Made by a program: the position numbers and the translations under genes
Source: Schizochytrium sp. TIO01
Taxonomy: Eukaryota; Sar; Bigyra; Thraustochytrida; Thraustochytriidae
Length of the DNA stretch: 64,000 nt
Direction of reading: 5' to 3'
Assembly (NCBI GenBank): GCA_004764695.1
Contig: SMSO01000032.1
Location: 3,888,983-3,952,982 of the forward strand
The notes under the pieces: model-generated
What the model was told of the DNA's origin: nothing
Databases searched by the model: none
What the model saw: only the letters and a program-made list of their open reading frames with translations
Shown here: positions 1 to 64,000 of the stretch, piece by piece
Numbering within the stretch: position 1 is the stretch's first letter
How the letters are laid out: every line of letters starts with the position of its first letter

Positions 1-740
1 TCGTTCACAATGTTTTCATCAGGTGTTGTTGGTTCCTCGCTTTCCATCGAAAATTGAGATTCGATGGTTAATGGAGTTGTCGACTCTGTTAGCTCTGTTG
101 GCTCTATATTGTTTCCATTGCTGTATCCAGGAGTACTATCCATGCTTCTAATTGTAAGGTTTGAAGAGTCTCTCTGCGTTTGCACCAACATGGGTGGTGG
201 TGTAGGTGGTGGGGTAGCGGTCAATACATTTTGGGTGTTGGGCTGATAAGAGGCTTGCATGTGGTGATTAATACCGCTACTTTGTTTTTGTACCCTTGGT
301 GGAAAACCCACCGCGCCAAAACCATGATGGTGGTTATTTGACGAAGAGCTTGCGCTCGTGTGTGATGTGTTGGATGATTTGCGAGCAGTTGATGAGCGTT
401 TTCCAGACCTTGTCCCTAAAGATGCCAAGTTATCTGATGATGAAGAGAACCCGTGCCCCATGGGTAATTCTAAATTTGGCCTGCGTTGTCCAGGACAACA
501 GCAGGTCTTTCAGAGTTTTGCAACAGCCTGGCTCGCTGATAAGCACTCCTGTCTCCAGTACAACCAATCCGAAATGAATACACTGATGCCTCTGCTCCTA
601 CGAAGCGCCAACTACACTTCTATGTAGAGAGGCAATTAAGCAGTCAGACAAAACTGAGGTCTTGCAAGTAGGCGCTCTGGGACCTTTTGATGCTTTCGTT
701 TTACTTAGCTGTGACAATTCCTGTTCCTCGTTTGCTGGTC
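1..740 (-). CDS. partial gene running off the left edge, Ser/Asn/Pro-rich protein with broken frame
   Basis: Read on the minus strand, the first ~475 bases are one open frame that leaves the window and encodes a low-complexity Ser/Asn/His/Pro-rich stretch (for example SSSNNHHHGFG and TPPPTPPPM). Just upstream, a second frame (about 475-605) reads EASVYSFRIGCTGDRSAYQ and a third (about 605-735) reads EEQELSQLSKTKASKGPRAP. Each ends in a stop exactly where the next one looks coding. The two steps are in the same direction, as if one base were missing at each. A 37-base GT-AG intron at about 622-658 would repair the first step in phase, but it is shorter than the confirmed introns here (60-556 bases). 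I recognise no domain; the composition resembles a disordered regulatory protein. Alternatives are a pseudogene or indels in the assembly. Confidence 0.4.
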
Positions 741-1469
741 GTCAGTATTCTTTGCACCTGGAAAAGTACGCACAAAGAGAAAGCACAAGAAAAATAAAAC
801 AAAAAACCAACGCGAAAAGAAACAAAACCAGATGTGCAGCTTGTCAAGAAGGGCGAAGATTAAGAAGAGTTTCGCCTCTTTCGTGAAAGCCACTGCGAGT
901 ATTAGATTAAAATTTTCTCTCCGTATTCCGCACCTTTAAAATAGGAAGTCACAACGACCCCTCGGTCAGCGTAACCAGACCACGTCTTTTTTGGCGTTGC
1001 TAAAAACCACTGCCGTAGACTCCAAGACTTGTCTTCCTAGTGATCAGTGCGCGTGGAGGAGCACAAGACGGCAGAGATGCCGCCAGTCGGAGCTTTTCGC
1101 GGGACCCGGCGTCTGTCTGCCTGTTTGCGTCCAAGTCGATCTCCCCGCAAGGACCTCTGCCACTCGCCCAAGCGTGTCACCTCAACGCCAGGGTGAACAC
1201 CGCAGGGTCGCGAAGCTCGCAGGACCCGAGCGAGCGTGCGTCTCCGTCGCCTGGCAGGCGCAGGCGGAGTTTAATTGAATTGGGAAGCCTCGGAAAATCT
1301 TCTGCTCTCTTTCGCTCTTTCTTTCCTCTTTTTCTTTTTCTTTTTCTGTTCGGCCTCTTTCAAATCGTCAGAAAGCACTAAGTAACTGCTACCCGCTCCC
1401 TAGTACTCGTACCAGCAAGAATATTAACAATGTATCACCAAATTAGCCTTTATATGTATTATGTATATA

Positions 1470-1474
1470 GCATG

Positions 1475-1508
<34 letters not shown>

Positions 1509-1612
1509 TGTATGTATGTATGTATGTATGTATGTATGTATGTATGTATGTATGTATGTATGTATGTATGTATGTATGTATGTATGTATGTATGTATGTA
1601 TGTATGTACTAC
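1470..1612. repeat. (TATG)n tetranucleotide microsatellite
   Basis: About 32 nearly perfect copies of TATG, preceded by a short TATA-rich lead-in and closed by an inverted TAC/GTA end. The open frames on both strands here (MYVC or YIHT repeats) are artefacts of the array. Confidence 0.97.
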
Positions 1613-1766
1613 ATACAATATAAAGAAGTAATCAATAAGGAGAGAAGCCGAGTGAGTGTAAGTTTCATTCTGCAGTGCGATTGGGCAAACAAAATGGGAG
1701 AGCTAGCAGCGTCATGCTTGATTGAGCTGCGCTTGAATCAATCAGGGCTTTGGAAGATTTGTGAAC

Positions 1767-1831
1767 TAGCTAGCTAGCTAGCTAGCTAGCTAGTGAGTGA
1801 GTGAGTGAGTGAGTAAGTAAGTAAGTAAGTA
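1767..1831. repeat. compound tetranucleotide array (GCTA)n-(GTGA)n-(GTAA)n
   Basis: Three tetranucleotide runs abut: seven or so GCTA, then about five GTGA, then about four GTAA. Each differs from its neighbour by one or two bases, suggesting stepwise mutation followed by expansion. Confidence 0.9.
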
Positions 1832-3604
1832 CCCAGGCACTTCGGTTTTTATTCTCTTGAGCAAGCGAGCCATCTTGGCCGGCTGTTACTTATTTAATAA
1901 CCTCTTTAGTTTTATAAATTGCTTGTTTTTTATAGTTTTAGAACAGCAGAGTAGGTGGGCAGGTACTCACTATTGCTTGCTCCGCATAAAGACGAGCTTA
2001 CACCCGCATCGTGGCAGTGGCACTTTTGCATCTCTTCCTAAGACCAAGTTGGCGAGCTGCGTTGTGAGATTGTAAGTGAAGGCGAATAGTTTTCATGAGT
2101 TCATCGCTCCAAGATTGTTTCAAGATTATTAGCCTGTGGCTGACTATAAGGTTAAAATAAAGGCTGATGATGTTGTCTACTGCCAACTAACCCAACCTTA
2201 GTTTGAGCTACTCGGTATTGTATTTTGTCTCCCTTGGTCGATGTCGTCTTTGGCCTGGCTGGCAGAGACCTGAAAGATTGTTTGTAACTATCAGGAACTT
2301 GAAGACTTCTGTTATTTGATCATTCTGATTGATGTTCAGATGCTCGAAAACGTTTATTTCTGTGTTTTCAGACTATGGCCTGTTCTGAGCTCCAGCGAGG
2401 AGCTTGACTGCTCGTTATTCCTTGCAAAATGTGCTCATGCTTCGTCCACAAACGTGCCGTATCAGCGTGGTGCCCTGCTACTAAGCATCTCTCCCCGTCC
2501 ATAGTTCGTGTGCCTTGGACATGTCTGCTTCTGTTTTCTTATAAAATGTGTATTTTCTTGTGCCGGTTATTCTGTCTTCATACGTACGTACTATCGTGGC
2601 AGTATTCATGCTTAATTTGTGCATTTGTCGCGCTTGAGACATCTCGCTCGCTCTGCAGCTTCTCTCTTGTTGAGCAGTTTTCATTTGTCCGGCCCCAGCG
2701 GCATCGCCCGAGGCATAACTGTAGCGTATTGCAGCGTTGCCACGCGAGCGCGGGGGGATCTAGAGCTTGCGTATAGCGATTGGGAGGCCGGCTTCAGGTG
2801 GGGCAACAACGACTCTCGAAGTTGGAAAACGCAAGCCTTCATTTCTGTGGAAACGATAACGTAATATCGCAGAAACAAGTGAAGAAACCAAGTCGGGTCA
2901 AAAGCAGGCACGAGTGGGCAATGCGATCAAACATTTGGCAATCGTTCGTTGGAAATATTTATTTATGGACAAAAGCTCAGAAGAAGCGTACGCCAGAAAT
3001 GGCACATCGTCATCTCAAGTTAGTTAGTTAATCAAAGACGAAAGGACACCTCCAACTTCTTCTTCTCCTTCTTCTTCTTCTTTCGCCAGTAGTACCTTCT
3101 ACGAATGAGATGTACCAGTAGTGTGTAGGTGGGTAATACTACTATTTTACGATATTGTAACCTAGCTACAGGTCTCTCTACCTGATCAAACTCCGACTGG
3201 TACCTGGGTACTGCTGCGAGCTGACGCTGGTGATGTTGCTTGCACGTGCGCACTTGACGATAAACATATCGACGCACGTATAGCACAATCAGCAGTCGGG
3301 TAAGGAGGAAGATTGAAGTCGACCCATCGAGGAAGGTCTGCGTAGGAAACGCATACTGGAACATATTAGAGAGGTGCTAACTAGCAGGTCATAGGAGTTC
3401 TTGGTAGTGGGCAGTAGCTTGCTATGTTACACTAAAACGAAAATCATCGTGCTTTAGTAATGGTCCTGATTTCGATCTCAAATCCTGGGACCTATCTGCT
3501 GCAGCATGTTCCTACACTTTTTTCTGCTGAGAGAAAGAATTGATCGGGCAGTGTTAAGGGTTCATAGCTCAGCTGTTTCACTATTTAGGCCCTTACTTTA
3601 GTTT

Positions 3605-3634
3605 GTCATGTCATGTCATGTCATGTCATGTCAT
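3605..3634. repeat. (TCATG)n pentanucleotide microsatellite at a gene end
   Basis: Six copies of TCATG overlap the last codons and the stop of the minus-strand gene at 3621-4607. A change in copy number changes its C-terminus because the unit is not a multiple of three. Confidence 0.9.
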
Positions 3635-4607
3635 CATCATCCTCATTCTCATCATCTATTTCGTTTTCGAGGCGAAAGTTATCTTCACCATCATCTTCGT
3701 CATCATTGTCGTCGTCATCGTCTTGACCAAACTCATCATGAGCGCTACCACGGAGAGGTGCCAAAGAGACCGAAATAGAGTACGCAGATCGTTTGTGGCC
3801 AAACACAGAGAGAAAAATTACAGAAGGCACTGCAGCAGGTTGATCACTACGCGCGAGTAAAGCTTCCTGGACGATGTCTGCCTCTGTAGACACACTGATA
3901 CGCTCTTGAATATGGTTTGCAGAGATAATATCAGAATTCGCCACATGTGGCCACGGTTGACTAAATGATACATACAAGTCCGGATTGCCCCATTCGTGAG
4001 TGACCTCCACTGCTAGATGAAAACTGCGTTTGGTTTTGACACATATTTGATAAAAGTCATAATCATCTTCTTCCACTAAACCCGTCATAGTCGCATGGTT
4101 TGTAAGAACCTTTGGCATGCGTCTTGCACCACGTACATTGTCCATTTGCCCGCTATCTAGCGCCCCTCCGTGCGCGCTATCAAACGGCAGAATTAGTTCA
4201 TCGCACGTCAAAGACGAGTTACTATTTCTGTTAAAGGCGCGAGAATTCAGATGTGACTTCACGTTATCGCCTTTTCTAAATTCTACTCTATTGCTGGCGC
4301 TAGTGCTGGTGTCGCCTTCACCGCTAGCCTTGAGCAGGCCCCCGCTCCCCCCGGCTCCTCCTTCCTTCGGCACGCCTCCGTTTGCTCCTTTCGATTCCTG
4401 ACGGCTAGGGCTGCTCATCGAGGCGTTACGGACCTCTTCATGTGCTGCTGCAGCTGCTGTCTGGAACGCAGTTCCGAGGACTGCCATAGCCGTGAGCGCC
4501 ACAAGCGATAAAAGTACCATTGCCGTCGCCTTGCGCCGCCCGGACCACCCGCCCCCTTGAGGCGGGATGCGGCCCTCCTCAAGGAGCGGCGTCGCGTCCG
4601 CCATCAT
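3621..4607 (-). CDS. single-pass membrane protein, possible PPC-like beta-sandwich, acidic tail
   Basis: A 328-residue product starting MMADATPLLEEG; ATG at 4607 is chosen because the frame only opens two codons earlier without ATG. A short basic N-terminus (SGRRK) precedes one hydrophobic segment at about residues 28-50, giving a type II or signal-anchor topology. A Ser/Gly/Ala-rich stalk follows. The C-terminal half has YDFYQICVKTKRSFHLAVEV, then NPDLYVSFSQPWP and YSISVSLAP, a strand pattern like bacterial pre-peptidase C-terminal (PPC) domains; this similarity is tentative. The last 45 residues are almost all Asp/Glu, ending DDDMT inside the TCATG microsatellite. I do not recognise an orthologue. 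Function unknown; probably a secretory-pathway or surface protein. Confidence 0.75.
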   Translation of the reverse strand: MMADATPLLEEGRIPPQGGGWSGRRKATAMVLLSLVALTAMAVLGTAFQTAAAAAHEEVRNASMSSPSRQESKGANGGVPKEGGAGGSGGLLKASGEGDTSTSASNRVEFRKGDNVKSHLNSRAFNRNSNSSLTCDELILPFDSAHGGALDSGQMDNVRGARRMPKVLTNHATMTGLVEEDDYDFYQICVKTKRSFHLAVEVTHEWGNPDLYVSFSQPWPHVANSDIISANHIQERISVSTEADIVQEALLARSDQPAAVPSVIFLSVFGHKRSAYSISVSLAPLRGSAHDEFGQDDDDDNDDEDDGEDNFRLENEIDDENEDDDDMT

Positions 4608-7600
4608 GAGCAACGCGCACGACGACCAAAAAGTGAATTGGAATTGGAATTGGAATTGAAATCGAAAGCATTTGTTGATGATCTCTGTTCTCTTCCTTTT
4701 CTCTCTTTCTTTCCCATGATACCTTCTTTTCTCCCTCCACCCTCGAGTTGCTTTATTGGAAAACCAATAGGTAACTATGTGTGATTAGTTTCAATCTTTT
4801 TACTCTGCTAAAATAAGAAGAGAAGTAAGGCATACAAACAAACGTCTTTCGTCCCTCTCTTTTTCTTTCTTGAACTCTCAGATGACTCACCCTGATGAGC
4901 TTCTCCAGGCTCTCCTGAGGCTCCTGCTCTGTGGTGTGATCTGCGGCCTGAGCACCTAGGCAGGCAGGCAGTCGATGGCGTTCGACGAAAGTTAAGCTTT
5001 CTTGCGGTCAAGGTTTTGGTTTGTTTTATATTGTGAACAACTTGAATGTCAAAGTTTAAGCATCAGTTCTCCAAAATCTAGTGCTTTAATTTTCATGTTT
5101 ATTAATTTTTATTTTTTAAAAATTCTATTCGATTTTATTCGATTTTATTGATCGTGCTTTTTCCAATAACATGATCCTTCAAAGAAAACAAACAAAAAAC
5201 TTAGAACTCCTTCGCTTCGCCTTTGGTTCTTCGGTGTCATGGTCTGCAGCCCGGCGCTTGGCGGGTTCCAGGAGAGAGGACGACCGCCAGGGCTCGACGT
5301 GGGCACGGCAGAGCCGCGCCGGATCGCTGTCCATACGCTTTTCCCTGAGGCCGACTCGCCAATGGCCTTCGATTTCCCGCGGCGGCTGTGCAGCACGTGA
5401 ACTTAAGAATGCTGACCCTGAACCTCATTTGTTTAATGTGCGAGAATACTAAAATAATGATAACCAGAGTCCTAATAATTGTAGGTGACTGGCTATCTAC
5501 CAAGGTACTAGCAGTACGCTAGCTGGAGGGAGTAAATAACATCGTGAGGTTACTTGGTCAAATTGAGATCGCAGCACGTGACAGGAATCCACAGCTTGAG
5601 GCCGATTCAAAGAGATTTGGCATGTCTTGCTACAACGCATTGAAGGGGATTATTTGGTTCAAAGCGCCGTGATCGTGCAAGCTGGAGATGCAGAGCGCTT
5701 GTGGCTTCGTCAAAAGAGGCGTGTTTTTGTGGGCCAACTTGAAGTTGAACTGTCAACAGCTAAAACGTTTTTGTGTTTTTATTTTTTATTTTATTTTTTA
5801 ATATGTATGCATGTATGTATGTATGTATTTTATAAAAATGATTAACTAGGTTATCTCTCTTATTGTTACTGTTATTCTTACCAACTGAATTTTAGTTTTT
5901 ACTTGCAAAAATGGAGAAAGCACACTTAAAGAAAGACACTGACATGTCCAAACTATCATACGTGAACTTCAAGTTCAATTTGGGGTGGGGAACTCAATCT
6001 GTGATGGCCCCCAATCGATAGTAGATATCTTTGGAGATAACCAGGTAGCTCATAAATATAAACGTGCAGTAGGGAAGAAGAGGAGATCGAAGGGCTGCCC
6101 GATTCTGATGGACGATCTTTCGAGTGAACTACTTTCTTTCTCTCTGTTTGTTAGAAAGAAAGTGCCTAGTAACTACTACTAGTAGTACTGTTTGCTATCT
6201 GGCACTCATAACTCACCATCGCCAATGATTCCGGCACAGTCGAGAGCTGACTGTATCCTCATGGGAACCTTCAGCTCGCTTGCAGGGTTGCAAATACCAA
6301 TTTCCCTGGAGCTTTGAGGATGTGGAAGTCTCGCTCTTGGCCGATGGCATCTCACGACTCACGAGAATTGGCCAGGAAGTCGAGTATTCTTGCGGAATCT
6401 GATTTTACCGTGGCGGTTAGCTGGTTGTCCCTTGGAGACAGACGATGATTTCTATATTGCTCATTCATTACCTGAATAAGTATGCGTAGTAGTATGTATG
6501 TACCATGTGCAACTGAAAAGGTCTGGAGTCATGGCGTTCAAAGAGAAGAACTATAACTACCTATAGGAATCGCTGGGGAGAAGGACTAGAGTAGGATTAG
6601 ATGGGAGGTTCTGATCTAGTTTACAGTCTTGCAATCTCCAACTTTAAGTAAACCGCTTTGTCGAATCAAGAAATGGCAGAATTGTTTTTTTGGTAATGTT
6701 TGATCGATCGATCGCGTATATGCGTACATGATGGAAAACTTTGCTTCTAGAGGCCGGCGAGGCCGGACATTAACTTAAATTGAACTGGTCGCCTGGGCCA
6801 TCTTTGCGATAGCACCATCAAACGAGTTCATGGGGAAGCTACTTGTAGTCTTGGAAACTTTCATACAAAAAAAGATCGTTGCCAAGTAGATGATTCGAAA
6901 TGATCTCACAAGCATTTCCACATTGCCATCACACATGAGCATTTTTGGCATAAATACATCAAAGGAATCTGAACTTTGGGAAGCCAGTCTCTGCGAGTAT
7001 CTAACCTCAAGTTCTTCATTGTAAAATATAGCGAACGTTACGACTAGAGCTTGCTCATTTGATGTAAACTACAGCTGTCTCATAAAACAAGGGATTATAT
7101 ATGACTCCATGCGGAAACACTTTTTGAGCAAAAGAAGGGGGGTTTTATACTATGCTCTTTAATCCTTTGAGCCTGCTCCATTTATTTTCACCCCCTCGAT
7201 CGACCACCTCTAAAAACAAATTCTAACTTTGTGCTATAGTTTGTCGTAAAAAGCATTCAGTACGCAGCGCATATTATAAAGAATTTTGAAATCTCGTTAG
7301 ACTCGTCAAAACCTTTGCACTATGTGCGGATTGTCATTGTGAGATGGCGCTTACTTAGCATTCCGTGTTGCAAATAGATTTTGCGTTATGATTGAATCTG
7401 GGGTTGGCGTTTTTAGTCTTTGTGAGCAACTTTATGACAGGCCTCAATCGCCATCCTCGTATCCTTTGTTCGAGCTCATACATGCAACAATCGATTGATT
7501 TAGGAATGGACCAGTTTCTTTCGCAAAAACAAATTAACTTGCCTGAGCGAGACGCTTATTCTTTCTGCACAATCAATAGTATTTTATTGTTTTTGTCAGA

Positions 7601-7860
7601 ACCAAAACTAGGTACACATTTCAAAATACTGCAGCCCGCTGCTTCACAAGGTAATGTGATTTGCCCTACGTGCTGAGATCTCCAATCGAAGGAACAAGTG
7701 AACAAGACATTGCTAGAGTTCTTGGTGTCCCTTTGTAAAACCCATTAGGAATAAGGTTTACATTAGAACAAGAATAAGCAGCCAGACTGACGTGGCTGCT
7801 GAAGTCAAGATCTAGAAGTGTGAATACACATCACCGACACCCAAGCTTGGTTTAACTTGG

Positions 7861-7900
7861 ATCGATGGTGAAGAAGGTTGGATAATCCAACCTCATCGAT
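7861..7900. repeat. perfect nested palindrome
   Basis: The sequence holds two nested inverted repeats: outer arms ATCGATG (7861-7867) and CATCGAT (7894-7900), inner arms AGGTTGGAT (7875-7883) and ATCCAACCT (7885-7893) around one central base. A further inverted pair GCAGCCA / TGGCTGC lies about 80 bases upstream. It could form a cruciform or RNA hairpin; its role is unknown. Confidence 0.7.
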
Positions 7901-9747
7901 TATCTCTAACCATATTCAAGAATGTCTTAATCTCCCTAATTACTACATGAATCCATCTGTCCTGGTATTCATTCCTCAGGACAGCAGATCGCTAACTCTT
8001 AAATCAACCTTCGTATAGCCTTCATCAAGCCTTCTACCTTCATCTTTACAGTCAACCTCACGCTAATCAGTATCACCTTTCAGCACTACGCATGTTCCGG
8101 TGATTTTCATTTGAAAAAACGGATTTCGGATATCTTTTCTCTCGGAAGCTACCAGCAATACTGATGTTAAAGTACACAAGCGCCAGCACTTGCATACCTC
8201 TCGTATAAATTACTTTGCGCGCTATTATGAGCCCACGGGGATGGTGTTTTGATAAATTAATGAACCTTGTGAGCAGGGACTTTGGGCGCCGCAATAATTA
8301 AAATTCTGAAACGCAAGCTTCATGTCTGATTTATATATTAAAAAAAACAAAAAAACTAGTCAACTGTATGTTTTCGAGGCGGGGCTTGTCTTTAGTTTTG
8401 CAGAGAATGCTAAAAAGTAATCAAATGTGTAATTGCACTTGGCTGGTACACTTGTATTAAGGAGGAAAAACTCCGAGTTTGCTAGTGTTCTTCATAACGT
8501 GCAACAAGGACTTACGCACATACAGGAATAAAAATTGCCCAATATAATTCTTCTTTCACTGAATATATATCTTTATTTGCTGATCTCTTTGTCGTGTCGC
8601 CGAATCAAAGACTATATAAAAGACAGTTGAAGCAAGAAACTTAAAAAAAGATATCATGTGAATATTTCACATCAACTGATCTTGGTTTTCGTTTACGCAA
8701 GTTCTTGCACAATTGGATTTATGCAAAAACTAAGGACAATCGGTCTTACACATACACTGTTTTTAAAGGACCAGACCACATTGACCTACGTGAGGCTCGA
8801 CTTTTGTAATTTTCTTGTTCATTCCTCTCACCACAACATCAGAGGAATCTTGCAATGAGCCATGTCTCACAAAATTTCGACTCATCCTTCCATGCGTAGA
8901 GAATTGATCCTCTTCGCTCTTCTCCAGAATGTGATCAACTCATTTTGTGACGGTTGGTAGCAGGATGCTGGTCATCCTTGCATAAACTTGAGTTAGGTTG
9001 GAGCGCCAGCCTATAGATTGTCGCATAGCACCGCTTTTATCTATTTGGGCGATTACAAACAAGGATAAAACAAATCTGTCTATGGCTGTTACGTTAAGCG
9101 AGAATATCTAGAACGATGCAAGGGTCCGCAGATAGATCGATTTAGATATTACAACTCAGCAGAAAGATTCTCTTTAGAATCGTACCAAATCGAAGTAACG
9201 AGTAATTGATTGCTGATGAGAGTAAAGAGTTATCGTCAGAGTTCTTCGGCACTTGTAAAGGCATCGTTCACATCAGGCATTAAAAAACAAACAAAAAACC
9301 TTAGCAAGACACATAGTTGCGCACATATAAACGTCAGGCCGCCTGGCGATATGTAATTTTGCGTTGAGGTTCACATGTACGGATCCTATTTATAACAAAA
9401 CCAACCCGAGGTTTTGTGAAATTGCATTTGAAGTCTCAGAAATCCTTTTAGCAAATTCTTCTTTCGCAAACCTTACACATCACGAAGAATATGAATATGG
9501 TATCGTATTATATTCAAATATCTATTCATAGACTTGATTAAATAAGCTAACATCTCTGCAAATTGCGCAAACCCAAAATTGAAAGAGGAATTTGGGTAGT
9601 CCTACGTTAGCAAAACAATCTTGGAACTATTATGGTAGCTTATTTCGTATGTTCTCTTCGGCGCCTATGTGCGCCGGAGCGCAGCGAACCCTCTTCCTAA
9701 CTACCGCCTAAAGATCTCTACCATGACATTTTACTCCCTTCTTTCTC

Positions 9748-10704
9748 TTACATGTTCTCATCACAATGGGTCTTCCTACTGCAACTCATAGAGTCACTAT
9801 AGGTGAAAAGAACAAAGGTGTTGGGAGACCTAAAGAACAGCCTCTCAGTTAGTACCTTTAAGAGTAAACAAGCACGAATTGACAAGTAAAGATGTACGTA
9901 TATGTGTGTTACTCCATCGTGAGCTTTGAGAGCAAATTGATTTATTCCTAGATAGACCAAGACCAAAAGATCGTTGTTGAGCAAGTCTTTCAGTTTGCCC
10001 AGAAAACTGATATTCGCCAGCCAGGCCCATCGATAAAGAATGAGAGCAACCAAAGGTTTTAGTGATATCCATAGCTATGACTTACAAGTTAGTAAAACAC
10101 AGAAGACAATAGCTCAGCCACGTTGGTAAAATTCAATCTTGGTCAATTTCTACAACCAGCATGCTCGTTAGGTGTAATACAAAGAGAATAAATTCACGAC
10201 ATACCAAGTTTCAAGGAAGCTACAACAACTACTTGTCATACGTCAGGCAATAGGAAGTGCTTTCTCAGAGTTATTATAAAATAGAAACTACATTGCCAGT
10301 AACTAGCTTGATCGTAGAATTATACTTCTAGGCTACAAGTGATTAAAACAGGAGTAAACACTACTAGGATAGTTTGTACTACCTACATGCCTTGGTAGCG
10401 ATAGTTTATGTGTATGGTTTAATAATCAAACTTTTAAAATGATTCATCCTCGAGACCCCTGTTGTAATCATGAGCTTTGAAACGTAGGAACACGGAATGG
10501 TGAAGTGTATCTCAAAACAATCACCCTATCTCGAATTAATTTCCGTGCCGAACAGTTGTCAGCACTGTAAATGTAGAATTTCATCGTCCAGGCTAAAGCG
10601 CCAGACATTAAAGGAACGAAACTTGATCCTTCTTGTCTACATGACAACATAAACACATATAAGTTACCTAACGGTGAGATTGTATCTTCAGTGTTAAACC
10701 ACAA
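9748..10704 (-). mobile_element. possible very decayed Ty1/copia-type RNase H remnant
   Basis: Two minus-strand frames carry traces resembling the RNase H part of copia polyproteins: NLYVFML followed by SGALAWTMK and ADNCSARKLIRDRV near 10.5-10.65 kb, and NQFALKAHDGVTHI near 9.95 kb. Motif order fits loosely but spacing does not, and stops and frame changes interrupt everything. No LTRs were seen. This could be coincidence. Confidence 0.15.
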
Positions 10705-11735
10705 TGATAGCCACTGCTATTACAATAGTTAGTGAAAATAACTTTTTAATATCAACTCAGGTTGCTCCTAATTTAAAACCAAAACTCACCTTTACATCTT
10801 TGATATGGTACGTAATGAACTTTACACCACATCACACTACTGCCGTGACCTTCACGGGTTTGATCCCGAAGTGCATTTGCTCTTCACCTTGCTCTGCTGA
10901 CCTAACCTTAAAATAGCAACGATCATTCATTGTAATACCTTTTTGTCAGGTGAAAAAAACGTTAGGCAATCACCCAAAGAAGATTGAAAACAGGTTGTTT
11001 ATATCATGAGGCATCTCATATGCTTCTTTATAGATAAGCCTAGACTAAAGTATATAAAAATATTTTAATTTAAGCTAGTGTATCTACCTTAATTTTAAAA
11101 TATCACGACGATCCTAGTAAACCATAAGTAGTTGTACCCACTGGTATTATTTATTTATTTGTTTTAAAAAATATTAAAAATAGCAATCATCGAAATCGCA
11201 TATTACTGTGTAGCTGGTTTATCATTAGTACTCATGTCTCTTAACTGGCCGGAGTGGTATTGGCTACATAGTACAAACTGGTAGGAACATAATGTTTGAT
11301 TTGATTTTGTATTATTTAGTGATTATAAAAATGCTACGATGGTACAGTGAAATAACAGTTGAAAGGGAGATATAAGAGGAAACAAAGAGAAGAAGAGAGA
11401 AGAAAAGAGAAGAAAAGAGAAGAAAGCGACTGAGAGATAGCGAGACAGCAGCAGCAACAGCAAGGCAGACCACGCTCGCAGACGCCGCAGACGCAGCAAG
11501 AGGCAATCGCCACAGCCAAAGCTCTGTTCTTGCGCCGCAGGGACGAGGTCGAAGCCACCTCCACCCGCCGTATTCGCGCGGCAACTGAGTTGGAGGAATT
11601 CGATCGATCGATCGATCGACCGCTTGCTCACCCGCCCGCTCACCTCTTCGAGCCACTTTTCAAACGACTTCTCCTAGCGTGGAGGAGCTCGAAAAACTTT
11701 CGCTGGTATCCGTTGACCCGTTTGCAATACCCGTC

Positions 11736-13809
11736 ATGGCTTTCACCATGGAGCGCGCCCGCGACGTGGGCGTCTCGTAAGTTGAGATGGAATGGAATTG
11801 AGTTGGAGCACCAGCCAGACAAACACGGTTTTGCCCTGTTTAGGAGACCACAGTGGACTGTCGATTCCTTTGCAGTCGAGTAAGGAAATACTCATGAATT
11901 AGGGAATCATAGGCAGTGACTTGTTCAACTGGTTGCATTTAGTTTGTTGATTTTCCTGTTTGCATAACTAAAAAGCAAGATCAACATAATGCCCGTGGAA
12001 TCTTTGTGAACCTACTCCAGAGGATACGTTGCTGCAGTGCTTCAGAGGGGTTGGAAATGAACGTATTTAAGACTGACGAGAAAATGTTGTTTATTGACGA
12101 ATTAACCTGCTACCGATCTTTTGGCACATGGATGATTTTCCTGATCTTTACTATCGGGAACACTGATCAATCTGTGATGACCGGCATCAATATCTTTGCA
12201 AATGATTCCTAATATGTGGCACTATGGTATCTAATGGCGAAATATCAAACTATATGTGGGTATTTTGTTTGAATTGATGCGTACCTTGATCGCGGATTTG
12301 GACGTCTCTCTCCACATTTACGTTGGGCACAGTTTCATCAAGTTCTACTATAAGATGCTCTTTTTCATGACGGAAAACATTGGCAAGCTTTACATGGATG
12401 ACGCTACTGTGTGCATTCAAGATAAGATCTACCGTGGCCCGGAGGAGATCCAGGGCGCCTTTATTAAGCTTGGTTTCCAGGACATGCAAGTAGACATCAA
12501 GAAAGCTTCGTTTGTGCCTTCCCACAACAACAGCATCCTTATTGTGGTGTCCGGTCGCTTCACTTCGGACAAGGGTGGCCCTTCGCGTCTTATTTCCCAG
12601 TCTTTTGTTCTTGCCGAGGCCCCTCGTGGCGATGACGAAACCAGCCAGGCCTCTTTTGTTGTTCTTTCCGACGTCCTCCACTGCCTTGAGGGACCTGACT
12701 TCGGCGAGGTCGCTGCCCCTGTTGCTGAGGCCCCGAAGAAGGCCGAGGCTGAGGTCGAGCCTAAGGCTGCGGCCCCCAAGAAGTCTGAGTCCTCCAAGGA
12801 GTCCAAGGAGGTCTCTCAGGATAAGGCTGAGACCCCTAAGAAGGCTGAGGCCCCTAAGAAGGTTGAGGCCGAGCCCAAGGTTGAGGCCCCTGCCAAGGCC
12901 GACAACGAGCCTAAGGCCGCCAATGGAACTGCTGTTGCTCCGGCTGCCGAGCCTAAGGTTTCTGTCGCTGAACCCAAGAAGGAGAAGCCCGCTGCCAAGG
13001 CGGAGCCTGTCAAGGAGGAGCCTGCTGCCCCGGCTCCCCCTGCTCCTGCTGCCCCGGCTCCCCCTGCTCCTGCTGCCCCCGCCAAATCTTCTGAGACCAG
13101 TGCGCCTGCCACGCCGGCCCCATCCACTGGATTCTCTTATGCCCAAATGCTCGCAAAGCCAAAGGCCCCTGTTGCTGCTCCGGCCGCTTCTGCTGCTGCC
13201 CCGGCTGCTGCCCCGGCTGCAGCTGCTACCCCCGCTGCTCCTGCTGCTGCTCCTGCTGCCGGCGCAAAGGGCAAGGCGCCCAAGGCTGCCGCACAGGCCA
13301 ATGGTACTGCAGCTCAACAGCAACAGCAGCAACAAGGCAAGTCCCGCCGTGAGGGTGGAGCTCAGCGCAAGGCGAACTCTGCTGACCTGAGCAAGTCACT
13401 GTATGTGAAGGATATGCCGCGGGACTACAACGAGGCCAAGATTCGTGAGTGCTTTTCCCAGTTTGGCGAGGTCGTGAGCGTGGAGCTTCCGCCTGGCAAG
13501 CACTTTGCCTTTGTCAACTTTGAGTCCATTGAGGGCATGAAGAAGGCCATGGCTGCAGAGGAAATCACCATGGAGGACAGCAAGGTCTACGTGGAGGCTC
13601 GCAGCGCTACTGGTGGCAACCGTGGCGGTAACAACAACAACGCTGGAACTAGTGGCCGCAACGGTGGTCGTCGTGGCAACAACAACAACAACAACAACGG
13701 CAGCGGCAGCAACAACAACAACAACAACAAGAACTCTCGTGGAGGTGCATCAGGTCGGGGTAACCGCGGTGGTGCTCGCCAGCAGCAGCAGCAGCAGCAG
13801 AGCAAGTAA
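11736..13809 (+). CDS. G3BP-like RNA-binding protein (NTF2-like domain, RRM, Asn/Gly/Arg-rich tail)
   Basis: Two exons, 11736-11776 and 12333-13809, join in phase (TC|T, Ser) across a 556-base GTAAGT...CAG intron, giving 505 residues. The short first exon supplies the expected start of the NTF2 fold, so the product reads ERARDVGVSFIKFYYKML. Residues 1-120 are NTF2-like, as in G3BP. A long Ala/Pro/Lys/Glu-rich linker follows, with a QQQQQQQ run. An RRM at about 375-445 has RNP2 LYVKDM and RNP1 KHFAFVNF, and the C-terminus is rich in Gly/Arg/Asn and ends in poly-Gln. This is the G3BP/Rasputin architecture: cytoplasmic mRNA binding and stress-granule assembly in animals and yeast. Dimerisation through the NTF2 domain is expected, not shown. 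Long open frames on both strands over the linker are composition shadows. Confidence 0.9.
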
Positions 13810-16800
13810 AGAAGAAAGAAAAACCGGTGTCCTCAACTTGCAATCTTTCTCTGCGGTAAACAATGGGTGACCGTGGTGTAAGTCGTTTTGAGGTCAGTCT
13901 TACTCGATTTCCTTGCTTACTGTGGCTTACTGAGCGATTCTTTGCGGTGACGCAGCCATCCTCTTCGCACACATATAAGCTAATCTTGACCAATCCAATT
14001 TCTACCCGCGCGAATTTCAGAAAGGCAAATACCATTGAAAATTCCATTCCGTGCGGGAACTGGCCTAGTCTCGAAATGATACCTCTCTGAAGGGAAGGAC
14101 ATGTCAAGACTTTTTCAAGAGCTTTCTTTAATCTTTGTCATTGCAAAGCTTGAAATCTGCTTTGTTTTTTTTTCATTTACGCCTGCAAAATCTATTATGG
14201 ACCGTGGGTGTTTAATATTCTCTCTTTCTCTATCATTTCCCTTTTACTCGCTATCCCTCACTATTTCTTACTCTTTTTTTTTTTTCCTTTTTTTTGTTTT
14301 GGCGAACGCAAGGAGGCCCGACATGAAGACCTCTATTACTCAAGATTTTTCGAACAGTCATTCCTATACTTTAATATTCTATTTCTGTGTACGCGCAATT
14401 GTAATGACTCTCTAAATCAATCTTACAAGCTTAGCTCACGCTTTTTCTTTTGTTCCTGTTATGTTTAATGTTTCTTGTAACAATACACAACCTAATGTTT
14501 ACGATCAGTGATAGAGTCTTCCCCGCGCCAATACCCCATAGTCAAGTATCAGATTTGTGACGGCAAATAGAATTCCCCGCACAGATGAATTGTCTTCATA
14601 CTGAGACTACACTATCTTCCAAAAATACAAAGCATTGCTCAAAGGAGAATTTGTTGGTCTGTGGTAGAGCTCATTTAGGATATCTTGTTTGTGAAATGCA
14701 TATACAAAACAATGTCACATAAGCATACATTAAAAAATTATACATGCATCCACGGTTCTGCCGCCTTGATATTTATCAATCTGGTGATGATTAATCTTCG
14801 TCTAGGATTTATCAATTATGCTACCCCAGGCTTCAAGCTTGTCATTTTGAATTAAAAGGAATGACATTTATATTTTGTGTAAGGGATATACATGCAATGT
14901 TCGTCAGTATGTATAAATCTCAACGCAATATAGCACATGTAGTAGGGCTTGTTTTAAAACTATAAATCTATTGTTACTATTAATATTTTAAAAACGAAAG
15001 GAAGACACCGACTTTCTCGGGTTCAAAAGTTTATTCAAGCGCTACAAACGATCTACATCTCAAGCCTCAATCCTGGGGGGTCATAACAACATATTCCTCG
15101 AAGGTACAAATGCTCATACTGTGAACCATGCTGAATCAGACTGCAGATTCTTGATTTAAAAATAAAATAAAAGTGCCCTCTGTAACCAAATTGGTCACCG
15201 GCCTAATGTCTGACCTATCAACCAGTCAAGAGAGCAAATGCAGTCGAACAATAAACGAGGATGTCACTCTTCCACACCAAATTTAAGGAGTCTTACCGTT
15301 ACTGCATATCCTGCAGGAGACTAATCTTTCTGCTGCAACTTTTCTTCTAACTCCTAACAATAAATAACCTCAAATCTGACTCAAAGTCAGTACAGTCCAG
15401 CCTCGGAAGGATTTCTAATTGATTCTAGTTGCAATCTCCATGTCGCATTAAATTAAGATTGCTCTCTAACTATTAAAATATTGATATATTATCGATGGAT
15501 GCAACCCAAGGATCCTCAGTTCCCATTTGAGGAAAAGGGACACTAGAAACACAATTAACAACGACGTCTGGTAGAATTGTCTTATTTGCAATAACTCTAT
15601 AACGAGTTTTTCAAGAAATGAGGAGGAAATAAAATCCCCTTCCCCTCCCCCCCCCCAAAATTAAACATCACAAATTTTGCTACATTTTGATCAGCAATTC
15701 TTTACCATGCTCTTGTTGTTTGTCGTCATAACGACGCACAAGGGCATCCTCTAGACGCTAACTAGAAAAACACCTCGTCTACCCTCCAAAACCAGGTAAT
15801 GATTTAACGATTTGCTCCCTCCTTTTTCTTTTCGGCCGCACGGCTCGGCGGGTAAATTGTATTTTATTTGTTATGACTCAAAAAATGATCGATGCAAGTT
15901 TTTATCTCGATGTGTACTCATAAGGACTGTAATTGATATATCATATCTACAAGCTCAAGTTAATACCCTGTTATTAGCTCTTCTTTGATGGTAATGGGTG
16001 ATTGTTTTGGCTTAAGATTTTACCCCAACTAAAAGATTTGAACTTCTTAGCTCTGACTAAGGAGAACCTGAGTTTTAAAATCTTTTTTAAAATTTGACAA
16101 GCCAAGACAATAAATAGTCCTGCAGATGTTATTTTACATTTGTTAGTTTTCTCCAAACTTGCGACATTAACAACCACCAGACCAAGGAGTAGATCTCTAA
16201 GAGGGATGTATCATTCAACACATGACCTTCAGTACTAGGTATACGTTTATCTGATAGGGCTCAGGCAGGAAAATCTGTAAACGCAGCGGTGTCCTTCAGA
16301 GCACACGAGCAGTAAAGCTTTATCATTAAGGGGTCTCCGCGAAGTGCAATGAGCAGGTGCACTCAGCTCTCGTACTATAATCCGTAGGTATTACATTTAA
16401 AGTCCTGGCATTTCTGCGGCTGTCGCATTTTGTCTAAACTACACCTCTGTGTTTTCTGTTCGCATCGCTCCGCAATATGTATCGGTACTTATTTGGATGT
16501 AGGATAAGACTCTTCTTGCTGCAATGGTACAGCAACTTCTACACTAGAGTAGTTTGTTCCCGGTCCTCATATCTCACCCCGGAGTACACTTCTGCTAAGG
16601 GGGTTTCCAAGCACCTTTTTGCTGTAGTGCTTTCTTTCGATGAAAAAGTTAAACAAAAAGCCTCTTCAAAGTGGCGAGGCACTCTTACTTGCTATTTATT
16701 GCTTCTCTAACTTCACCTGCTCCCTTCTTTGGTCCACTGCGTTTCTCTAGCTAGAAAGTTCACATGGCTCATCGTCATTATCTTGAACCCAGTTCTGGCA

Positions 16801-18316
16801 TTCATTCATTTATTCATTCCTTCATTCTCTCAAAATATCTATCTACACTGAGTACATAAGAATTGATCGATCGATCAATCACAGTCTCTTACTAACTAAC
16901 TACCTATTTATCGCTTTCTGTCATCCATTGTATAATGCACATTGGCTTCGCTTGTCATCTGCACGAGCTCTTTCGTGACCTCTGATCATGGCCGGTGTAT
17001 TCGTTGCCTCCGGTCTCTGATGTCAGCGTTCGCGTGGGAGCACGGCTCGCTCGGCCTCTGAGGGAGTGTTATTTGTCCACAGCGATCGATGGCATTCTTT
17101 CGTTTTCCGCTTTTCGAGGTCAGTTGAGTCCTAATTCTTTCTTCTCATCCCTTTCTCTGACTAGTAGGTTCCTAATAGCTCCTATGGCGATTGCTTATTG
17201 CATGAATGAGCGATTGCATGCGCGAATGAATGCTTCTCCAGAGTGGCTTCGTGTATTGACGGTGACCTCTCAACAGGCGTCAAATCGACGAGTTTCTGCG
17301 AGGAACAGGTGTCTTCCTTCTTCACAGGAGCTTCATCTCGGATGGTGCTTTCCCGTCTTGGCTTTCTCGTCTTTGCTTTCTCAGCTTGAGAAGTTTTCAC
17401 GAAGATTACTTACAGACAGCCCTAGCCATGTACTAGGCGGAGAGCTAGCACTTGCTCCACGAGCACTCCTACTGTTGCTCCTGAGTAGGACCGACTAGCG
17501 AAGTCTCACTGCATTACTCCGGCGGCACATAAAATACACACTGCTGTCTCCCCTTACCGTTACGCCTATACCCTCTCTCTAGATGCCTGCGTATTTAAAT
17601 ATTAAAATACATATTGCTCTGCCGTAACTGCTATATTTTACGGTATGCGCCATTAGTAAGACTGCACCCTTTGCTGCTGACCCTCTTAGGATGCAGTAGC
17701 AGAGTGGTATGAGGTATAGTACAGCCTAACGACTGGAGGAAGTAGATAGGCACTAATGCTGCCTATGGAGAGAGAGAGAGAGCAGGATTTGCAAAATCAT
17801 TGACGGAGAAGCAGCGAGACTTCTGAGAACATGGAAAAAGGACACGCTCTGCTGCGAAGATAATGACGAAGATTGCGTCAATCGCCAGGAAAGATCAACC
17901 AATAAGTCCATCAATCAGCCGATTATCAATCACTCGTCAATCAATCAAACAAACAAAGCAACACCCAATTTTTCTTCGACGTCAAAGCCAAAGCAATGCT
18001 GAGTTTTATCGACAGATAAACATAAACACGTACACTCTGATCTAAAGTAAACTAAAGTAAACTAAATTAAAACTTAACTTAACGAAACTAAACCAATGAT
18101 AAAACCCAACGCAAATCAGATATACAACACATAAACAAATAAATAAATAAACAATCGCATATCTACAATACCATTAAAATAACTCTATTTCCACTATTTC
18201 CGCGTTCCTCTGTTCCCCTCTATTGTTATCGCGGTGCTATTTATTGTTCGTGGCGGCGGCGCTTTGCTTCTCCAATAGCTCCTGTGCCAGCGAGACAGGA
18301 AGGTTCCTCTACCTTC

Positions 18317-18329
18317 TGTCTTCTGTCTT

Positions 18330-18398
<69 letters not shown>

Positions 18399-18400
18399 TC
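18317..18400. repeat. heptanucleotide tandem repeat (TCTTCTG)n
   Basis: About twelve copies of a 7-base unit TCTTCTG, one with a T-to-C change. The unit length is not a multiple of three, so all frames read through it as Leu/Ser/Val/Phe/Cys-rich peptides. Confidence 0.95.
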
Positions 18401-18515
18401 GTGCGTCAATGACATTCCTTCTCCAAAGAGTAAAGCACAGAATAAGCGGCAAGCAGGCAGCGATAGGGGTCGCTAGGGCCCGCTAGGGCTTCCAGCGAAG
18501 GCGCAGCAGCGACGA

Positions 18516-18524
18516 ATAAACAAA

Positions 18525-18623
<99 letters not shown>

Positions 18624-18627
18624 ATAG
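18516..18627. repeat. (AAAT)n tetranucleotide microsatellite
   Basis: About 27 uninterrupted copies of AAAT. The minus-strand open frame encoding FIYL repeats is an artefact. Confidence 0.97.
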
Positions 18628-19006
18628 ACAAAGAATGAGCGATGATGAGTGAATGGACACATCAACAAAAGCACAGAGAGACTGAAGTAAAGGAAAGAGG
18701 AAAAGAAGAAGGCTCATTAAGAGAGAGAGAGAGGGAGAGAGAAAAGAAAGGAAAGGAGATGTAATAGGCACGGGCGAAGGCGCACAGGACTCGGGGTATG
18801 AGCGGCGAGGGGAGGGGCGGAGGCGCTGGGTCTTGTAAGGGGGGGCGAGGCGAAGGTGTAGTAGCAGTAGTAGTGAAATGCAGTAGAGGGAAAGAAGGGG
18901 AGGAAAGGAGGGAAAGGAAAGGAAAGGAGAGCAAAGCATATTGATTGATTGATTGATCGATCGATTGATTGATTGATTTGACGTGGACGCAACGGGAGGA
19001 GGAAGG

Positions 19007-19726
19007 ATGGCCTTCGCTATGCGGGCTGCGTTTGCTGCTCGCCACGTCGCCGGTCGCGGGACAGTGGGTGCTGCTTCTTTGGGACTTGCACGCCTTCAAG
19101 GCGCGGCCGCGGTCTCCTGCGGAGGCGTCTCCGCTCGGGTGCGGGGCGCTCGCTGGATGAGCGGCGGCGAGGGCTCGAAGCAGCAGCAGATGGAGGACGA
19201 GGCACGCGCACTCGTCCACGAGGCAAGCCATGGAGGCAAGCCTCCCCCGCCTAAGGAGCCCGAGCAGGATGCCGGCCCCGAAGCATGGGCAGCGTACTTC
19301 AACGAGAAGTTTCTTTACGACATGGATCACTACGAGACACCCAAAGACATGGACCCTGCCAAGCCCTTGAACTTCTTGGACCTCGACGCCTACCTCGAAA
19401 GCGTCAAGCCAGACTGGGAAACGAAGCCGGCAGGCCTCGAGGACATCAGGCTGGAGTACGACTTTAAGATCTACCCTCCCTACAAGGCACTTTTCTTCAA
19501 GGACAAGTTTCAGCCGGACAAGAAGGTCAAGGTCACGCTCAAGGTCGAGGACCTCGCGCTCTCACCCTCACAAACGGACTTTATGATGCGCCTCCTCGGA
19601 AACAGATTTAAGCCCAAGCGCGGCACCATGAGCCTCGTCAGCAGGGACGGCAAAGACGTTAAAGAGAACATGGAGCGCGTCAAGCAGCTCCTCGCCCAGG
19701 TCGTTGCCGAGATCCGCAAGCACTAA
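19007..19726 (+). CDS. mitochondrial small ribosomal subunit protein mS35
   Basis: A 239-residue protein. ATG at 19007 gives a clear mitochondrial presequence (MAFAMRAAFAARHVAGRG, rich in Ala/Arg, no acids) running to about residue 50; the frame upstream lacks ATG. The middle is acidic and charged. The C-terminal ~90 residues match the mS35 family: KVEDLALSPSQTDFMMRLLG, then RFKPKRGTMSLVS and a terminal helix VKQLLAQVVAEIRKH. mS35 sits in the head of the mitoribosomal small subunit. No intron is needed. The gene is preceded by GATT/GATC repeats and a purine-rich leader. Converges on a weak minus-strand candidate at 19730. Confidence 0.85.
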   Translation: MAFAMRAAFAARHVAGRGTVGAASLGLARLQGAAAVSCGGVSARVRGARWMSGGEGSKQQQMEDEARALVHEASHGGKPPPPKEPEQDAGPEAWAAYFNEKFLYDMDHYETPKDMDPAKPLNFLDLDAYLESVKPDWETKPAGLEDIRLEYDFKIYPPYKALFFKDKFQPDKKVKVTLKVEDLALSPSQTDFMMRLLGNRFKPKRGTMSLVSRDGKDVKENMERVKQLLAQVVAEIRKH

Positions 19727-19729
19727 GCA

Positions 19730-20170
19730 CTAGGCCGCCTCAGACCGAATGACAGCGGTGGCCGTGCCCATATCGCGTTGATCGAAGGATCGCATGATCG
19801 ATGTGTATAAATGCACGCCTCGCCGCAAGGTGCAGTCGGGCCGCGTGCAGGCTGAGCGATGTGACTTGACCCGAGAAAATTTGACTTCAAACTTGGGCCG
19901 GGCGTTGCTCTTGCATCGAATGAGCGGCCTCGATGATATATCTGTCCTCTCTCTCTCTATCATTCGTTTCCCTCTGTGGCCTCCGAAACGAAGCCTCGGG
20001 GCAGCACAATTTCTAGCAAATCCACACATACAACCACAAAAGTACTAAGCCAAAAATGAAACCAGACTGTGAAGTCGCTTACCTTACTATCCCGTTCCTT
20101 TGTGCATCACGAAGGTTTGTTCGTTCTCTTTGTTGGCTCACGCATAATGTATGAGAACAAACCTCGCTGC
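19730..20170 (-). CDS. weak candidate: two-exon minus-strand gene of unknown product
   Basis: On the minus strand an exon-like piece 20170-20083 (acceptor AATATAG, donor GTAAGC; reads CVSQQRERTNLRDAQRNG) joins in phase (AG|A) to 20012-19730, which stays open for 94 codons to a TAG three bases beyond the mS35 stop. The product is Arg-rich (APRLRFGGHRGKRMIERERT). No start exon was found and no family is recognised. The phase match has a one-in-three chance of being accidental, so this is only a candidate. Confidence 0.2.
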
Positions 20171-21707
20171 CTATATTGACCACAGCGTCGCTCTGCACAT
20201 CTGACACCTCTTCCTCGGAGCTCTGCAGCCTGGACTTTCCTCTCTTCTCTAAACGATCCAACCTCCTTTTTCACACGATATCTACTCTGACTTTGTAAGA
20301 TGGATAGTTCAAGCTTTCTTTTCTATTTGATACACCGATCCCTTCTTTTTCTTCTTCCTCCGTTTCTTCTCTCTTACATTGCATACCTTGCTCATCTCTG
20401 ACTCGGGATAATTTGTATGTATGTAGAAATAAGTGTTCCCGGAAGTGCACGACGAATCCCACTATTTTTCTTTTTGCCCTTAATCCTCTACTCCTTGTCT
20501 GGTATGTTTCACTCTATGCCATTGCACCCACCCCTTGGTTTCGGGTTTCTTTCCATCATGGTGAATCTTCTACTATTTTTTAATGTTAAAAATTGCAATG
20601 ATTTTCTATTTATTCTCAAAGCATGCAGAGACCAGAGGCCAATAAAGTAATGTTGAACTCTCTGCACTTTGTGATCAAGTGGGGTCTTCTTTAGCTAGTT
20701 TTGCTTTCTATAAACGATTTTGAACTATTGTTTGCTTGATGCTCGTCTCTTGAAAGGACGAAAATTGTGAAGGTCGCATCGTGTAGTACATTTCGATACT
20801 AGTATTTAGAACCTGCCGAATGATGGCCTTCAGGGAACCAAATTGGAGGTACATGGTACTTTAAAGAGCTGTATTGACACATTCTACAAAGTGAAACAAG
20901 AGGTTTTAACGGAATTAAAGCAAAACACAGATAAAGATATAAAAGAACGGGAAAAGGTGGAAACTCAAAAGGTTTTGTGAATAATGGCTTGTCATTCATT
21001 ACGGAAGGAGCTAAGGTAATGTTGATGTTGATGGTGGTTGTCAGAGTATTTATCGTGAAGTAGCTATAATTGTGATGGAGGTCTTGAAAGACATTTCATT
21101 GCCATCCAGGCCTTCCACCCCAAAGAGTCTGAACTTGCCGTGTCGTCAGGGTTACCCGTTTCATAAAGTTTGATTCGTTCGCCAAGGCAAGTTATCTTTT
21201 TTGTTTTTTCCGTTGCCTTGCCCCGGAAAAAAGGATGTATCCCACCCTAATTCCCAGATCGAAGCAAGCGAAGTGAAGCGCATGTACACAAACCCCTCTC
21301 TGTAGAGTTCTGCTGTCTTTGCAAAAACACAAACAGACAATTTCTCTCCGGTAGGGACGCATGTACACCACTCTAAGCATGCAAATATGTAGAAGAAGAA
21401 GTAGCAGCAGCAATCATCGTCGTTGATGAAAGCAAAAAGTGCGATATTTGTCGTTGTCGTCGCCAAAGTGATTATGGCAATCATCATGTAAGCGACGAAT
21501 AATACCCAGCCTCCAGTGTAAGTCAGTAATGTTCGAGTCTCTCACTGCCCAGACCAGATGAAGTCGCCAAGAGAGTCGCAAAATTGCAATGACTCAGGAT
21601 GGTCTAGTCCAAAGGTCCTCGCAAGTCAATCTCTGCGAGCTAAAGAAAAAATTCACTCAAACAAAACGTTGATATTCCTGGGCATACTGGGGAGAGGTTG
21701 AGCTTAT
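20171..21707. other. intergenic region, no supportable gene
   Basis: AT-rich sequence with T/C-rich tracts at 20.2-20.5 kb and short unconvincing open frames. It includes the 3' flank of bL17m. Confidence 0.5.
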
Positions 21708-22184
21708 TTAGCGCTCGAGCTTCCAGTTGCGGGAAGGCAAGAGCGAGGCGTAGGTGGGGGTCTCGACAGCCTTGTTGCGGAGGACGGTGCTAGCGTCGAC
21801 GGCCTTGGCGGGGCGGATCTCGGAGGGGTTTCCGACAAACTCGATAACGGCCATGTCGGCGTTATCACCCTTACGGAATCCAATCTTAAGCACACGGGTG
21901 GTGCCGCCTGGCCTGTGCTCGTAGCGCTTGGCCAGCTCAGAGAAGACCTTGTCCACAGCGACCTGGGTACGAAGGACGCTGTTAACCTGGGCGCGGCGTT
22001 GAGGTGTGTCGCCCTTCTTAGCAACGTTCACAACATAGTCGGCCATGCGGCGCAACTCCAGCGCGCGAGGCTTGGTGGTCTTGATGCGCTCGTGGAGCAC
22101 CAGCGAGTCCACCAAGTTGCGCAACATGGCCATGCGGTGGGCGCTGTCGCGGCCCAGCTTGCGGAAGGCATCGCGGTGGCCCAT
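21708..22184 (-). CDS. mitochondrial large ribosomal subunit protein bL17m
   Basis: A 158-residue protein beginning MGHRDAFRKLGRDSAHR, aligned with bacterial L17 from its first residues. Family hallmarks are visible in order: AMLRNLVDSLVLHERIKTT, RALELRRMADYVV, and GGTTRVLKIGFRKGDNADMA near residue 100, then IEFVGNP. bL17 binds 23S-type rRNA at the exit side of the large subunit. No plastid- or mitochondrion-type presequence precedes the L17 core, so the N-terminus itself probably acts as a targeting helix; assignment to the mitochondrion is inference from its nuclear, intron-bearing surroundings and the other mitoribosomal genes. ATG at 22184 is the first possible start. Confidence 0.93.
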   Translation of the reverse strand: MGHRDAFRKLGRDSAHRMAMLRNLVDSLVLHERIKTTKPRALELRRMADYVVNVAKKGDTPQRRAQVNSVLRTQVAVDKVFSELAKRYEHRPGGTTRVLKIGFRKGDNADMAVIEFVGNPSEIRPAKAVDASTVLRNKAVETPTYASLLPSRNWKLER

Positions 22185-24436
22185 CCTGATCCAATTCGAG
22201 TTACTCGCCTCGAAACTGCGTCTCCGTGCGGCTGTCGGCTCCGTCCAAGTCCTCTTTCGCGATCTGCGAGACGCTCGTCGATTTCTTCTCTTTTTCTCCT
22301 CTCTCTTTCTCTCGCCCTCCTCTCCTCTGCTGCCCTTTCCTTCGCTCGCTTTACTTTCCGAGAGAAATTTACTCTCTATACGTCAGTTTACTCTACTTTC
22401 AACAGCCCTTATAACCTACTTGTGGCGCTCGCATTACTATAGACCTCTTCGAGGCAGCGTACTGCTTCTGTGATTGCCCAGCTTCCTTGGTTTGCTCTAG
22501 TTTGTTCGCTGCCAAAACCGACTTTGGAGGGAGTATAGGTCACTATAACTTGCGACCTACTATAGGATATAAGCGCTATAGTCTACTTTGGAGTACAGAC
22601 CATAGCGAAATTGACTGATTACAATTCATCGATTGATGGTAAAGGCTGCTGAAGCTACTCCTAGCATACTGCTTTATTAGAATAATGGTAGTGCACTCTG
22701 TGGCATTACTGTCGTTGCATGCTGCGTGAGCTGCTGCTTTGCTCGATCAGAGAAGGCTCCTGACTGACTGACTGACTGATAGTTGATTTATTGAGAATTA
22801 ACAACCGACTGTAAGTGCAAGAGAGAGCCTGTCAGTACACAGAAACAGTGCGCTCTGCTGCTTTCTCAGTCTCTCTTGTGCTCTCTCTGCCACAGCTTTC
22901 CCTAAATCGACTAAATGACTTCTAGAGAGCAGCAAGTAGAGCTCACATAAGAGTAGAGTAGTGCAAATAGGTAGGTAGTTGGACGTCTTACAATGTGCAT
23001 ATTATATATTAATATAAGATGATATGTGGAGGATGTTATTAACTGTATAAGTATTGATTCACTCAACCCAGTCAGCTTGTAAAGACGACACTGTCTTGTA
23101 TAGAAAGTAGTAGTCACATTTATAGGGTGATATCTTAATGGCTTTTATTAGGAGATCGATGGGAGGGTTTGATTCTCTTTTAAAGGCAGGAGCCAAAGAC
23201 GCTCAGAATAGCCAATGTAAAGTTACTCTGACTAACTTATTGCGTTCTAGGTCAGTATTAAACATAGTTCTACCCAGGGATGATATAAAAGAACATTAGT
23301 ACAGCTTCTTTCTGAAAAAGAGAAATGTAACTTTAAAATTTGCCCTAAAACAAGAAATCCACCGTAAACATTCCATCGGTTGAGAAAACCTTTGTCAGGT
23401 TGGTTCGTCGGTTATAGGTAATAAATGAGGGTAGTTTTATTCATGTCAAACATGGTCTTTTGATTATGAGTGGGTATTAAAAAAAGGATTCTTTTTGGCA
23501 TGAGAACTGCATGTTGATCCTGGCTTTTGTTTCATAATAACCTTCAAAACTTATTTAAGAAAGAGTATCGAATACAATCCATAGATCAATTGCATTTTTT
23601 TTCGCAAGAAAAGGTCGAACTGCCAGTAGACATTAGCTTGGGAAGTCTTACATTATGGGAATTCATGTTGACTTTTGAAACACACTTCTCTTTAATGTCT
23701 TATGTGAACCAAAAAAATGAGACATTTAGTTATGGACAAGTGCAATAATCATTTTCTTGGCCTGATTACTTAGAGTATTTCAGTGCTTTTGTCTTGCGGT
23801 ATTAGTACGCAGTGAGGCCTTGCTTTGGAGTATTACTTATTTATACCTTTTAGCTTAGCAATTGCGAGGCAAGTAGGTCTCAACAAAATTAAATGATGTA
23901 TACCGAGTCTCCGTATGAATCTGAGAACTATTTGCAAGTAGTGTGCTTGCACATGCAAAATGATTAACGAATCTCAATTTTAAATCCTTCCCAAATGATT
24001 TGTAATCGATGACATCACGTTCCTCAGCAGGTGAGTTGCGGAATTTGCCCAGGTTCATATGATGTGTTGGGTGGTAGATCTGCAATTTGCATATATAGCA
24101 CCAAATCCTGCTTTGACCTAGTTATTTATCTTCGAAGTTCCATGATTTTGCCTATATACCCTTCAACCTGAAGACAGAGAGTAAATATTACCTTCGACAT
24201 TACTTTGCGTCCCTGCATTGGATTGTAAACTCGACCACACTCCTGTCCGGTTAAGCAATCTCATCCTGTAAAGAATCTTGGCCCAGTTTTACTTATAGAT
24301 GTCTAGCTAGGTGCACACTATGCGAGAAAAAAGATAAGTGAAAAGAACTTGAAGGAAACCAAATCAAGTCAGAAAGACGCTGCACACGCGCGTGCGCAGC
24401 CTTGCAAACATTTGCAACAATCTTGCAAGCAAAGCG
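22185..24436. other. intergenic region, no supportable gene
   Basis: 22.2-22.4 kb is the C/T-rich (plus strand) leader region of bL17m. The rest is AT-rich with short frames. Nothing is recognisable. Confidence 0.5.
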
Positions 24437-25182
24437 ATGGCGCATGTAAACCTTCCTCCACGAATCGTTTGGGTAGGCCTGGTGGATAGCCTACAAGGCT
24501 CACTCATGTTCTCGCGAACATGGGACACTGCAGTTCCGCTAAGGGAGATAAACGCCCCAACCGCGCCAGTTCAAGGTTTGACATCGAGCAGAAGTGACGG
24601 CGGGGAAGAGCCACGATTGGAAAGTGATCGACATGGCAACAATGGACGCTCTTCCACCTCGGCCTTGTCGATCACATTGGAGTCGCCACCAAACGGAAGA
24701 AATACCAAGGCACACGCAGGGGATCTTCGAGGGGCCTCACTAGCTGTGGCCTTGCTAGAGTGCAGTCGAATCACATGGGATTCTGCTAAGGACGAGGCAC
24801 GAATCTGTACATTTAGGTGAGTTGAGTCATTTCCGAAGCCTTGCAAACTACAAACTAATGTTAAATTTGTATACAGAAACAAAGGCCAAGATAGACCTAT
24901 TGTTCTTTTGACCAGATCATTACATGGTGTGATTTATATCGTTGCTGGAGTTGGCAACACTATAGAGTTGGAGTGTAAGTTTTGTCATGGAATACTAAAC
25001 ACAGAAATAACTGTTAGAATAAAGGGAGGACTTACTTGCTTTGAGTTATAGTGGAAAGCTTGCAAGAACAAATTATCGAATCATGTCATACAGCAGCTAA
25101 CACATCGCGCGTGACACCAGATTTGATTCGTGCTATTAGCGCAAGCATCTCTCTCATGGTCCATAACTTAGTCGAGACTTGA
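24437..25182 (+). CDS. three-exon gene, product unknown (possible longin-like fold)
   Basis: I assembled this from three exons: 24437-24816, 24877-24974 and 25052-25182, with introns of 60 and 77 bases (GTGAGT...ACAG and GTAAGT...ATAG). Both joins keep frame (AG|A Arg; T|TG Leu) and the stop is TGA at 25180. The 202-residue product starts MAHVNLPPRIVWVGLVDSLQ, has a polar 70-residue loop, then RPIVLLTRSLHGVIYIVAGV and a helical C-terminus with DLIRAISASISLMVHNL. The order of hydrophobic strands, loop, strands and C-terminal helices resembles small longin or roadblock-like trafficking proteins, but I cannot name an orthologue. Coding character is strong: three consecutive open, phase-compatible exons. 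Confidence 0.65.
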
Positions 25183-27653
25183 TAGGTATTGTCTGAAGAT
25201 GCTACGGAAAAGTAAAGGCTAATTGTGCACCCACTGTATATTGGGTCATAGAAAATTTCACTCTATCAAAGGGTTTCAAGAAAGTACAGAAATCTCTTAA
25301 TGGCGTGAGACCAAGCCTTTGTGCAGATGGAAGAACTCATACAAGTCCTGGCCCATTGCATACTTGACGCAACCACACATGACATAAAGGAATTAAAAAA
25401 GAAAAGCACATGAAAACAAGCGACTATTATTGTGTTGCCTTAGCTGTATTCACGAATAGCACAGCAATTGAGCTGTTGCCGGTCAAGAAGTAACAAGTCT
25501 GAAACTGTAGTTTTGCTTTTCAAATTGAAAATTTGTTACCAACTAAGGATCTCATATTCATTTTTTTCAACTCTGGGAAATAAAAAATAAACAAAGAAGC
25601 AGAAATGGACAATCTTACTATTATCTTTGATCAGACGAGCAGATCAAAACAATATTCTTGAATACCCAACGTTCTCATCTTTCACCGGTTTATTAATATG
25701 ATGATGTCGATGTTTCAGCAATTTCGCATATTTTCGGTTTCGGGCGCGTGCATGTACGCTGCATCAGCGATCCTTCAGAAGAATTGCGCTGGTCACTCTT
25801 TCAAACAAGACCATCTCGCTCAGCTCGCGATAAAATCCCTAAAGTTGTTTCCTTGCTGCACTAATTAGTACTCACAACCACCATCTTTCATTCGACGTTG
25901 TTGTGTTTTGCTACACTGTAAATTGACCGTGCGACGTACTAGCACTCATCTCTCAGACTGCAAGCTCTTGGTTGACCATTTACACATGGCACGGCCTTTA
26001 CCCGAGTCAGCATAAAGGGGCCCGAAAAGCCGGCACTCCGGGAGCAGGAGTTCGTGGTGAGGCCCACATTTCACCTAATAGCAACCGAAGCCAACTTCCG
26101 GGTTCCCCAAACAAGCATCAGCAGGAGGTGGGTATACCTTCCTGCTGTGTCTGAGCCCGAGTTGAAACCAAATCCTGATCCAGCCATCGCGGCACAAGCC
26201 AACCATTCGCCTTCACATATCCTCAAGATCAACTTTTGGCCCTCCAGGGCATGCATTCACTTCAAACAGCGCAGCCCTCCTGGATGATGGAGACCTGCAA
26301 TTTGCAGTCTTTAGCCCCTGTCAGAGGTCGCCAGGAAGTCTTGCTTGCCCTCACTTCGTCGCGTCGAAGCGCTGGCTGCTGACCCCAACGAGTCCTCTTC
26401 AGCCTGCCACCAGGTAAATCCTCCGCAGCCACCATCACAGTCGCCGTCAAACGATGCTTCGTCGCCGCTCGCAAGAGCCACAGCAGAGTCAAGTCCATCG
26501 CCGCCCATCGCCGACCGGAGACATGTCGGCCCCGTCTTGGCACCTTGGCCAAGAATCCCTCATGTCCACGTTCATTCAACGGGCACTGGCACCCTGGCAC
26601 CTCGACACCTATCTACTGCCTCCACCGAGGCCGCAGATGCAAGCTGGAGTGGGGACAGCCGAGGCCTATGTCACGGAGGCCTTTCGGCCTCGGTGGTTGC
26701 GATTTGATTGATTCTGGTTCTTGGCGATGCGATTGATCGCTGCATTACAACTTGCGCCTAAAAGATGAGGCTGCGCCTTCGAGTTTTTCACGCGGAGCCG
26801 TATCGTAGGAGCGCCCTAAGAGAGACTAGGCTAGATTTTGTTTTAGTTTTCTTTTTCTCGCAACGAAAGGATACGTACGTTTGTTATTCTCGTTGTGAAT
26901 GATTTATTTGCCTCATTACAAACACAAAGAGAACAGCTGAGACATCGCAAGCAAAGTCCATGCAACAGCTTGCGGCAAAAGCTTCTCAAGACGTCTGGCG
27001 AAGGACGGGGCAGCAGAAACGAGGCCAGGCGAGTCAGGCAAGCTCAAAGGGCTCGCGGCGAGGAGCTCTGTTTCGATGCAGGCGCTTTTCTCAAGGCAAT
27101 CAGTTTGCCAGAACCCATGCATCCGCTCATTCTCTGCTGTGGAACTCGTGAGTACTAACTTAGTACCTTGAGACTTCGTTTTGCTTGAAGCAAACTTGCA
27201 CGCACACAAACGCAGTTCTCATGGCATGAGCTCGCAGAGTGAAACCAGCAGCGAAGACATCGCTCGAAGACATCGCTCGATAACGGCGAAGGGAGTGGAC
27301 AACCTCTAGCTAGTGCGGTGCCTTCGATACCTTGCTTGCTCAGTCAGATATCAACTAAGAGAACAAAACAATCTACACAGCCGAGTGAGGAATCGTGTTC
27401 GACGGTTTCGTGTCCCGGCTTGGGCAAGTGAACAAGCAAGTGTCCTTGTGGCGTTGACAACTAAATAACTAACAACTGACCAACTGACTAAGTACGTACG
27501 TATTTACTTATCTCGAGTTTCTAGCTTTGGCGAGGTATTGACAGGCTGAGTCGCCCCTCAAAAGCGGTTCGATGCATTCATTCAGTTTTACAACTAAGAG
27601 GGTTCGTTTGGGTTGCAAAGCAGCGAAAGCAGTTCTCACTTTAGCAGGGATAG
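25183..27653. other. intergenic region with a GC-rich insert-like block
   Basis: 25.2-25.95 kb is AT-rich. 25970-26720 is distinctly richer in G+C than its flanks, with several broken open frames on both strands but no continuous gene; GGCCTCGG/CCGAGGCC inverted motifs lie near its right end. 26960-27125 plus an in-phase piece at 27217-27309 (GTGAGT donor, AACGCAG acceptor) could encode a ~94-residue basic protein beginning MQQLAAKASQDVWRR; I give this little weight. Confidence 0.4.
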
Positions 27654-28068
27654 CTAGCTCACAGAGGAGTCGAGAATGTGATACTTGAAAGTCGCGACGA
27701 ACGAATCTTGCTCGAGACCGAAAGACACAATCGCTATCGATGCATGGGTGAGTGTCGTGGCGCTATCGCCACGGATCGTGAGCAGGGCCATGGTCGCTGA
27801 GATCTCCACGAGGCCTACACAGTTAGTTCTAAGGTGCTCTTTTTTCAAGATTAATTTTATAAATAAGATTCCATTTTATTACTATTATTATTATTATTTT
27901 AATTAAAACAACAATCTTTTTTAATGAAACAGTTTAATAATAATCAATAATCAATAAAACCAAGAAAATAAATTGAGACCAGAATAAAGAACCGCAATCA
28001 CATCAGCTACCTTGGCGTGGGGAAGGCGAGGAAAGCTGGAACGAGATGGGAAAATGGTGACGTCGCAT
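27654..28068 (-). CDS. candidate small two-exon gene, unknown product
   Basis: Exon 28068-28011 begins MRRHHFPISFQLSSPSPRQ and ends at a GTAGCT donor; exon 27814-27654 follows an ACTAAC...TGTGTAG branch/acceptor and joins in phase (G|GC, Gly). The product would be 72 residues, continuing GLVEISATMALLTIRGDSAT and FGLEQDSFVATFKYH. The second exon has good protein character. A TGACGTC (CRE-like) word overlaps the first codons. No family is recognised; the first exon is the less certain part. Confidence 0.3.
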
Positions 28069-28332
28069 AGTGCCAAAAACATGTATCATATCACGAGCAG
28101 TGCCGCTCTGCAGAGGTCTATAAAACGGTGGCTCCCTTCTTTCACTGTCAGCACGCAGTCTTTATCGCCGTCTTTTCTCCTCGTAGGCCCGACGCCCTCT
28201 CAGTTTAATCCCGTATCATATCCTGAAACGCAGGATCTTTCTCTCTCGTTTCCCCGGATTTCTTCCTTCTTTCGCACTTGTTCACTCAATTATTATTATT
28301 CTTCGAAGACTCAGAAACAAATAAAACTTGAA

Positions 28333-28536
28333 CAAACAAACAAACAAACAAACAAACAAACAAACAAACAAACAAACAAACAAACAAACAAACAAACAAA
28401 CAAACAAACAAACAAACAAACAAACAAACAAACAAACAAACAAACAAACAAACAAACAAACAAACAAACAAACAAACAAACAAACAAACAAACAAACAAA
28501 CAAACAAACAAACAAACAAACAAACAAACAAACAAA
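28333..28536. repeat. (CAAA)n tetranucleotide microsatellite, about 51 copies
   Basis: About 204 bases of CAAA repeats without interruption, followed by a TGAA-type run to about 28565. It generates spurious open frames on both strands (NKQT and FVCL repeats). Confidence 0.98.
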
Positions 28537-28665
28537 TGAATGAATGAATGAGTGAATGAACGAATAACTGAGGAAAAGAATTCTTAGACTCGAGGATATT
28601 CCGTAGCCGTGGATCATTTTTTCACTTGGGCATGCATGGTAGCGCGATCATTCTGCTCTTGGGAA

Positions 28666-29207
28666 TGCCATGGATAGATAGATATAGATAGATAGGTCAA
28701 TGGCACGGCGCGTGATAATGGTTACTCCGTCCTGAGTTTGGCCCAGCGCAAGATATGAACAGATACCATCGATCGTTCTTGGTTTGGGAAGACATGTTTT
28801 TTGTTTTTTTCAACTTGTTGTTGGTTTTTATTCTTTGGCAATTGAAAAACTTTTTAGTTAGATTTGTTTTTCTCAACCTCTAGCACTAGCTTAGGGTTTT
28901 GATAGTCACAGAGAGAATATACCCTTTTAAAAAATAAAATAAAATAAAAAATAAAATAAAATAAAAGGAAAGGAAACAAACATCGTACACTGAGACAGTC
29001 AATCACAAATCCGCAACACCCGACACTTGCTCGATATCTCCCCGATCTCCACCCTCTTCGCGCCAGCACGAAGACAGATAGCACACGACGCTCGAAGTCG
29101 TGGCAATCCCCCAAGTCAGCTGCCGCGAGCTCTTCATCATTAACAGTAACAAGACAAGAGCCACTGCGAGTGTAGGCTGCTTGGCTTTTCTGATTCAAAC
29201 GCCTCAT
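28666..29207 (-). other. region upstream of phosphofructokinase with an unproven divergent open frame
   Basis: Contains GATA repeats (28672-28695), a T-rich tract and an (AAAAT)n run (28930-28966). A minus frame from ATG 29207 to 28854 encodes 117 residues, the first 75 of which look protein-like (for example DLGDCHDFERRVLSVFV) and the rest Phe/Tyr-rich repeat translation. It is head-to-head with the phosphofructokinase gene. Its reality is doubtful; the sequence may simply be promoter. Confidence 0.25.
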
Positions 29208-29485
29208 TGAAACGAGAGAAAAACCTATAAAGGCCCTCTTCGTGCCCGTTTGGAAGATATCTTTCGAAGCACCTAGATCAGAGTCAGCCGAGGGAGGAGA
29301 TTGACGACTTTGGATAGAATAAGCGCTGGTCTTGGAGAGACCCAAAACCAGTTCCTGTTTGATCGATCCCTGATCGATATTTCCGTTTCTGGTTGGTTTC
29401 CTTGCTTGCTGGCGCTTTTGCAGCGAGTACTCGAGGCTGTAAATTGCAATTAAGAAGTCAGTCAAAGCAAATAATTGTCGGCAAC

Positions 29486-31837
29486 ATGGACGAAGATCGC
29501 ATGGATCATGCTGTGGCAGTTTTCACAAGTGGTGGTGATGCACCAGGCATGAACGCTGTTGTTCGTAGTGTTGTGCGCAGCGGTATCCACCATGGTCGCG
29601 ACGTCTATGCTGTCTATGAGGGCTACCAGGGCCTTGTGGATGGCAAGGGCAAGATCCGTAAGATGGAGTGGAGTGATGTGCAAATGATGATCTACAAGGG
29701 TGGTACTGTAATTGGCTCTGCTCGTTGCATGGAGTTCCGCGAGAGAGACGGCCGTCTTCGTGCCTGTCAACACTTGGTGGAGCATGGCATTACCAACATC
29801 ATCTGTTGCGGTGGTGACGGCTCTCTCACCGGTGCCAACATCTTCAAACTGGAATGGCCTTCTCTCCTCGAAGAACTGCACAAGAATGGACGTGTCACTG
29901 ATGCACAGGCTGAGAAGTATGCCAACATTAACATCATTGGTTGTGTCGGCAGCATTGATAACGACATGGTTTATGATGGCACGCTCACAATCGGTACTGA
30001 TACCGCTCTTCACCGCATCGTCGACGCCATCGATGCCGTGCAAAGTACTGCCTCAAGCCACCAGCGCACTTTTGTACTTGAAATCATGGGCCGCCACTGT
30101 GGTTACCTCGCTTGGGCCGCTGGTGTCGCTACTGGTGCAGACTACATCTTCATCCCTGAGGCTCCTTCCAAGCACGATGACTGGGAGTCCGCGCTCTGTG
30201 CCAAGCTTGATCATCAGCGTAAACGTGGAGCTCGTCTCTGTACCGTTCTTGTTGCCGAAGGAGCCATCGACAAGCATGGTAAGCCCATCAAGACCGAGTA
30301 CGTACGCCAGGTTATTATCGACCGCCTTGGTCATGACACTCGCTCAACAATCCTTGGCCACGTGCAGCGTGGTGGATACGCTTCTGCCTATGATCGCTTT
30401 CTTGGCTCTGTTTCTGGCGCATTTGCTGTGGAGCGTCTACTCCGTACCAAGCCAGAGGATGCATCTACTATTGTTGGCGTCAAGGGATTTTCTGTTACTT
30501 TCAACCCGCTCGTGGAAACCATTGAGGCAACTCAGCAAGTGGCCAAGTACACGGCTAAGCTTGACTTCGAAAGTGCTATTCGTGCACGTGGTAATAACTT
30601 CCAGCGCTACTGGAACATTCAGAAGTCCATCAACCGTGATGTCGCAAAGCGTGAAGCAATTCCAGATGCTGGGAAGACAATTTGCATCATCTGTACTGGT
30701 GCCCCTGCAGGTGGTATGAATGCAGCTGTTCGTAGTGCCAACCACTTTGCTCTCAACCTGGGTTATGCGGTCTTTGCTGCTTCCGATGGTTTCCAGGGCT
30801 TCATGGACGGCCATATCAAGCCTCTCTCCTGGACTGATGTAATTGGCTGGGCGGGTGATGGTGGCACCAACCTCCGCACTGATCGCTCCACACCAACGGA
30901 TGCTGCTGCCATTAACAAGGTCTGTGAAGACTTCAAGATCGATGCACTTCTTGTTATTGGAGGTTTTGATGGTCTCATGGGCATCCACGATCTTCGTAAC
31001 AACATCAATGTGCCGGTTGCCTACGTACCAGCAACTATTTCTAATAACGTCCCGGGAACAGACTTCAGCATTGGTTCTGACACTGCTCTCAATGCAATTG
31101 TCAGTGCAATTGACACTTGCAAAAAATCAGCTGACTCTTCCAAGAGCCGCGTGTTCATTATTGAAGTCCAGGGCCGTTACAGTGGCTACTTGACAGTTCT
31201 TAGTGCCTTGGCCGCTGGCGCAGACATTGCTTACGTTCCTGAAATGGATGTGACTCTCCAGCAGATGCAGGCCGACATTGCGCGCATCAAAGAACAAATT
31301 GCAACGCACAACAAGCGCCACTTTGTTGTTGTTCGCAACGAATTCTGTAGCCCATCTTACGACCTTAATTTCATGGAGGTTCTCTTCCGTGAAGAAGGCA
31401 AGGGCTCCTTCTCTGTCCGTACTGTCAAACTCGGACATCTTTGCCAGGGTGACTACCCTTCGCCGCTTGACCGCATCCGTGCCACCACACTTGCTGCTGA
31501 TGCTACTGACCACCTCATCAAATGTATCAAGGGCCAGGCTACGGAGGACCTGACAAAGGTTGTTGTGGGTCTCTGTCACTCACACACTGTAATCCAGCCT
31601 ATGGCTAAGGCTTGTGCTGGTGCCGACTGGAAGCGTCGTGTCCCAGCTGATCGTCCGTGGGCTTGGCTTCTTGGTCTTCAGCAGTGCCTCTCTGGTTTTA
31701 TCACCCGTGAGGACAAGCAGACTGAGTACAACGAGACCGCGGGAGTAATATCCAACAACATTCTTTTGAATGGCGTGCCGACAGTTTGCAAGAAGGAGAT
31801 TCTGGACTCTTCCAGCGTTGATTCTCACTCAAAGTAA
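29486..31837 (+). CDS. ATP-dependent 6-phosphofructokinase, tandem-duplicated eukaryotic type
   Basis: A 783-residue single-exon enzyme converting fructose 6-phosphate and ATP to fructose 1,6-bisphosphate in glycolysis. Start ATG 29486 (AACATGGAC); the upstream frame has no ATG. The N-half has the ATP loop SGGDAPGMNAVVRSVVR, GGTVIGSARC, GGDGSLTGAN, the catalytic SIDND, MGRHCGYLA and GHVQRGG. The C-half repeats the fold: APAGGMNAAVRSA, IGGFDG, ATISNNVPGTDFSIG, VQGRYSGYL, NEFCSPSYD and GHLCQGDYPSP. Loss of the catalytic Asp pair (SNN) in the C-half is the pattern of animal and fungal enzymes, where that half is regulatory. Similarity to the animal/fungal PFK-1 class is very high by eye. Gly after GGD (GGDAPG, GGDGS) supports ATP rather than pyrophosphate use. 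Confidence 0.97.
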   Translation: MDEDRMDHAVAVFTSGGDAPGMNAVVRSVVRSGIHHGRDVYAVYEGYQGLVDGKGKIRKMEWSDVQMMIYKGGTVIGSARCMEFRERDGRLRACQHLVEHGITNIICCGGDGSLTGANIFKLEWPSLLEELHKNGRVTDAQAEKYANINIIGCVGSIDNDMVYDGTLTIGTDTALHRIVDAIDAVQSTASSHQRTFVLEIMGRHCGYLAWAAGVATGADYIFIPEAPSKHDDWESALCAKLDHQRKRGARLCTVLVAEGAIDKHGKPIKTEYVRQVIIDRLGHDTRSTILGHVQRGGYASAYDRFLGSVSGAFAVERLLRTKPEDASTIVGVKGFSVTFNPLVETIEATQQVAKYTAKLDFESAIRARGNNFQRYWNIQKSINRDVAKREAIPDAGKTICIICTGAPAGGMNAAVRSANHFALNLGYAVFAASDGFQGFMDGHIKPLSWTDVIGWAGDGGTNLRTDRSTPTDAAAINKVCEDFKIDALLVIGGFDGLMGIHDLRNNINVPVAYVPATISNNVPGTDFSIGSDTALNAIVSAIDTCKKSADSSKSRVFIIEVQGRYSGYLTVLSALAAGADIAYVPEMDVTLQQMQADIARIKEQIATHNKRHFVVVRNEFCSPSYDLNFMEVLFREEGKGSFSVRTVKLGHLCQGDYPSPLDRIRATTLAADATDHLIKCIKGQATEDLTKVVVGLCHSHTVIQPMAKACAGADWKRRVPADRPWAWLLGLQQCLSGFITREDKQTEYNETAGVISNNILLNGVPTVCKKEILDSSSVDSHSK

Positions 31838-32025
31838 GAGTCATTGCTGAGATCTTTCTCCGTGACTGCCTTGCCAATTAGTAGATGACAAGCTCACTCT
31901 GTTCACCCGTAATCTCATTCAACAGTTGTGTGCAACCATCCTGTTTTTTCTCATCCCAACCTGGACTTCATGGTGATGTCTGTGTTATGATTTGCCCTCT
32001 TGCCTTCTTTGCTTCTTTTTTAAAC

Positions 32026-32031
32026 AATAAA
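32026..32031 (+). terminator. AATAAA polyadenylation-type signal after phosphofructokinase
   Basis: AATAAA lies about 190 bases after the phosphofructokinase stop in an otherwise T/C-rich 3' flank. Assignment is by position and motif only. Confidence 0.4.
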
Positions 32032-32552
32032 ATCCACATTTCGTTTTTATGATTCAACACTACCGACCTGGCCCCGTCCTTGCTTAAACCTGAACATTAA
32101 TTTCATGGAGCCTGTTTGGGGCCTACATTCATCCTTGATTTACATTAATTTTCATTACACTACAAATTTGTTTAACATTTCGAGCTGCGTGTTATCTTTC
32201 AAAGAAGAAAGTGACGAATTACATTTCGCTTGTTCTTCATCAAAATGTAATATGTGCAGATATCCTTTGAAAATGAATTTTCTACAACAACTTAAATCAT
32301 TTGTGAAGAATCAAATAAAATATAATTGTTTTGATTTTCTTGCTCTATTATTGGGATACTGAGAAAAGAAGGCTGGCGAACGTTTCGAAGCAAATCACAT
32401 TGCACGATTTCTTTAAGTGGTATTACCATAAGTTTAGAAAATCCAATCTCAACCTGGGTCCCGTTATGTGAAAATGTCTAATTCCTTTTTCTATTTCCTT
32501 TTTTTTTTTTTTTTTATAAAATTATATAAGAAGTTCCACACACAGACTGCTC
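32032..32552. other. convergent intergenic gap
   Basis: AT-rich 3' flanks of phosphofructokinase (plus) and PEX16 (minus), with a poly-T run at about 32496-32514. A short plus frame at 32105-32362 is AT-rich and unconvincing. Confidence 0.5.
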
Positions 32553-33797
32553 TTATGAGCCCGAAATGTGAAAGTGGTTGCGGTGGTAGTACATGATCAT
32601 CTCAACAAGCATCTTTTCAATGTTGTTGCCAATGCCAGGGAGGTGGCTAAGGCTGCCTGCAAACCGGCGCACAGCAGGGAGAGTCACACGTTCGAACAGT
32701 GGCGAACGCATAAAATAGAAGGCCAGCAATGTTCGGCGGCGGCGCATTTCATCATCAATAATCTTGATATCAGTTTCTGACGCCTTTGAGGAGCCGGACG
32801 ATCCAGAGATTAGTTTGTTAAACGCCTTGCTTAGTATTTCTGCAGGGGGGACATTCTCCTTTGTTTGAACAGCGCCTGGGGTGGCCACCATGCTACAACG
32901 CAACGAGAGCAGCTCCAAAATAAGTGAGAGCGCCCACGGCCGCCAGGTTGATTTCGCATCCTTCAAACGGTAAACCTGCATGATGTAAATCACAGGGCGA
33001 ATGATATGAAGGATTTCTCCAGCAGTCCTCAATGCTTGATCTTCAGGGCCAGCTTCAGATATAACAAGCGTCTTACTGCTGGACGAGCCTACACTTGTCA
33101 CAAGAGGAGACTCATGGACATTGTCGAATGATGCCAAAGCCGTAGAGAGAGGAATAGCTTTACCAGAACGACGACCCGCCCATTGTGGTGCAGTAATAGG
33201 TGTTGCATCCACCTTATCCTCAGGGGTCGTTGACTTTGTCGACGCCGCATCTGCATCCTCCTCCTTCTGAGAACTAGACTCTTCTACTCCATCAGTGATC
33301 TCGGTGATCGAGGCATTGTTTACTGAGCCCTTCGTGCTGCCTGCAGGCAAAGGTTGGAGCTGGCCACCATTGACGAGAACTGAAGCACGCTTAGAGAGCA
33401 TAAAAAGGATCAGACGGCCAATTGCTTTTATCCACTCAATGAGCAGAACAATTCGCTGCCGGGCACCATCACCCCGCAAAATACGCGTCAGCATCTCAAT
33501 CACGATCTCAGTTTGGCCAAGCAGGGTCAACACAATCTTGATAACACGAACAAGCGCTGAGCCTTGCTCTGTTTGACGAACTTGGTGGATAATCCGGCTG
33601 TGGTACAGGCTGACGAGACTCAGACCAGCATATGTGGATTCCTGGAAAACTTCTGAGTACTTTCCAAAGCGAGTGGTCGGCACCAACATGGTTACCAGTC
33701 GTCCCATCTCCTCCATACGCTTAACTTGCTCTGGGTGAGCACGGACCATCTCCTTGTATTGTGCCAGCATCGCACCGGGGCCCGTTTCTGACTGCAT
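32553..33797 (-). CDS. PEX16: peroxisomal biogenesis factor 16 (PEX16)
   Basis: A 414-residue integral membrane peroxin that acts with PEX3 and PEX19 in inserting peroxisomal membrane proteins. ATG 33797 opens MQSETGPGAMLAQYKEM. Family features in order: TRFGKYSEVFQESTYAGLSL near residue 40; an amphipathic/hydrophobic block RVIKIVLTLLGQTEIVIEML; IVLLIEWIKAIGRLILFML; a variable Ser/Thr/Glu-rich insert at about 165-245; IIRPVIYIMQVYRL and WRPWALSLILELLSL; and the conserved C-terminal part RRRTLLAFYFMRSPLFER, then HLPGIGNNIEKMLVEMI. It is longer than human PEX16 (about 336 residues), mostly because of the central insert. Its start lies about 130 bases from a divergent coding-like stretch at 33928. 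Confidence 0.9.
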   Translation of the reverse strand: MQSETGPGAMLAQYKEMVRAHPEQVKRMEEMGRLVTMLVPTTRFGKYSEVFQESTYAGLSLVSLYHSRIIHQVRQTEQGSALVRVIKIVLTLLGQTEIVIEMLTRILRGDGARQRIVLLIEWIKAIGRLILFMLSKRASVLVNGGQLQPLPAGSTKGSVNNASITEITDGVEESSSQKEEDADAASTKSTTPEDKVDATPITAPQWAGRRSGKAIPLSTALASFDNVHESPLVTSVGSSSSKTLVISEAGPEDQALRTAGEILHIIRPVIYIMQVYRLKDAKSTWRPWALSLILELLSLRCSMVATPGAVQTKENVPPAEILSKAFNKLISGSSGSSKASETDIKIIDDEMRRRRTLLAFYFMRSPLFERVTLPAVRRFAGSLSHLPGIGNNIEKMLVEMIMYYHRNHFHISGS

Positions 33798-33927
33798 GAT
33801 TGCGATCTTTCTTGATCAGAAGGCAAGTATTGACAAGGTGTCAGAACCTGAGTCTTGTCAATGTCAAAGAGCGTAAAGTAATTGAACCTTTTCAAGCCAA
33901 TGTTTACTTTCTAACTGTGGTATCAGG

Positions 33928-34422
33928 CAGGAATTCGAGGGCCCTTTGGCTGAGTGGGGCTAGACTTGTTCACGAAGCGCTGCCTCAAGCAATCAAACAA
34001 AAATTAGACGCCTTCGAGGTCGCCACAAAGACAGCAACCTCAACAAGCCCTTCAAGGCAGCGTTCTAGCAAGAAAGCAGCTTCCCAAGGCTGCCCACTAG
34101 CCACGTCGCCCGCAGCTATCGAGCTGCTACAGCACAATCGGGATCTGCTGCTCAGACCGAACCTGAGTTAGCAGAATACTTTCCTTTCTTTAAAGCAGAA
34201 GAAGACAAGACACAGGAAGAAAGAAAGAAAGGGAAGAAATACAAGATTTCCCAAATAACGACGAGAAATAAGGTATGAACCTACGAGTTGATATTTCCAG
34301 TAGAAACAATAGAGAGCGCTGGTTGGTATGGCGATGACATTTACGAATGTGGTGATGGAGTCAAATGCAAGGAACCGCTCAAAACATTAATGCTCTTCTG
34401 GGGGTTGAGCATGTACGTATGA
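33928..34422 (+). pseudogene. coding-like stretch with three in-frame stops; possible decayed gene for a mitochondrial-type protein
   Basis: One plus frame from 33928 to the TGA at 34420 reads as protein except for TAG at 33961, TAG at 34066 and TGA at 34276. Between the stops it gives LAEWG, SNQTKIRRLRGRHKDSNL, then SFPRLPTSHVARSYRAATA (presequence-like), EYFPFFKAEEDKTQEERKKG, and finally ETIESAGWYGDDIYECGDG with LKTLMLFWGLSMYV. Each stop is one C-to-T change from CAG or CGA. Splicing does not resolve it cleanly: the only donor near the TGA (GTATGA at 34273) has acceptors 28 or 31 bases away, out of phase, or a weak GAG acceptor giving 42 bases. It is either a gene with tiny unusual introns, a pseudogene, or recoded. 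Product not recognised. Confidence 0.35.
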
Positions 34423-34705
34423 TAGGGAGGATTTAAGTCAGGTTTCGTCAACACTTTTAATAGGTTGACTGGTTTATTCTCTGCAAGAAATGTGATAAGT
34501 GTCTAAAAAAGGTTCTAAATGATGAACAGGATGACTTGTACAGATTACAAACAGCATAAGTAGGAATCTTTATTTAAAGAGACAGCGATGTCTATACGAA
34601 AGAGAATGTATGGTGGTGGGTATCAATACAATTATATTTATCAAAGGTAATGCAACACTCACGATGCATGGTAGTTTGAGATGTCTGAAACAAAATAACT
34701 TTTTG

Positions 34706-35887
34706 CTACTTGCGATCTGCAAGCAAATAACGTCGCCGGTGACGGCCAGGGGCCAGAGACGCATCTTGAAAAAATGTACTCTTGCTAAAATCATCACTTG
34801 AGTTGTCTTCATCTTCATGATTTTTTGAAGGGCTGCTCGTCGATTGCGATGCTTGCAGGAAACGGTCTTCAATATTATATGCGAATAGATCTTGCTCGCG
34901 CAAAGCGCGAAATGAACTCATTACATTTATATTTGGGTCGTTCTTTCCATCAAGATCACGAAACTTTGGTAGCATCGGGACCAAAGCGATGGCGCCCTGG
35001 GAAGAAGCTGTCTTGTTTTCATGTGGTGTCCTCGCAAATAAACGTACAGTCGGTGTCTCCTTGCCAGCATTTCTTTCTGAAGGAAGAAACCCAAGAGCAT
35101 TGAGGCGCCGCCTTGACCTACGTTGAAGCCGCTGTACTTTCTTTGCTACCTTGTCAGACTTGTGTGTAGCCAGACGATTCAAGGCCAATCGAGCCTTTTG
35201 CACCGCATTGTGGTCTGCATTTAGTTCTATGGTCTGTGCATCTGCTTCAGGAACCTTCTTCAGCTTTCTACCCCGTTTGCGTGGTTTTTTTGTAGGCTCA
35301 ATGGATGCAATACCTTGCTGTGAGAACGTCGTTGTTGGTTGCCCTTCAGCTTTTAGATCTGGATTTGGCTGTGGCAAAGTTGAGTTTGTAGTGGATCCTT
35401 GTTGCATTTGTATCGCATAATAAACATCGCGTGGTTGGTGCTGATACTGCAGCTCTAAAAGACGACTATATTTGGGCCAAGATGCGTCTCGAATTTTTTT
35501 GACTTGGAGAGACCTGTCCAGTCCCGATTTACTGTTATTCTTACGAGTCCCATGGTCAAAAAAGAATCGATCTCCACCTTCGCTTCTCTCGTCCTCCTCC
35601 AGAATCCGCTTGCCAGAACTCCTGGATACAAAGAGTGGAACGGTCTTCTGAGTCAAGATATCATCATCTGGTTCACAGCCCTCATATCGCCTCCACGTCT
35701 GGTCTTCTGAGTGATCTTGAGCCCTGTTTTGTCCAAATACGTCACCATTCTTCTCGAGTTTGATAGTACGTTTGCGGTATTTGCGGCGAGGGGCGAGATC
35801 ACTATCGGAGAGTCCAAGCGCTTCAGGATCTGCATACTTGCGAAGATCCTTAACGAGTGCGTCAAATGACTCCTCCGTTGTTGACAT
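34706..35887 (-). CDS. uncharacterised basic protein
   Basis: A 393-residue single-exon product starting MSTTEESFDALVKDLRKYAD. The N-terminal 30 residues form an acidic/amphipathic segment (PEALGLSDSDLAP), followed by highly basic stretches: RRKYRKRTIKLEK, KKPRKRGRKLKKVPE near residue 200, and KVAKKVQRLQRRSRRRLNAL near 250. These resemble nuclear or nucleolar localisation signals. A C-terminal acidic Ser-rich patch (EDEDNSSDDFSKS) precedes PGRHRRRYLLADRK. No conserved enzymatic domain is visible. Composition suggests a nuclear, possibly nucleic-acid-binding protein; that is inference. ATG at 35887 is well placed (GACATGGCAG on the plus strand). Confidence 0.75.
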   Translation of the reverse strand: MSTTEESFDALVKDLRKYADPEALGLSDSDLAPRRKYRKRTIKLEKNGDVFGQNRAQDHSEDQTWRRYEGCEPDDDILTQKTVPLFVSRSSGKRILEEDERSEGGDRFFFDHGTRKNNSKSGLDRSLQVKKIRDASWPKYSRLLELQYQHQPRDVYYAIQMQQGSTTNSTLPQPNPDLKAEGQPTTTFSQQGIASIEPTKKPRKRGRKLKKVPEADAQTIELNADHNAVQKARLALNRLATHKSDKVAKKVQRLQRRSRRRLNALGFLPSERNAGKETPTVRLFARTPHENKTASSQGAIALVPMLPKFRDLDGKNDPNINVMSSFRALREQDLFAYNIEDRFLQASQSTSSPSKNHEDEDNSSDDFSKSTFFQDASLAPGRHRRRYLLADRK

Positions 35888-36416
35888 GGCAGTGCCTAGT
35901 CTGAAATGGAGTTTTGCATCACCGAGGTTTGCTTACTGTTGCTTCTTATGTTTTTTATATTTTCTACCCTACTATCTACCTATAGCTAGCTAGCTACGTA
36001 GTTGTTTAACATGAAGGTATGAGGAAAAACAAAAACGATCGAGTTATACTCTCGGTCGAAGGGCAGGTCCTTAAGCAAGAAGAATACATACTCCATAGAA
36101 TGAATGAATATTAGGGTTCATTGGCCTCCCCAAATTGCGTACACTACCTATGAGGGGTGAATACACGGCCTGTTAGAACGGCAATGAACGAAGACAATCG
36201 ACATGGCTTTGAGCGAGTTTGTGAGCTTTCGAAATCCTGAATAAAATTTCACGCATTACACAATGAGTAAAATGTATCATCGAAATATCTAACCCTTGAA
36301 CAAGCATAAATTATTATAGTACTTTGGAGAGAGTGATTTTGTGTGCAAATGATACCTTTCATGCGGAGAGAAAATCCGTAGCAAAAACGAAGTTATAATA
36401 TATTTCATTCATAATT

Positions 36417-39400
36417 TCACTCGAACAAGGTATACAAAGGCCGCCTTTGAGTAGTATTGGCTACAGCAAAGTTTTGGGGTCGTTGGTACCTACGATAGAT
36501 CACATGAAGGTTTGGGCTCAGAGGAGCATCTTGTAAAGATCCATTCATACGTTCAATGCATGGTTGAAGAAGCTTAAGGGGGTAGCCGGTGACAGCTTCC
36601 ATGCGTTCTTGTGAAATCGGAGCCTCCTTCAGGAAAAGTGCATAAGTAAGAGCAGCTGCGGCAACGCAAGACGGCATTTGCGGAATAAAAAAGTGTTCTT
36701 GAAGTGAGAGCTCGCACAAATATTGAGCAAGAGCTTTTGTCTCTTCGCTCACCGTCATATTTGGAAGACTTTCTTTGCCACAACGGCGGTCTTCTTCGCT
36801 TAGCACAGTGCAGTGACGATCTTCCTCGGGGTCGTATTTGATTCGTACAACAAAAACATTGAGAAAGTCGATCACTGTTGGGACAGACATGTGAAAGTCT
36901 AGGGTATTAAGAACGTCTTCCTCAAGGCGCAGGACATCTTCAGCTTGGTACACCTTATCAGCACAGACAACAAGATCCTCTACACCAATGTAGGATACGT
37001 CTTCACATTTCGACGCAACATGTAAACATGTTGCTCCTAAAAGTTGAAAGCGATTGCGCTGCACACGCTTTTGAGCGAGATACCGGTCTGTGTAGTTTAC
37101 GGCCATAAACACGCTGCGCAAAGACATATCAAATACGTCAATCACCTCAACAAGCCAGTCTACTAACATTGAGCGATGCAAAGGCTGTAGCTCGCTTTGG
37201 CTTTGCACATTACCTACCGCAGGATCCTGCCGTTCATTTAGCGTCCGGGAAAAGGGGCCGCCATGGTGATTGTCAGCAGGAACGGGAGTGGGAAAAGGAG
37301 CAGGAACAAGAGCAGGGGCTGGCAGAGCAGGGGTTGGCACTACAGTATTGTTTTGTGGGGGCAACACAGTTGTCGGAGCTGCATCTGCTGCAGCAGCTCC
37401 AAGAGTGACTACAATTGCACGTTCACGATTGAGATTGTTGACAGGCTGCCCTGCTGTGCCATTGTTTCCAGCATCAAGATTTCTACCAGCACCTTGCTGA
37501 TGAGCCAGCCCAATAGGCGTTTGATTGTCTACTACATTACCGAGCGCACCAGCTGGCGCCTGTGTTGTTGTTGTTGGCATTACAGTTCTCAAATCAAACG
37601 ATGTTGCTGAAGGTGCCCGTTCCGAATCAGCGCCAGCAAGATAATCGACCAAAGGAAACATCTGAGCTTCCAGAGCCTTCAGGTAATGGTAATAACGAAT
37701 CAAGTAATTGATATCACCAAGGCCTTGACGTCCTGCTGAAGTATGAGAAGCGAGCTCATCAATGCGAGCGGAATACTTCCAACAGGTTGACTTTGTCACT
37801 TCATCGCCGTCGTTATGCCAGCTCAGCGAGTTTAGGTCAACGCGACCAGGAAACTCATTGTCATTACCAAATTCTGCATCTAGACTCGGCGTCGCTGCAG
37901 GCGAAGAAGAAGAGGAAGAAGAGGAAGAAGAGGAAAATGACGTTGATGCTGATGAAGATGATGATGGTAGAACGGGAGTAACGCTCGACCCCTTCACTAT
38001 TTGCTGTGCCTGTTCACCTCCAACTTCAGCTTTGGAAGCTGGGCGAATTGGATCAAAATAGGCATGGCGGAGTGCATCTTCAGCGGTAATGCGAGTGTTA
38101 GGGTTCACATCAAGCATTTTTGTCATGAGGTCCACACCATCCTTATCAAGATCTGGAACATGAACTTGAAGAGAGCGACGAGGCCATCGAGGGAACTCAG
38201 TCTGGTAGTTCGGCAGGCTTGAAAATCCTGGCCAAGATGAATTTGTAGGAGTACCAAGCTTTAAAAAGATTTGGAACAGCTGGTCGATCTCGCAAATTCC
38301 AGGAAACAGAGGCTTGCCAAGGATCATTTCGGCAAAGACGCAACCCACAGACCAGACATCGACAGCAGCAAAGTAGCGACCGCCCATGAGCACTTCAGGA
38401 GAGCGGTACCAGAGGGTTACGACCTCAGTTGTGTAGTTGCGAAGCGGAATCGATGTAGAACGCACCAAAGCAAAATCTGAGATGCGAATGTGGCCTTCCT
38501 CTGCAGCTTCAAGCATACGTTCATAGACAGCAGGATCCATTGCCTTTTCAGCCCCACCAGTTTCATCTGGTTTGTTATCAAGTTCTTGGCACCTGGGTGG
38601 ACGTTGATCAGTAAGGCCGAGGATGTAAGATAAAGAGTCGCGTTCTTCACGAACAGACACACACCGGCGTGAAGAGTTTGCAACGCGGGGAATGTCAACA
38701 AGCAAATGCTTCGGCTTGAGGTTACGATGCAAAACGCCACGTTGGTGGCAAAACGCTACACCCTGAAGAATCTGGTATAAAAATCGACGAATCAAAGTGG
38801 GGGGTAGCGGTTTACCTCCATCAGCATCGTTGTTTGGGTTAATTAAATCAAACAAAGACTTTTCCATGTAGCCAAAGAACAAAAACAGCTTATTGTCAAC
38901 AAGAGAGATGCGCTCCACCGTGGCAATATGAGGATGCCGTAGGCCTTGCAAAAATGCAAGCTCGCGAAGCATATAGTAAGGCACACCTTCGCCGGTTGGG
39001 TAAACACGTGCACGTTTCATAGCAAACAGTCGGCCGGACCGGCGGTGAAGAACTTTATAGCAACTACCTTCCGTACCTTGGTTCTTTAATCCAAGGTATT
39101 GAAACGAAGCATTTCTAATGGCGCCACTGGGATGGAAAGTAGGAAATCTACGCCACAGGCGAGAACTAGTGCAGAGCTGATTCCACAATTTAGATGCCGC
39201 CCACAGTCCCTCGATGGAACCTTCTTCGCCGAAGACGAGAAACGAGACGATTTCCATTTTAATATCTTCGAGAAGATCATCAATCCTAATTTTTCTACGC
39301 CGCGCTTTTGCTTCATCATTCTCCCTCCGCCTGCGTTTCTCATCGAGTTCATCGTCAAGATCCAATTTTGACGGTGTCTCAATCATTTTGCGTTTATGAG

Positions 39401-39509
39401 TCATTGGGCTCGAAAAAGAGTCAGCAACAACCCGTGTGGGCTTCGGTGGATTTGTTTGCATGGGCTGGTTGCGTGGTGAAGCAGATCCATCGCCACAACC
39501 ACTATCCAT
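36417..39509 (-). CDS. F-box-like / CDK-like (pseudo)kinase / cyclin fusion protein
   Basis: A 1030-residue single-exon protein joining three cell-cycle modules. Residues 75-124 resemble an F-box (IDDLLEDIKMEIVSFLVFG, then LWNQLCTSSRLWRRF). Residues about 138-490 are a CDK-family kinase: FAMKRARV with Lys165, a PSTAIRE-position helix GVPYYMLRE with Glu183, TTEVVTLWYRSPEVLMGG, DVWSVGCVFAEMILGKPLFP and LDVNPNTRITAEDALRH. The catalytic loop reads HRNLKPKH (Asn263 for the catalytic Asp, His268 for the metal-binding Asn) and DFG is DFA (345-347). About 64 extra residues separate them. A linker with poly-Ser and Ala/Pro runs (about 500-770) leads to a two-fold cyclin: HRSMLVDWLVEVIDVFD (Met781), YTDRYLAQKRV, ASKCEDVSYIGVEDL, then SLQEHFFIPQMPSCVAAAAL. 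It should act as a preassembled, possibly non-catalytic, CDK-cyclin unit tied to SCF; this is inference. Confidence 0.93.
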   Translation of the reverse strand: MDSGCGDGSASPRNQPMQTNPPKPTRVVADSFSSPMTHKRKMIETPSKLDLDDELDEKRRRRENDEAKARRRKIRIDDLLEDIKMEIVSFLVFGEEGSIEGLWAASKLWNQLCTSSRLWRRFPTFHPSGAIRNASFQYLGLKNQGTEGSCYKVLHRRSGRLFAMKRARVYPTGEGVPYYMLRELAFLQGLRHPHIATVERISLVDNKLFLFFGYMEKSLFDLINPNNDADGGKPLPPTLIRRFLYQILQGVAFCHQRGVLHRNLKPKHLLVDIPRVANSSRRCVSVREERDSLSYILGLTDQRPPRCQELDNKPDETGGAEKAMDPAVYERMLEAAEEGHIRISDFALVRSTSIPLRNYTTEVVTLWYRSPEVLMGGRYFAAVDVWSVGCVFAEMILGKPLFPGICEIDQLFQIFLKLGTPTNSSWPGFSSLPNYQTEFPRWPRRSLQVHVPDLDKDGVDLMTKMLDVNPNTRITAEDALRHAYFDPIRPASKAEVGGEQAQQIVKGSSVTPVLPSSSSSASTSFSSSSSSSSSSSPAATPSLDAEFGNDNEFPGRVDLNSLSWHNDGDEVTKSTCWKYSARIDELASHTSAGRQGLGDINYLIRYYHYLKALEAQMFPLVDYLAGADSERAPSATSFDLRTVMPTTTTQAPAGALGNVVDNQTPIGLAHQQGAGRNLDAGNNGTAGQPVNNLNRERAIVVTLGAAAADAAPTTVLPPQNNTVVPTPALPAPALVPAPFPTPVPADNHHGGPFSRTLNERQDPAVGNVQSQSELQPLHRSMLVDWLVEVIDVFDMSLRSVFMAVNYTDRYLAQKRVQRNRFQLLGATCLHVASKCEDVSYIGVEDLVVCADKVYQAEDVLRLEEDVLNTLDFHMSVPTVIDFLNVFVVRIKYDPEEDRHCTVLSEEDRRCGKESLPNMTVSEETKALAQYLCELSLQEHFFIPQMPSCVAAAALTYALFLKEAPISQERMEAVTGYPLKLLQPCIERMNGSLQDAPLSPNLHVIYRRYQRPQNFAVANTTQRRPLYTLFE

Positions 39510-39699
39510 TATCTTATTTTAATCTGCCTCGAGTAATCTAAGATTTGGTGCACAGGGCTAAGCAACCCTGCACCGTTTAAGTCACTGTAAATAACTCGTT
39601 TGTCCTTTGCTGTATATGTGTCCAGAGACACTTATTCTTCCTTTTGTAGAAGCAAAATTCCTTCACAAAAATCTGCTTGCTTGGCGGTCAGAAAAGAAA

Positions 39700-39936
39700 A
39701 TGCCACTGAGATTGTCCGTCAGACAGCCAATCGCCTTTTTTTCTGCTCGTAGCACAAGCACAGCAACAGCCCCGGATGTATTTAACTCTATGAATCTTCT
39801 CTATGAATCTATCGGAGATAGCAACCCGGGTCCCTGGAGACTGCCTTTAAGGATCAGATTATCCCACCTGACCCAGGATTTGGCAGCACAAGTGCAACCA
39901 AAACAAAGAGCGACGGAAAAGGAAAAGGGACTTTAA
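39700..39936 (+). CDS. candidate small protein with presequence-like N-terminus
   Basis: ATG 39700 opens a 78-residue frame: MPLRLSVRQPIAFFSARSTS looks like a mitochondrial presequence, then DVFNSMNLLYESIGDSNPG, RIRLSHLTQDLAAQVQPKQ and a Lys/Glu end. An in-frame ATG at 39616 would add 28 residues. It is divergent from the kinase-cyclin gene, about 190 bases away. No family is recognised and a downstream exon is possible. It may be a genuine small mitochondrial protein or chance. Confidence 0.35.
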   Translation: MPLRLSVRQPIAFFSARSTSTATAPDVFNSMNLLYESIGDSNPGPWRLPLRIRLSHLTQDLAAQVQPKQRATEKEKGL

Positions 39937-42900
39937 AAGTAAAGAAGTAAAGAAAGAACGAAAGAACACTCAATGCACAGGAAGGAAAAAGCCCAACGGA
40001 GTCTCCGCTTCCCCTGACTTCCGCGCGCCTCGGCGCCCTTTGCACGGCCCCTCGACGTGAGGGTGGCCCTCTACCTTCCTAGGCGCGTGTCCTATGGCCC
40101 CGCACTCTGGATGATAGCCTGTGCTGGAGAAGGCTTGCGAGCCGACTTCTGTCTAAAAACTAAGAAACAGAAGAATGAGGAATGCAAAGAAAGAACGAAT
40201 GGATGGATGGAGGTGATGAAATCAAAGGAAGCACCAGAGATGCCGCCTCTCGATGGCCGCGGGGTCAAAAGAACCTACGTAGACGAGATTTGAGGTCCTT
40301 GCAGAGCGCCGCACGTTGCTCTCGCCTTGCCTCGCGTGCTGGGGCTTTCCCGGAGACTCGCACTGGGCGCTCTCACGTCACTATATTGCAACGATTATGA
40401 GATTGATCGATCAAGTGCTTAGAATCAAACTCATCATTCTAGCTATACCCTTCCTAGTACCTACTAAGTCCTAGAAACAACCATAACCTAACCTAACCTA
40501 ATCTAACCTAACCTAACCTAACCAACCTAACCGACCCTATCAGCGTATATGTGGGCTGGGTCCTCGTCCTTGTCTTGGTCTTGGTCTTGGTCTTGGTTTT
40601 CGATTCTTGGTCTCAAGCATGCGTTCTCCCCTGGATCGAATGAACTTGCTTGCGACTGGATTTTCGGTCAAAGACGCTGGCCAGAACAACCTCTTAGTGC
40701 GTGCCTAGATGAAAAGGCATCCATGCCCATGCTGGTGCGAAAATCAGTTTTCCCGCTATGGAATAAATTCACTTGGAGGGTGTGTGCAACGAACAGCTTT
40801 GAAAGTCTTCATGAAAGAAAGCTTTTGCGCGACTCGCGCGTGTAAACAACCATGGCTCAACATGAATGGTTCAAGCTCGCAACACAAAATGTGCAAAATT
40901 TGTTATTTTAACCCGCATTCTTAGCAGCAACCATTGCTCATCGGCTTTGCTCTCCTGGCAGTTGCAAATAAAGGTGGGGAAAATATCATAGTGGCGATTC
41001 TTGGTGTACCTACTAGAGTAGGAGACGTTAATTTCTCAAGTAATAATAGTACGTAGTGGGTTGGTAGGTAGGGTAATACATTGTACTTGTGTGTAGTATG
41101 GGAAGTATGCATTGGGGTTATATTCAAGCAAAAGCTTCGATGAAAGTAGGTAGCCTCTGACCAATGAAAGTGCTTATGTTGCCTGCTTTTGAAGAGAGGA
41201 TTAACTGTGATTGAAGCCACAAAAGCGAGACACAAGACTAAAACAATATCACCACCTCAGTCAGAGTCGCATTGGCCGACCCCCGAAGCGCCTATATTGC
41301 TGCTGAATTCTTCAGCATCAGGTACAAGCATCACAAATTCTGTCACAGGTTTGTAGACTGTAGAATCGCTAAAACCTAAAGTGTGACTCTCTAGACCAGC
41401 CAGTGAAAGGGCTATACCTTCAAATCAACATATCTTCTGTGCTCTTTTTGGTTAGGGAATCAGTAAACATGCAATATTCGATACTTATAAGAACCAAATT
41501 TGCTCAGTTATTTATTCTATAAAGCCGTATGCTACCATAGTGATGAGCAGTCTCAATAGGCGTCTCGTGCGTGCTGTACGAAAAGTCATTCATGAATGAC
41601 TCATTATTCAGTGTTGAGAATGAAGCTTATGATATATATCCCAAAAACATTTAAATACAGTTTTGTCAACCATTTTTAATTCAAATGGATATATTGGTCT
41701 TTCGCATCGAGCATCAAAATCAAAGTTGAACCCAAACAAAAATACCGTCTTGCAGTTATGAAAAGGGGTAATAACGTTATCGAAAAGGAACACAAATGGA
41801 GTCTATGTACAAAAAGAGCGGAAGTAGATTTTAGCCACTTTTTCTAAGAAATCGTTTTTATATGTGCAATTTCCAGCATCCTTCACCAAACTTTTGTCAG
41901 TTTCTGTAATTTAGGAATTTCAGTTTGCTTTTTCTAACCAAATTCATAAGTAAAATATGAAGACATGAACAGGAAGGAATAACTTGACAGTATTTTCTTT
42001 TAATTTCCTATAATCTGTTACAGACTCCTGTCAATAGCTAGCCATTAGCAAGAACAAGAACAGTGACAACGACATTTAGCAATAGCCACCAAGAACTTTG
42101 TGCAATCCACCAAGAACCATGTAATAATTCATTATCAACACTGCGCAAATATTTTGATTTTTAAAGAGCTTTCCCTTTCTTTATTTTGAATTCACCACCA
42201 AAACGATTTGGAGTTACTTGCTTTACAGATGGTAGATGTCTCTAGGAAGGCCTTATATCGTTCGCTGTAAATAGGTTTAATGTTTATGAATAGACTTTGT
42301 TGTGATCCAGGGCTTCATTCAGTTCTTCGTAGCATTCGTGTAACATGTATACTCCAGCTTTTTAGAGTTCATGAACAATCCTCTAGCCCTCAATTACAAC
42401 ATATTGTCAAAGTCACGCACCAATCGAGTTAAGATACTTGATCGCTAGAATGTCGGGTACAAACTCTTTAGTAGCAGGTGCTACATGCTTCAGTCACGAA
42501 ATTCATGAAGCCATCAAAGTTCTTTCGTTCCAGATTATGTTGAACACCTCACCGTGATCAGATCGTCAGCTTTATCCAAGTCGGAAACTCTGCCACATCA
42601 GGAAGAGTGAAGTTGTCTGTCGCAAACCTTGCCAAAAATTATCTGCTCCCCAGATCTGGCACACCTCGACGGAGAAACGGAAAAACTTAACAAAATAAGC
42701 AAGAGGTAGGCATATAGGGTCTACACAGTACCTCCTACCTACTTATAGAAGTAAGTTGATTTGAAGAAGAAAAGAAGAAGAAGATCATTTCCTCTTTAGC
42801 AGAGCCACGTGGAAAAGCACTGCGCGAGTGCTGTGCTGAAGCTTTTGAAGAGGCGTACAGCGCGCGTTGAGGGGGGCCTGGGCGCGGCGGAGGCCCACAG
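39937..42900. other. intergenic region, simple repeats, no supportable gene
   Basis: 39.9-40.4 kb is GC-richer with short frames; 40480-40540 is the degenerate CCTAA array, and 40565-40600 is a (GTCTTG)n run. 40.9-42.8 kb is AT-rich and empty as far as I can see. Confidence 0.5.
40480..40540. repeat. interstitial (CCTAA)n / (TTAGG)n telomere-like array
   Basis: About eleven degenerate copies of CCTAA, with CTAAT and CCGAC variants. The minus-strand unit TTAGG resembles arthropod telomere repeats; most stramenopiles are thought to use TTAGGG. It may be a simple pentamer array unrelated to telomeres. Confidence 0.7.
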
Positions 42901-44463
42901 ATGTCTTCGTCAGGATGGTTCGACTTTTGTAAGTGGGCTAGCGAACAGCAACAGGTTGAAATTACAAACTTCTTTCCGACAGCGACGACAGCGACGACCT
43001 CAACTTCGAGAGAACTCTGTAAAGCGCATCAAAAACGGTGCAGCTTTGCAGTGATTACTCAAAGAGAATTTGCTGAGCGAGAAAGTAGAGGCAGTTTGTG
43101 ATTTTCTAGGAAATGAAATGTTACGAAGCTAGAGAAAAGTGCAATGCATGGGGTTTTTGCAGGAAACAAACGGCGTAGCTTCATCACATTTCTTCGCGAG
43201 TTTCATTTCATGTGTTTGTACTAAATGATTGTACTACTACGCAAGGATCTTGATGAATAGGAAACTAACGGCCAGTGGGGGTTGCGAATTGCTTTGCTTG
43301 TGATGCTCTGGGGCATTCTGTATTTTTTTAACTCTATTCAGACCAAGCGCCTGCGAGTAAGGCCATGTTCTTTAGTGTCGGTCTTGGAACGATTGCAAAT
43401 GCATACTTATCAAAGACACCATGGACAGGCTACGATGTAACTGCGTTTTCAGGAGTGAAACTACATCGTGTCCTAGCTGGTCAGTTTGTGTTCGGAGGAA
43501 TTGGCGAGCTCGTGTTAGGCATGGGTCTCATCTATCATTTTAGAATGTTTGAGCGACGCATGGGTTCATCCCGCTTCCTTTCCTTTACCACAATGTCTAC
43601 GTTGCTATCAATCACTTTCCAAATGGTAGTGCTCATCATGAACCCCGGATTCGATGGTCCCTCCTTGACCCAAGTTGCAATTGGCCCGTATAGCTACATT
43701 TTTGCCCTCTTTGTGCATTATTTTGTTTATGTGCCGAAGTTACAGAAATATAGGTTTCTTGGCGCAGAGTTCTCTGAAAAGACCCTCATGTATCTTTGGG
43801 GTAGCCAGCTTCTTCTTGCTCAAGGCAACAACTCAATGATCGCCTCGTGCTGTGGCCTCATAAGTGGGCTGCTTTGTCTTAGCGAGAAGCTCCCCTTCAG
43901 TAAATTCCATTTGCCAGAACCTGTTCTTCGCTTTGGAAAGGACTATGTTGCCCCCCTCTTTGCGAGCCGCAGCCCAGCAGAAGTCGCTGCTGAGCGCTCA
44001 CGGCGTCAACAGCAGGCTCTCGCAAGAATGGGCCTTGACCCAGCAACAATTGCAGTAAGTTTAGCTCACCTCGTATAACAGAGATGGAAAAATTATCGAA
44101 GCCAACATGCATGGTAAGATATTTGGCGCATGCTTGACACAGACGTAGAAACTAACGTACGCGATGTAAACACGCGAAAATTTTATTCGTATATAGCAAA
44201 TGCAACAAGAAATGCAGGGTCAGCAACAGCAACTCAATGCGCAAGGATACCAAGTTGATCAACTTCTTCCTGGACCTGGGTTTCTTAATGGCCCGGGTAT
44301 GGGAGGCCCTGGTTTCAATGCTGCTCCCCAGGCACTTCCAGAGCCATCCGAAGAAGATATTGCTCGCCTCACGGAAATGGGTTTTGATCGCGAACGCGTG
44401 GTGACTGCTCTTCGTAGGTGTCACAACAATGTCGCTCGCGCTACTGAATCCCTGCTCATGTAA
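42901..44463 (+). CDS. UBAC2-like rhomboid pseudoprotease with C-terminal UBA domain
   Basis: Rebuilt from three exons: 42901-42928, 43342-44054 and 44197-44463 (introns 413 and 142 bases; GTAAGT donors, TTCAG and TATAG acceptors). Joins are in phase (T|AC Tyr; phase 0), giving 335 residues. The 28-base first exon restores MSSSGWFDFYQAPASKAMFF, matching the YKAPLSK start of UBAC2. Next come YDVTAFSGVKLHRVLAGQF and YHFRMFERRMGSSRF, a UBAC2/Derlin-type signature, and four to five membrane segments. No rhomboid Ser-His dyad (GxSx) is evident, so it is a pseudoprotease. A Gln-rich linker leads to a UBA domain: RLTEMGFDRERVVTALRRC ending ATESLLM. UBAC2 acts in the ER membrane in ubiquitin-linked degradation and lipid-droplet protein sorting; the same site is inferred here. 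Confidence 0.88.
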
Positions 44464-45401
44464 TCAAAAAAGGAATAGTTTGACAAAATGTCGCGAATCC
44501 AAACATATAAATAATACGTTTTCCTATATTTTCTCGTTCATGCCTCTTGTGTATCTGCTTCTGCATCAAATTGCACTTACTTAGATGTGAACATTATTCT
44601 TTTCTCCAAGAAGGTTTCTGTGCTCTTGCTAAAATGACTAATGACTAGGTGCGTACCATCTTTCTACATCGTACGATGTACTTTATGATATGCAATACTA
44701 CACCGTGCGTTACTTTGCTTTCCAAAGTGCCAAGTTTGAACCTGTCTGACCAACACGTGCTTGGAAATATGATCTGTTGGCCAACAATTGTCATTAGAGA
44801 CTCCTGCACGGTTTTATGTACTTACTGTCACCAAAGTAATTGCATCCTGGAGACTATATATTTAGCTAGCCTACTAATTATGTCTATCTGCCGAGGTGCT
44901 ACTTCCATATGAGAAAAGAAAAGAAAAAGAAGAAACCCTGGGTTACAATCTTCAAAAGCTTCTTCAAGTCTTTTATTCTAAACTTGCGCTACACTAGAGT
45001 AGACCATACGTAGGTCTTGAACACCATGTGAATGCACCTGTACTGATTCTTAGGAAAGATTAGGTAGTTACCTATGCATGCGGTTCCCAGGGACAATAAA
45101 ATAAAAGCTTAAAGATTGCCAGTGCAATAAAAATTCGTTTTCAACTTTAAGTATTTCTAAGGCTAACAAAAACTGCTATAATCAACTAACAAATACGATA
45201 GAACCCGCTCAACAAAACCGCCAACAAGGATCTGGGGATAAGAAAGACAAGTCTTCAACGAAGATCTTTCCAAGACCGCCAAAAACGAGACAAACCTCAA
45301 ACACAAGGTACCCCGTACGATCATCTCGACAACTTTCGATCGTTGCGGGCTCAGAGAAGGGTCTGGATTCTTTTTGAGGTAAAGCGGTCACACCATCGAA
45401 G
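44464..45401. other. intergenic region between UBAC2-like and Aurora genes
   Basis: AT-rich, co-directional gap holding the UBAC2-like 3' flank and the Aurora leader. No gene seen. Confidence 0.5.
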
Positions 45402-46625
45402 ATGTCCACAATCGATGGTCAACGGTCCATGGCTACAGCACTGGCAGCAACAACAGGCGCACTGAAAGACAGAGATCTAGGGGCGTATCCGATATCTAAA
45501 TATACAAGCTCCTTAAGATCATCTGCTTCATCACACGCGATAAGCTCCTATTCAAGCTCGGATGTTCGTGCGCAATGCACCGATGGCGTCCAACGATGGA
45601 ATCTACGTGACTTTGAGATTGGCAAAGCATTAGGTAGAGGAAAGTATGGAATCGTCTATCGGGCCAAAGTCAAACGTACCAAACAAATTGTTGCTTTGAA
45701 AGTACTAGATAAGGAACAGCTTCAGCGCGACGATATGTATTCGCAGCTAAGGCAAGAAGTTGAGATTCACTCCAGGCTAAAACATCCAAACATACTTCAG
45801 CTGTTTGGCTATTTTTATGATCCTAAACGGGTCTATCTTATCCTAGAGTATGCTGCAGGAGGAGAACTCTATAAAATTATGAAGAAACAACCAGACGGCA
45901 AGTTCGATGAGAAAACAGCAGCACACTACATAGCGCAGCTCGCCAGTGCTCTGAGTTATTGCCATAGTTTTAACGTAATCCATCGCGACGTAAAACCTGA
46001 GAACCTTTTGATTTCACAGGATGGCTTGCTGAAGCTTGCCGATTTTGGTTGGGCTGCGCATGACCGCCGCGGATACAATGGATACATGAGTACAGCTAGA
46101 TTGCATGTACGGGGAGGGATTAGCGCATGTCCTGAAGAGAATGACCGCATGGCAAGCATAAATCATGGAAATCGCCGTACAACGATGTGTGGTACGCTAG
46201 ATTATCTTGCACCTGAGATGGTACATGGAAAAGCATATGATGAGACTGTGGACAACTGGACAGTAGGCGTTTTGGCTTACGAGCTTTTGGTCGGTGTACC
46301 TCCCTTCGAACCTTCACCTGCAGATGAGATGGCAAGTGCTGGAGCCATGGCAGGGACCCCGTACAGTCATCTGAATACACCAGTTGGAGGAAGTGCGCAT
46401 TACAGTGGACTCCTTGCTACACCACAGAGTTGTGTTTCAGATAACAATGAAGCAACCTTCCGCAAAATTAGCTCTCTTGACTACCGCTTTCCAAGTCATG
46501 TAAGTCCGGAGGCAAAAGATATGATTCGTCGCCTTTTACACAAGCATGCAGAACGCAGACTTAGCCTTTTCGAGGTGCTGCGTCATCCATGGATTCAACG
46601 GCACATTGAACTTCCCGAAGCATGA
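45402..46625 (+). CDS. Aurora-family serine/threonine kinase with two insertions
   Basis: A 407-residue mitotic kinase. After a Ser/Thr-rich N-terminus of about 67 residues, the kinase begins RWNLRDFEIGKALGRGKYG. Catalytic residues are intact: VALKVL (about Lys99), HRDVKPENLL (about 193), DFGWAAH (about 214), and the Aurora activation signature RRTTMCGTLDYLAPEMVHG. LILEYAAGGELYKIMKK and the final VLRHPWIQRHIEL are also typical. Two insertions break the usual pattern: about 33 extra residues between DFGWA and RRTT (46060-46170), and about 43 extra between VPPFEP and RKISSLDYRFP (46310-46465), the latter rich in Ser/Pro/Ala. Neither has GT-AG borders, so I treat them as coding. The single Aurora would serve spindle and cytokinesis functions; partner binding (INCENP/TPX2) is untested. 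Confidence 0.92.
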   Translation: MSTIDGQRSMATALAATTGALKDRDLGAYPISKYTSSLRSSASSHAISSYSSSDVRAQCTDGVQRWNLRDFEIGKALGRGKYGIVYRAKVKRTKQIVALKVLDKEQLQRDDMYSQLRQEVEIHSRLKHPNILQLFGYFYDPKRVYLILEYAAGGELYKIMKKQPDGKFDEKTAAHYIAQLASALSYCHSFNVIHRDVKPENLLISQDGLLKLADFGWAAHDRRGYNGYMSTARLHVRGGISACPEENDRMASINHGNRRTTMCGTLDYLAPEMVHGKAYDETVDNWTVGVLAYELLVGVPPFEPSPADEMASAGAMAGTPYSHLNTPVGGSAHYSGLLATPQSCVSDNNEATFRKISSLDYRFPSHVSPEAKDMIRRLLHKHAERRLSLFEVLRHPWIQRHIELPEA

Positions 46626-46853
46626 GTCTCTCTTCAGGAATATACATATATATTTCAAGAGGAAGTGCAGTACTTGCTTCAGATATAAGCAAAATCGATC
46701 GGATAAGTTCATACGTTGCACTAATATGTTTCATGCGAGATTCCTCATAAATAGAATACTTTAAGATGTACTAGATAAGATGCACTGCATTAATAGATTA
46801 GATGAATATGCTAATGATATTATAAAATTTTATTCAGGTTCTCGAGAGTTGAT

Positions 46854-49307
46854 TTATTTCATTTTATAGTACTTGTTTGTTTTCGGGCAGAAATAGCATT
46901 CGAGAATAGGATCGAAAACGAGATCAAGTTCTCCTCCGGCTTCATCTCCATTCTCGCATCCTTCATTCGCTTCACTCACTTTTGAAGAGGCACTTCGACT
47001 GCTGCTTTTCTTCTTGATTACAGGTTCTTTGCTTTCCTCTTCCACGTCATCATCACCACGAATTGGTGTTGCAAGATGATCCCCGTCTTGGTTCTTTACC
47101 TCAGCTGTGGAGCTTAGTTGCTTAAGCGCCCCAGAAATTGTCGACTTTAGAAATTGGGCGCTTAATTCATCAATAGGGTTTTGTGCATTTGTGTCTGATT
47201 TTACTTTTGATGAAGACTTGGAGGTCGAGGTTGGAGTAGCACGACTAGCGGAAGAACGATGTGAGCTCAGAACGGCCTCCTCCTCCTCGTCAAGACGTGC
47301 TTCCATTTTTGCAAGTTCCTCGCGCTCTCGCGCTAGCTTAACACGGAGATCGCTTTTGATCGGCGAGTCTAATGTTCCAGACAACTCAGCAAGGTCACCA
47401 CCATCCAACTCAAAGTCAGCTTCAGCAGGTTCTCCAAGTGAAATTTCATCATCCTCATCCAAGACATCTCCCTCTCTGTCAGCTAGTGCTTCATGACCTT
47501 CTCTTACGTCATGGTCCAGCTCATCTTCGTCTTGTGTGAGATTGAGATCCTCGTTGTACACTTCACTTCGTTCGAAACTTGTGTTACTCGCAATTTGCTG
47601 TTCGCCATCGTTCTCAGCATAAATCCCGTCGTCATCATTGACGTTAACGTTACTGTCATCATCGCTAAGTTCACTGTAGTTATCATCTTGCTGGTTAGCT
47701 GCTGGGAGTCCCTCATACAAGTGTCTTTGATTATGTAGGAAGGTAGATTCTTCCTCCTCTTCTTCTCTCCCCTCTCCCTCGTTCTCCGACTGAGTATCAT
47801 GATTGTCGTGAATATCAACATAGCCAGAAGAAGTAGTTGGGTAATTTTTATGGCTTTCTCCAGGATGTTGACTTTGAAATTCCTTGCCCACCGGTGAAAG
47901 CGGGGAGTTCGCAACGTATTCCTCATAGACATGTTCAGCTTCGCATTGCACTTGGTCGCACGTCTTCTTCTGACGAAGCGTGGAGCGTGAAGAGCTCATG
48001 CTTGCCCTGGCACTAATCGGTTCATTCTCTTGATTAGATGAGCGCGGACCTGCAGAGGACTTTTGCGAGTGCATGCTTCGGGAACTAGGTTGCCCACTTG
48101 ATGGCCTTTCCTCACGTATTGGTAACTTCAAGGATAACTTACGAGGGGATGGTGTACCTCCTTTTGCAGCCTTAGCCCGCGCGATGGCAGGCAAACTTCC
48201 AATGCGGAGACCTGAACGGCGTGCAGACGGTGGTCCATCCTCCTCTACGCGGCCAAAGTTCGATGCATTATCCTCCTCATCTGTAGACGCGCCTCTTAAG
48301 CGCCTGACACTAGTTGGCGTGGCAGATGCTTGCTTGGGGGTACCTGAAGATAAAGGTGTGTTCGTTTGAGGTACAGAGCCGTGCTGATTATTTCCACGTC
48401 GAGTCTCCAAAAGCCGTCTTGTGCGTGGGCTTTCAGTAGACATCCTAGTTCCCAGCGTAGAGTTACTTCGCGCCGACGCTGGAGGTCCAGCCGGTGACGG
48501 TCTCGATCGCAGAAGCTTTTTCGCTTGTGTTCTAGTTTGCGACATCTCACTCCGAGGCGAGTGATGTTCAACTCCATGTACGCTCTCCCAGGCGTAGACG
48601 GCGGTCATTGTGAAGAAAACCGTTGGTGGGTTCACGACAATTGTACTCGGAAATTGAAGCTGTCGCGGAATTGGTGCAAGTATGCGACTCCCACTCTCGA
48701 TACCATGCATTCCTGGTGGTTGGTCCTTCAACGTGAACAGTCGACGAGCTCGGCAAGTGCCATGCAAAACGATCTGCTCAAGGGCTCTGAAGTTGATACT
48801 TGGAAAATTAGAAGATACTATCTCTTGCATGTCCATGCAAAGCGTAAGCCAGCTGCCACGCGGAACTACTGTGTCATCGCGCAAGTCTTCGCTCTCGCCA
48901 AATTGTGCGTCGTAAACTGCTCCCAGCGGTAGCTGCACGTGCAAAGGGTGCGCCGTGATATTCCGAAATGCGGAGGAAATCACAAGGCGACGTCGTGTTC
49001 GTTGTGAGTCTGTGATAGTTAGCTCGATGCCGAAAGGATCTGCAGATGCTGGAAGAGCTATTTGCATGGCCAAAAATCTCTGTGTGAGTCCAAGGCTCTT
49101 TCGAGTGGCGGTTTTGCCTGGAAATTCAACTTTGCAGGTGGGGCCTCCATCGCAGACCAGAGCGTAGCTTTTAATATCCTTGTCAAATTCTCTACGAACT
49201 CTCCCACTCACGCCAACACCTTGTTTCCGAAGAGGGTCAGTGCCCTGTGCAGAGAAGATTTCGCACGAAGGCCCTCCTTGAAACCGCGAGGCTCCTGCGG
49301 TGCTCAT
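46854..49307 (-). CDS. CFAP20 domain-containing protein (CFAP20DC-like), cilium-associated
   Basis: An 817-residue single-exon protein. Residues 1-205 form a CFA20-type domain: RREFDKDIKSYALVCDG, SLGLTQRFLAMQIALP, FGIELTITDSQRTRRRLVIS, AHPLHVQLPLGAV, then LEQIVLHGTCRARRLFTLK, closely following the order in animal CFAP20DC (C3orf67). CFAP20 itself is an inner-junction protein of doublet microtubules; the DC relatives are less well understood. Residues about 260-480 are Ser/Arg/Pro-rich and disordered, and 500-680 strongly Asp/Glu-rich, with a coiled coil (KLAREREELAKMEARLDEEE). The extreme C-terminus LVFDPILECYFCPKTNKYY also resembles the end of CFAP20DC proteins. It implies a flagellated life stage. 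ATG at 49307. Confidence 0.8.
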   Translation of the reverse strand: MSTAGASRFQGGPSCEIFSAQGTDPLRKQGVGVSGRVRREFDKDIKSYALVCDGGPTCKVEFPGKTATRKSLGLTQRFLAMQIALPASADPFGIELTITDSQRTRRRLVISSAFRNITAHPLHVQLPLGAVYDAQFGESEDLRDDTVVPRGSWLTLCMDMQEIVSSNFPSINFRALEQIVLHGTCRARRLFTLKDQPPGMHGIESGSRILAPIPRQLQFPSTIVVNPPTVFFTMTAVYAWESVHGVEHHSPRSEMSQTRTQAKKLLRSRPSPAGPPASARSNSTLGTRMSTESPRTRRLLETRRGNNQHGSVPQTNTPLSSGTPKQASATPTSVRRLRGASTDEEDNASNFGRVEEDGPPSARRSGLRIGSLPAIARAKAAKGGTPSPRKLSLKLPIREERPSSGQPSSRSMHSQKSSAGPRSSNQENEPISARASMSSSRSTLRQKKTCDQVQCEAEHVYEEYVANSPLSPVGKEFQSQHPGESHKNYPTTSSGYVDIHDNHDTQSENEGEGREEEEEESTFLHNQRHLYEGLPAANQQDDNYSELSDDDSNVNVNDDDGIYAENDGEQQIASNTSFERSEVYNEDLNLTQDEDELDHDVREGHEALADREGDVLDEDDEISLGEPAEADFELDGGDLAELSGTLDSPIKSDLRVKLAREREELAKMEARLDEEEEAVLSSHRSSASRATPTSTSKSSSKVKSDTNAQNPIDELSAQFLKSTISGALKQLSSTAEVKNQDGDHLATPIRGDDDVEEESKEPVIKKKSSSRSASSKVSEANEGCENGDEAGGELDLVFDPILECYFCPKTNKYYKMK

Positions 49308-50632
49308 GGCAGCGAATCTCGATCGACTGCCAGCGTAACAGTCTCAAAGGCCTCAAGCCTCGCAAAAGCTGTGCGTGAAGTCAAGCTTACGATTGTAAGG
49401 CGAAACAAAAACTGTCTCGCCTTAAAGATTTGCACAAGTTTGAGCCGGCGAGTTATGACTTTGTCTGCTGTTTATGAACTCATTACTTGTCAGTAATCAT
49501 TGCTAGTACATAAAAAGGAATTGCTCAACGTCCCTTTTTTGTACACTAGGTACCACTATCACACAACATGTCGCTTCTGCAAGTACTGTTGCTGCCAGTG
49601 CCAATATAACCATAAGAACCATTTTGCGACAAGCGAACGCGGATTTTCACTTATCCGAGACAAATGAGCACGCTATGTGTTGTTTCTACCAACGTGGACT
49701 TCACTGGTTCATACTAGGAGATTGTAATTTATAGCCTGTAGAACAAATCAAGGGAGCTGGAAAAAGGGGTGAAATAGAAAACATGAACTTGCATTCACTT
49801 AAATGATCAGTTTCCTGGTTCAAGAGGGGTCCAATTGTAGATGCCAAAATATGTAAACGACGATCAATGAAGACTAAGTGTCGCGTCATTCTCCTGACTG
49901 GATAGATATACAGTCAGATGACTTGAACATATAGCACAAAGTAAGCACGAGTGGAGGTTGTTCAATTAGTAGAACTACTTAGAGCGGTGCAAAGGTAGCA
50001 CATTTCTGTCAAAAGTGGTGTCTACATGATCAGCGAGTGGAAGAAGCTTACCAAACAATAGTCAAGCCAAGGTTAAGAGAGATGCCATAAGTGATTAAGA
50101 TTTTCATCGTGCTTAAATTTCAAGCATTTATAGAATTTATAGAAGAATAAAAACCCGATTGTTCATCCATTTATTCCAATTTGATCATTGAATGATGCTG
50201 TTTTCCTTTTCAGATGCGACTTGCTGGTTCTTAGGTACTACGTTTGCCTGCTACGTTGACCAACATGCGTATCAAGCTCGTCATCGTGAATCAGTGGTAA
50301 ATTTTACGTTCATCGCGTGGACTACGACAATAGCTGCGATGGTGCATACACACAGATGAATTTGGCCGCAAATATTCTATTGCGCCCAAAGAGCCTGGAG
50401 CCAGCTTTTTAGGATCACCATACTTCTCACATTGCCAAGCATGTAGATCCGTAAGTGATCGAAGAAACTCATTTGTCATCTACCAGGAATAACATTTCAA
50501 AGACACCAGAAATTGCCATATAAGGTCCTTTTTACAGAGTAGTTTGTAACCCTTGAGTGGATGGAAATAAACACAATCAGCTCATGCTTGACCGAGTGTC
50601 TAACTTACTGCAGTAGAACATGCTATATTGCA

Positions 50633-50675
<43 letters not shown>

Positions 50676-50776
50676 AAGAAAGAAAGGAAAGAAGGGAAAA
50701 GAAAAGAAGAACAGAATGATGATCAAATGAAATGCAACAACGACTGGATGGAGATATAATTTGGTTGAGTAGGTAT
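49308..50776. other. intergenic region with one short candidate frame
   Basis: Mostly AT-rich. A minus frame 50479-50291 (62 codons, MTNEFLRSLTDLHAWQCEKY) looks protein-like and follows a possible acceptor (CCTGGTAG), so it might be an isolated exon. An (AG)n run lies at 50636-50671, next to GAAA repeats. Confidence 0.4.
50636..50700. repeat. (AG)n then (GAAA)n microsatellite
   Basis: About 17 AG copies followed by GAAA-type repeats; located in the 3' flank of the membrane protein gene. Confidence 0.9.
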
Positions 50777-51796
50777 TTATGCAGTGATGGCTGCCCAAAG
50801 GTGGGAAAGACTGAGTGCAGCGACAACTACCAGACAGGTATTCACAAAGTCGTGACCACGATTGACCATATTGAGAGCGAAGGAAATTGCACAAACATCC
50901 CAACGCACATACATGAGCACAAAGAGCGCGCTGACGCTCGCAACAGCCATGAGGAGCTTTTGTAGAGACAAGAGCATGCTCTGCGACATGATGTTCTTTT
51001 TAACCAATGTTTGAAGGAAAAATTCCATCACATAGCTGCAATTCAAAGATAGCCAATAAAGTCGAAACAACGGAGCTCGAACGAAAGTGCGATCTTCGGG
51101 AGTGCTGAGCGCAGCTGACACGTTTACACCATGTAACAAGGCATGCTTGTAGAACACATATTGCCATTTCTTAACACGATACATTAGAACCTCCAGGGAA
51201 TAATCACGCAATGGAATGTCCGTATAGTTCTTGGAGAAACTGTTCACTGGGAAGTAGCCTCGCACAAGCCACGGCGCCGTAACAAGAAGTAGCAAAGTCA
51301 TGTCTTGCCAAAATGGCCTTCCTCCATCTGTGTCCAAAATATGGAGGTAGGAGATTTGTAAAAGGTTTAATCCCTGATAAAACGAGTGCTCGATCATCTC
51401 GGAAAAGGTCACGGTTGTAGTTTTCTCGAGCGTTCCGGAGGCACGGTTTTTCACACGTTCGTGGTAGCGAAAATCAAACGCAGCTGTGAGGGTCACCGCA
51501 ACGCCGAGGATGCCTAAAACTACGTGGTAGATAAATTCATTGGTGCCAAATCCAGTAAAGAGGTCGAAAAAGCCATACAAAAGCCACAGCAAGTACAGCA
51601 GGCCAAGCACGCGGTGTCGCCTCGCATGGCGTCTAATAAACATTGTATAGTTTGGCACGAGGACAGACAAAAGCATCGTGAAAAAGCACGCAAAAGTAAT
51701 TGATGCACCAACAAGTGCCTGCGAAGTCAGGCCCCATCCCGATGAACCTGTTGAGAGAGCGTCCGCAACGCTATCAGGTCCTGCTGAATGCTTCAT
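50777..51796 (-). CDS. multi-pass membrane protein, unknown function
   Basis: A 339-residue product from ATG 51796 (MKHSAGPDSVADALSTGSSG). The frame is open 21 codons further but without ATG. Hydrophobic segments, about seven to eight, include ITFACFFTMLLSVLVP, VLGLLYLLWLLYGFFDLF, IYHVVLGILGVAVTLTA, MTLLLLVTAPWLVRGYF, LLSLQKLLMAVASVSALFVL and FVNTCLVVVAALSLSHL. Loops hold conserved-looking polar pairs (NRGHDF, FRLYWLSLNCSY, MYRVKKWQYVFYKHALLHG). I do not recognise the family; no catalytic motif is evident. Probably an endomembrane protein. Confidence 0.75.
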   Translation of the reverse strand: MKHSAGPDSVADALSTGSSGWGLTSQALVGASITFACFFTMLLSVLVPNYTMFIRRHARRHRVLGLLYLLWLLYGFFDLFTGFGTNEFIYHVVLGILGVAVTLTAAFDFRYHERVKNRASGTLEKTTTVTFSEMIEHSFYQGLNLLQISYLHILDTDGGRPFWQDMTLLLLVTAPWLVRGYFPVNSFSKNYTDIPLRDYSLEVLMYRVKKWQYVFYKHALLHGVNVSAALSTPEDRTFVRAPLFRLYWLSLNCSYVMEFFLQTLVKKNIMSQSMLLSLQKLLMAVASVSALFVLMYVRWDVCAISFALNMVNRGHDFVNTCLVVVAALSLSHLWAAITA

Positions 51797-52529
51797 TCTT
51801 GACAAACTTCTGTTGTAGACCAGTCTGTGTGTGCTGATCTCCCCGCCTGGAGAGCTCAAGGCTTTTCAGGGGGGTCTAAGATTGGGATCTCTATCGGAAC
51901 ACCACTTTGCCTTGGCCACAGCGATGAGCTGCTGGCCAGATTTTCACAAAAACTCTGCGTTTATTTGTAGAGCTACTTGCGATGACGCAAGCGTGGTCAA
52001 ACGCAACTACTATTATTATGTAGTAGTGACATTAGTTAGAACTCCAATTAGCAGTAGAAGTAGTGACATTCGTAGGTAAAGAGTACCACTACCTGGTAGG
52101 TACTGATCTTGCACTGAGCTAGTCTTGGGGTGTTTATTAATTTCTGTTCTGGACATCTTTCATATGAAGTTAATAAAGAGTATTTGGTGCGGTGAAACTT
52201 GGAGAAATAATAAAAGAATAGCTGTAAGAGAGTCATTTGCGAAACTAAAAGCGATTTATTGTTTGATTCACACTTGGAATAGTAGCTGGTACCTTCCTGT
52301 CACATTTTTTGACGTTAGAAGAATAATTGAATTGCTCCTTCGAAAAGTGGTTCTCGTTAGGTCAGTTTTGATAAAGTCAGGTACTGAATGGCAAGATCAA
52401 TATGAATTTGAATATATAAATTTGCAAAGCTAATGCATTATGGCTTTTAAAATATGCTATAGGAGCAGGAACGCTGCGTCTGTAAGAATAAAAAGAAATG
52501 GCACCAAGAATTAAGAGACTACGAGGCAA
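51797..52529. other. intergenic region between two minus-strand genes
   Basis: Promoter of the membrane-protein gene and 3' flank of SLBP. A plus frame at 52125-52433 reads TFFDVRRIIELLLRKVVLV but has no ATG-based support and no partner exon; not called. Confidence 0.45.
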
Positions 52530-53464
52530 TTATAACAATTCATCATCTTCGAACTCGTCAAAAAGTGATTTCTCCGGCGATTCTTCTATACTTGCCCCCT
52601 TATCCTCAGTACCCGATATTTGGGGGTTTCCATTGGGCTGCGAAGAGTCGTTGTCCGCAACTGGTGAAGAGGTCGCCTTGCTAGGCTCGAAATCGCCGTC
52701 ACGAGGGGCTGAGCTTGGCTCAGGTGGAATATCTGCTGGCTCATGAATGACCTCTTGATCGGGCTGAATCGATGGGTCCCATTTGTGCAGAGCACGGCGC
52801 CAGGCCTTGATCTGTCCATCAAATGCACGCTTGCTGACCTTTTGATAAATATCTGGAGTTGGTGGATGCTCTTTGCGGGATTTGCGTTGCTTGCGGGGTA
52901 TTTCTTTCAGGTACGCTTGATACCCAAGCGTATTCTTACCAAGATCAACTTGCTTCTGCCGCTGTTCGAGACGCCGTGGGTCGTTCTCGCGCTCAACTTT
53001 AGCATCGCTTTTAGCCTTGACTGGAAATCAACAATACCCATATCGTTATGTATATATCAGTCATCCGTGATTTAATATTTCATTGTGCAGCCGTTAGCAT
53101 ATCCATTGACTCATCAATGTTTGCTCCTAAATTCACTTTTTGCCAGTGCCACGATCACTACGAACTTACCCTTGTAAACAAACTTTTTCTGCTGCTGCCC
53201 TCGAGTGGTTTCCTCTTGTCTATTCAAGCATGTTTCTGGATTTGCGTTCCTCGTCAAGCAATTCTCTACGCCTCCTTCTGAAGGTGGCGGTGCTTGTGGT
53301 TCTGGCACCGTTTTCATGTCGCCATTATTGCGGTTGTCGCCTCGACCAGGTCCCTGTCGCCTTCCTCCTCTGCCGCGAGCAAACTTCTTGACTTGCTGGC
53401 CGCCCCCACGACCTCCTTCGCGAGGCCTCTTCCCTTCCCTCGCCGCGCTCTCCGCGCCGGGCAT
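52530..53464 (-). CDS. SLBP: histone RNA hairpin-binding protein (stem-loop-binding protein, SLBP)
   Basis: Two exons, 53464-53170 and 53020-52530, join in phase (G|TC, Val) across a 149-base GTAAGT...TTCCAG intron, giving 261 residues. The N-terminus is Gly/Arg-rich and basic (MPGAESAAREGKRPREGG; GRGGRRQGPGRGDN). The RNA-binding domain at about 112-183 is unmistakable: RRLEQRQKQVDLGKNTLGYQ, IPRKQRKSRKEHPPTPDIYQ, then FDGQIKAWRRALHKWDP. It binds the 3' stem-loop of replication-dependent histone mRNA for processing, export and translation. The metazoan TPNK element reads TPDI here: the phosphorylated Thr is kept, the Asn-Lys is not. The C-terminus is acidic (SLFDEFEDDELL). The frame extends 5 codons upstream of the first ATG without another start. 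Confidence 0.93.
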
Positions 53465-53824
53465 CTTTCTCTGACGCAAATCCGAGTTTGATCACTTCTA
53501 CGACACCATTACATCTGTGGCATTCGAAATATTCTCTATACGTATTATTTAACATGTGCAACCATGTGGGGCATTTGAAATGGTGTATTTGCAGAGCTGG
53601 GTTTGGTGAATTCTTTGAGCTTTTTATGCAAGGTTCTAGCTTGGACAAGATGACAGTGCGCAGCAGAGGCCAACCAAGCAGACTTTAGAGCGTACATGCA
53701 TAGTGGTAGCGGACGTTCGTTTTGGCAGGGTTCAGGATATGTAATTCATCTTCTTATTTTTTGTTGTTTTATAAAAAATATTTAAAAATATTAAAAAATG
53801 GAAAAGGGGAAAGAGTTTGGGACA

Positions 53825-54828
53825 TCAAAGGGCCCGAAACTTCTGCCAAAGACTCTTAGCTTTGGGGGGATACGATACCACTGCCGAGCGAGGTGAGCTC
53901 AAGGTCCCTTGTGCCTTGGAATTCTCTAACGAATGTACCCCTGGAGTGCCTGGACCTCCAGTGCTTCCCGCTTCAGAGGTGTAAGGCGAAATTTGGCCTC
54001 GATCTTCGTGCAAATCGTCAAGCCGTAGAAAACCCTGTCTCAGACTTCTGTCAGAAGACTGAGACCAGCTCACTTCAAAATAATTAGGTCTTACCATGAA
54101 CCAAGGGATACATTGAATACCCTCCAGACATAACAGACGTTGGCATCCCAATTGGCCTGTTGCTGTTCGTCGACAAGTATCTATGAGTTGCTAAATTGCA
54201 CTAAACCGTTCACCATTTCTCATTTACCCAAAATATTGTATCTCATAAGCAATCAAAGAAAGATTTCTATCCGCAATTCCTGCGAGTCCTGTTTTATCTG
54301 CTACAGTGCTGCACAATCTTGGAGTGTGAATTTGCTTTGTAGAGTTGCGTCAATTTGATGGATACATCTTCGTCGAGGTCTTCATTGCATTTTACGGCCT
54401 AAACCGTGGGACCATCCCTAGCTACTATAAACCTTAGCAAACCATATTTAAACCATTCTGTTTATTCTCAATTCCTTTTCTTTCCTTTTCTATTCTTGGA
54501 ACCATTATCAATATCATAATCATAATCATGTTATCGAAACGAAGTTGAAGGTCGAAGCATTATTTTATTGCTGTTGTTTCTTTTGTTTTTACACGCCCGC
54601 GACAATAATACGTAATACTGTTCGAGATGCTTTCTCATCCAAATGCTTTTACTCTAAAACTGGTTATTCTTAACGCTACGTACCCAGAACCTAAGAAGGT
54701 ACATACACAATTTCATTTCGTGATCTAGGTCGAAGTTTATTGATGGTGCCCTCTTCGATTTCAAGGTCTTCAAAATGTGAGCACTGAGAATCTTGCAAGC
54801 GCCGTTTAGTGGAGTCCAGATTAGACTT
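53825..54828 (-). CDS. unresolved multi-exon gene, unknown product
   Basis: Several minus-strand exons with good coding character: 54828-54709 (STKRRLQDSQCSHFEDLEIE, TINKLRPRSRNEI), 54398-54315 (AVKCNEDLDEDVSIKLTQLY), about 54180-54095, and a terminal exon ending at the TGA at 53825 (SEAGSTGGPGTPGVHSLENS, then SYPPKAKSLWQKFRAL). The first two join in phase 0 if GTGTAT is the donor. The third reads either LVDEQQQANWDANVCYVWRV or the Ser/Pro-rich NRPIGMPTSVMSGGYSMYP, depending on phase, so the central joins are unsettled. The first exon with ATG has not been found; 54966-55211 may be leader. No domain is recognised; the tail looks disordered. Transcript data would decide. Confidence 0.45.
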
Positions 54829-55315
54829 CTATTGCTTAGTTTATTTTGGCCCCGCTCAATTCTTCGATTGCTTTTTAACTTCTAAGAATCCTTTTTCCCT
54901 CCTTCTTATCTGAGTATTAGGGATTGCGCTATGTGCTAGCTACTAAAATGGCAATATGCGATTCTTTAGATAAGTTTCAAAAGATCTTGGCCGAGTAAAA
55001 GAAAGAATGAATGAATGAATGAGTCAGTCAATCCAAGAAAGGCGCCAAAGCAGATCGCCAACACAGCCGAGTTCTGGAGGTTGGGTGCCGTCACTTGCGC
55101 GTTTGGCTGAATCCTCTGGAGGAGAAACGTGGTGTTATCTCTCGATTCGTACAACTTTCGGTGGGGGGTTTCTGCAGCTGGCTTGCGAGTTAGGTGGCTA
55201 GTTGTGCACAAGCAAGCTCGAGAGCTTTTGCGAGTCCTCTTGTGGTTCGTCCTGGCATAGAGACGAACTTGTGTGTAGCTTGGAGAAGTAGCTAGAGGTT
55301 TTTGGAGACATCAAC
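54829..55315. other. head-to-head promoter region
   Basis: Lies between the unresolved minus-strand gene and the cofilin gene. It includes a GAAT repeat (55004-55020) and GC-richer sequence at 55060-55200. No gene called. Confidence 0.4.
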
Positions 55316-55795
55316 ATGGCTGAGCAAAAGGCACTGTACCGCGTGAGCGATGAGGTTCTTGCGGAGTACAGAAAGTTCAAGCTTGGACGCAAGTACCGGT
55401 GGGTCATGTTTGGTGTTGAGGAGGACAGCGAAGGCCGCATTCATCAGGTAAAGCACATCGAAGCTGACCGTACCAAAGGTGTTGAAGATCTTGTCAAGGC
55501 CCTTCCTGAGCATGACTGCCGTTATGTTGTTTACGAGTATGAGTACGTCACCAAGGATGGTCGTAAGGCTGACAAACTCTTTTTCATCAACTGGAACCCT
55601 CGCTCTGCACCGACTGCGACGCAGATGGACTACCTCACTGGCCGCACTGCCATTCGCGAGGTCTGTGATGGGTGTTTCGATGTCAGCGCCACTACCGCCA
55701 ACGACGTTCGCACTGGCGTGCTAGGCGACGCTGCCGACGAGGAGAGTGATCAGGATGAGGTAGAAGATGACAACGACGACTGGCTTGACAACTAA
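55316..55795 (+). CDS. actin-depolymerising factor / cofilin with acidic C-terminal extension
   Basis: A 159-residue single-exon ADF-homology protein. It begins MAEQKALYRVSDEVLAEYRK, and the core follows the family: KYRWVMFGVEEDSEGRI, LPEHDCRYVVYEYEYVTKDG, KLFFINWNPRSAPTATQMDY, then the long actin-binding helix region GRTAIREVCDGCFD. ADF/cofilin binds G- and F-actin and severs filaments. It differs from typical ADFs in two ways: no Ser at position 2-6 for inhibitory phosphorylation, and about 25 extra residues at the C-terminus that are nearly all Asp/Glu (DEESDQDEVEDDNDDWLDN). Start ATG follows CATCAAC in good context. Confidence 0.93.
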   Translation: MAEQKALYRVSDEVLAEYRKFKLGRKYRWVMFGVEEDSEGRIHQVKHIEADRTKGVEDLVKALPEHDCRYVVYEYEYVTKDGRKADKLFFINWNPRSAPTATQMDYLTGRTAIREVCDGCFDVSATTANDVRTGVLGDAADEESDQDEVEDDNDDWLDN

Positions 55796-57176
55796 ATTTC
55801 TAATGCCTTTGGCCCTTCTTGCCCTCTTCAAGAGGCTAATTAATATCAACTGCTTTCTGTCCCCAAAATGAATCTTTCAAGGGCGGCAGCCATCAAGGGT
55901 GGTAGCCATCCTCTTGTTGTTTTCTTGTTGTGTATTTCTTTTCTTGAAGCAGCAATTAATGGATGCTGAAGCAATTTTGAAACGGACAAAGCTGACCTTG
56001 GTTGAGGCAGAGCTTCCTTGAGACACTACTATCAGCAAAATATGAATGCATTGACCTACCGCGGCCAGCCTAGCTTTTCTAATACAATACAATTTACAAT
56101 TTCAGAATTGTTTCGAGCGACCTGAGAAATAGTTTCTTTCTCTTCTGTATTTAATAGACTAGATCGTACAAGACCAATCAACTGAGATAACGTTGCTTAA
56201 AAATCGTTAAAATATGAAACAGAAATGTGGCCAATGCAATCAACATATATGTATCTTATCTATATTTTCGAGGAACTTTATCCAAGCCTTGGTTATACGA
56301 TCTCAAGTATAACTGCGAAATCACATCTTTTCTTTAGTCTTATTTGGCTGGCATGTCGAGTCATCGAGTCGACAGAGATTAATCGCTGTAAATGCGTTCG
56401 TGTCAACTTCTGTATTATGAATTTATCAAGATGCAGAAGTATGTGTAGGCCGTGCTGTATTTGTTTAACAAGAAAGAGGCATAAAATCAGGTTCAATTTT
56501 TGTTGAAAGTTTTGGATTGGGTCGAAGAAGGGTGTTTAGAAAGGAGTTCGTGTTGAGAAAGGAAAATGTGTACGAAAGTGTTTGCGGTGGCAATGATAGT
56601 GATATGAGTGAGCTGCATAAAAACTGATACAGACATGCGTGCATGCCATAAAAGGAACTTTTGAAGAAGAAGAAGGAAGGGTTAAAGCAATAGAAGAGCT
56701 AAAAAAAAAGCAGTTCGGGTCCCTGGACCTATGTATAGGCTAGTGTATGGAGACGCAGAAATAACGAGAGAACATCAGAAGTGCCAGTGTCAACACGAGA
56801 ACGAGGTAAGGGGGAAATAGGTGATTTATAGTCGTAGAGCGTGCTGTGCGGAGATTCCTCGAGACCCTGCGAATGAAAATGCACACACACACGATGAACA
56901 CGAGAATCCACTGGGCTAGTCACACATACACACTACATCACGCACACGGGTAGATAGGCAGGCAGGCAGCTAGGCTGGAATTGAAAAAGGACGATCAAGA
57001 AGCACCGTGAGATAGAACGATCAATCTATCAAATCAATCAAATAGACCTATCTCTACATGTGTAAGTCCTACACTCCCGAAAGTGGCCAAAGGAGGGGTA
57101 CTTGTTGATCCGTTCGAGAGAAGAATACTTGAGCGGCACGCATGTAAATAAACGTATCAGTCAGTTCTGCGTTAAT
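55796..57176. other. convergent intergenic region, no gene seen
   Basis: 3' flanks of cofilin (plus) and eIF3m (minus). AT-rich, with CACA runs near 56880-56945 and short frames only. Confidence 0.5.
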
Positions 57177-58622
57177 TTACTGCTGCTGCTGCTGCTGCTG
57201 CTGGGAGAGCATCTCCTGCTCCTGGCGGACGCTGCGCACGGTGTTGAGAATCTCGCGCACATCTGATGTCCACTGGTGGAGCTTCTGCTGGGCCTCTGCC
57301 CACTGGTCGTCGCTGAAGAGGCGCTGAGATCCACGGTTGATGACGATGGACTGGTTAATCTGGTCCATCTTGGCATCCACAAGCTTGTTGGTGATGGCGT
57401 CGATGACCCACTCCTCGACGTCCTCCCTAGGTACCTGGAGATCTGCCGCAATCTGATCATAAGTCACAGACTCGTTGTTAGCAGCCAGCGATGCCATGGT
57501 AAGCAAGTGCATGTTGCGCAGGCAAGTGGCCTCGCTGAGTCCAAGGCTCTCAATGAATCCAGCGTTACTCTTCTTGAACTCAGCAAAGGCATCGAGGTCC
57601 TCCGCGGCGAAAATGTGAAGAAGCTTGTAGAGCTTGGCGTGCTCTGCATCGTTCTCAAGATCCTTGACGGCCTTGAAAAGCGCAGCGAGTGAGGTGGTGG
57701 CCACCACGCTAGCAGAGTCAAGCCTCTCAGTCTCACTCACAGCAAGGAGAGCGGTTGCGGCCCTTCCGAGAGACTCAGCGATTCCGTCAAGGGAGTTAGC
57801 TTGAGTCATGTCGTGCGGGAGCGGGTACTTGATGGCCACAACAGCAGCCCGGGCAGCGTACTTGGCAGACTTCTTACGCTCCTCATCGGTAGCAGTACCG
57901 TCCTCAAGAGCCTCGAGCAGCTTAAAGAGAAAGCGGAGCTCCTTAAGCTCGGCAGTGCGGAGAGCGTCCTCAGATTCAGGGGGGCACTGGGTTCTCTTTG
58001 CGGCGATGAGGTCGCAGAAGGCGCGGAGAAGGTCACGCTGCATAGGAGCAGTGACGACCTCACCAGAAACACCGCTGTTCCAGACCTTGCAGAGCTCAGC
58101 AACGTCGGCAGCTGAGGAGCCATCGAGAACCTGGAATTGGCCACTCTTGCGAGCAAACTCAATCATGCTGAGGAGCATGCCGTAGCGAGAGGGGGACTGG
58201 GGGTCAATGACGGTGTAGAGGTCGCGAAGAACAGTCATACGCATGTGCTGGTCAGAGGCAGAGTCTTCGGGCTTAGCAGCAAGACCCAAGACGGATTCCA
58301 CGATCTTGGGGGAGACCTCGGCGAGAACGTCCACCGGAAGGTGGCGGGCGAGAGAGAAGAGGATGACGAAACGGCTACGCTGGTCGCCAATGGAGGCACG
58401 AGCACCGACGGAGACGATGGCCTCGAGGAAGGTCATGACGAGCTCACGGAGAGCACCTTCTTTGATGTAGGTGTCACACTTGGACATGAAGGAAGAGGAC
58501 TGGGAAGAGTCCGACATGTCAGAGGCGATGTGCTCCATGAGCTCGGCGGCGATGTGCTCGAGGGGGACGAGCTCCACCATCACCGACTCGAGGTGCACGG
58601 AAGAGGCCTTAGTGGTCGCCAT
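57177..58622 (-). CDS. translation initiation factor eIF3 subunit M (PCI domain)
   Basis: A 481-residue single-exon protein. The N-terminal two-thirds are helical repeats (SRFVILFSLARHLPVD, RMTVLRDLYTVIDPQSPSRY, ELKELRFLFKLLEALED), and the C-terminal PCI module runs about 300-455: LHIFAAEDLDAFAEFKKSN, LRNMHLLTMASLAANNESVT, IAADLQVPREDVEEWVIDAI, then KMDQINQSIVINRGSQRLFS, which is the strongest eIF3m signature. eIF3m is a core PCI subunit of eIF3 in 43S preinitiation complexes. COP9 subunit 7 is the close alternative; the INQSIVINR element favours eIF3m. The protein ends in eight to nine Gln from a CTG/CAG repeat. ATG 58622 in GCACCATGG context. Confidence 0.88.
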   Translation of the reverse strand: MATTKASSVHLESVMVELVPLEHIAAELMEHIASDMSDSSQSSSFMSKCDTYIKEGALRELVMTFLEAIVSVGARASIGDQRSRFVILFSLARHLPVDVLAEVSPKIVESVLGLAAKPEDSASDQHMRMTVLRDLYTVIDPQSPSRYGMLLSMIEFARKSGQFQVLDGSSAADVAELCKVWNSGVSGEVVTAPMQRDLLRAFCDLIAAKRTQCPPESEDALRTAELKELRFLFKLLEALEDGTATDEERKKSAKYAARAAVVAIKYPLPHDMTQANSLDGIAESLGRAATALLAVSETERLDSASVVATTSLAALFKAVKDLENDAEHAKLYKLLHIFAAEDLDAFAEFKKSNAGFIESLGLSEATCLRNMHLLTMASLAANNESVTYDQIAADLQVPREDVEEWVIDAITNKLVDAKMDQINQSIVINRGSQRLFSDDQWAEAQQKLHQWTSDVREILNTVRSVRQEQEMLSQQQQQQQQ

Positions 58623-60189
58623 GGTGCCTGTCTGAAGTATGAAGAGATATGAAGGTTACGCTTCGATCTTGTAAGTTGATCTGATCTCGTTGGATCTGAT
58701 CTGGTTTAATCTGATCTGATCTGGTTTAACCCGACCTGACCTGACCTGATGTGATGTGACTTGTCTTGATCTGCTTTTGTTGGATCTAATCTAATCTCCT
58801 CAAGATCAGATTGTCTTTCCTTGTGCTGTCTGGCTAACTAAACAGTCGTCGAGATGAGCCCGTGTCTCCACGTACACAACCACTCCCTTGCACAAAGTAT
58901 AACCTAAAGCAAGCACAAAAACAAGACCAGCCCAGCTAGTCAAGGACTTCTGCGAACGTCTAGCTCCACTCCAGAACCACAACAACTCCTCCGCGCAAGC
59001 TCTCCGCGCAAAGCAGAAGCAGTAGTTATCTGCTCCTCCACTCGCAGCCGCCCGTCACAAAGTGGGACCTTCCTTCGGTACCAGATTTCAGAATCACACC
59101 CCTGGCGGCGAAACCCTAGTTAGGCAGACATTCTCTTTCTTTCTCTTTCTCGCCTTTGGGGCTATCCGCTGCTAGGGACTTCTAGTAGCAGAGAGGTGAA
59201 ACGGGGCTAGCGAAAAGGATAGGAGGTAGGTAGGACCTACTAGAGAGCCTTCTTTCTGTTCTTTCTTTTTTACTCTCAGTACGTACTAATCTGGTGTTCT
59301 TTGGTTTGTTCTTTGATGTTCCAAGTTGAACTTCGTTTTTTCGACTCTCTGCAGAGTAGTACAGGAAAGAAAAGAAAAACTTGGGATCTGGCGCCTCTTG
59401 CTTGTTTCGTTGGAGATGTAAACCATCGGAAATACTTGCGACGGGACAGGGAGGCTTCAAGGTGACACAAGAGCTGGAATATTTGAGCGAGAGGGAGCGC
59501 CGAATTTTTCGATGGCTTAGCCTTTGCTTTTGGACAAGCATTGTTGCGATCGGTCCAAATGTATTATGTCACGATGGAAGTCTCATCCGCAACTCTTTCA
59601 AGAATAACGACATAGATGGCATAAGAGTGCTTAGTAGAGTCGTGCAAGTATATTATGTGCGTATTTCTATTTGCGAATAGAATTTAAATAATAGGCTATT
59701 TAAGTATACTTGAGTGGTTTGAATAATAGCAAAAATTAAAGTAGCTCATTTACAGTGATCTAAAAGCAACTCAAGGGAAGGATGCTATAATACAGGGTTG
59801 AGGCGCTGCCGCTCATCTGACCCTATATATATATGGGTAAATATTGCAATACAACTCTGTAAATAAACTATACAAGTTTATTATTTGTTGTGAAAGATGA
59901 GTGCTCGAGCTGCGTGGGCAAGGAAATTTGGGAGACATGCATGTATTAACTGGTTACCAATAGTTCAGTGTTGTTCTGACGAGGATATTCATCCGCAGGC
60001 GCCTCGCATGCTCTTTTGTGTTTCGTTTTAATAAATGGTTTAGAAATGATAATCAAATGTTGAGAGCTATAATACGGATTCGAAGTCCTTTTGCTTGAGT
60101 GCCTAGCCAAGCACTTACACACTCAACCTATCCCATATGCCACATCAGCTTACTACTCTTAATATCGAACTATTTCGATTGCACTTTAT
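58623..60189. other. intergenic region upstream of eIF3m, no gene seen
   Basis: 58670-58770 is a degenerate (GATCT/GACCT)n pentamer array just upstream of the eIF3m start. 58.85-59.2 kb is C-rich on the plus strand. A plus frame at 59381-59680 is open but lacks ATG and recognisable content. A short (TA)n run lies near 59825. Confidence 0.5.
58670..58770. repeat. degenerate pentanucleotide array (CTGAT/CTGAC)n
   Basis: About 18 imperfect copies of a CTGAT-like unit drift into CTGAC, then GTGAT, over 100 bases directly upstream of eIF3m. Confidence 0.7.
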
Positions 60190-60525
60190 ATCTCTAGAAT
60201 TCGCAAACCTATCCAGTCATTTTGCAATACCATCGATGTATAAGATCAAACATCGCCAAAGGTACACATTTCAAACTGCGCCTTAAACATTGTACGATGA
60301 CTTCTGTATTTCTTCAAGCTGTTCTCAAATTGTTCATCTCACTGGCAAACTCCAATGCAAAATACATGTTCTTGCACTTCATTACATTTCGCCCGAACTA
60401 TCATCTTTACAATTAAGTAAAGTTCATCTCTTTGAACTTCATGTTCCACCTGATCTCATATCCCTTTTACCGATTTCCAGTGCTATCATTATTGCCCAAG
60501 TCTTACCAGAAGCCTGAGCTGCGAA
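60190..60525 (-). pseudogene. decayed DEAD-box RNA helicase fragment (eIF4A-like)
   Basis: Minus-strand reading gives AQASGKTWAIMIALEIGKRD near 60520 (motif I, compare AQSGTGKT), MIVRAKCNEVQEHVF near 60400 (position of motif Ia PTRELAQQI), and VPLAMFDLIHRWYCKMTG near 60250 (compare GTPGRVFDLIHRR, motif Ib). The 82-residue spacing from motif I to GRVFD matches eIF4A-type helicases. The frames shift between the blocks and several stops intervene, so the gene is broken. No introns are needed to explain the spacing, which suggests a retrocopy. Downstream motif II cannot be recovered. Confidence 0.45.
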
Positions 60526-60839
60526 GACTTAAAGACAACCTGAAGGAAGAAATCACATTGATAAACACATAATCAGCCTAAATTACACGAACAATACAAG
60601 ACAGAAAAAAGAAAACGCCTGCCACCGCACTTTCATTTCGTTACCTATTAGTAACAATAATTCTGCTCAATCTTAATTTAAAGAGTGTCATTGCCTCATG
60701 TTTGTTATCTTTAGATGTCGATAAAATGATAGCACTTGTTCATTGAGGCAGCTGCTAATGTTATCCATACGTAGCGTTGATGCCTTATTTGGTCGCTGCA
60801 GCAGTGGCGGAGCAGCAGAGCGCTAGGACTGCGAACGCG

Positions 60840-61238
60840 ATGGCGACGGGACTCACGCGCGCGGCGGCGGGCCTGCTGGCCTCTCGCGGCGGCGTGCAGG
60901 CGCTGCAGAGCGCTTCTGTGGCGAGGATAGTGGGCGTGCGTGGCCTTGCCTCATGGCAGGCAGCCCCCGCGATGCGGTTGACTCATGATGCGGATGTCCA
61001 TGGACGCCATGGTACCGCTTCCGCCTTGGTTGCCAAGGAGCAGGATGTCGCGAGGATCTACGCAACCCTTCAGGCTATGCAGCTTCTCGAGGTCCTTGCT
61101 CCGCTTAACGCGGTGGAGACTGAAGCCCTCGAGGGTGGCTTTCAGATGTCGAGTGTGCTCAAGAAGCGTCGCAAGAAGATGACCAAGCACAAGCAGCGCA
61201 AGCGCCGAAAGAAGGACCGCTATAAGAACAAACCGTAA
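60840..61238 (+). CDS. mitochondrial small ribosomal subunit protein mS38 (AURKAIP1/COX24 family)
   Basis: A 132-residue protein from ATG 60840 (GCGATGGCGACGGG); an in-frame ATG at 60780 would add 20 residues. The N-terminus MATGLTRAAAGLLASRGGVQ is a mitochondrial presequence. The diagnostic feature is the C-terminal mS38 segment of about 30 residues: MSSVLKKRRKKMTKHKQRKR continuing RKKDRYKNK. mS38 threads into 12S-type rRNA at the decoding side of the mitoribosome. The middle section (ATLQAMQLLEVLAPLNAVE) is not conserved as far as I know. Confidence 0.88.
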   Translation: MATGLTRAAAGLLASRGGVQALQSASVARIVGVRGLASWQAAPAMRLTHDADVHGRHGTASALVAKEQDVARIYATLQAMQLLEVLAPLNAVETEALEGGFQMSSVLKKRRKKMTKHKQRKRRKKDRYKNKP

Positions 61239-62203
61239 TTTCTATCGAGCATGATTGCTTTTATTCATTCTATTCTTAGACTCTTCAAAACTACCCACCT
61301 GCAAAAGAATCTACACTCCATGATTGTCTGCTTGATGAATGCAAGATTGCATTACTGCGTCAACGATTTTGCCGTGTGCTCGCTCGACATGACCCTTTTA
61401 GAGTTGGACGGCTCGGCTTTGTAGCTCTGTTTTAAACTCGACTTGCATGTGTCCTTGTATGCTTGTTTGCACACATACATTTTCCCTTGTGTACATGCCT
61501 GGTTGTTTTCATCCAGCCTATTTTCCTTAAAACTCCCCCGTCCTCCCTCTATGAACAATTCTTGACAGCAGCCTCGCAAGACGCTTGGGTTGTATTGGGA
61601 TCAAAACTTAGATCCTATCACTCAAGAATTACGTCTTCAAGGCAAGCTGCACTCATTCGTTTGTTGCATTAATGTACGAAATTCTCCAAATCTGTTTTAC
61701 TCTCCTCCTTGAATAGATATTGGCCATTTCAGTTATAAAGTTGGATCTCGCTCCCATCCATCGTTGAACATGATTATTTGATACCTTGAAAGAGCAGTCT
61801 ACTGAGGTACCTAAGGTATAACAAGTCTTTGTTAGAACGCTTGGAGACGAGGTGGCGAAGTATGCAGTTTTCAAAATTCAAAATTAATATATAATAACAT
61901 CCCTTTAAAAAAGCAAAATTGATGAAAACAACAACTGTTTTAAACATATTATCATCGGTGTGTACAATATTGCATACCATGTTCATGGAATATCCTTCGT
62001 ACGAATCTGCATATCAGTTATTACATATGCAGGGAAACCTCACCCTCTCAATGTACGGTTAATTTACAAGGGGTGGGCAGATACCCGATGAGCTCGAACA
62101 ACGATACAATAACCCACATCTTGGAATTTCACTTCTTCGTAATTACTTTTACCAAGCTTGACTTAAAATGTGCTGTGATACTCCTTGTTTTGTAGTACCT
62201 CGC
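61239..62203. other. convergent intergenic region, no gene seen
   Basis: 3' flanks of mS38 (plus) and the PH-domain gene (minus). AT-rich after 61.7 kb. Short frames only. Confidence 0.5.
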
Positions 62204-63787
62204 TTATTCGTCATCATCGTCTTCAGATGTCTTAGCCAAGAATGCATTCAATTTCGCAAAACGATTAGGAGCTAATGCAACCGGTCTATCTTCATCAGGA
62301 TCTACTAGGTTTTCATGTTTTGGCTCGACCAGATTTGCAGCGTGATCAAATTCTGTCTGCCGCGCTGGTGTATTTTCTGTGCTTTTAGCGTCAGACTGAC
62401 TGCCGAACGATGTGCCCGTTGTCTGGCTGTTTTCAGCACATGCTTCATCAGGGCTCTCTGACGATATTTTCAAACGGAGTGCACGCAATTTTGAAAAGCG
62501 GGAGTCCTCGATGATGTGTTCGGATTTTGCAGGGGCCACTGGGGACTTACGGGGCGCTTCTTCATGAACAACGAGAATTCGATTTTCAATATTTGGCGGT
62601 GCAGGCTCAAGAGCCTGGAGAAATTCGGGCACCACTCTATTTCTACGATCAACAAAAGGAATGGATTTTAGATTGCTTTTCTTCATTGCGTACTTTGGTA
62701 AGTGAACAAACTTCTCAACCCAGTCATCTGCATCTTCCTGAGTTTCGCATCGAAGCGTATATGTCATCCCAAGAGTAAACAATTTAAACGCCGGAACTCC
62801 GTCAAGGTGGGCAGAGGTGACCTTAAAGGCCTCAAGCGATATCCGGCGAGGTCCTTTGCCCTGTTCAAAAGCCTCTTTAGTCTCATAGTAGTACAAATCC
62901 TTCGTGAGGACGAAGTGCCGGGTGTACCAGCGATCTTCAAACGTCTGTGAGCGCTTATGAAGAACACCCTCTTTTACAATTTCGTATTGGAGATTAGGAA
63001 GGCGTGTACAAGGGTTGACTCGTCGAGTCCACTCTTCTTTCCAATTCGTTTCGTCGTAGTCAGTGACTGTAGAGGATGCAGTTGATGCTCTTCGATCCAC
63101 TTTATGAGAGAAATTAATAGCATCTTGCTCATTAACATCAGCACCATCAACTTTCGCGCCAATTTGTTTTCGTTCGGTCGCACCATTGCCCCTACTCGTA
63201 TGTAAATCTTTGTCTTCTAATTCAGATTCGTCTCCGGCTTCAGAATCTTCTGCGCCAGTGTCTTCACCATCAGTGTACTCGTACTCCCCGTCCTTTGTTT
63301 CTTCTTCATTTCCATCAAGATCAATATGCTCAGATCGACCATGCTTACAGGCCTCAAGGATGCAATCGTGCCATTCGAGAAGATCTGCCGGATTCTCTGC
63401 AGTCAAGAATAATTCCTTTGTACTCCCAGGGAAGGGGACCACCACAAGCCCCTGCTCGTCTGCGATAGTCTCCACAACAGAGTTTGGATTTAAACGAATC
63501 AAACCCTTGGGGCTCTTGTCATTTTCGTTCTCGAAGTATGCCAAGGTTGAGTCTTCAAGAACAAAGTACCTTCTCAGTGACCGCTTGTACGCAACAAAGT
63601 TAGGGAAGAAGCCATACTGTTTTCGAGGGCTCGCTCGTAAGCTAGCACGTCCCTTGGACATCGGGGCTTTGATGAGGTACCCTTTCTTGACAATGTCCTT
63701 CTTTGCATGACGCTGGGAGTGAGAAAGTTTTGGCGAGATCGCCCCATGATCAACACCGGTAGATAGTTGTTGAGTTGTTGTCTCCAT
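62204..63787 (-). CDS. tandem PH-domain protein
   Basis: A 527-residue single-exon protein from ATG 63787 (METTTQQLSTGVDHGA); the frame opens four codons earlier without ATG. PH1 (about 34-148): KKGYLIKAPMSKGRA, YKRSLRRYFVLEDSTLAYFE, LFLTAENPADLLEWHDCILE, with the invariant C-terminal Trp. An acidic linker (DGEYEYTDGEDTGAEDSEAG) follows. PH2 (about 266-368): VKEGVLHKRSQTFEDRWYTR, HFVLTKDLYYYETKE, YTLRCETQEDADDWVEKFV. The C-terminal 160 residues are Pro/Glu/Ser-rich and probably disordered. Basic residues in the first strands of PH1 (KK..K..R..R) could bind phosphoinositides. It is probably a membrane-recruited adaptor; no catalytic domain is visible. Confidence 0.88.
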   Translation of the reverse strand: METTTQQLSTGVDHGAISPKLSHSQRHAKKDIVKKGYLIKAPMSKGRASLRASPRKQYGFFPNFVAYKRSLRRYFVLEDSTLAYFENENDKSPKGLIRLNPNSVVETIADEQGLVVVPFPGSTKELFLTAENPADLLEWHDCILEACKHGRSEHIDLDGNEEETKDGEYEYTDGEDTGAEDSEAGDESELEDKDLHTSRGNGATERKQIGAKVDGADVNEQDAINFSHKVDRRASTASSTVTDYDETNWKEEWTRRVNPCTRLPNLQYEIVKEGVLHKRSQTFEDRWYTRHFVLTKDLYYYETKEAFEQGKGPRRISLEAFKVTSAHLDGVPAFKLFTLGMTYTLRCETQEDADDWVEKFVHLPKYAMKKSNLKSIPFVDRRNRVVPEFLQALEPAPPNIENRILVVHEEAPRKSPVAPAKSEHIIEDSRFSKLRALRLKISSESPDEACAENSQTTGTSFGSQSDAKSTENTPARQTEFDHAANLVEPKHENLVDPDEDRPVALAPNRFAKLNAFLAKTSEDDDDE

Positions 63788-64000
63788 TCTCAGCTTCAAC
63801 GTGGTAAATATTATGAATTTGCCAAACTCCTTGATAGGTATCTGTGAGAGTTTGGCAATGCGAGCTGATTAACGCTGGCTTGCAAACACCTTTGGCAGGC
63901 GGCCCTTATGTAGCCAGACTACCTTGTACGTCTCTCCAGCCTGTTTCAGTACACGCCAGCGTCAAAGCCGCCGCGGCGCTTGAACAGTGAACAGAAGAGA
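63788..64000. other. upstream flank of the PH-domain gene
   Basis: Promoter or leader sequence, GC-richer toward the right edge. Nothing else is supportable. Confidence 0.4.

Follow-up and report, generated by a model that had tools for sequence, protein, structure and literature searches.

Can a single polypeptide unite an F-box, a cyclin-dependent kinase (CDK) and a cyclin, and what would such a protein do in the cell? The question is raised by a gene in a 64,000-nucleotide stretch of the genome of Schizochytrium sp. TIO01, hereafter called the window. A first-pass annotation, made from the letters of the window, described a fusion of these three parts in one chain and proposed that it would couple kinase scaffold, activator and ubiquitin ligase. 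Here we analyze the gene and its parts, and suggest a role for its product.

Gene Structure and Genome Setting

The uninterrupted frame of 1030 codons reported in the first-pass annotation lies exactly at the place given there, on the minus strand, and runs from ATG to stop (Table 1). Searching the genome (64.06 Mb in 37 contigs) with the full fusion protein returned one place, on a 9.04-Mb contig, with an open frame of 1033 codons. The families Pkinase (8.9e-49, 166.7 bits), Cyclin_N (3.9e-32, 111.1 bits) and Cyclin_C (4.7e-16, 59.3 bits) match the protein well over the Pfam cut-offs, and F-box, the other family for which an HMM search had been proposed, stays below threshold. No LRR family is among the Pfam matches of the protein at E values up to 1.

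Table 1. Features of the fusion gene; positions refer to the window, residue numbers (aa) to the encoded protein
Feature	Position	Strand	Basis
Whole fusion gene	36417..39509	minus	single open frame, 1030 aa (ATG to stop)
N-terminus, low-complexity, with basic, putatively NLS-like stretch (57-75), aa 1-74	39288..39509	minus	
F-box-like segment IDDLLEDIKMEIVSFL...ASKLWNQLCTSSRLWRRF, aa 75-124	39138..39287	minus	profiles of the genome's own F-boxes; below Pfam cut-offs
CDK N-lobe and catalytic loop, K165/E183 kept, HRN263 and H268, aa 133-272	38694..39113	minus	
Coding-like insert between catalytic loop and DFG, 64 aa, aa about 273-336	38502..38693	minus	
CDK C-lobe: DFA, T-loop T360, WYRSPE, CKS-facing surface partly kept, aa 337-488	38046..38501	minus	
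Ser/Pro/Ala-rich linker, aa 489-757	37239..38045	minus	
Both cyclin boxes, cyclin A-like, aa 758-1030 (Cyclin_N 761-875, Cyclin_C 921-1020)	36417..37238	minus	

Prediction of a fusion from one frame raises the concern that an assembly misjoin has been read, or two genes as one. Codon statistics were derived from eight further frames in the window and preferred the fusion frame over the other five in ten of ten segments, the linker and the kinase insert included. In the F-box segment a reverse frame comes nearest as a rival (0.12 vs 0.13). Since codon use is coding-like in all ten segments, it is unlikely that a non-coding linker is read through by chance. The frame is not broken by a stop, the search returned a single place on a long contig, and RT-PCR confirmed the structure of the Phytophthora infestans CDK-cyclin genes, in which the cyclin likewise follows the kinase (PMC3019232). 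All of this speaks against a misjoin or two merged genes, which we regard as hardly credible. The sequence supports the order F-box-like segment, CDK and cyclin within one frame.

The N-terminus contains one full CDK consensus site, T45-P-S-K, and from its sequence we infer that the basic stretch 57-75 is NLS-like. A structure model of the full-length protein was useless (pLDDT 36). No relatives of the fusion protein were confirmed in viral contigs in three scans. In prokaryote genome contigs, one of 68 stretches was confirmed as a match (36%, in a bacterium), and no usable relative was obtained. As to the genome itself, contig C4 carries a PfaA-type PUFA synthase (1157.4 bits including in-frame neighbours, cut-off 1010.1), a model that was over its cut-off in none of 14 control genomes; a second gene matching the PfaA model lies about 14 kb from the first on the opposite strand. 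Such a PUFA-synthase arrangement is typical of thraustochytrids, which are stramenopiles. A fused TPI-GAPDH was considered as a further stramenopile mark. The genome has two TPI loci, and the GAPDH motif SCTTN was seen at neither of them within about 1.5 kb on each side, a result that by itself carries little information.

The Kinase Domain

The CDK landmarks K165, E183, WYRSPE and DVWSVGCV had been read correctly in the first-pass annotation. Among the best 60 of 1555 matches to solved chains, the nearest to the fusion kinase are CDK1, CDK3 and CDK2, with a best E value of 2.8e-78. In a tree of 21 rows, the fusion kinase falls into a clade of five rows together with human CDK1, human CDK3 and the CDKs L020 and L021 of the same genome (support 95/95). 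On these sequence comparisons it can be assigned to the CDK1/2 group.

The catalytic loop of the fusion kinase reads VLHRNLKPKHLL, whereas the own CDKs of the genome (L020-L022) have HRDLKPQNLL. The catalytic Asp of HRD is replaced by Asn263 (HRN) and the Mg-binding Asn of the loop by His268. In addition, DFA stands in place of DFG, Asn143 takes the position of the first Gly in the Gly loop, and Tyr15, which in CDKs is the target of Wee1, is changed to Glu147. These five changes and the 64-residue insert had escaped the first-pass annotation. HRD is kept at all 20 other kinase places read in the genome (24 rows). This count derives from 50 genome matches of the whole protein, 30 of them with a locus, of which 25 rows including the fusion gene had a readable motif; five of the 30 loci, two of them cyclins, yielded no catalytic-loop motif. 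The pattern HRNLKP was found at eight places in the genome, one being the fusion gene, and a control pattern at two. Of the other HRNLKP places, four lie in one tandem repeat and three in short frames of 67-151 codons that by eye are not kinase-like.

Other residues of the domain are kept, namely the beta3 Lys K165, the alphaC Glu E183, the Asp of the DFG motif (D345) and the T-loop Thr T360. These residues, and three Arg that we take to hold the phosphorylated T-loop, are invariant in an alignment of three sequences. The fusion kinase is very probably catalytically dead, because it has lost both the catalytic Asp and the Mg-binding Asn. At the same time, it seems to retain the shape of a CDK that is active, bound to cyclin and phosphorylated on the T-loop. 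Lost catalytic residues together with kept shape residues would give the domain the look of a scaffold that was selected for docking. It could be argued that the protein is instead an active, self-activated kinase with an altered catalytic loop (HRN, and His for Asn), as the Lys, the alphaC Glu, the DFG Asp, the T-loop Thr and the cyclin are all present, and some predicted pseudokinases, VRK3 for example, are reported to have activity. The replacement of two catalytic-loop residues, the DFA motif, the damaged Gly loop and a branch length of 1.31, where the rest of the five-row clade has 0.24-0.37, argue against such activity, which we regard as improbable.

The insert between the catalytic loop and the DFG position holds in-frame GT and AG dinucleotides, and a 3n in-frame intron is conceivable. 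We favour the reading of the insert as coding sequence, because the candidate 5′ sites look poor on inspection, the codon use of the insert resembles that of coding sequence and four of the five cullin matches of this genome lie in long single frames. The insert lies downstream of HRN263 and His268, so the reading of the kinase as dead does not depend on the nature of the insert.

Six residues of CDK2 that contact CKS are named in PMC10318019. Matched onto the fusion kinase, three of the six are kept (F213, F240 and E208) and three are changed (L175 to Met, D235 to Asn and K237 to Gln). The CDK1-like L021 of the same genome has Gln at 237 as well.

The Linker and the Cyclin

The linker contains one predicted helical stretch, at about 578-624, of low confidence. 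In the cyclin part, the landmarks named in the first-pass annotation, M781 of MLVDWL and ASKCED (at 832), are right, as is the presence of both boxes. The nearest solved chains are cyclin A2 (1.4e-28) and cyclin F (2.8e-18), followed by D1, B1 and E1. With both boxes over the cut-off, the sequence points to an A-type cyclin fold. K834 and E863, the positions of which we take to be CDK contacts, are kept. W785 corresponds to W217 of cyclin A, the Trp of the RxL site (PMC6170502). The patch starts with HRSML, where cyclin A has MRAIL, and RxL binding may therefore be weakened.

The fusion appears to be singular among the cyclins of this genome. Cyclin_N has 18 matches, and only at the fusion gene was a kinase motif present in the fetched 3.2-3.4 kb (1/18), a span in which a kinase behind a longer linker could be missed. 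Of the kinase matches obtained with the whole protein, no other lies within 25 kb of any Cyclin_N match.

The F-Box-Like Segment

The F-box-like block at residues 75-124 was the least certain element of the first-pass annotation. It ends about 12 residues before the kinase domain. The Pfam cut-offs are not reached: F-box-like gives 11.9 bits on the whole protein and 12.3 bits on a 72-residue fragment (cut-off 24.3), and F-box gives 14.0 bits on the fragment (E 0.049, cut-off 20.5). At E values up to 10, the fragment matches two families, and both are F-box models. A phmmer search of the fragment against the PDB found no F-box chain. A single-sequence model of the segment predicts, at low confidence (pLDDT 65), two long helices and a third, short one, an arrangement that would be expected of an F-box. 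None of the 22 chains aligned to this model is an F-box chain, the model being too weak to count either way.

Profiles were made from the F-boxes of the genome itself, from 14 segments for HMMER and from ten members for hhalign. With the HMMER profile, the full-length protein scores 6.0 bits, and one of 5000 shuffles of residues 1-140 scores higher than the real sequence (11.9 vs 9.2 bits). With the hhalign profile, residues 1-140 score 31.3 (P 2.8e-5) and the full-length protein 32.4 (probability 39); the cyclin end and a Pex16 protein give a probability of 0.1. Neither the 1500 shuffles nor the 495 open-frame tiles came near the score of the segment, their best reaching 20.5. The tiles, 100-140 residues long, were taken from other open frames of at least 200 codons in the window and the fetched loci, F-box loci left out, and some of them are probably antisense. 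When each of the ten accepted own F-boxes was left out in turn, they scored 21.7 to 50.0. Eight of the ten lie above the fusion segment, and L052 and L071 lie below it. Four own F-boxes outside the profile score 18.9 to 33.0.

The F-box similarity of the segment exceeds chance, and its score is within the range of the genome's own F-boxes, in the lower half. On its sequence, the segment is probably an F-box. The competing view is that the protein simply belongs to the known CDK-cyclin fusion family and that the likeness of its N-terminal helices to an F-box is accidental. The Pfam scores of 11.9-14.0 bits, the one higher HMMER shuffle and the lack of an F-box structure matching the weak model agree with this view. 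It is at odds with the empty hhalign controls, with the two accepted own F-boxes that score lower and with the fact that both families matched by the fragment are F-box models, and we hold it to be unlikely. The F-box part of the first-pass annotation stands on the profile of the genome's own F-boxes and the hhalign controls, and falls short of the Pfam cut-offs.

Proposed Function of the Fusion Protein

An F-box would need SKP1 and a cullin as partners. SKP1 has three matches in the genome and cullin five, four of which nearly span the model in single long frames of 760-833 codons. CKS has two adjacent matches in one frame size, which likely represent one gene. Of the coupling envisaged in the first-pass annotation, the domain order is supported and the genome has matching SKP1 and cullin genes; a pre-assembled active kinase is not supported, as the catalytic Asp and Asn are replaced.

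We propose that one gene yields a single polypeptide with an F-box, a dead CDK1/2-type domain, a flexible linker and an A-type cyclin. The cyclin would fold back onto its own pseudo-CDK in the usual way, docking in cis, and a ready-made CDK-cyclin body without the ability to phosphorylate would result, in which the dead CDK is the structural partner of the cyclin. The F-box would bind SKP1 and so connect this body with SKP1-CUL1. The RxL-type patch of the cyclin would capture substrates, and perhaps phosphorylated substrate sites would also be captured via CKS1 seated on the C-lobe of the CDK. The outcome would be that cell-cycle proteins are marked for destruction, as by cyclin F or by a SKP2-CKS1-CDK2-cyclin A assembly in one chain. 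The fusion protein may tentatively be regarded as an SCF substrate receptor, because the F-box precedes a dead CDK with cyclin-bound geometry and the cyclin is on the same chain; by sequence and by analogy this reading is plausible, at somewhat less than an even chance. A narrower version, in which the receptor is a decoy of the real cyclin-CDK complex that binds its substrates and inhibitors and sends them for destruction, is possible but doubtful.

The protein might also be a pseudokinase regulator without a ligase role that acts on the genuine CDKs, cyclins, CKS1 or CDK inhibitors of the cell, by competing for them, sequestering them or tuning them allosterically. The F-box-like helices would then dock something else or regulate the turnover of the protein itself, with HER3 acting on HER2 as a parallel. 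The kept cyclin-binding and T-loop residues and the sub-threshold Pfam scores of the F-box are compatible with such a regulator. The relatives in P. infestans are predicted to be inactive and are described without mention of an F-box in the main text of PMC3019232, whose authors name HER2-HER3 as a pseudokinase precedent and go no further than to suggest a possible role of the cyclin part in controlling stability. Against a regulator without a ligase role, an explanation we find rather unlikely, stands the F-box similarity, which exceeds that of the shuffles and open-frame tiles and falls among the scores of the genome's own F-boxes.

Fusions of a probably dead CDK with a cyclin were already published in 2010, with no more than a conjecture about what they do (PMC3019232). 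The F-box on the present fusion suggests a concrete and testable role, that of a ligase receptor instead of a kinase. If the SCF-receptor reading is true, a CDK-cyclin body can take on substrate recognition as its sole task, and the Asp-to-Asn change shared by oomycetes, ciliates and Theileria would reflect selection for a non-catalytic docking surface.

Comparison with Known Systems

Like cyclin F (FBXO1), the fusion protein has an F-box and cyclin boxes in one chain and a likely substrate patch on the cyclin, and among the solved chains only cyclin A is a better-matching cyclin type than cyclin F. A kinase domain is absent from cyclin F, whereas the fusion protein has one (Pkinase, 8.9e-49). 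Cyclin F binds RxL substrates through its patch and binds no CDK (PMC5666078, PMC4738361); this patch reads MRYIL (PMC4738361), compared with HRSML in the fusion protein.

The assembly of SKP1-SKP2-CKS1 with CDK2-cyclin A, and with p27, has been solved (PMC10318019). As is predicted for the fusion protein, an F-box protein, a CDK and a cyclin are joined there with SKP1. The C-lobe of the CDK carries CKS1 in this assembly (PMC10318019), and the corresponding surface is partly kept in the fusion kinase. The SKP2 assembly consists of separate chains, with an active CDK and leucine-rich repeats, whereas here there is one chain with a very probably dead CDK and no LRR family among the Pfam matches at E values up to 1.

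Also among the closest known systems are four CDKs of P. infestans, including PITG_21617, which carry cyclin domains at the C-terminus and were described by Judelson and Ah-Fong in 2010 (PMC3019232), so the mention of stramenopile CDK-cyclin hybrids in the first-pass annotation was accurate. All four have the Asp-to-Asn change in subdomain VIb (HRD), from which inactivity was suggested, and relatives with this change were reported from P. ramorum, P. sojae, H. arabidopsidis, Paramecium, Tetrahymena and Theileria (PMC3019232). Two features of this family appear in the sequence of the fusion gene, namely a single chain in which the CDK precedes Cyclin_N and Cyclin_C, and Asn in place of the HRD Asp (HRN263). 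The fusion gene also has DFA, the Asn-to-His change and the 64-residue insert, which are not known from the P. infestans genes. It has PYYMLRE, where PITG_21617 has a PSTAIRE helix, and it is the one fusion found among 18 cyclin loci, compared with four fusions in P. infestans (PMC3019232). The presence of a probable F-box distinguishes it from the P. infestans fusions as described in that paper, in the main text of which the word F-box does not occur. Literature searches, covering titles and abstracts of open-access papers, showed no fusion of F-box, CDK and cyclin. The CDK-cyclin fusion is not new in kind; new, as far as the literature searches reach, are the F-box on such a fusion and its presence in a thraustochytrid.

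Results and Discussion

Three SKP1-like matches are located within approximately 5.3 kb of the genome; the strong one scores 100 bits, the two weaker ones 37.5 and 33 bits. To judge from these sequence matches, the three loci are a local cluster of SKP1, the presumed SCF partner of the putative F-box.

In the linker between the CDK and cyclin parts of the fusion protein, a helical island is predicted with low confidence at aa 578-624, following the poly-Ser tract.

Upstream of the fusion gene, at a distance of approximately 6 kb, a second protein kinase is encoded. The frame with the CFA20 domain, which is a ciliary type domain, has a long C-terminal extension. The sub-cut-off match of the 328-aa frame to a bacterial domain is unusual for a eukaryote. 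Elsewhere in the genome, at locus L089, a tandem repeat encodes units resembling RSHRNLKPHHFDLEPHQRLAHR.

Features in the window and at other loci of the genome (G000)
Feature	Position	Strand	Evidence or remark
SKP1-like loci L060-L062	C33:1653784-1659087		
328-aa frame	window 3621-4607	-	bacterial pre-peptidase C-terminal domain, weak (0.00091, below cut-off)
NTF2 + RRM protein	window 12277-13809	+	Pfam domain matches
Linker stretch, aa 489-605	window 37695-38045	-	poly-Ser tract early in linker
Second protein kinase	window 45402-46625	+	Pkinase, 3e-69 (Pfam search of window)
CFA20-domain protein, 817-aa frame	window 46854-49307	-	CFA20 N-terminal, 3.4e-21
Tandem repeat, 81-base unit (L089)	C34:3143800-3144400		inside open frame

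The protein carrying NTF2 and RRM has the domain order of G3BP.
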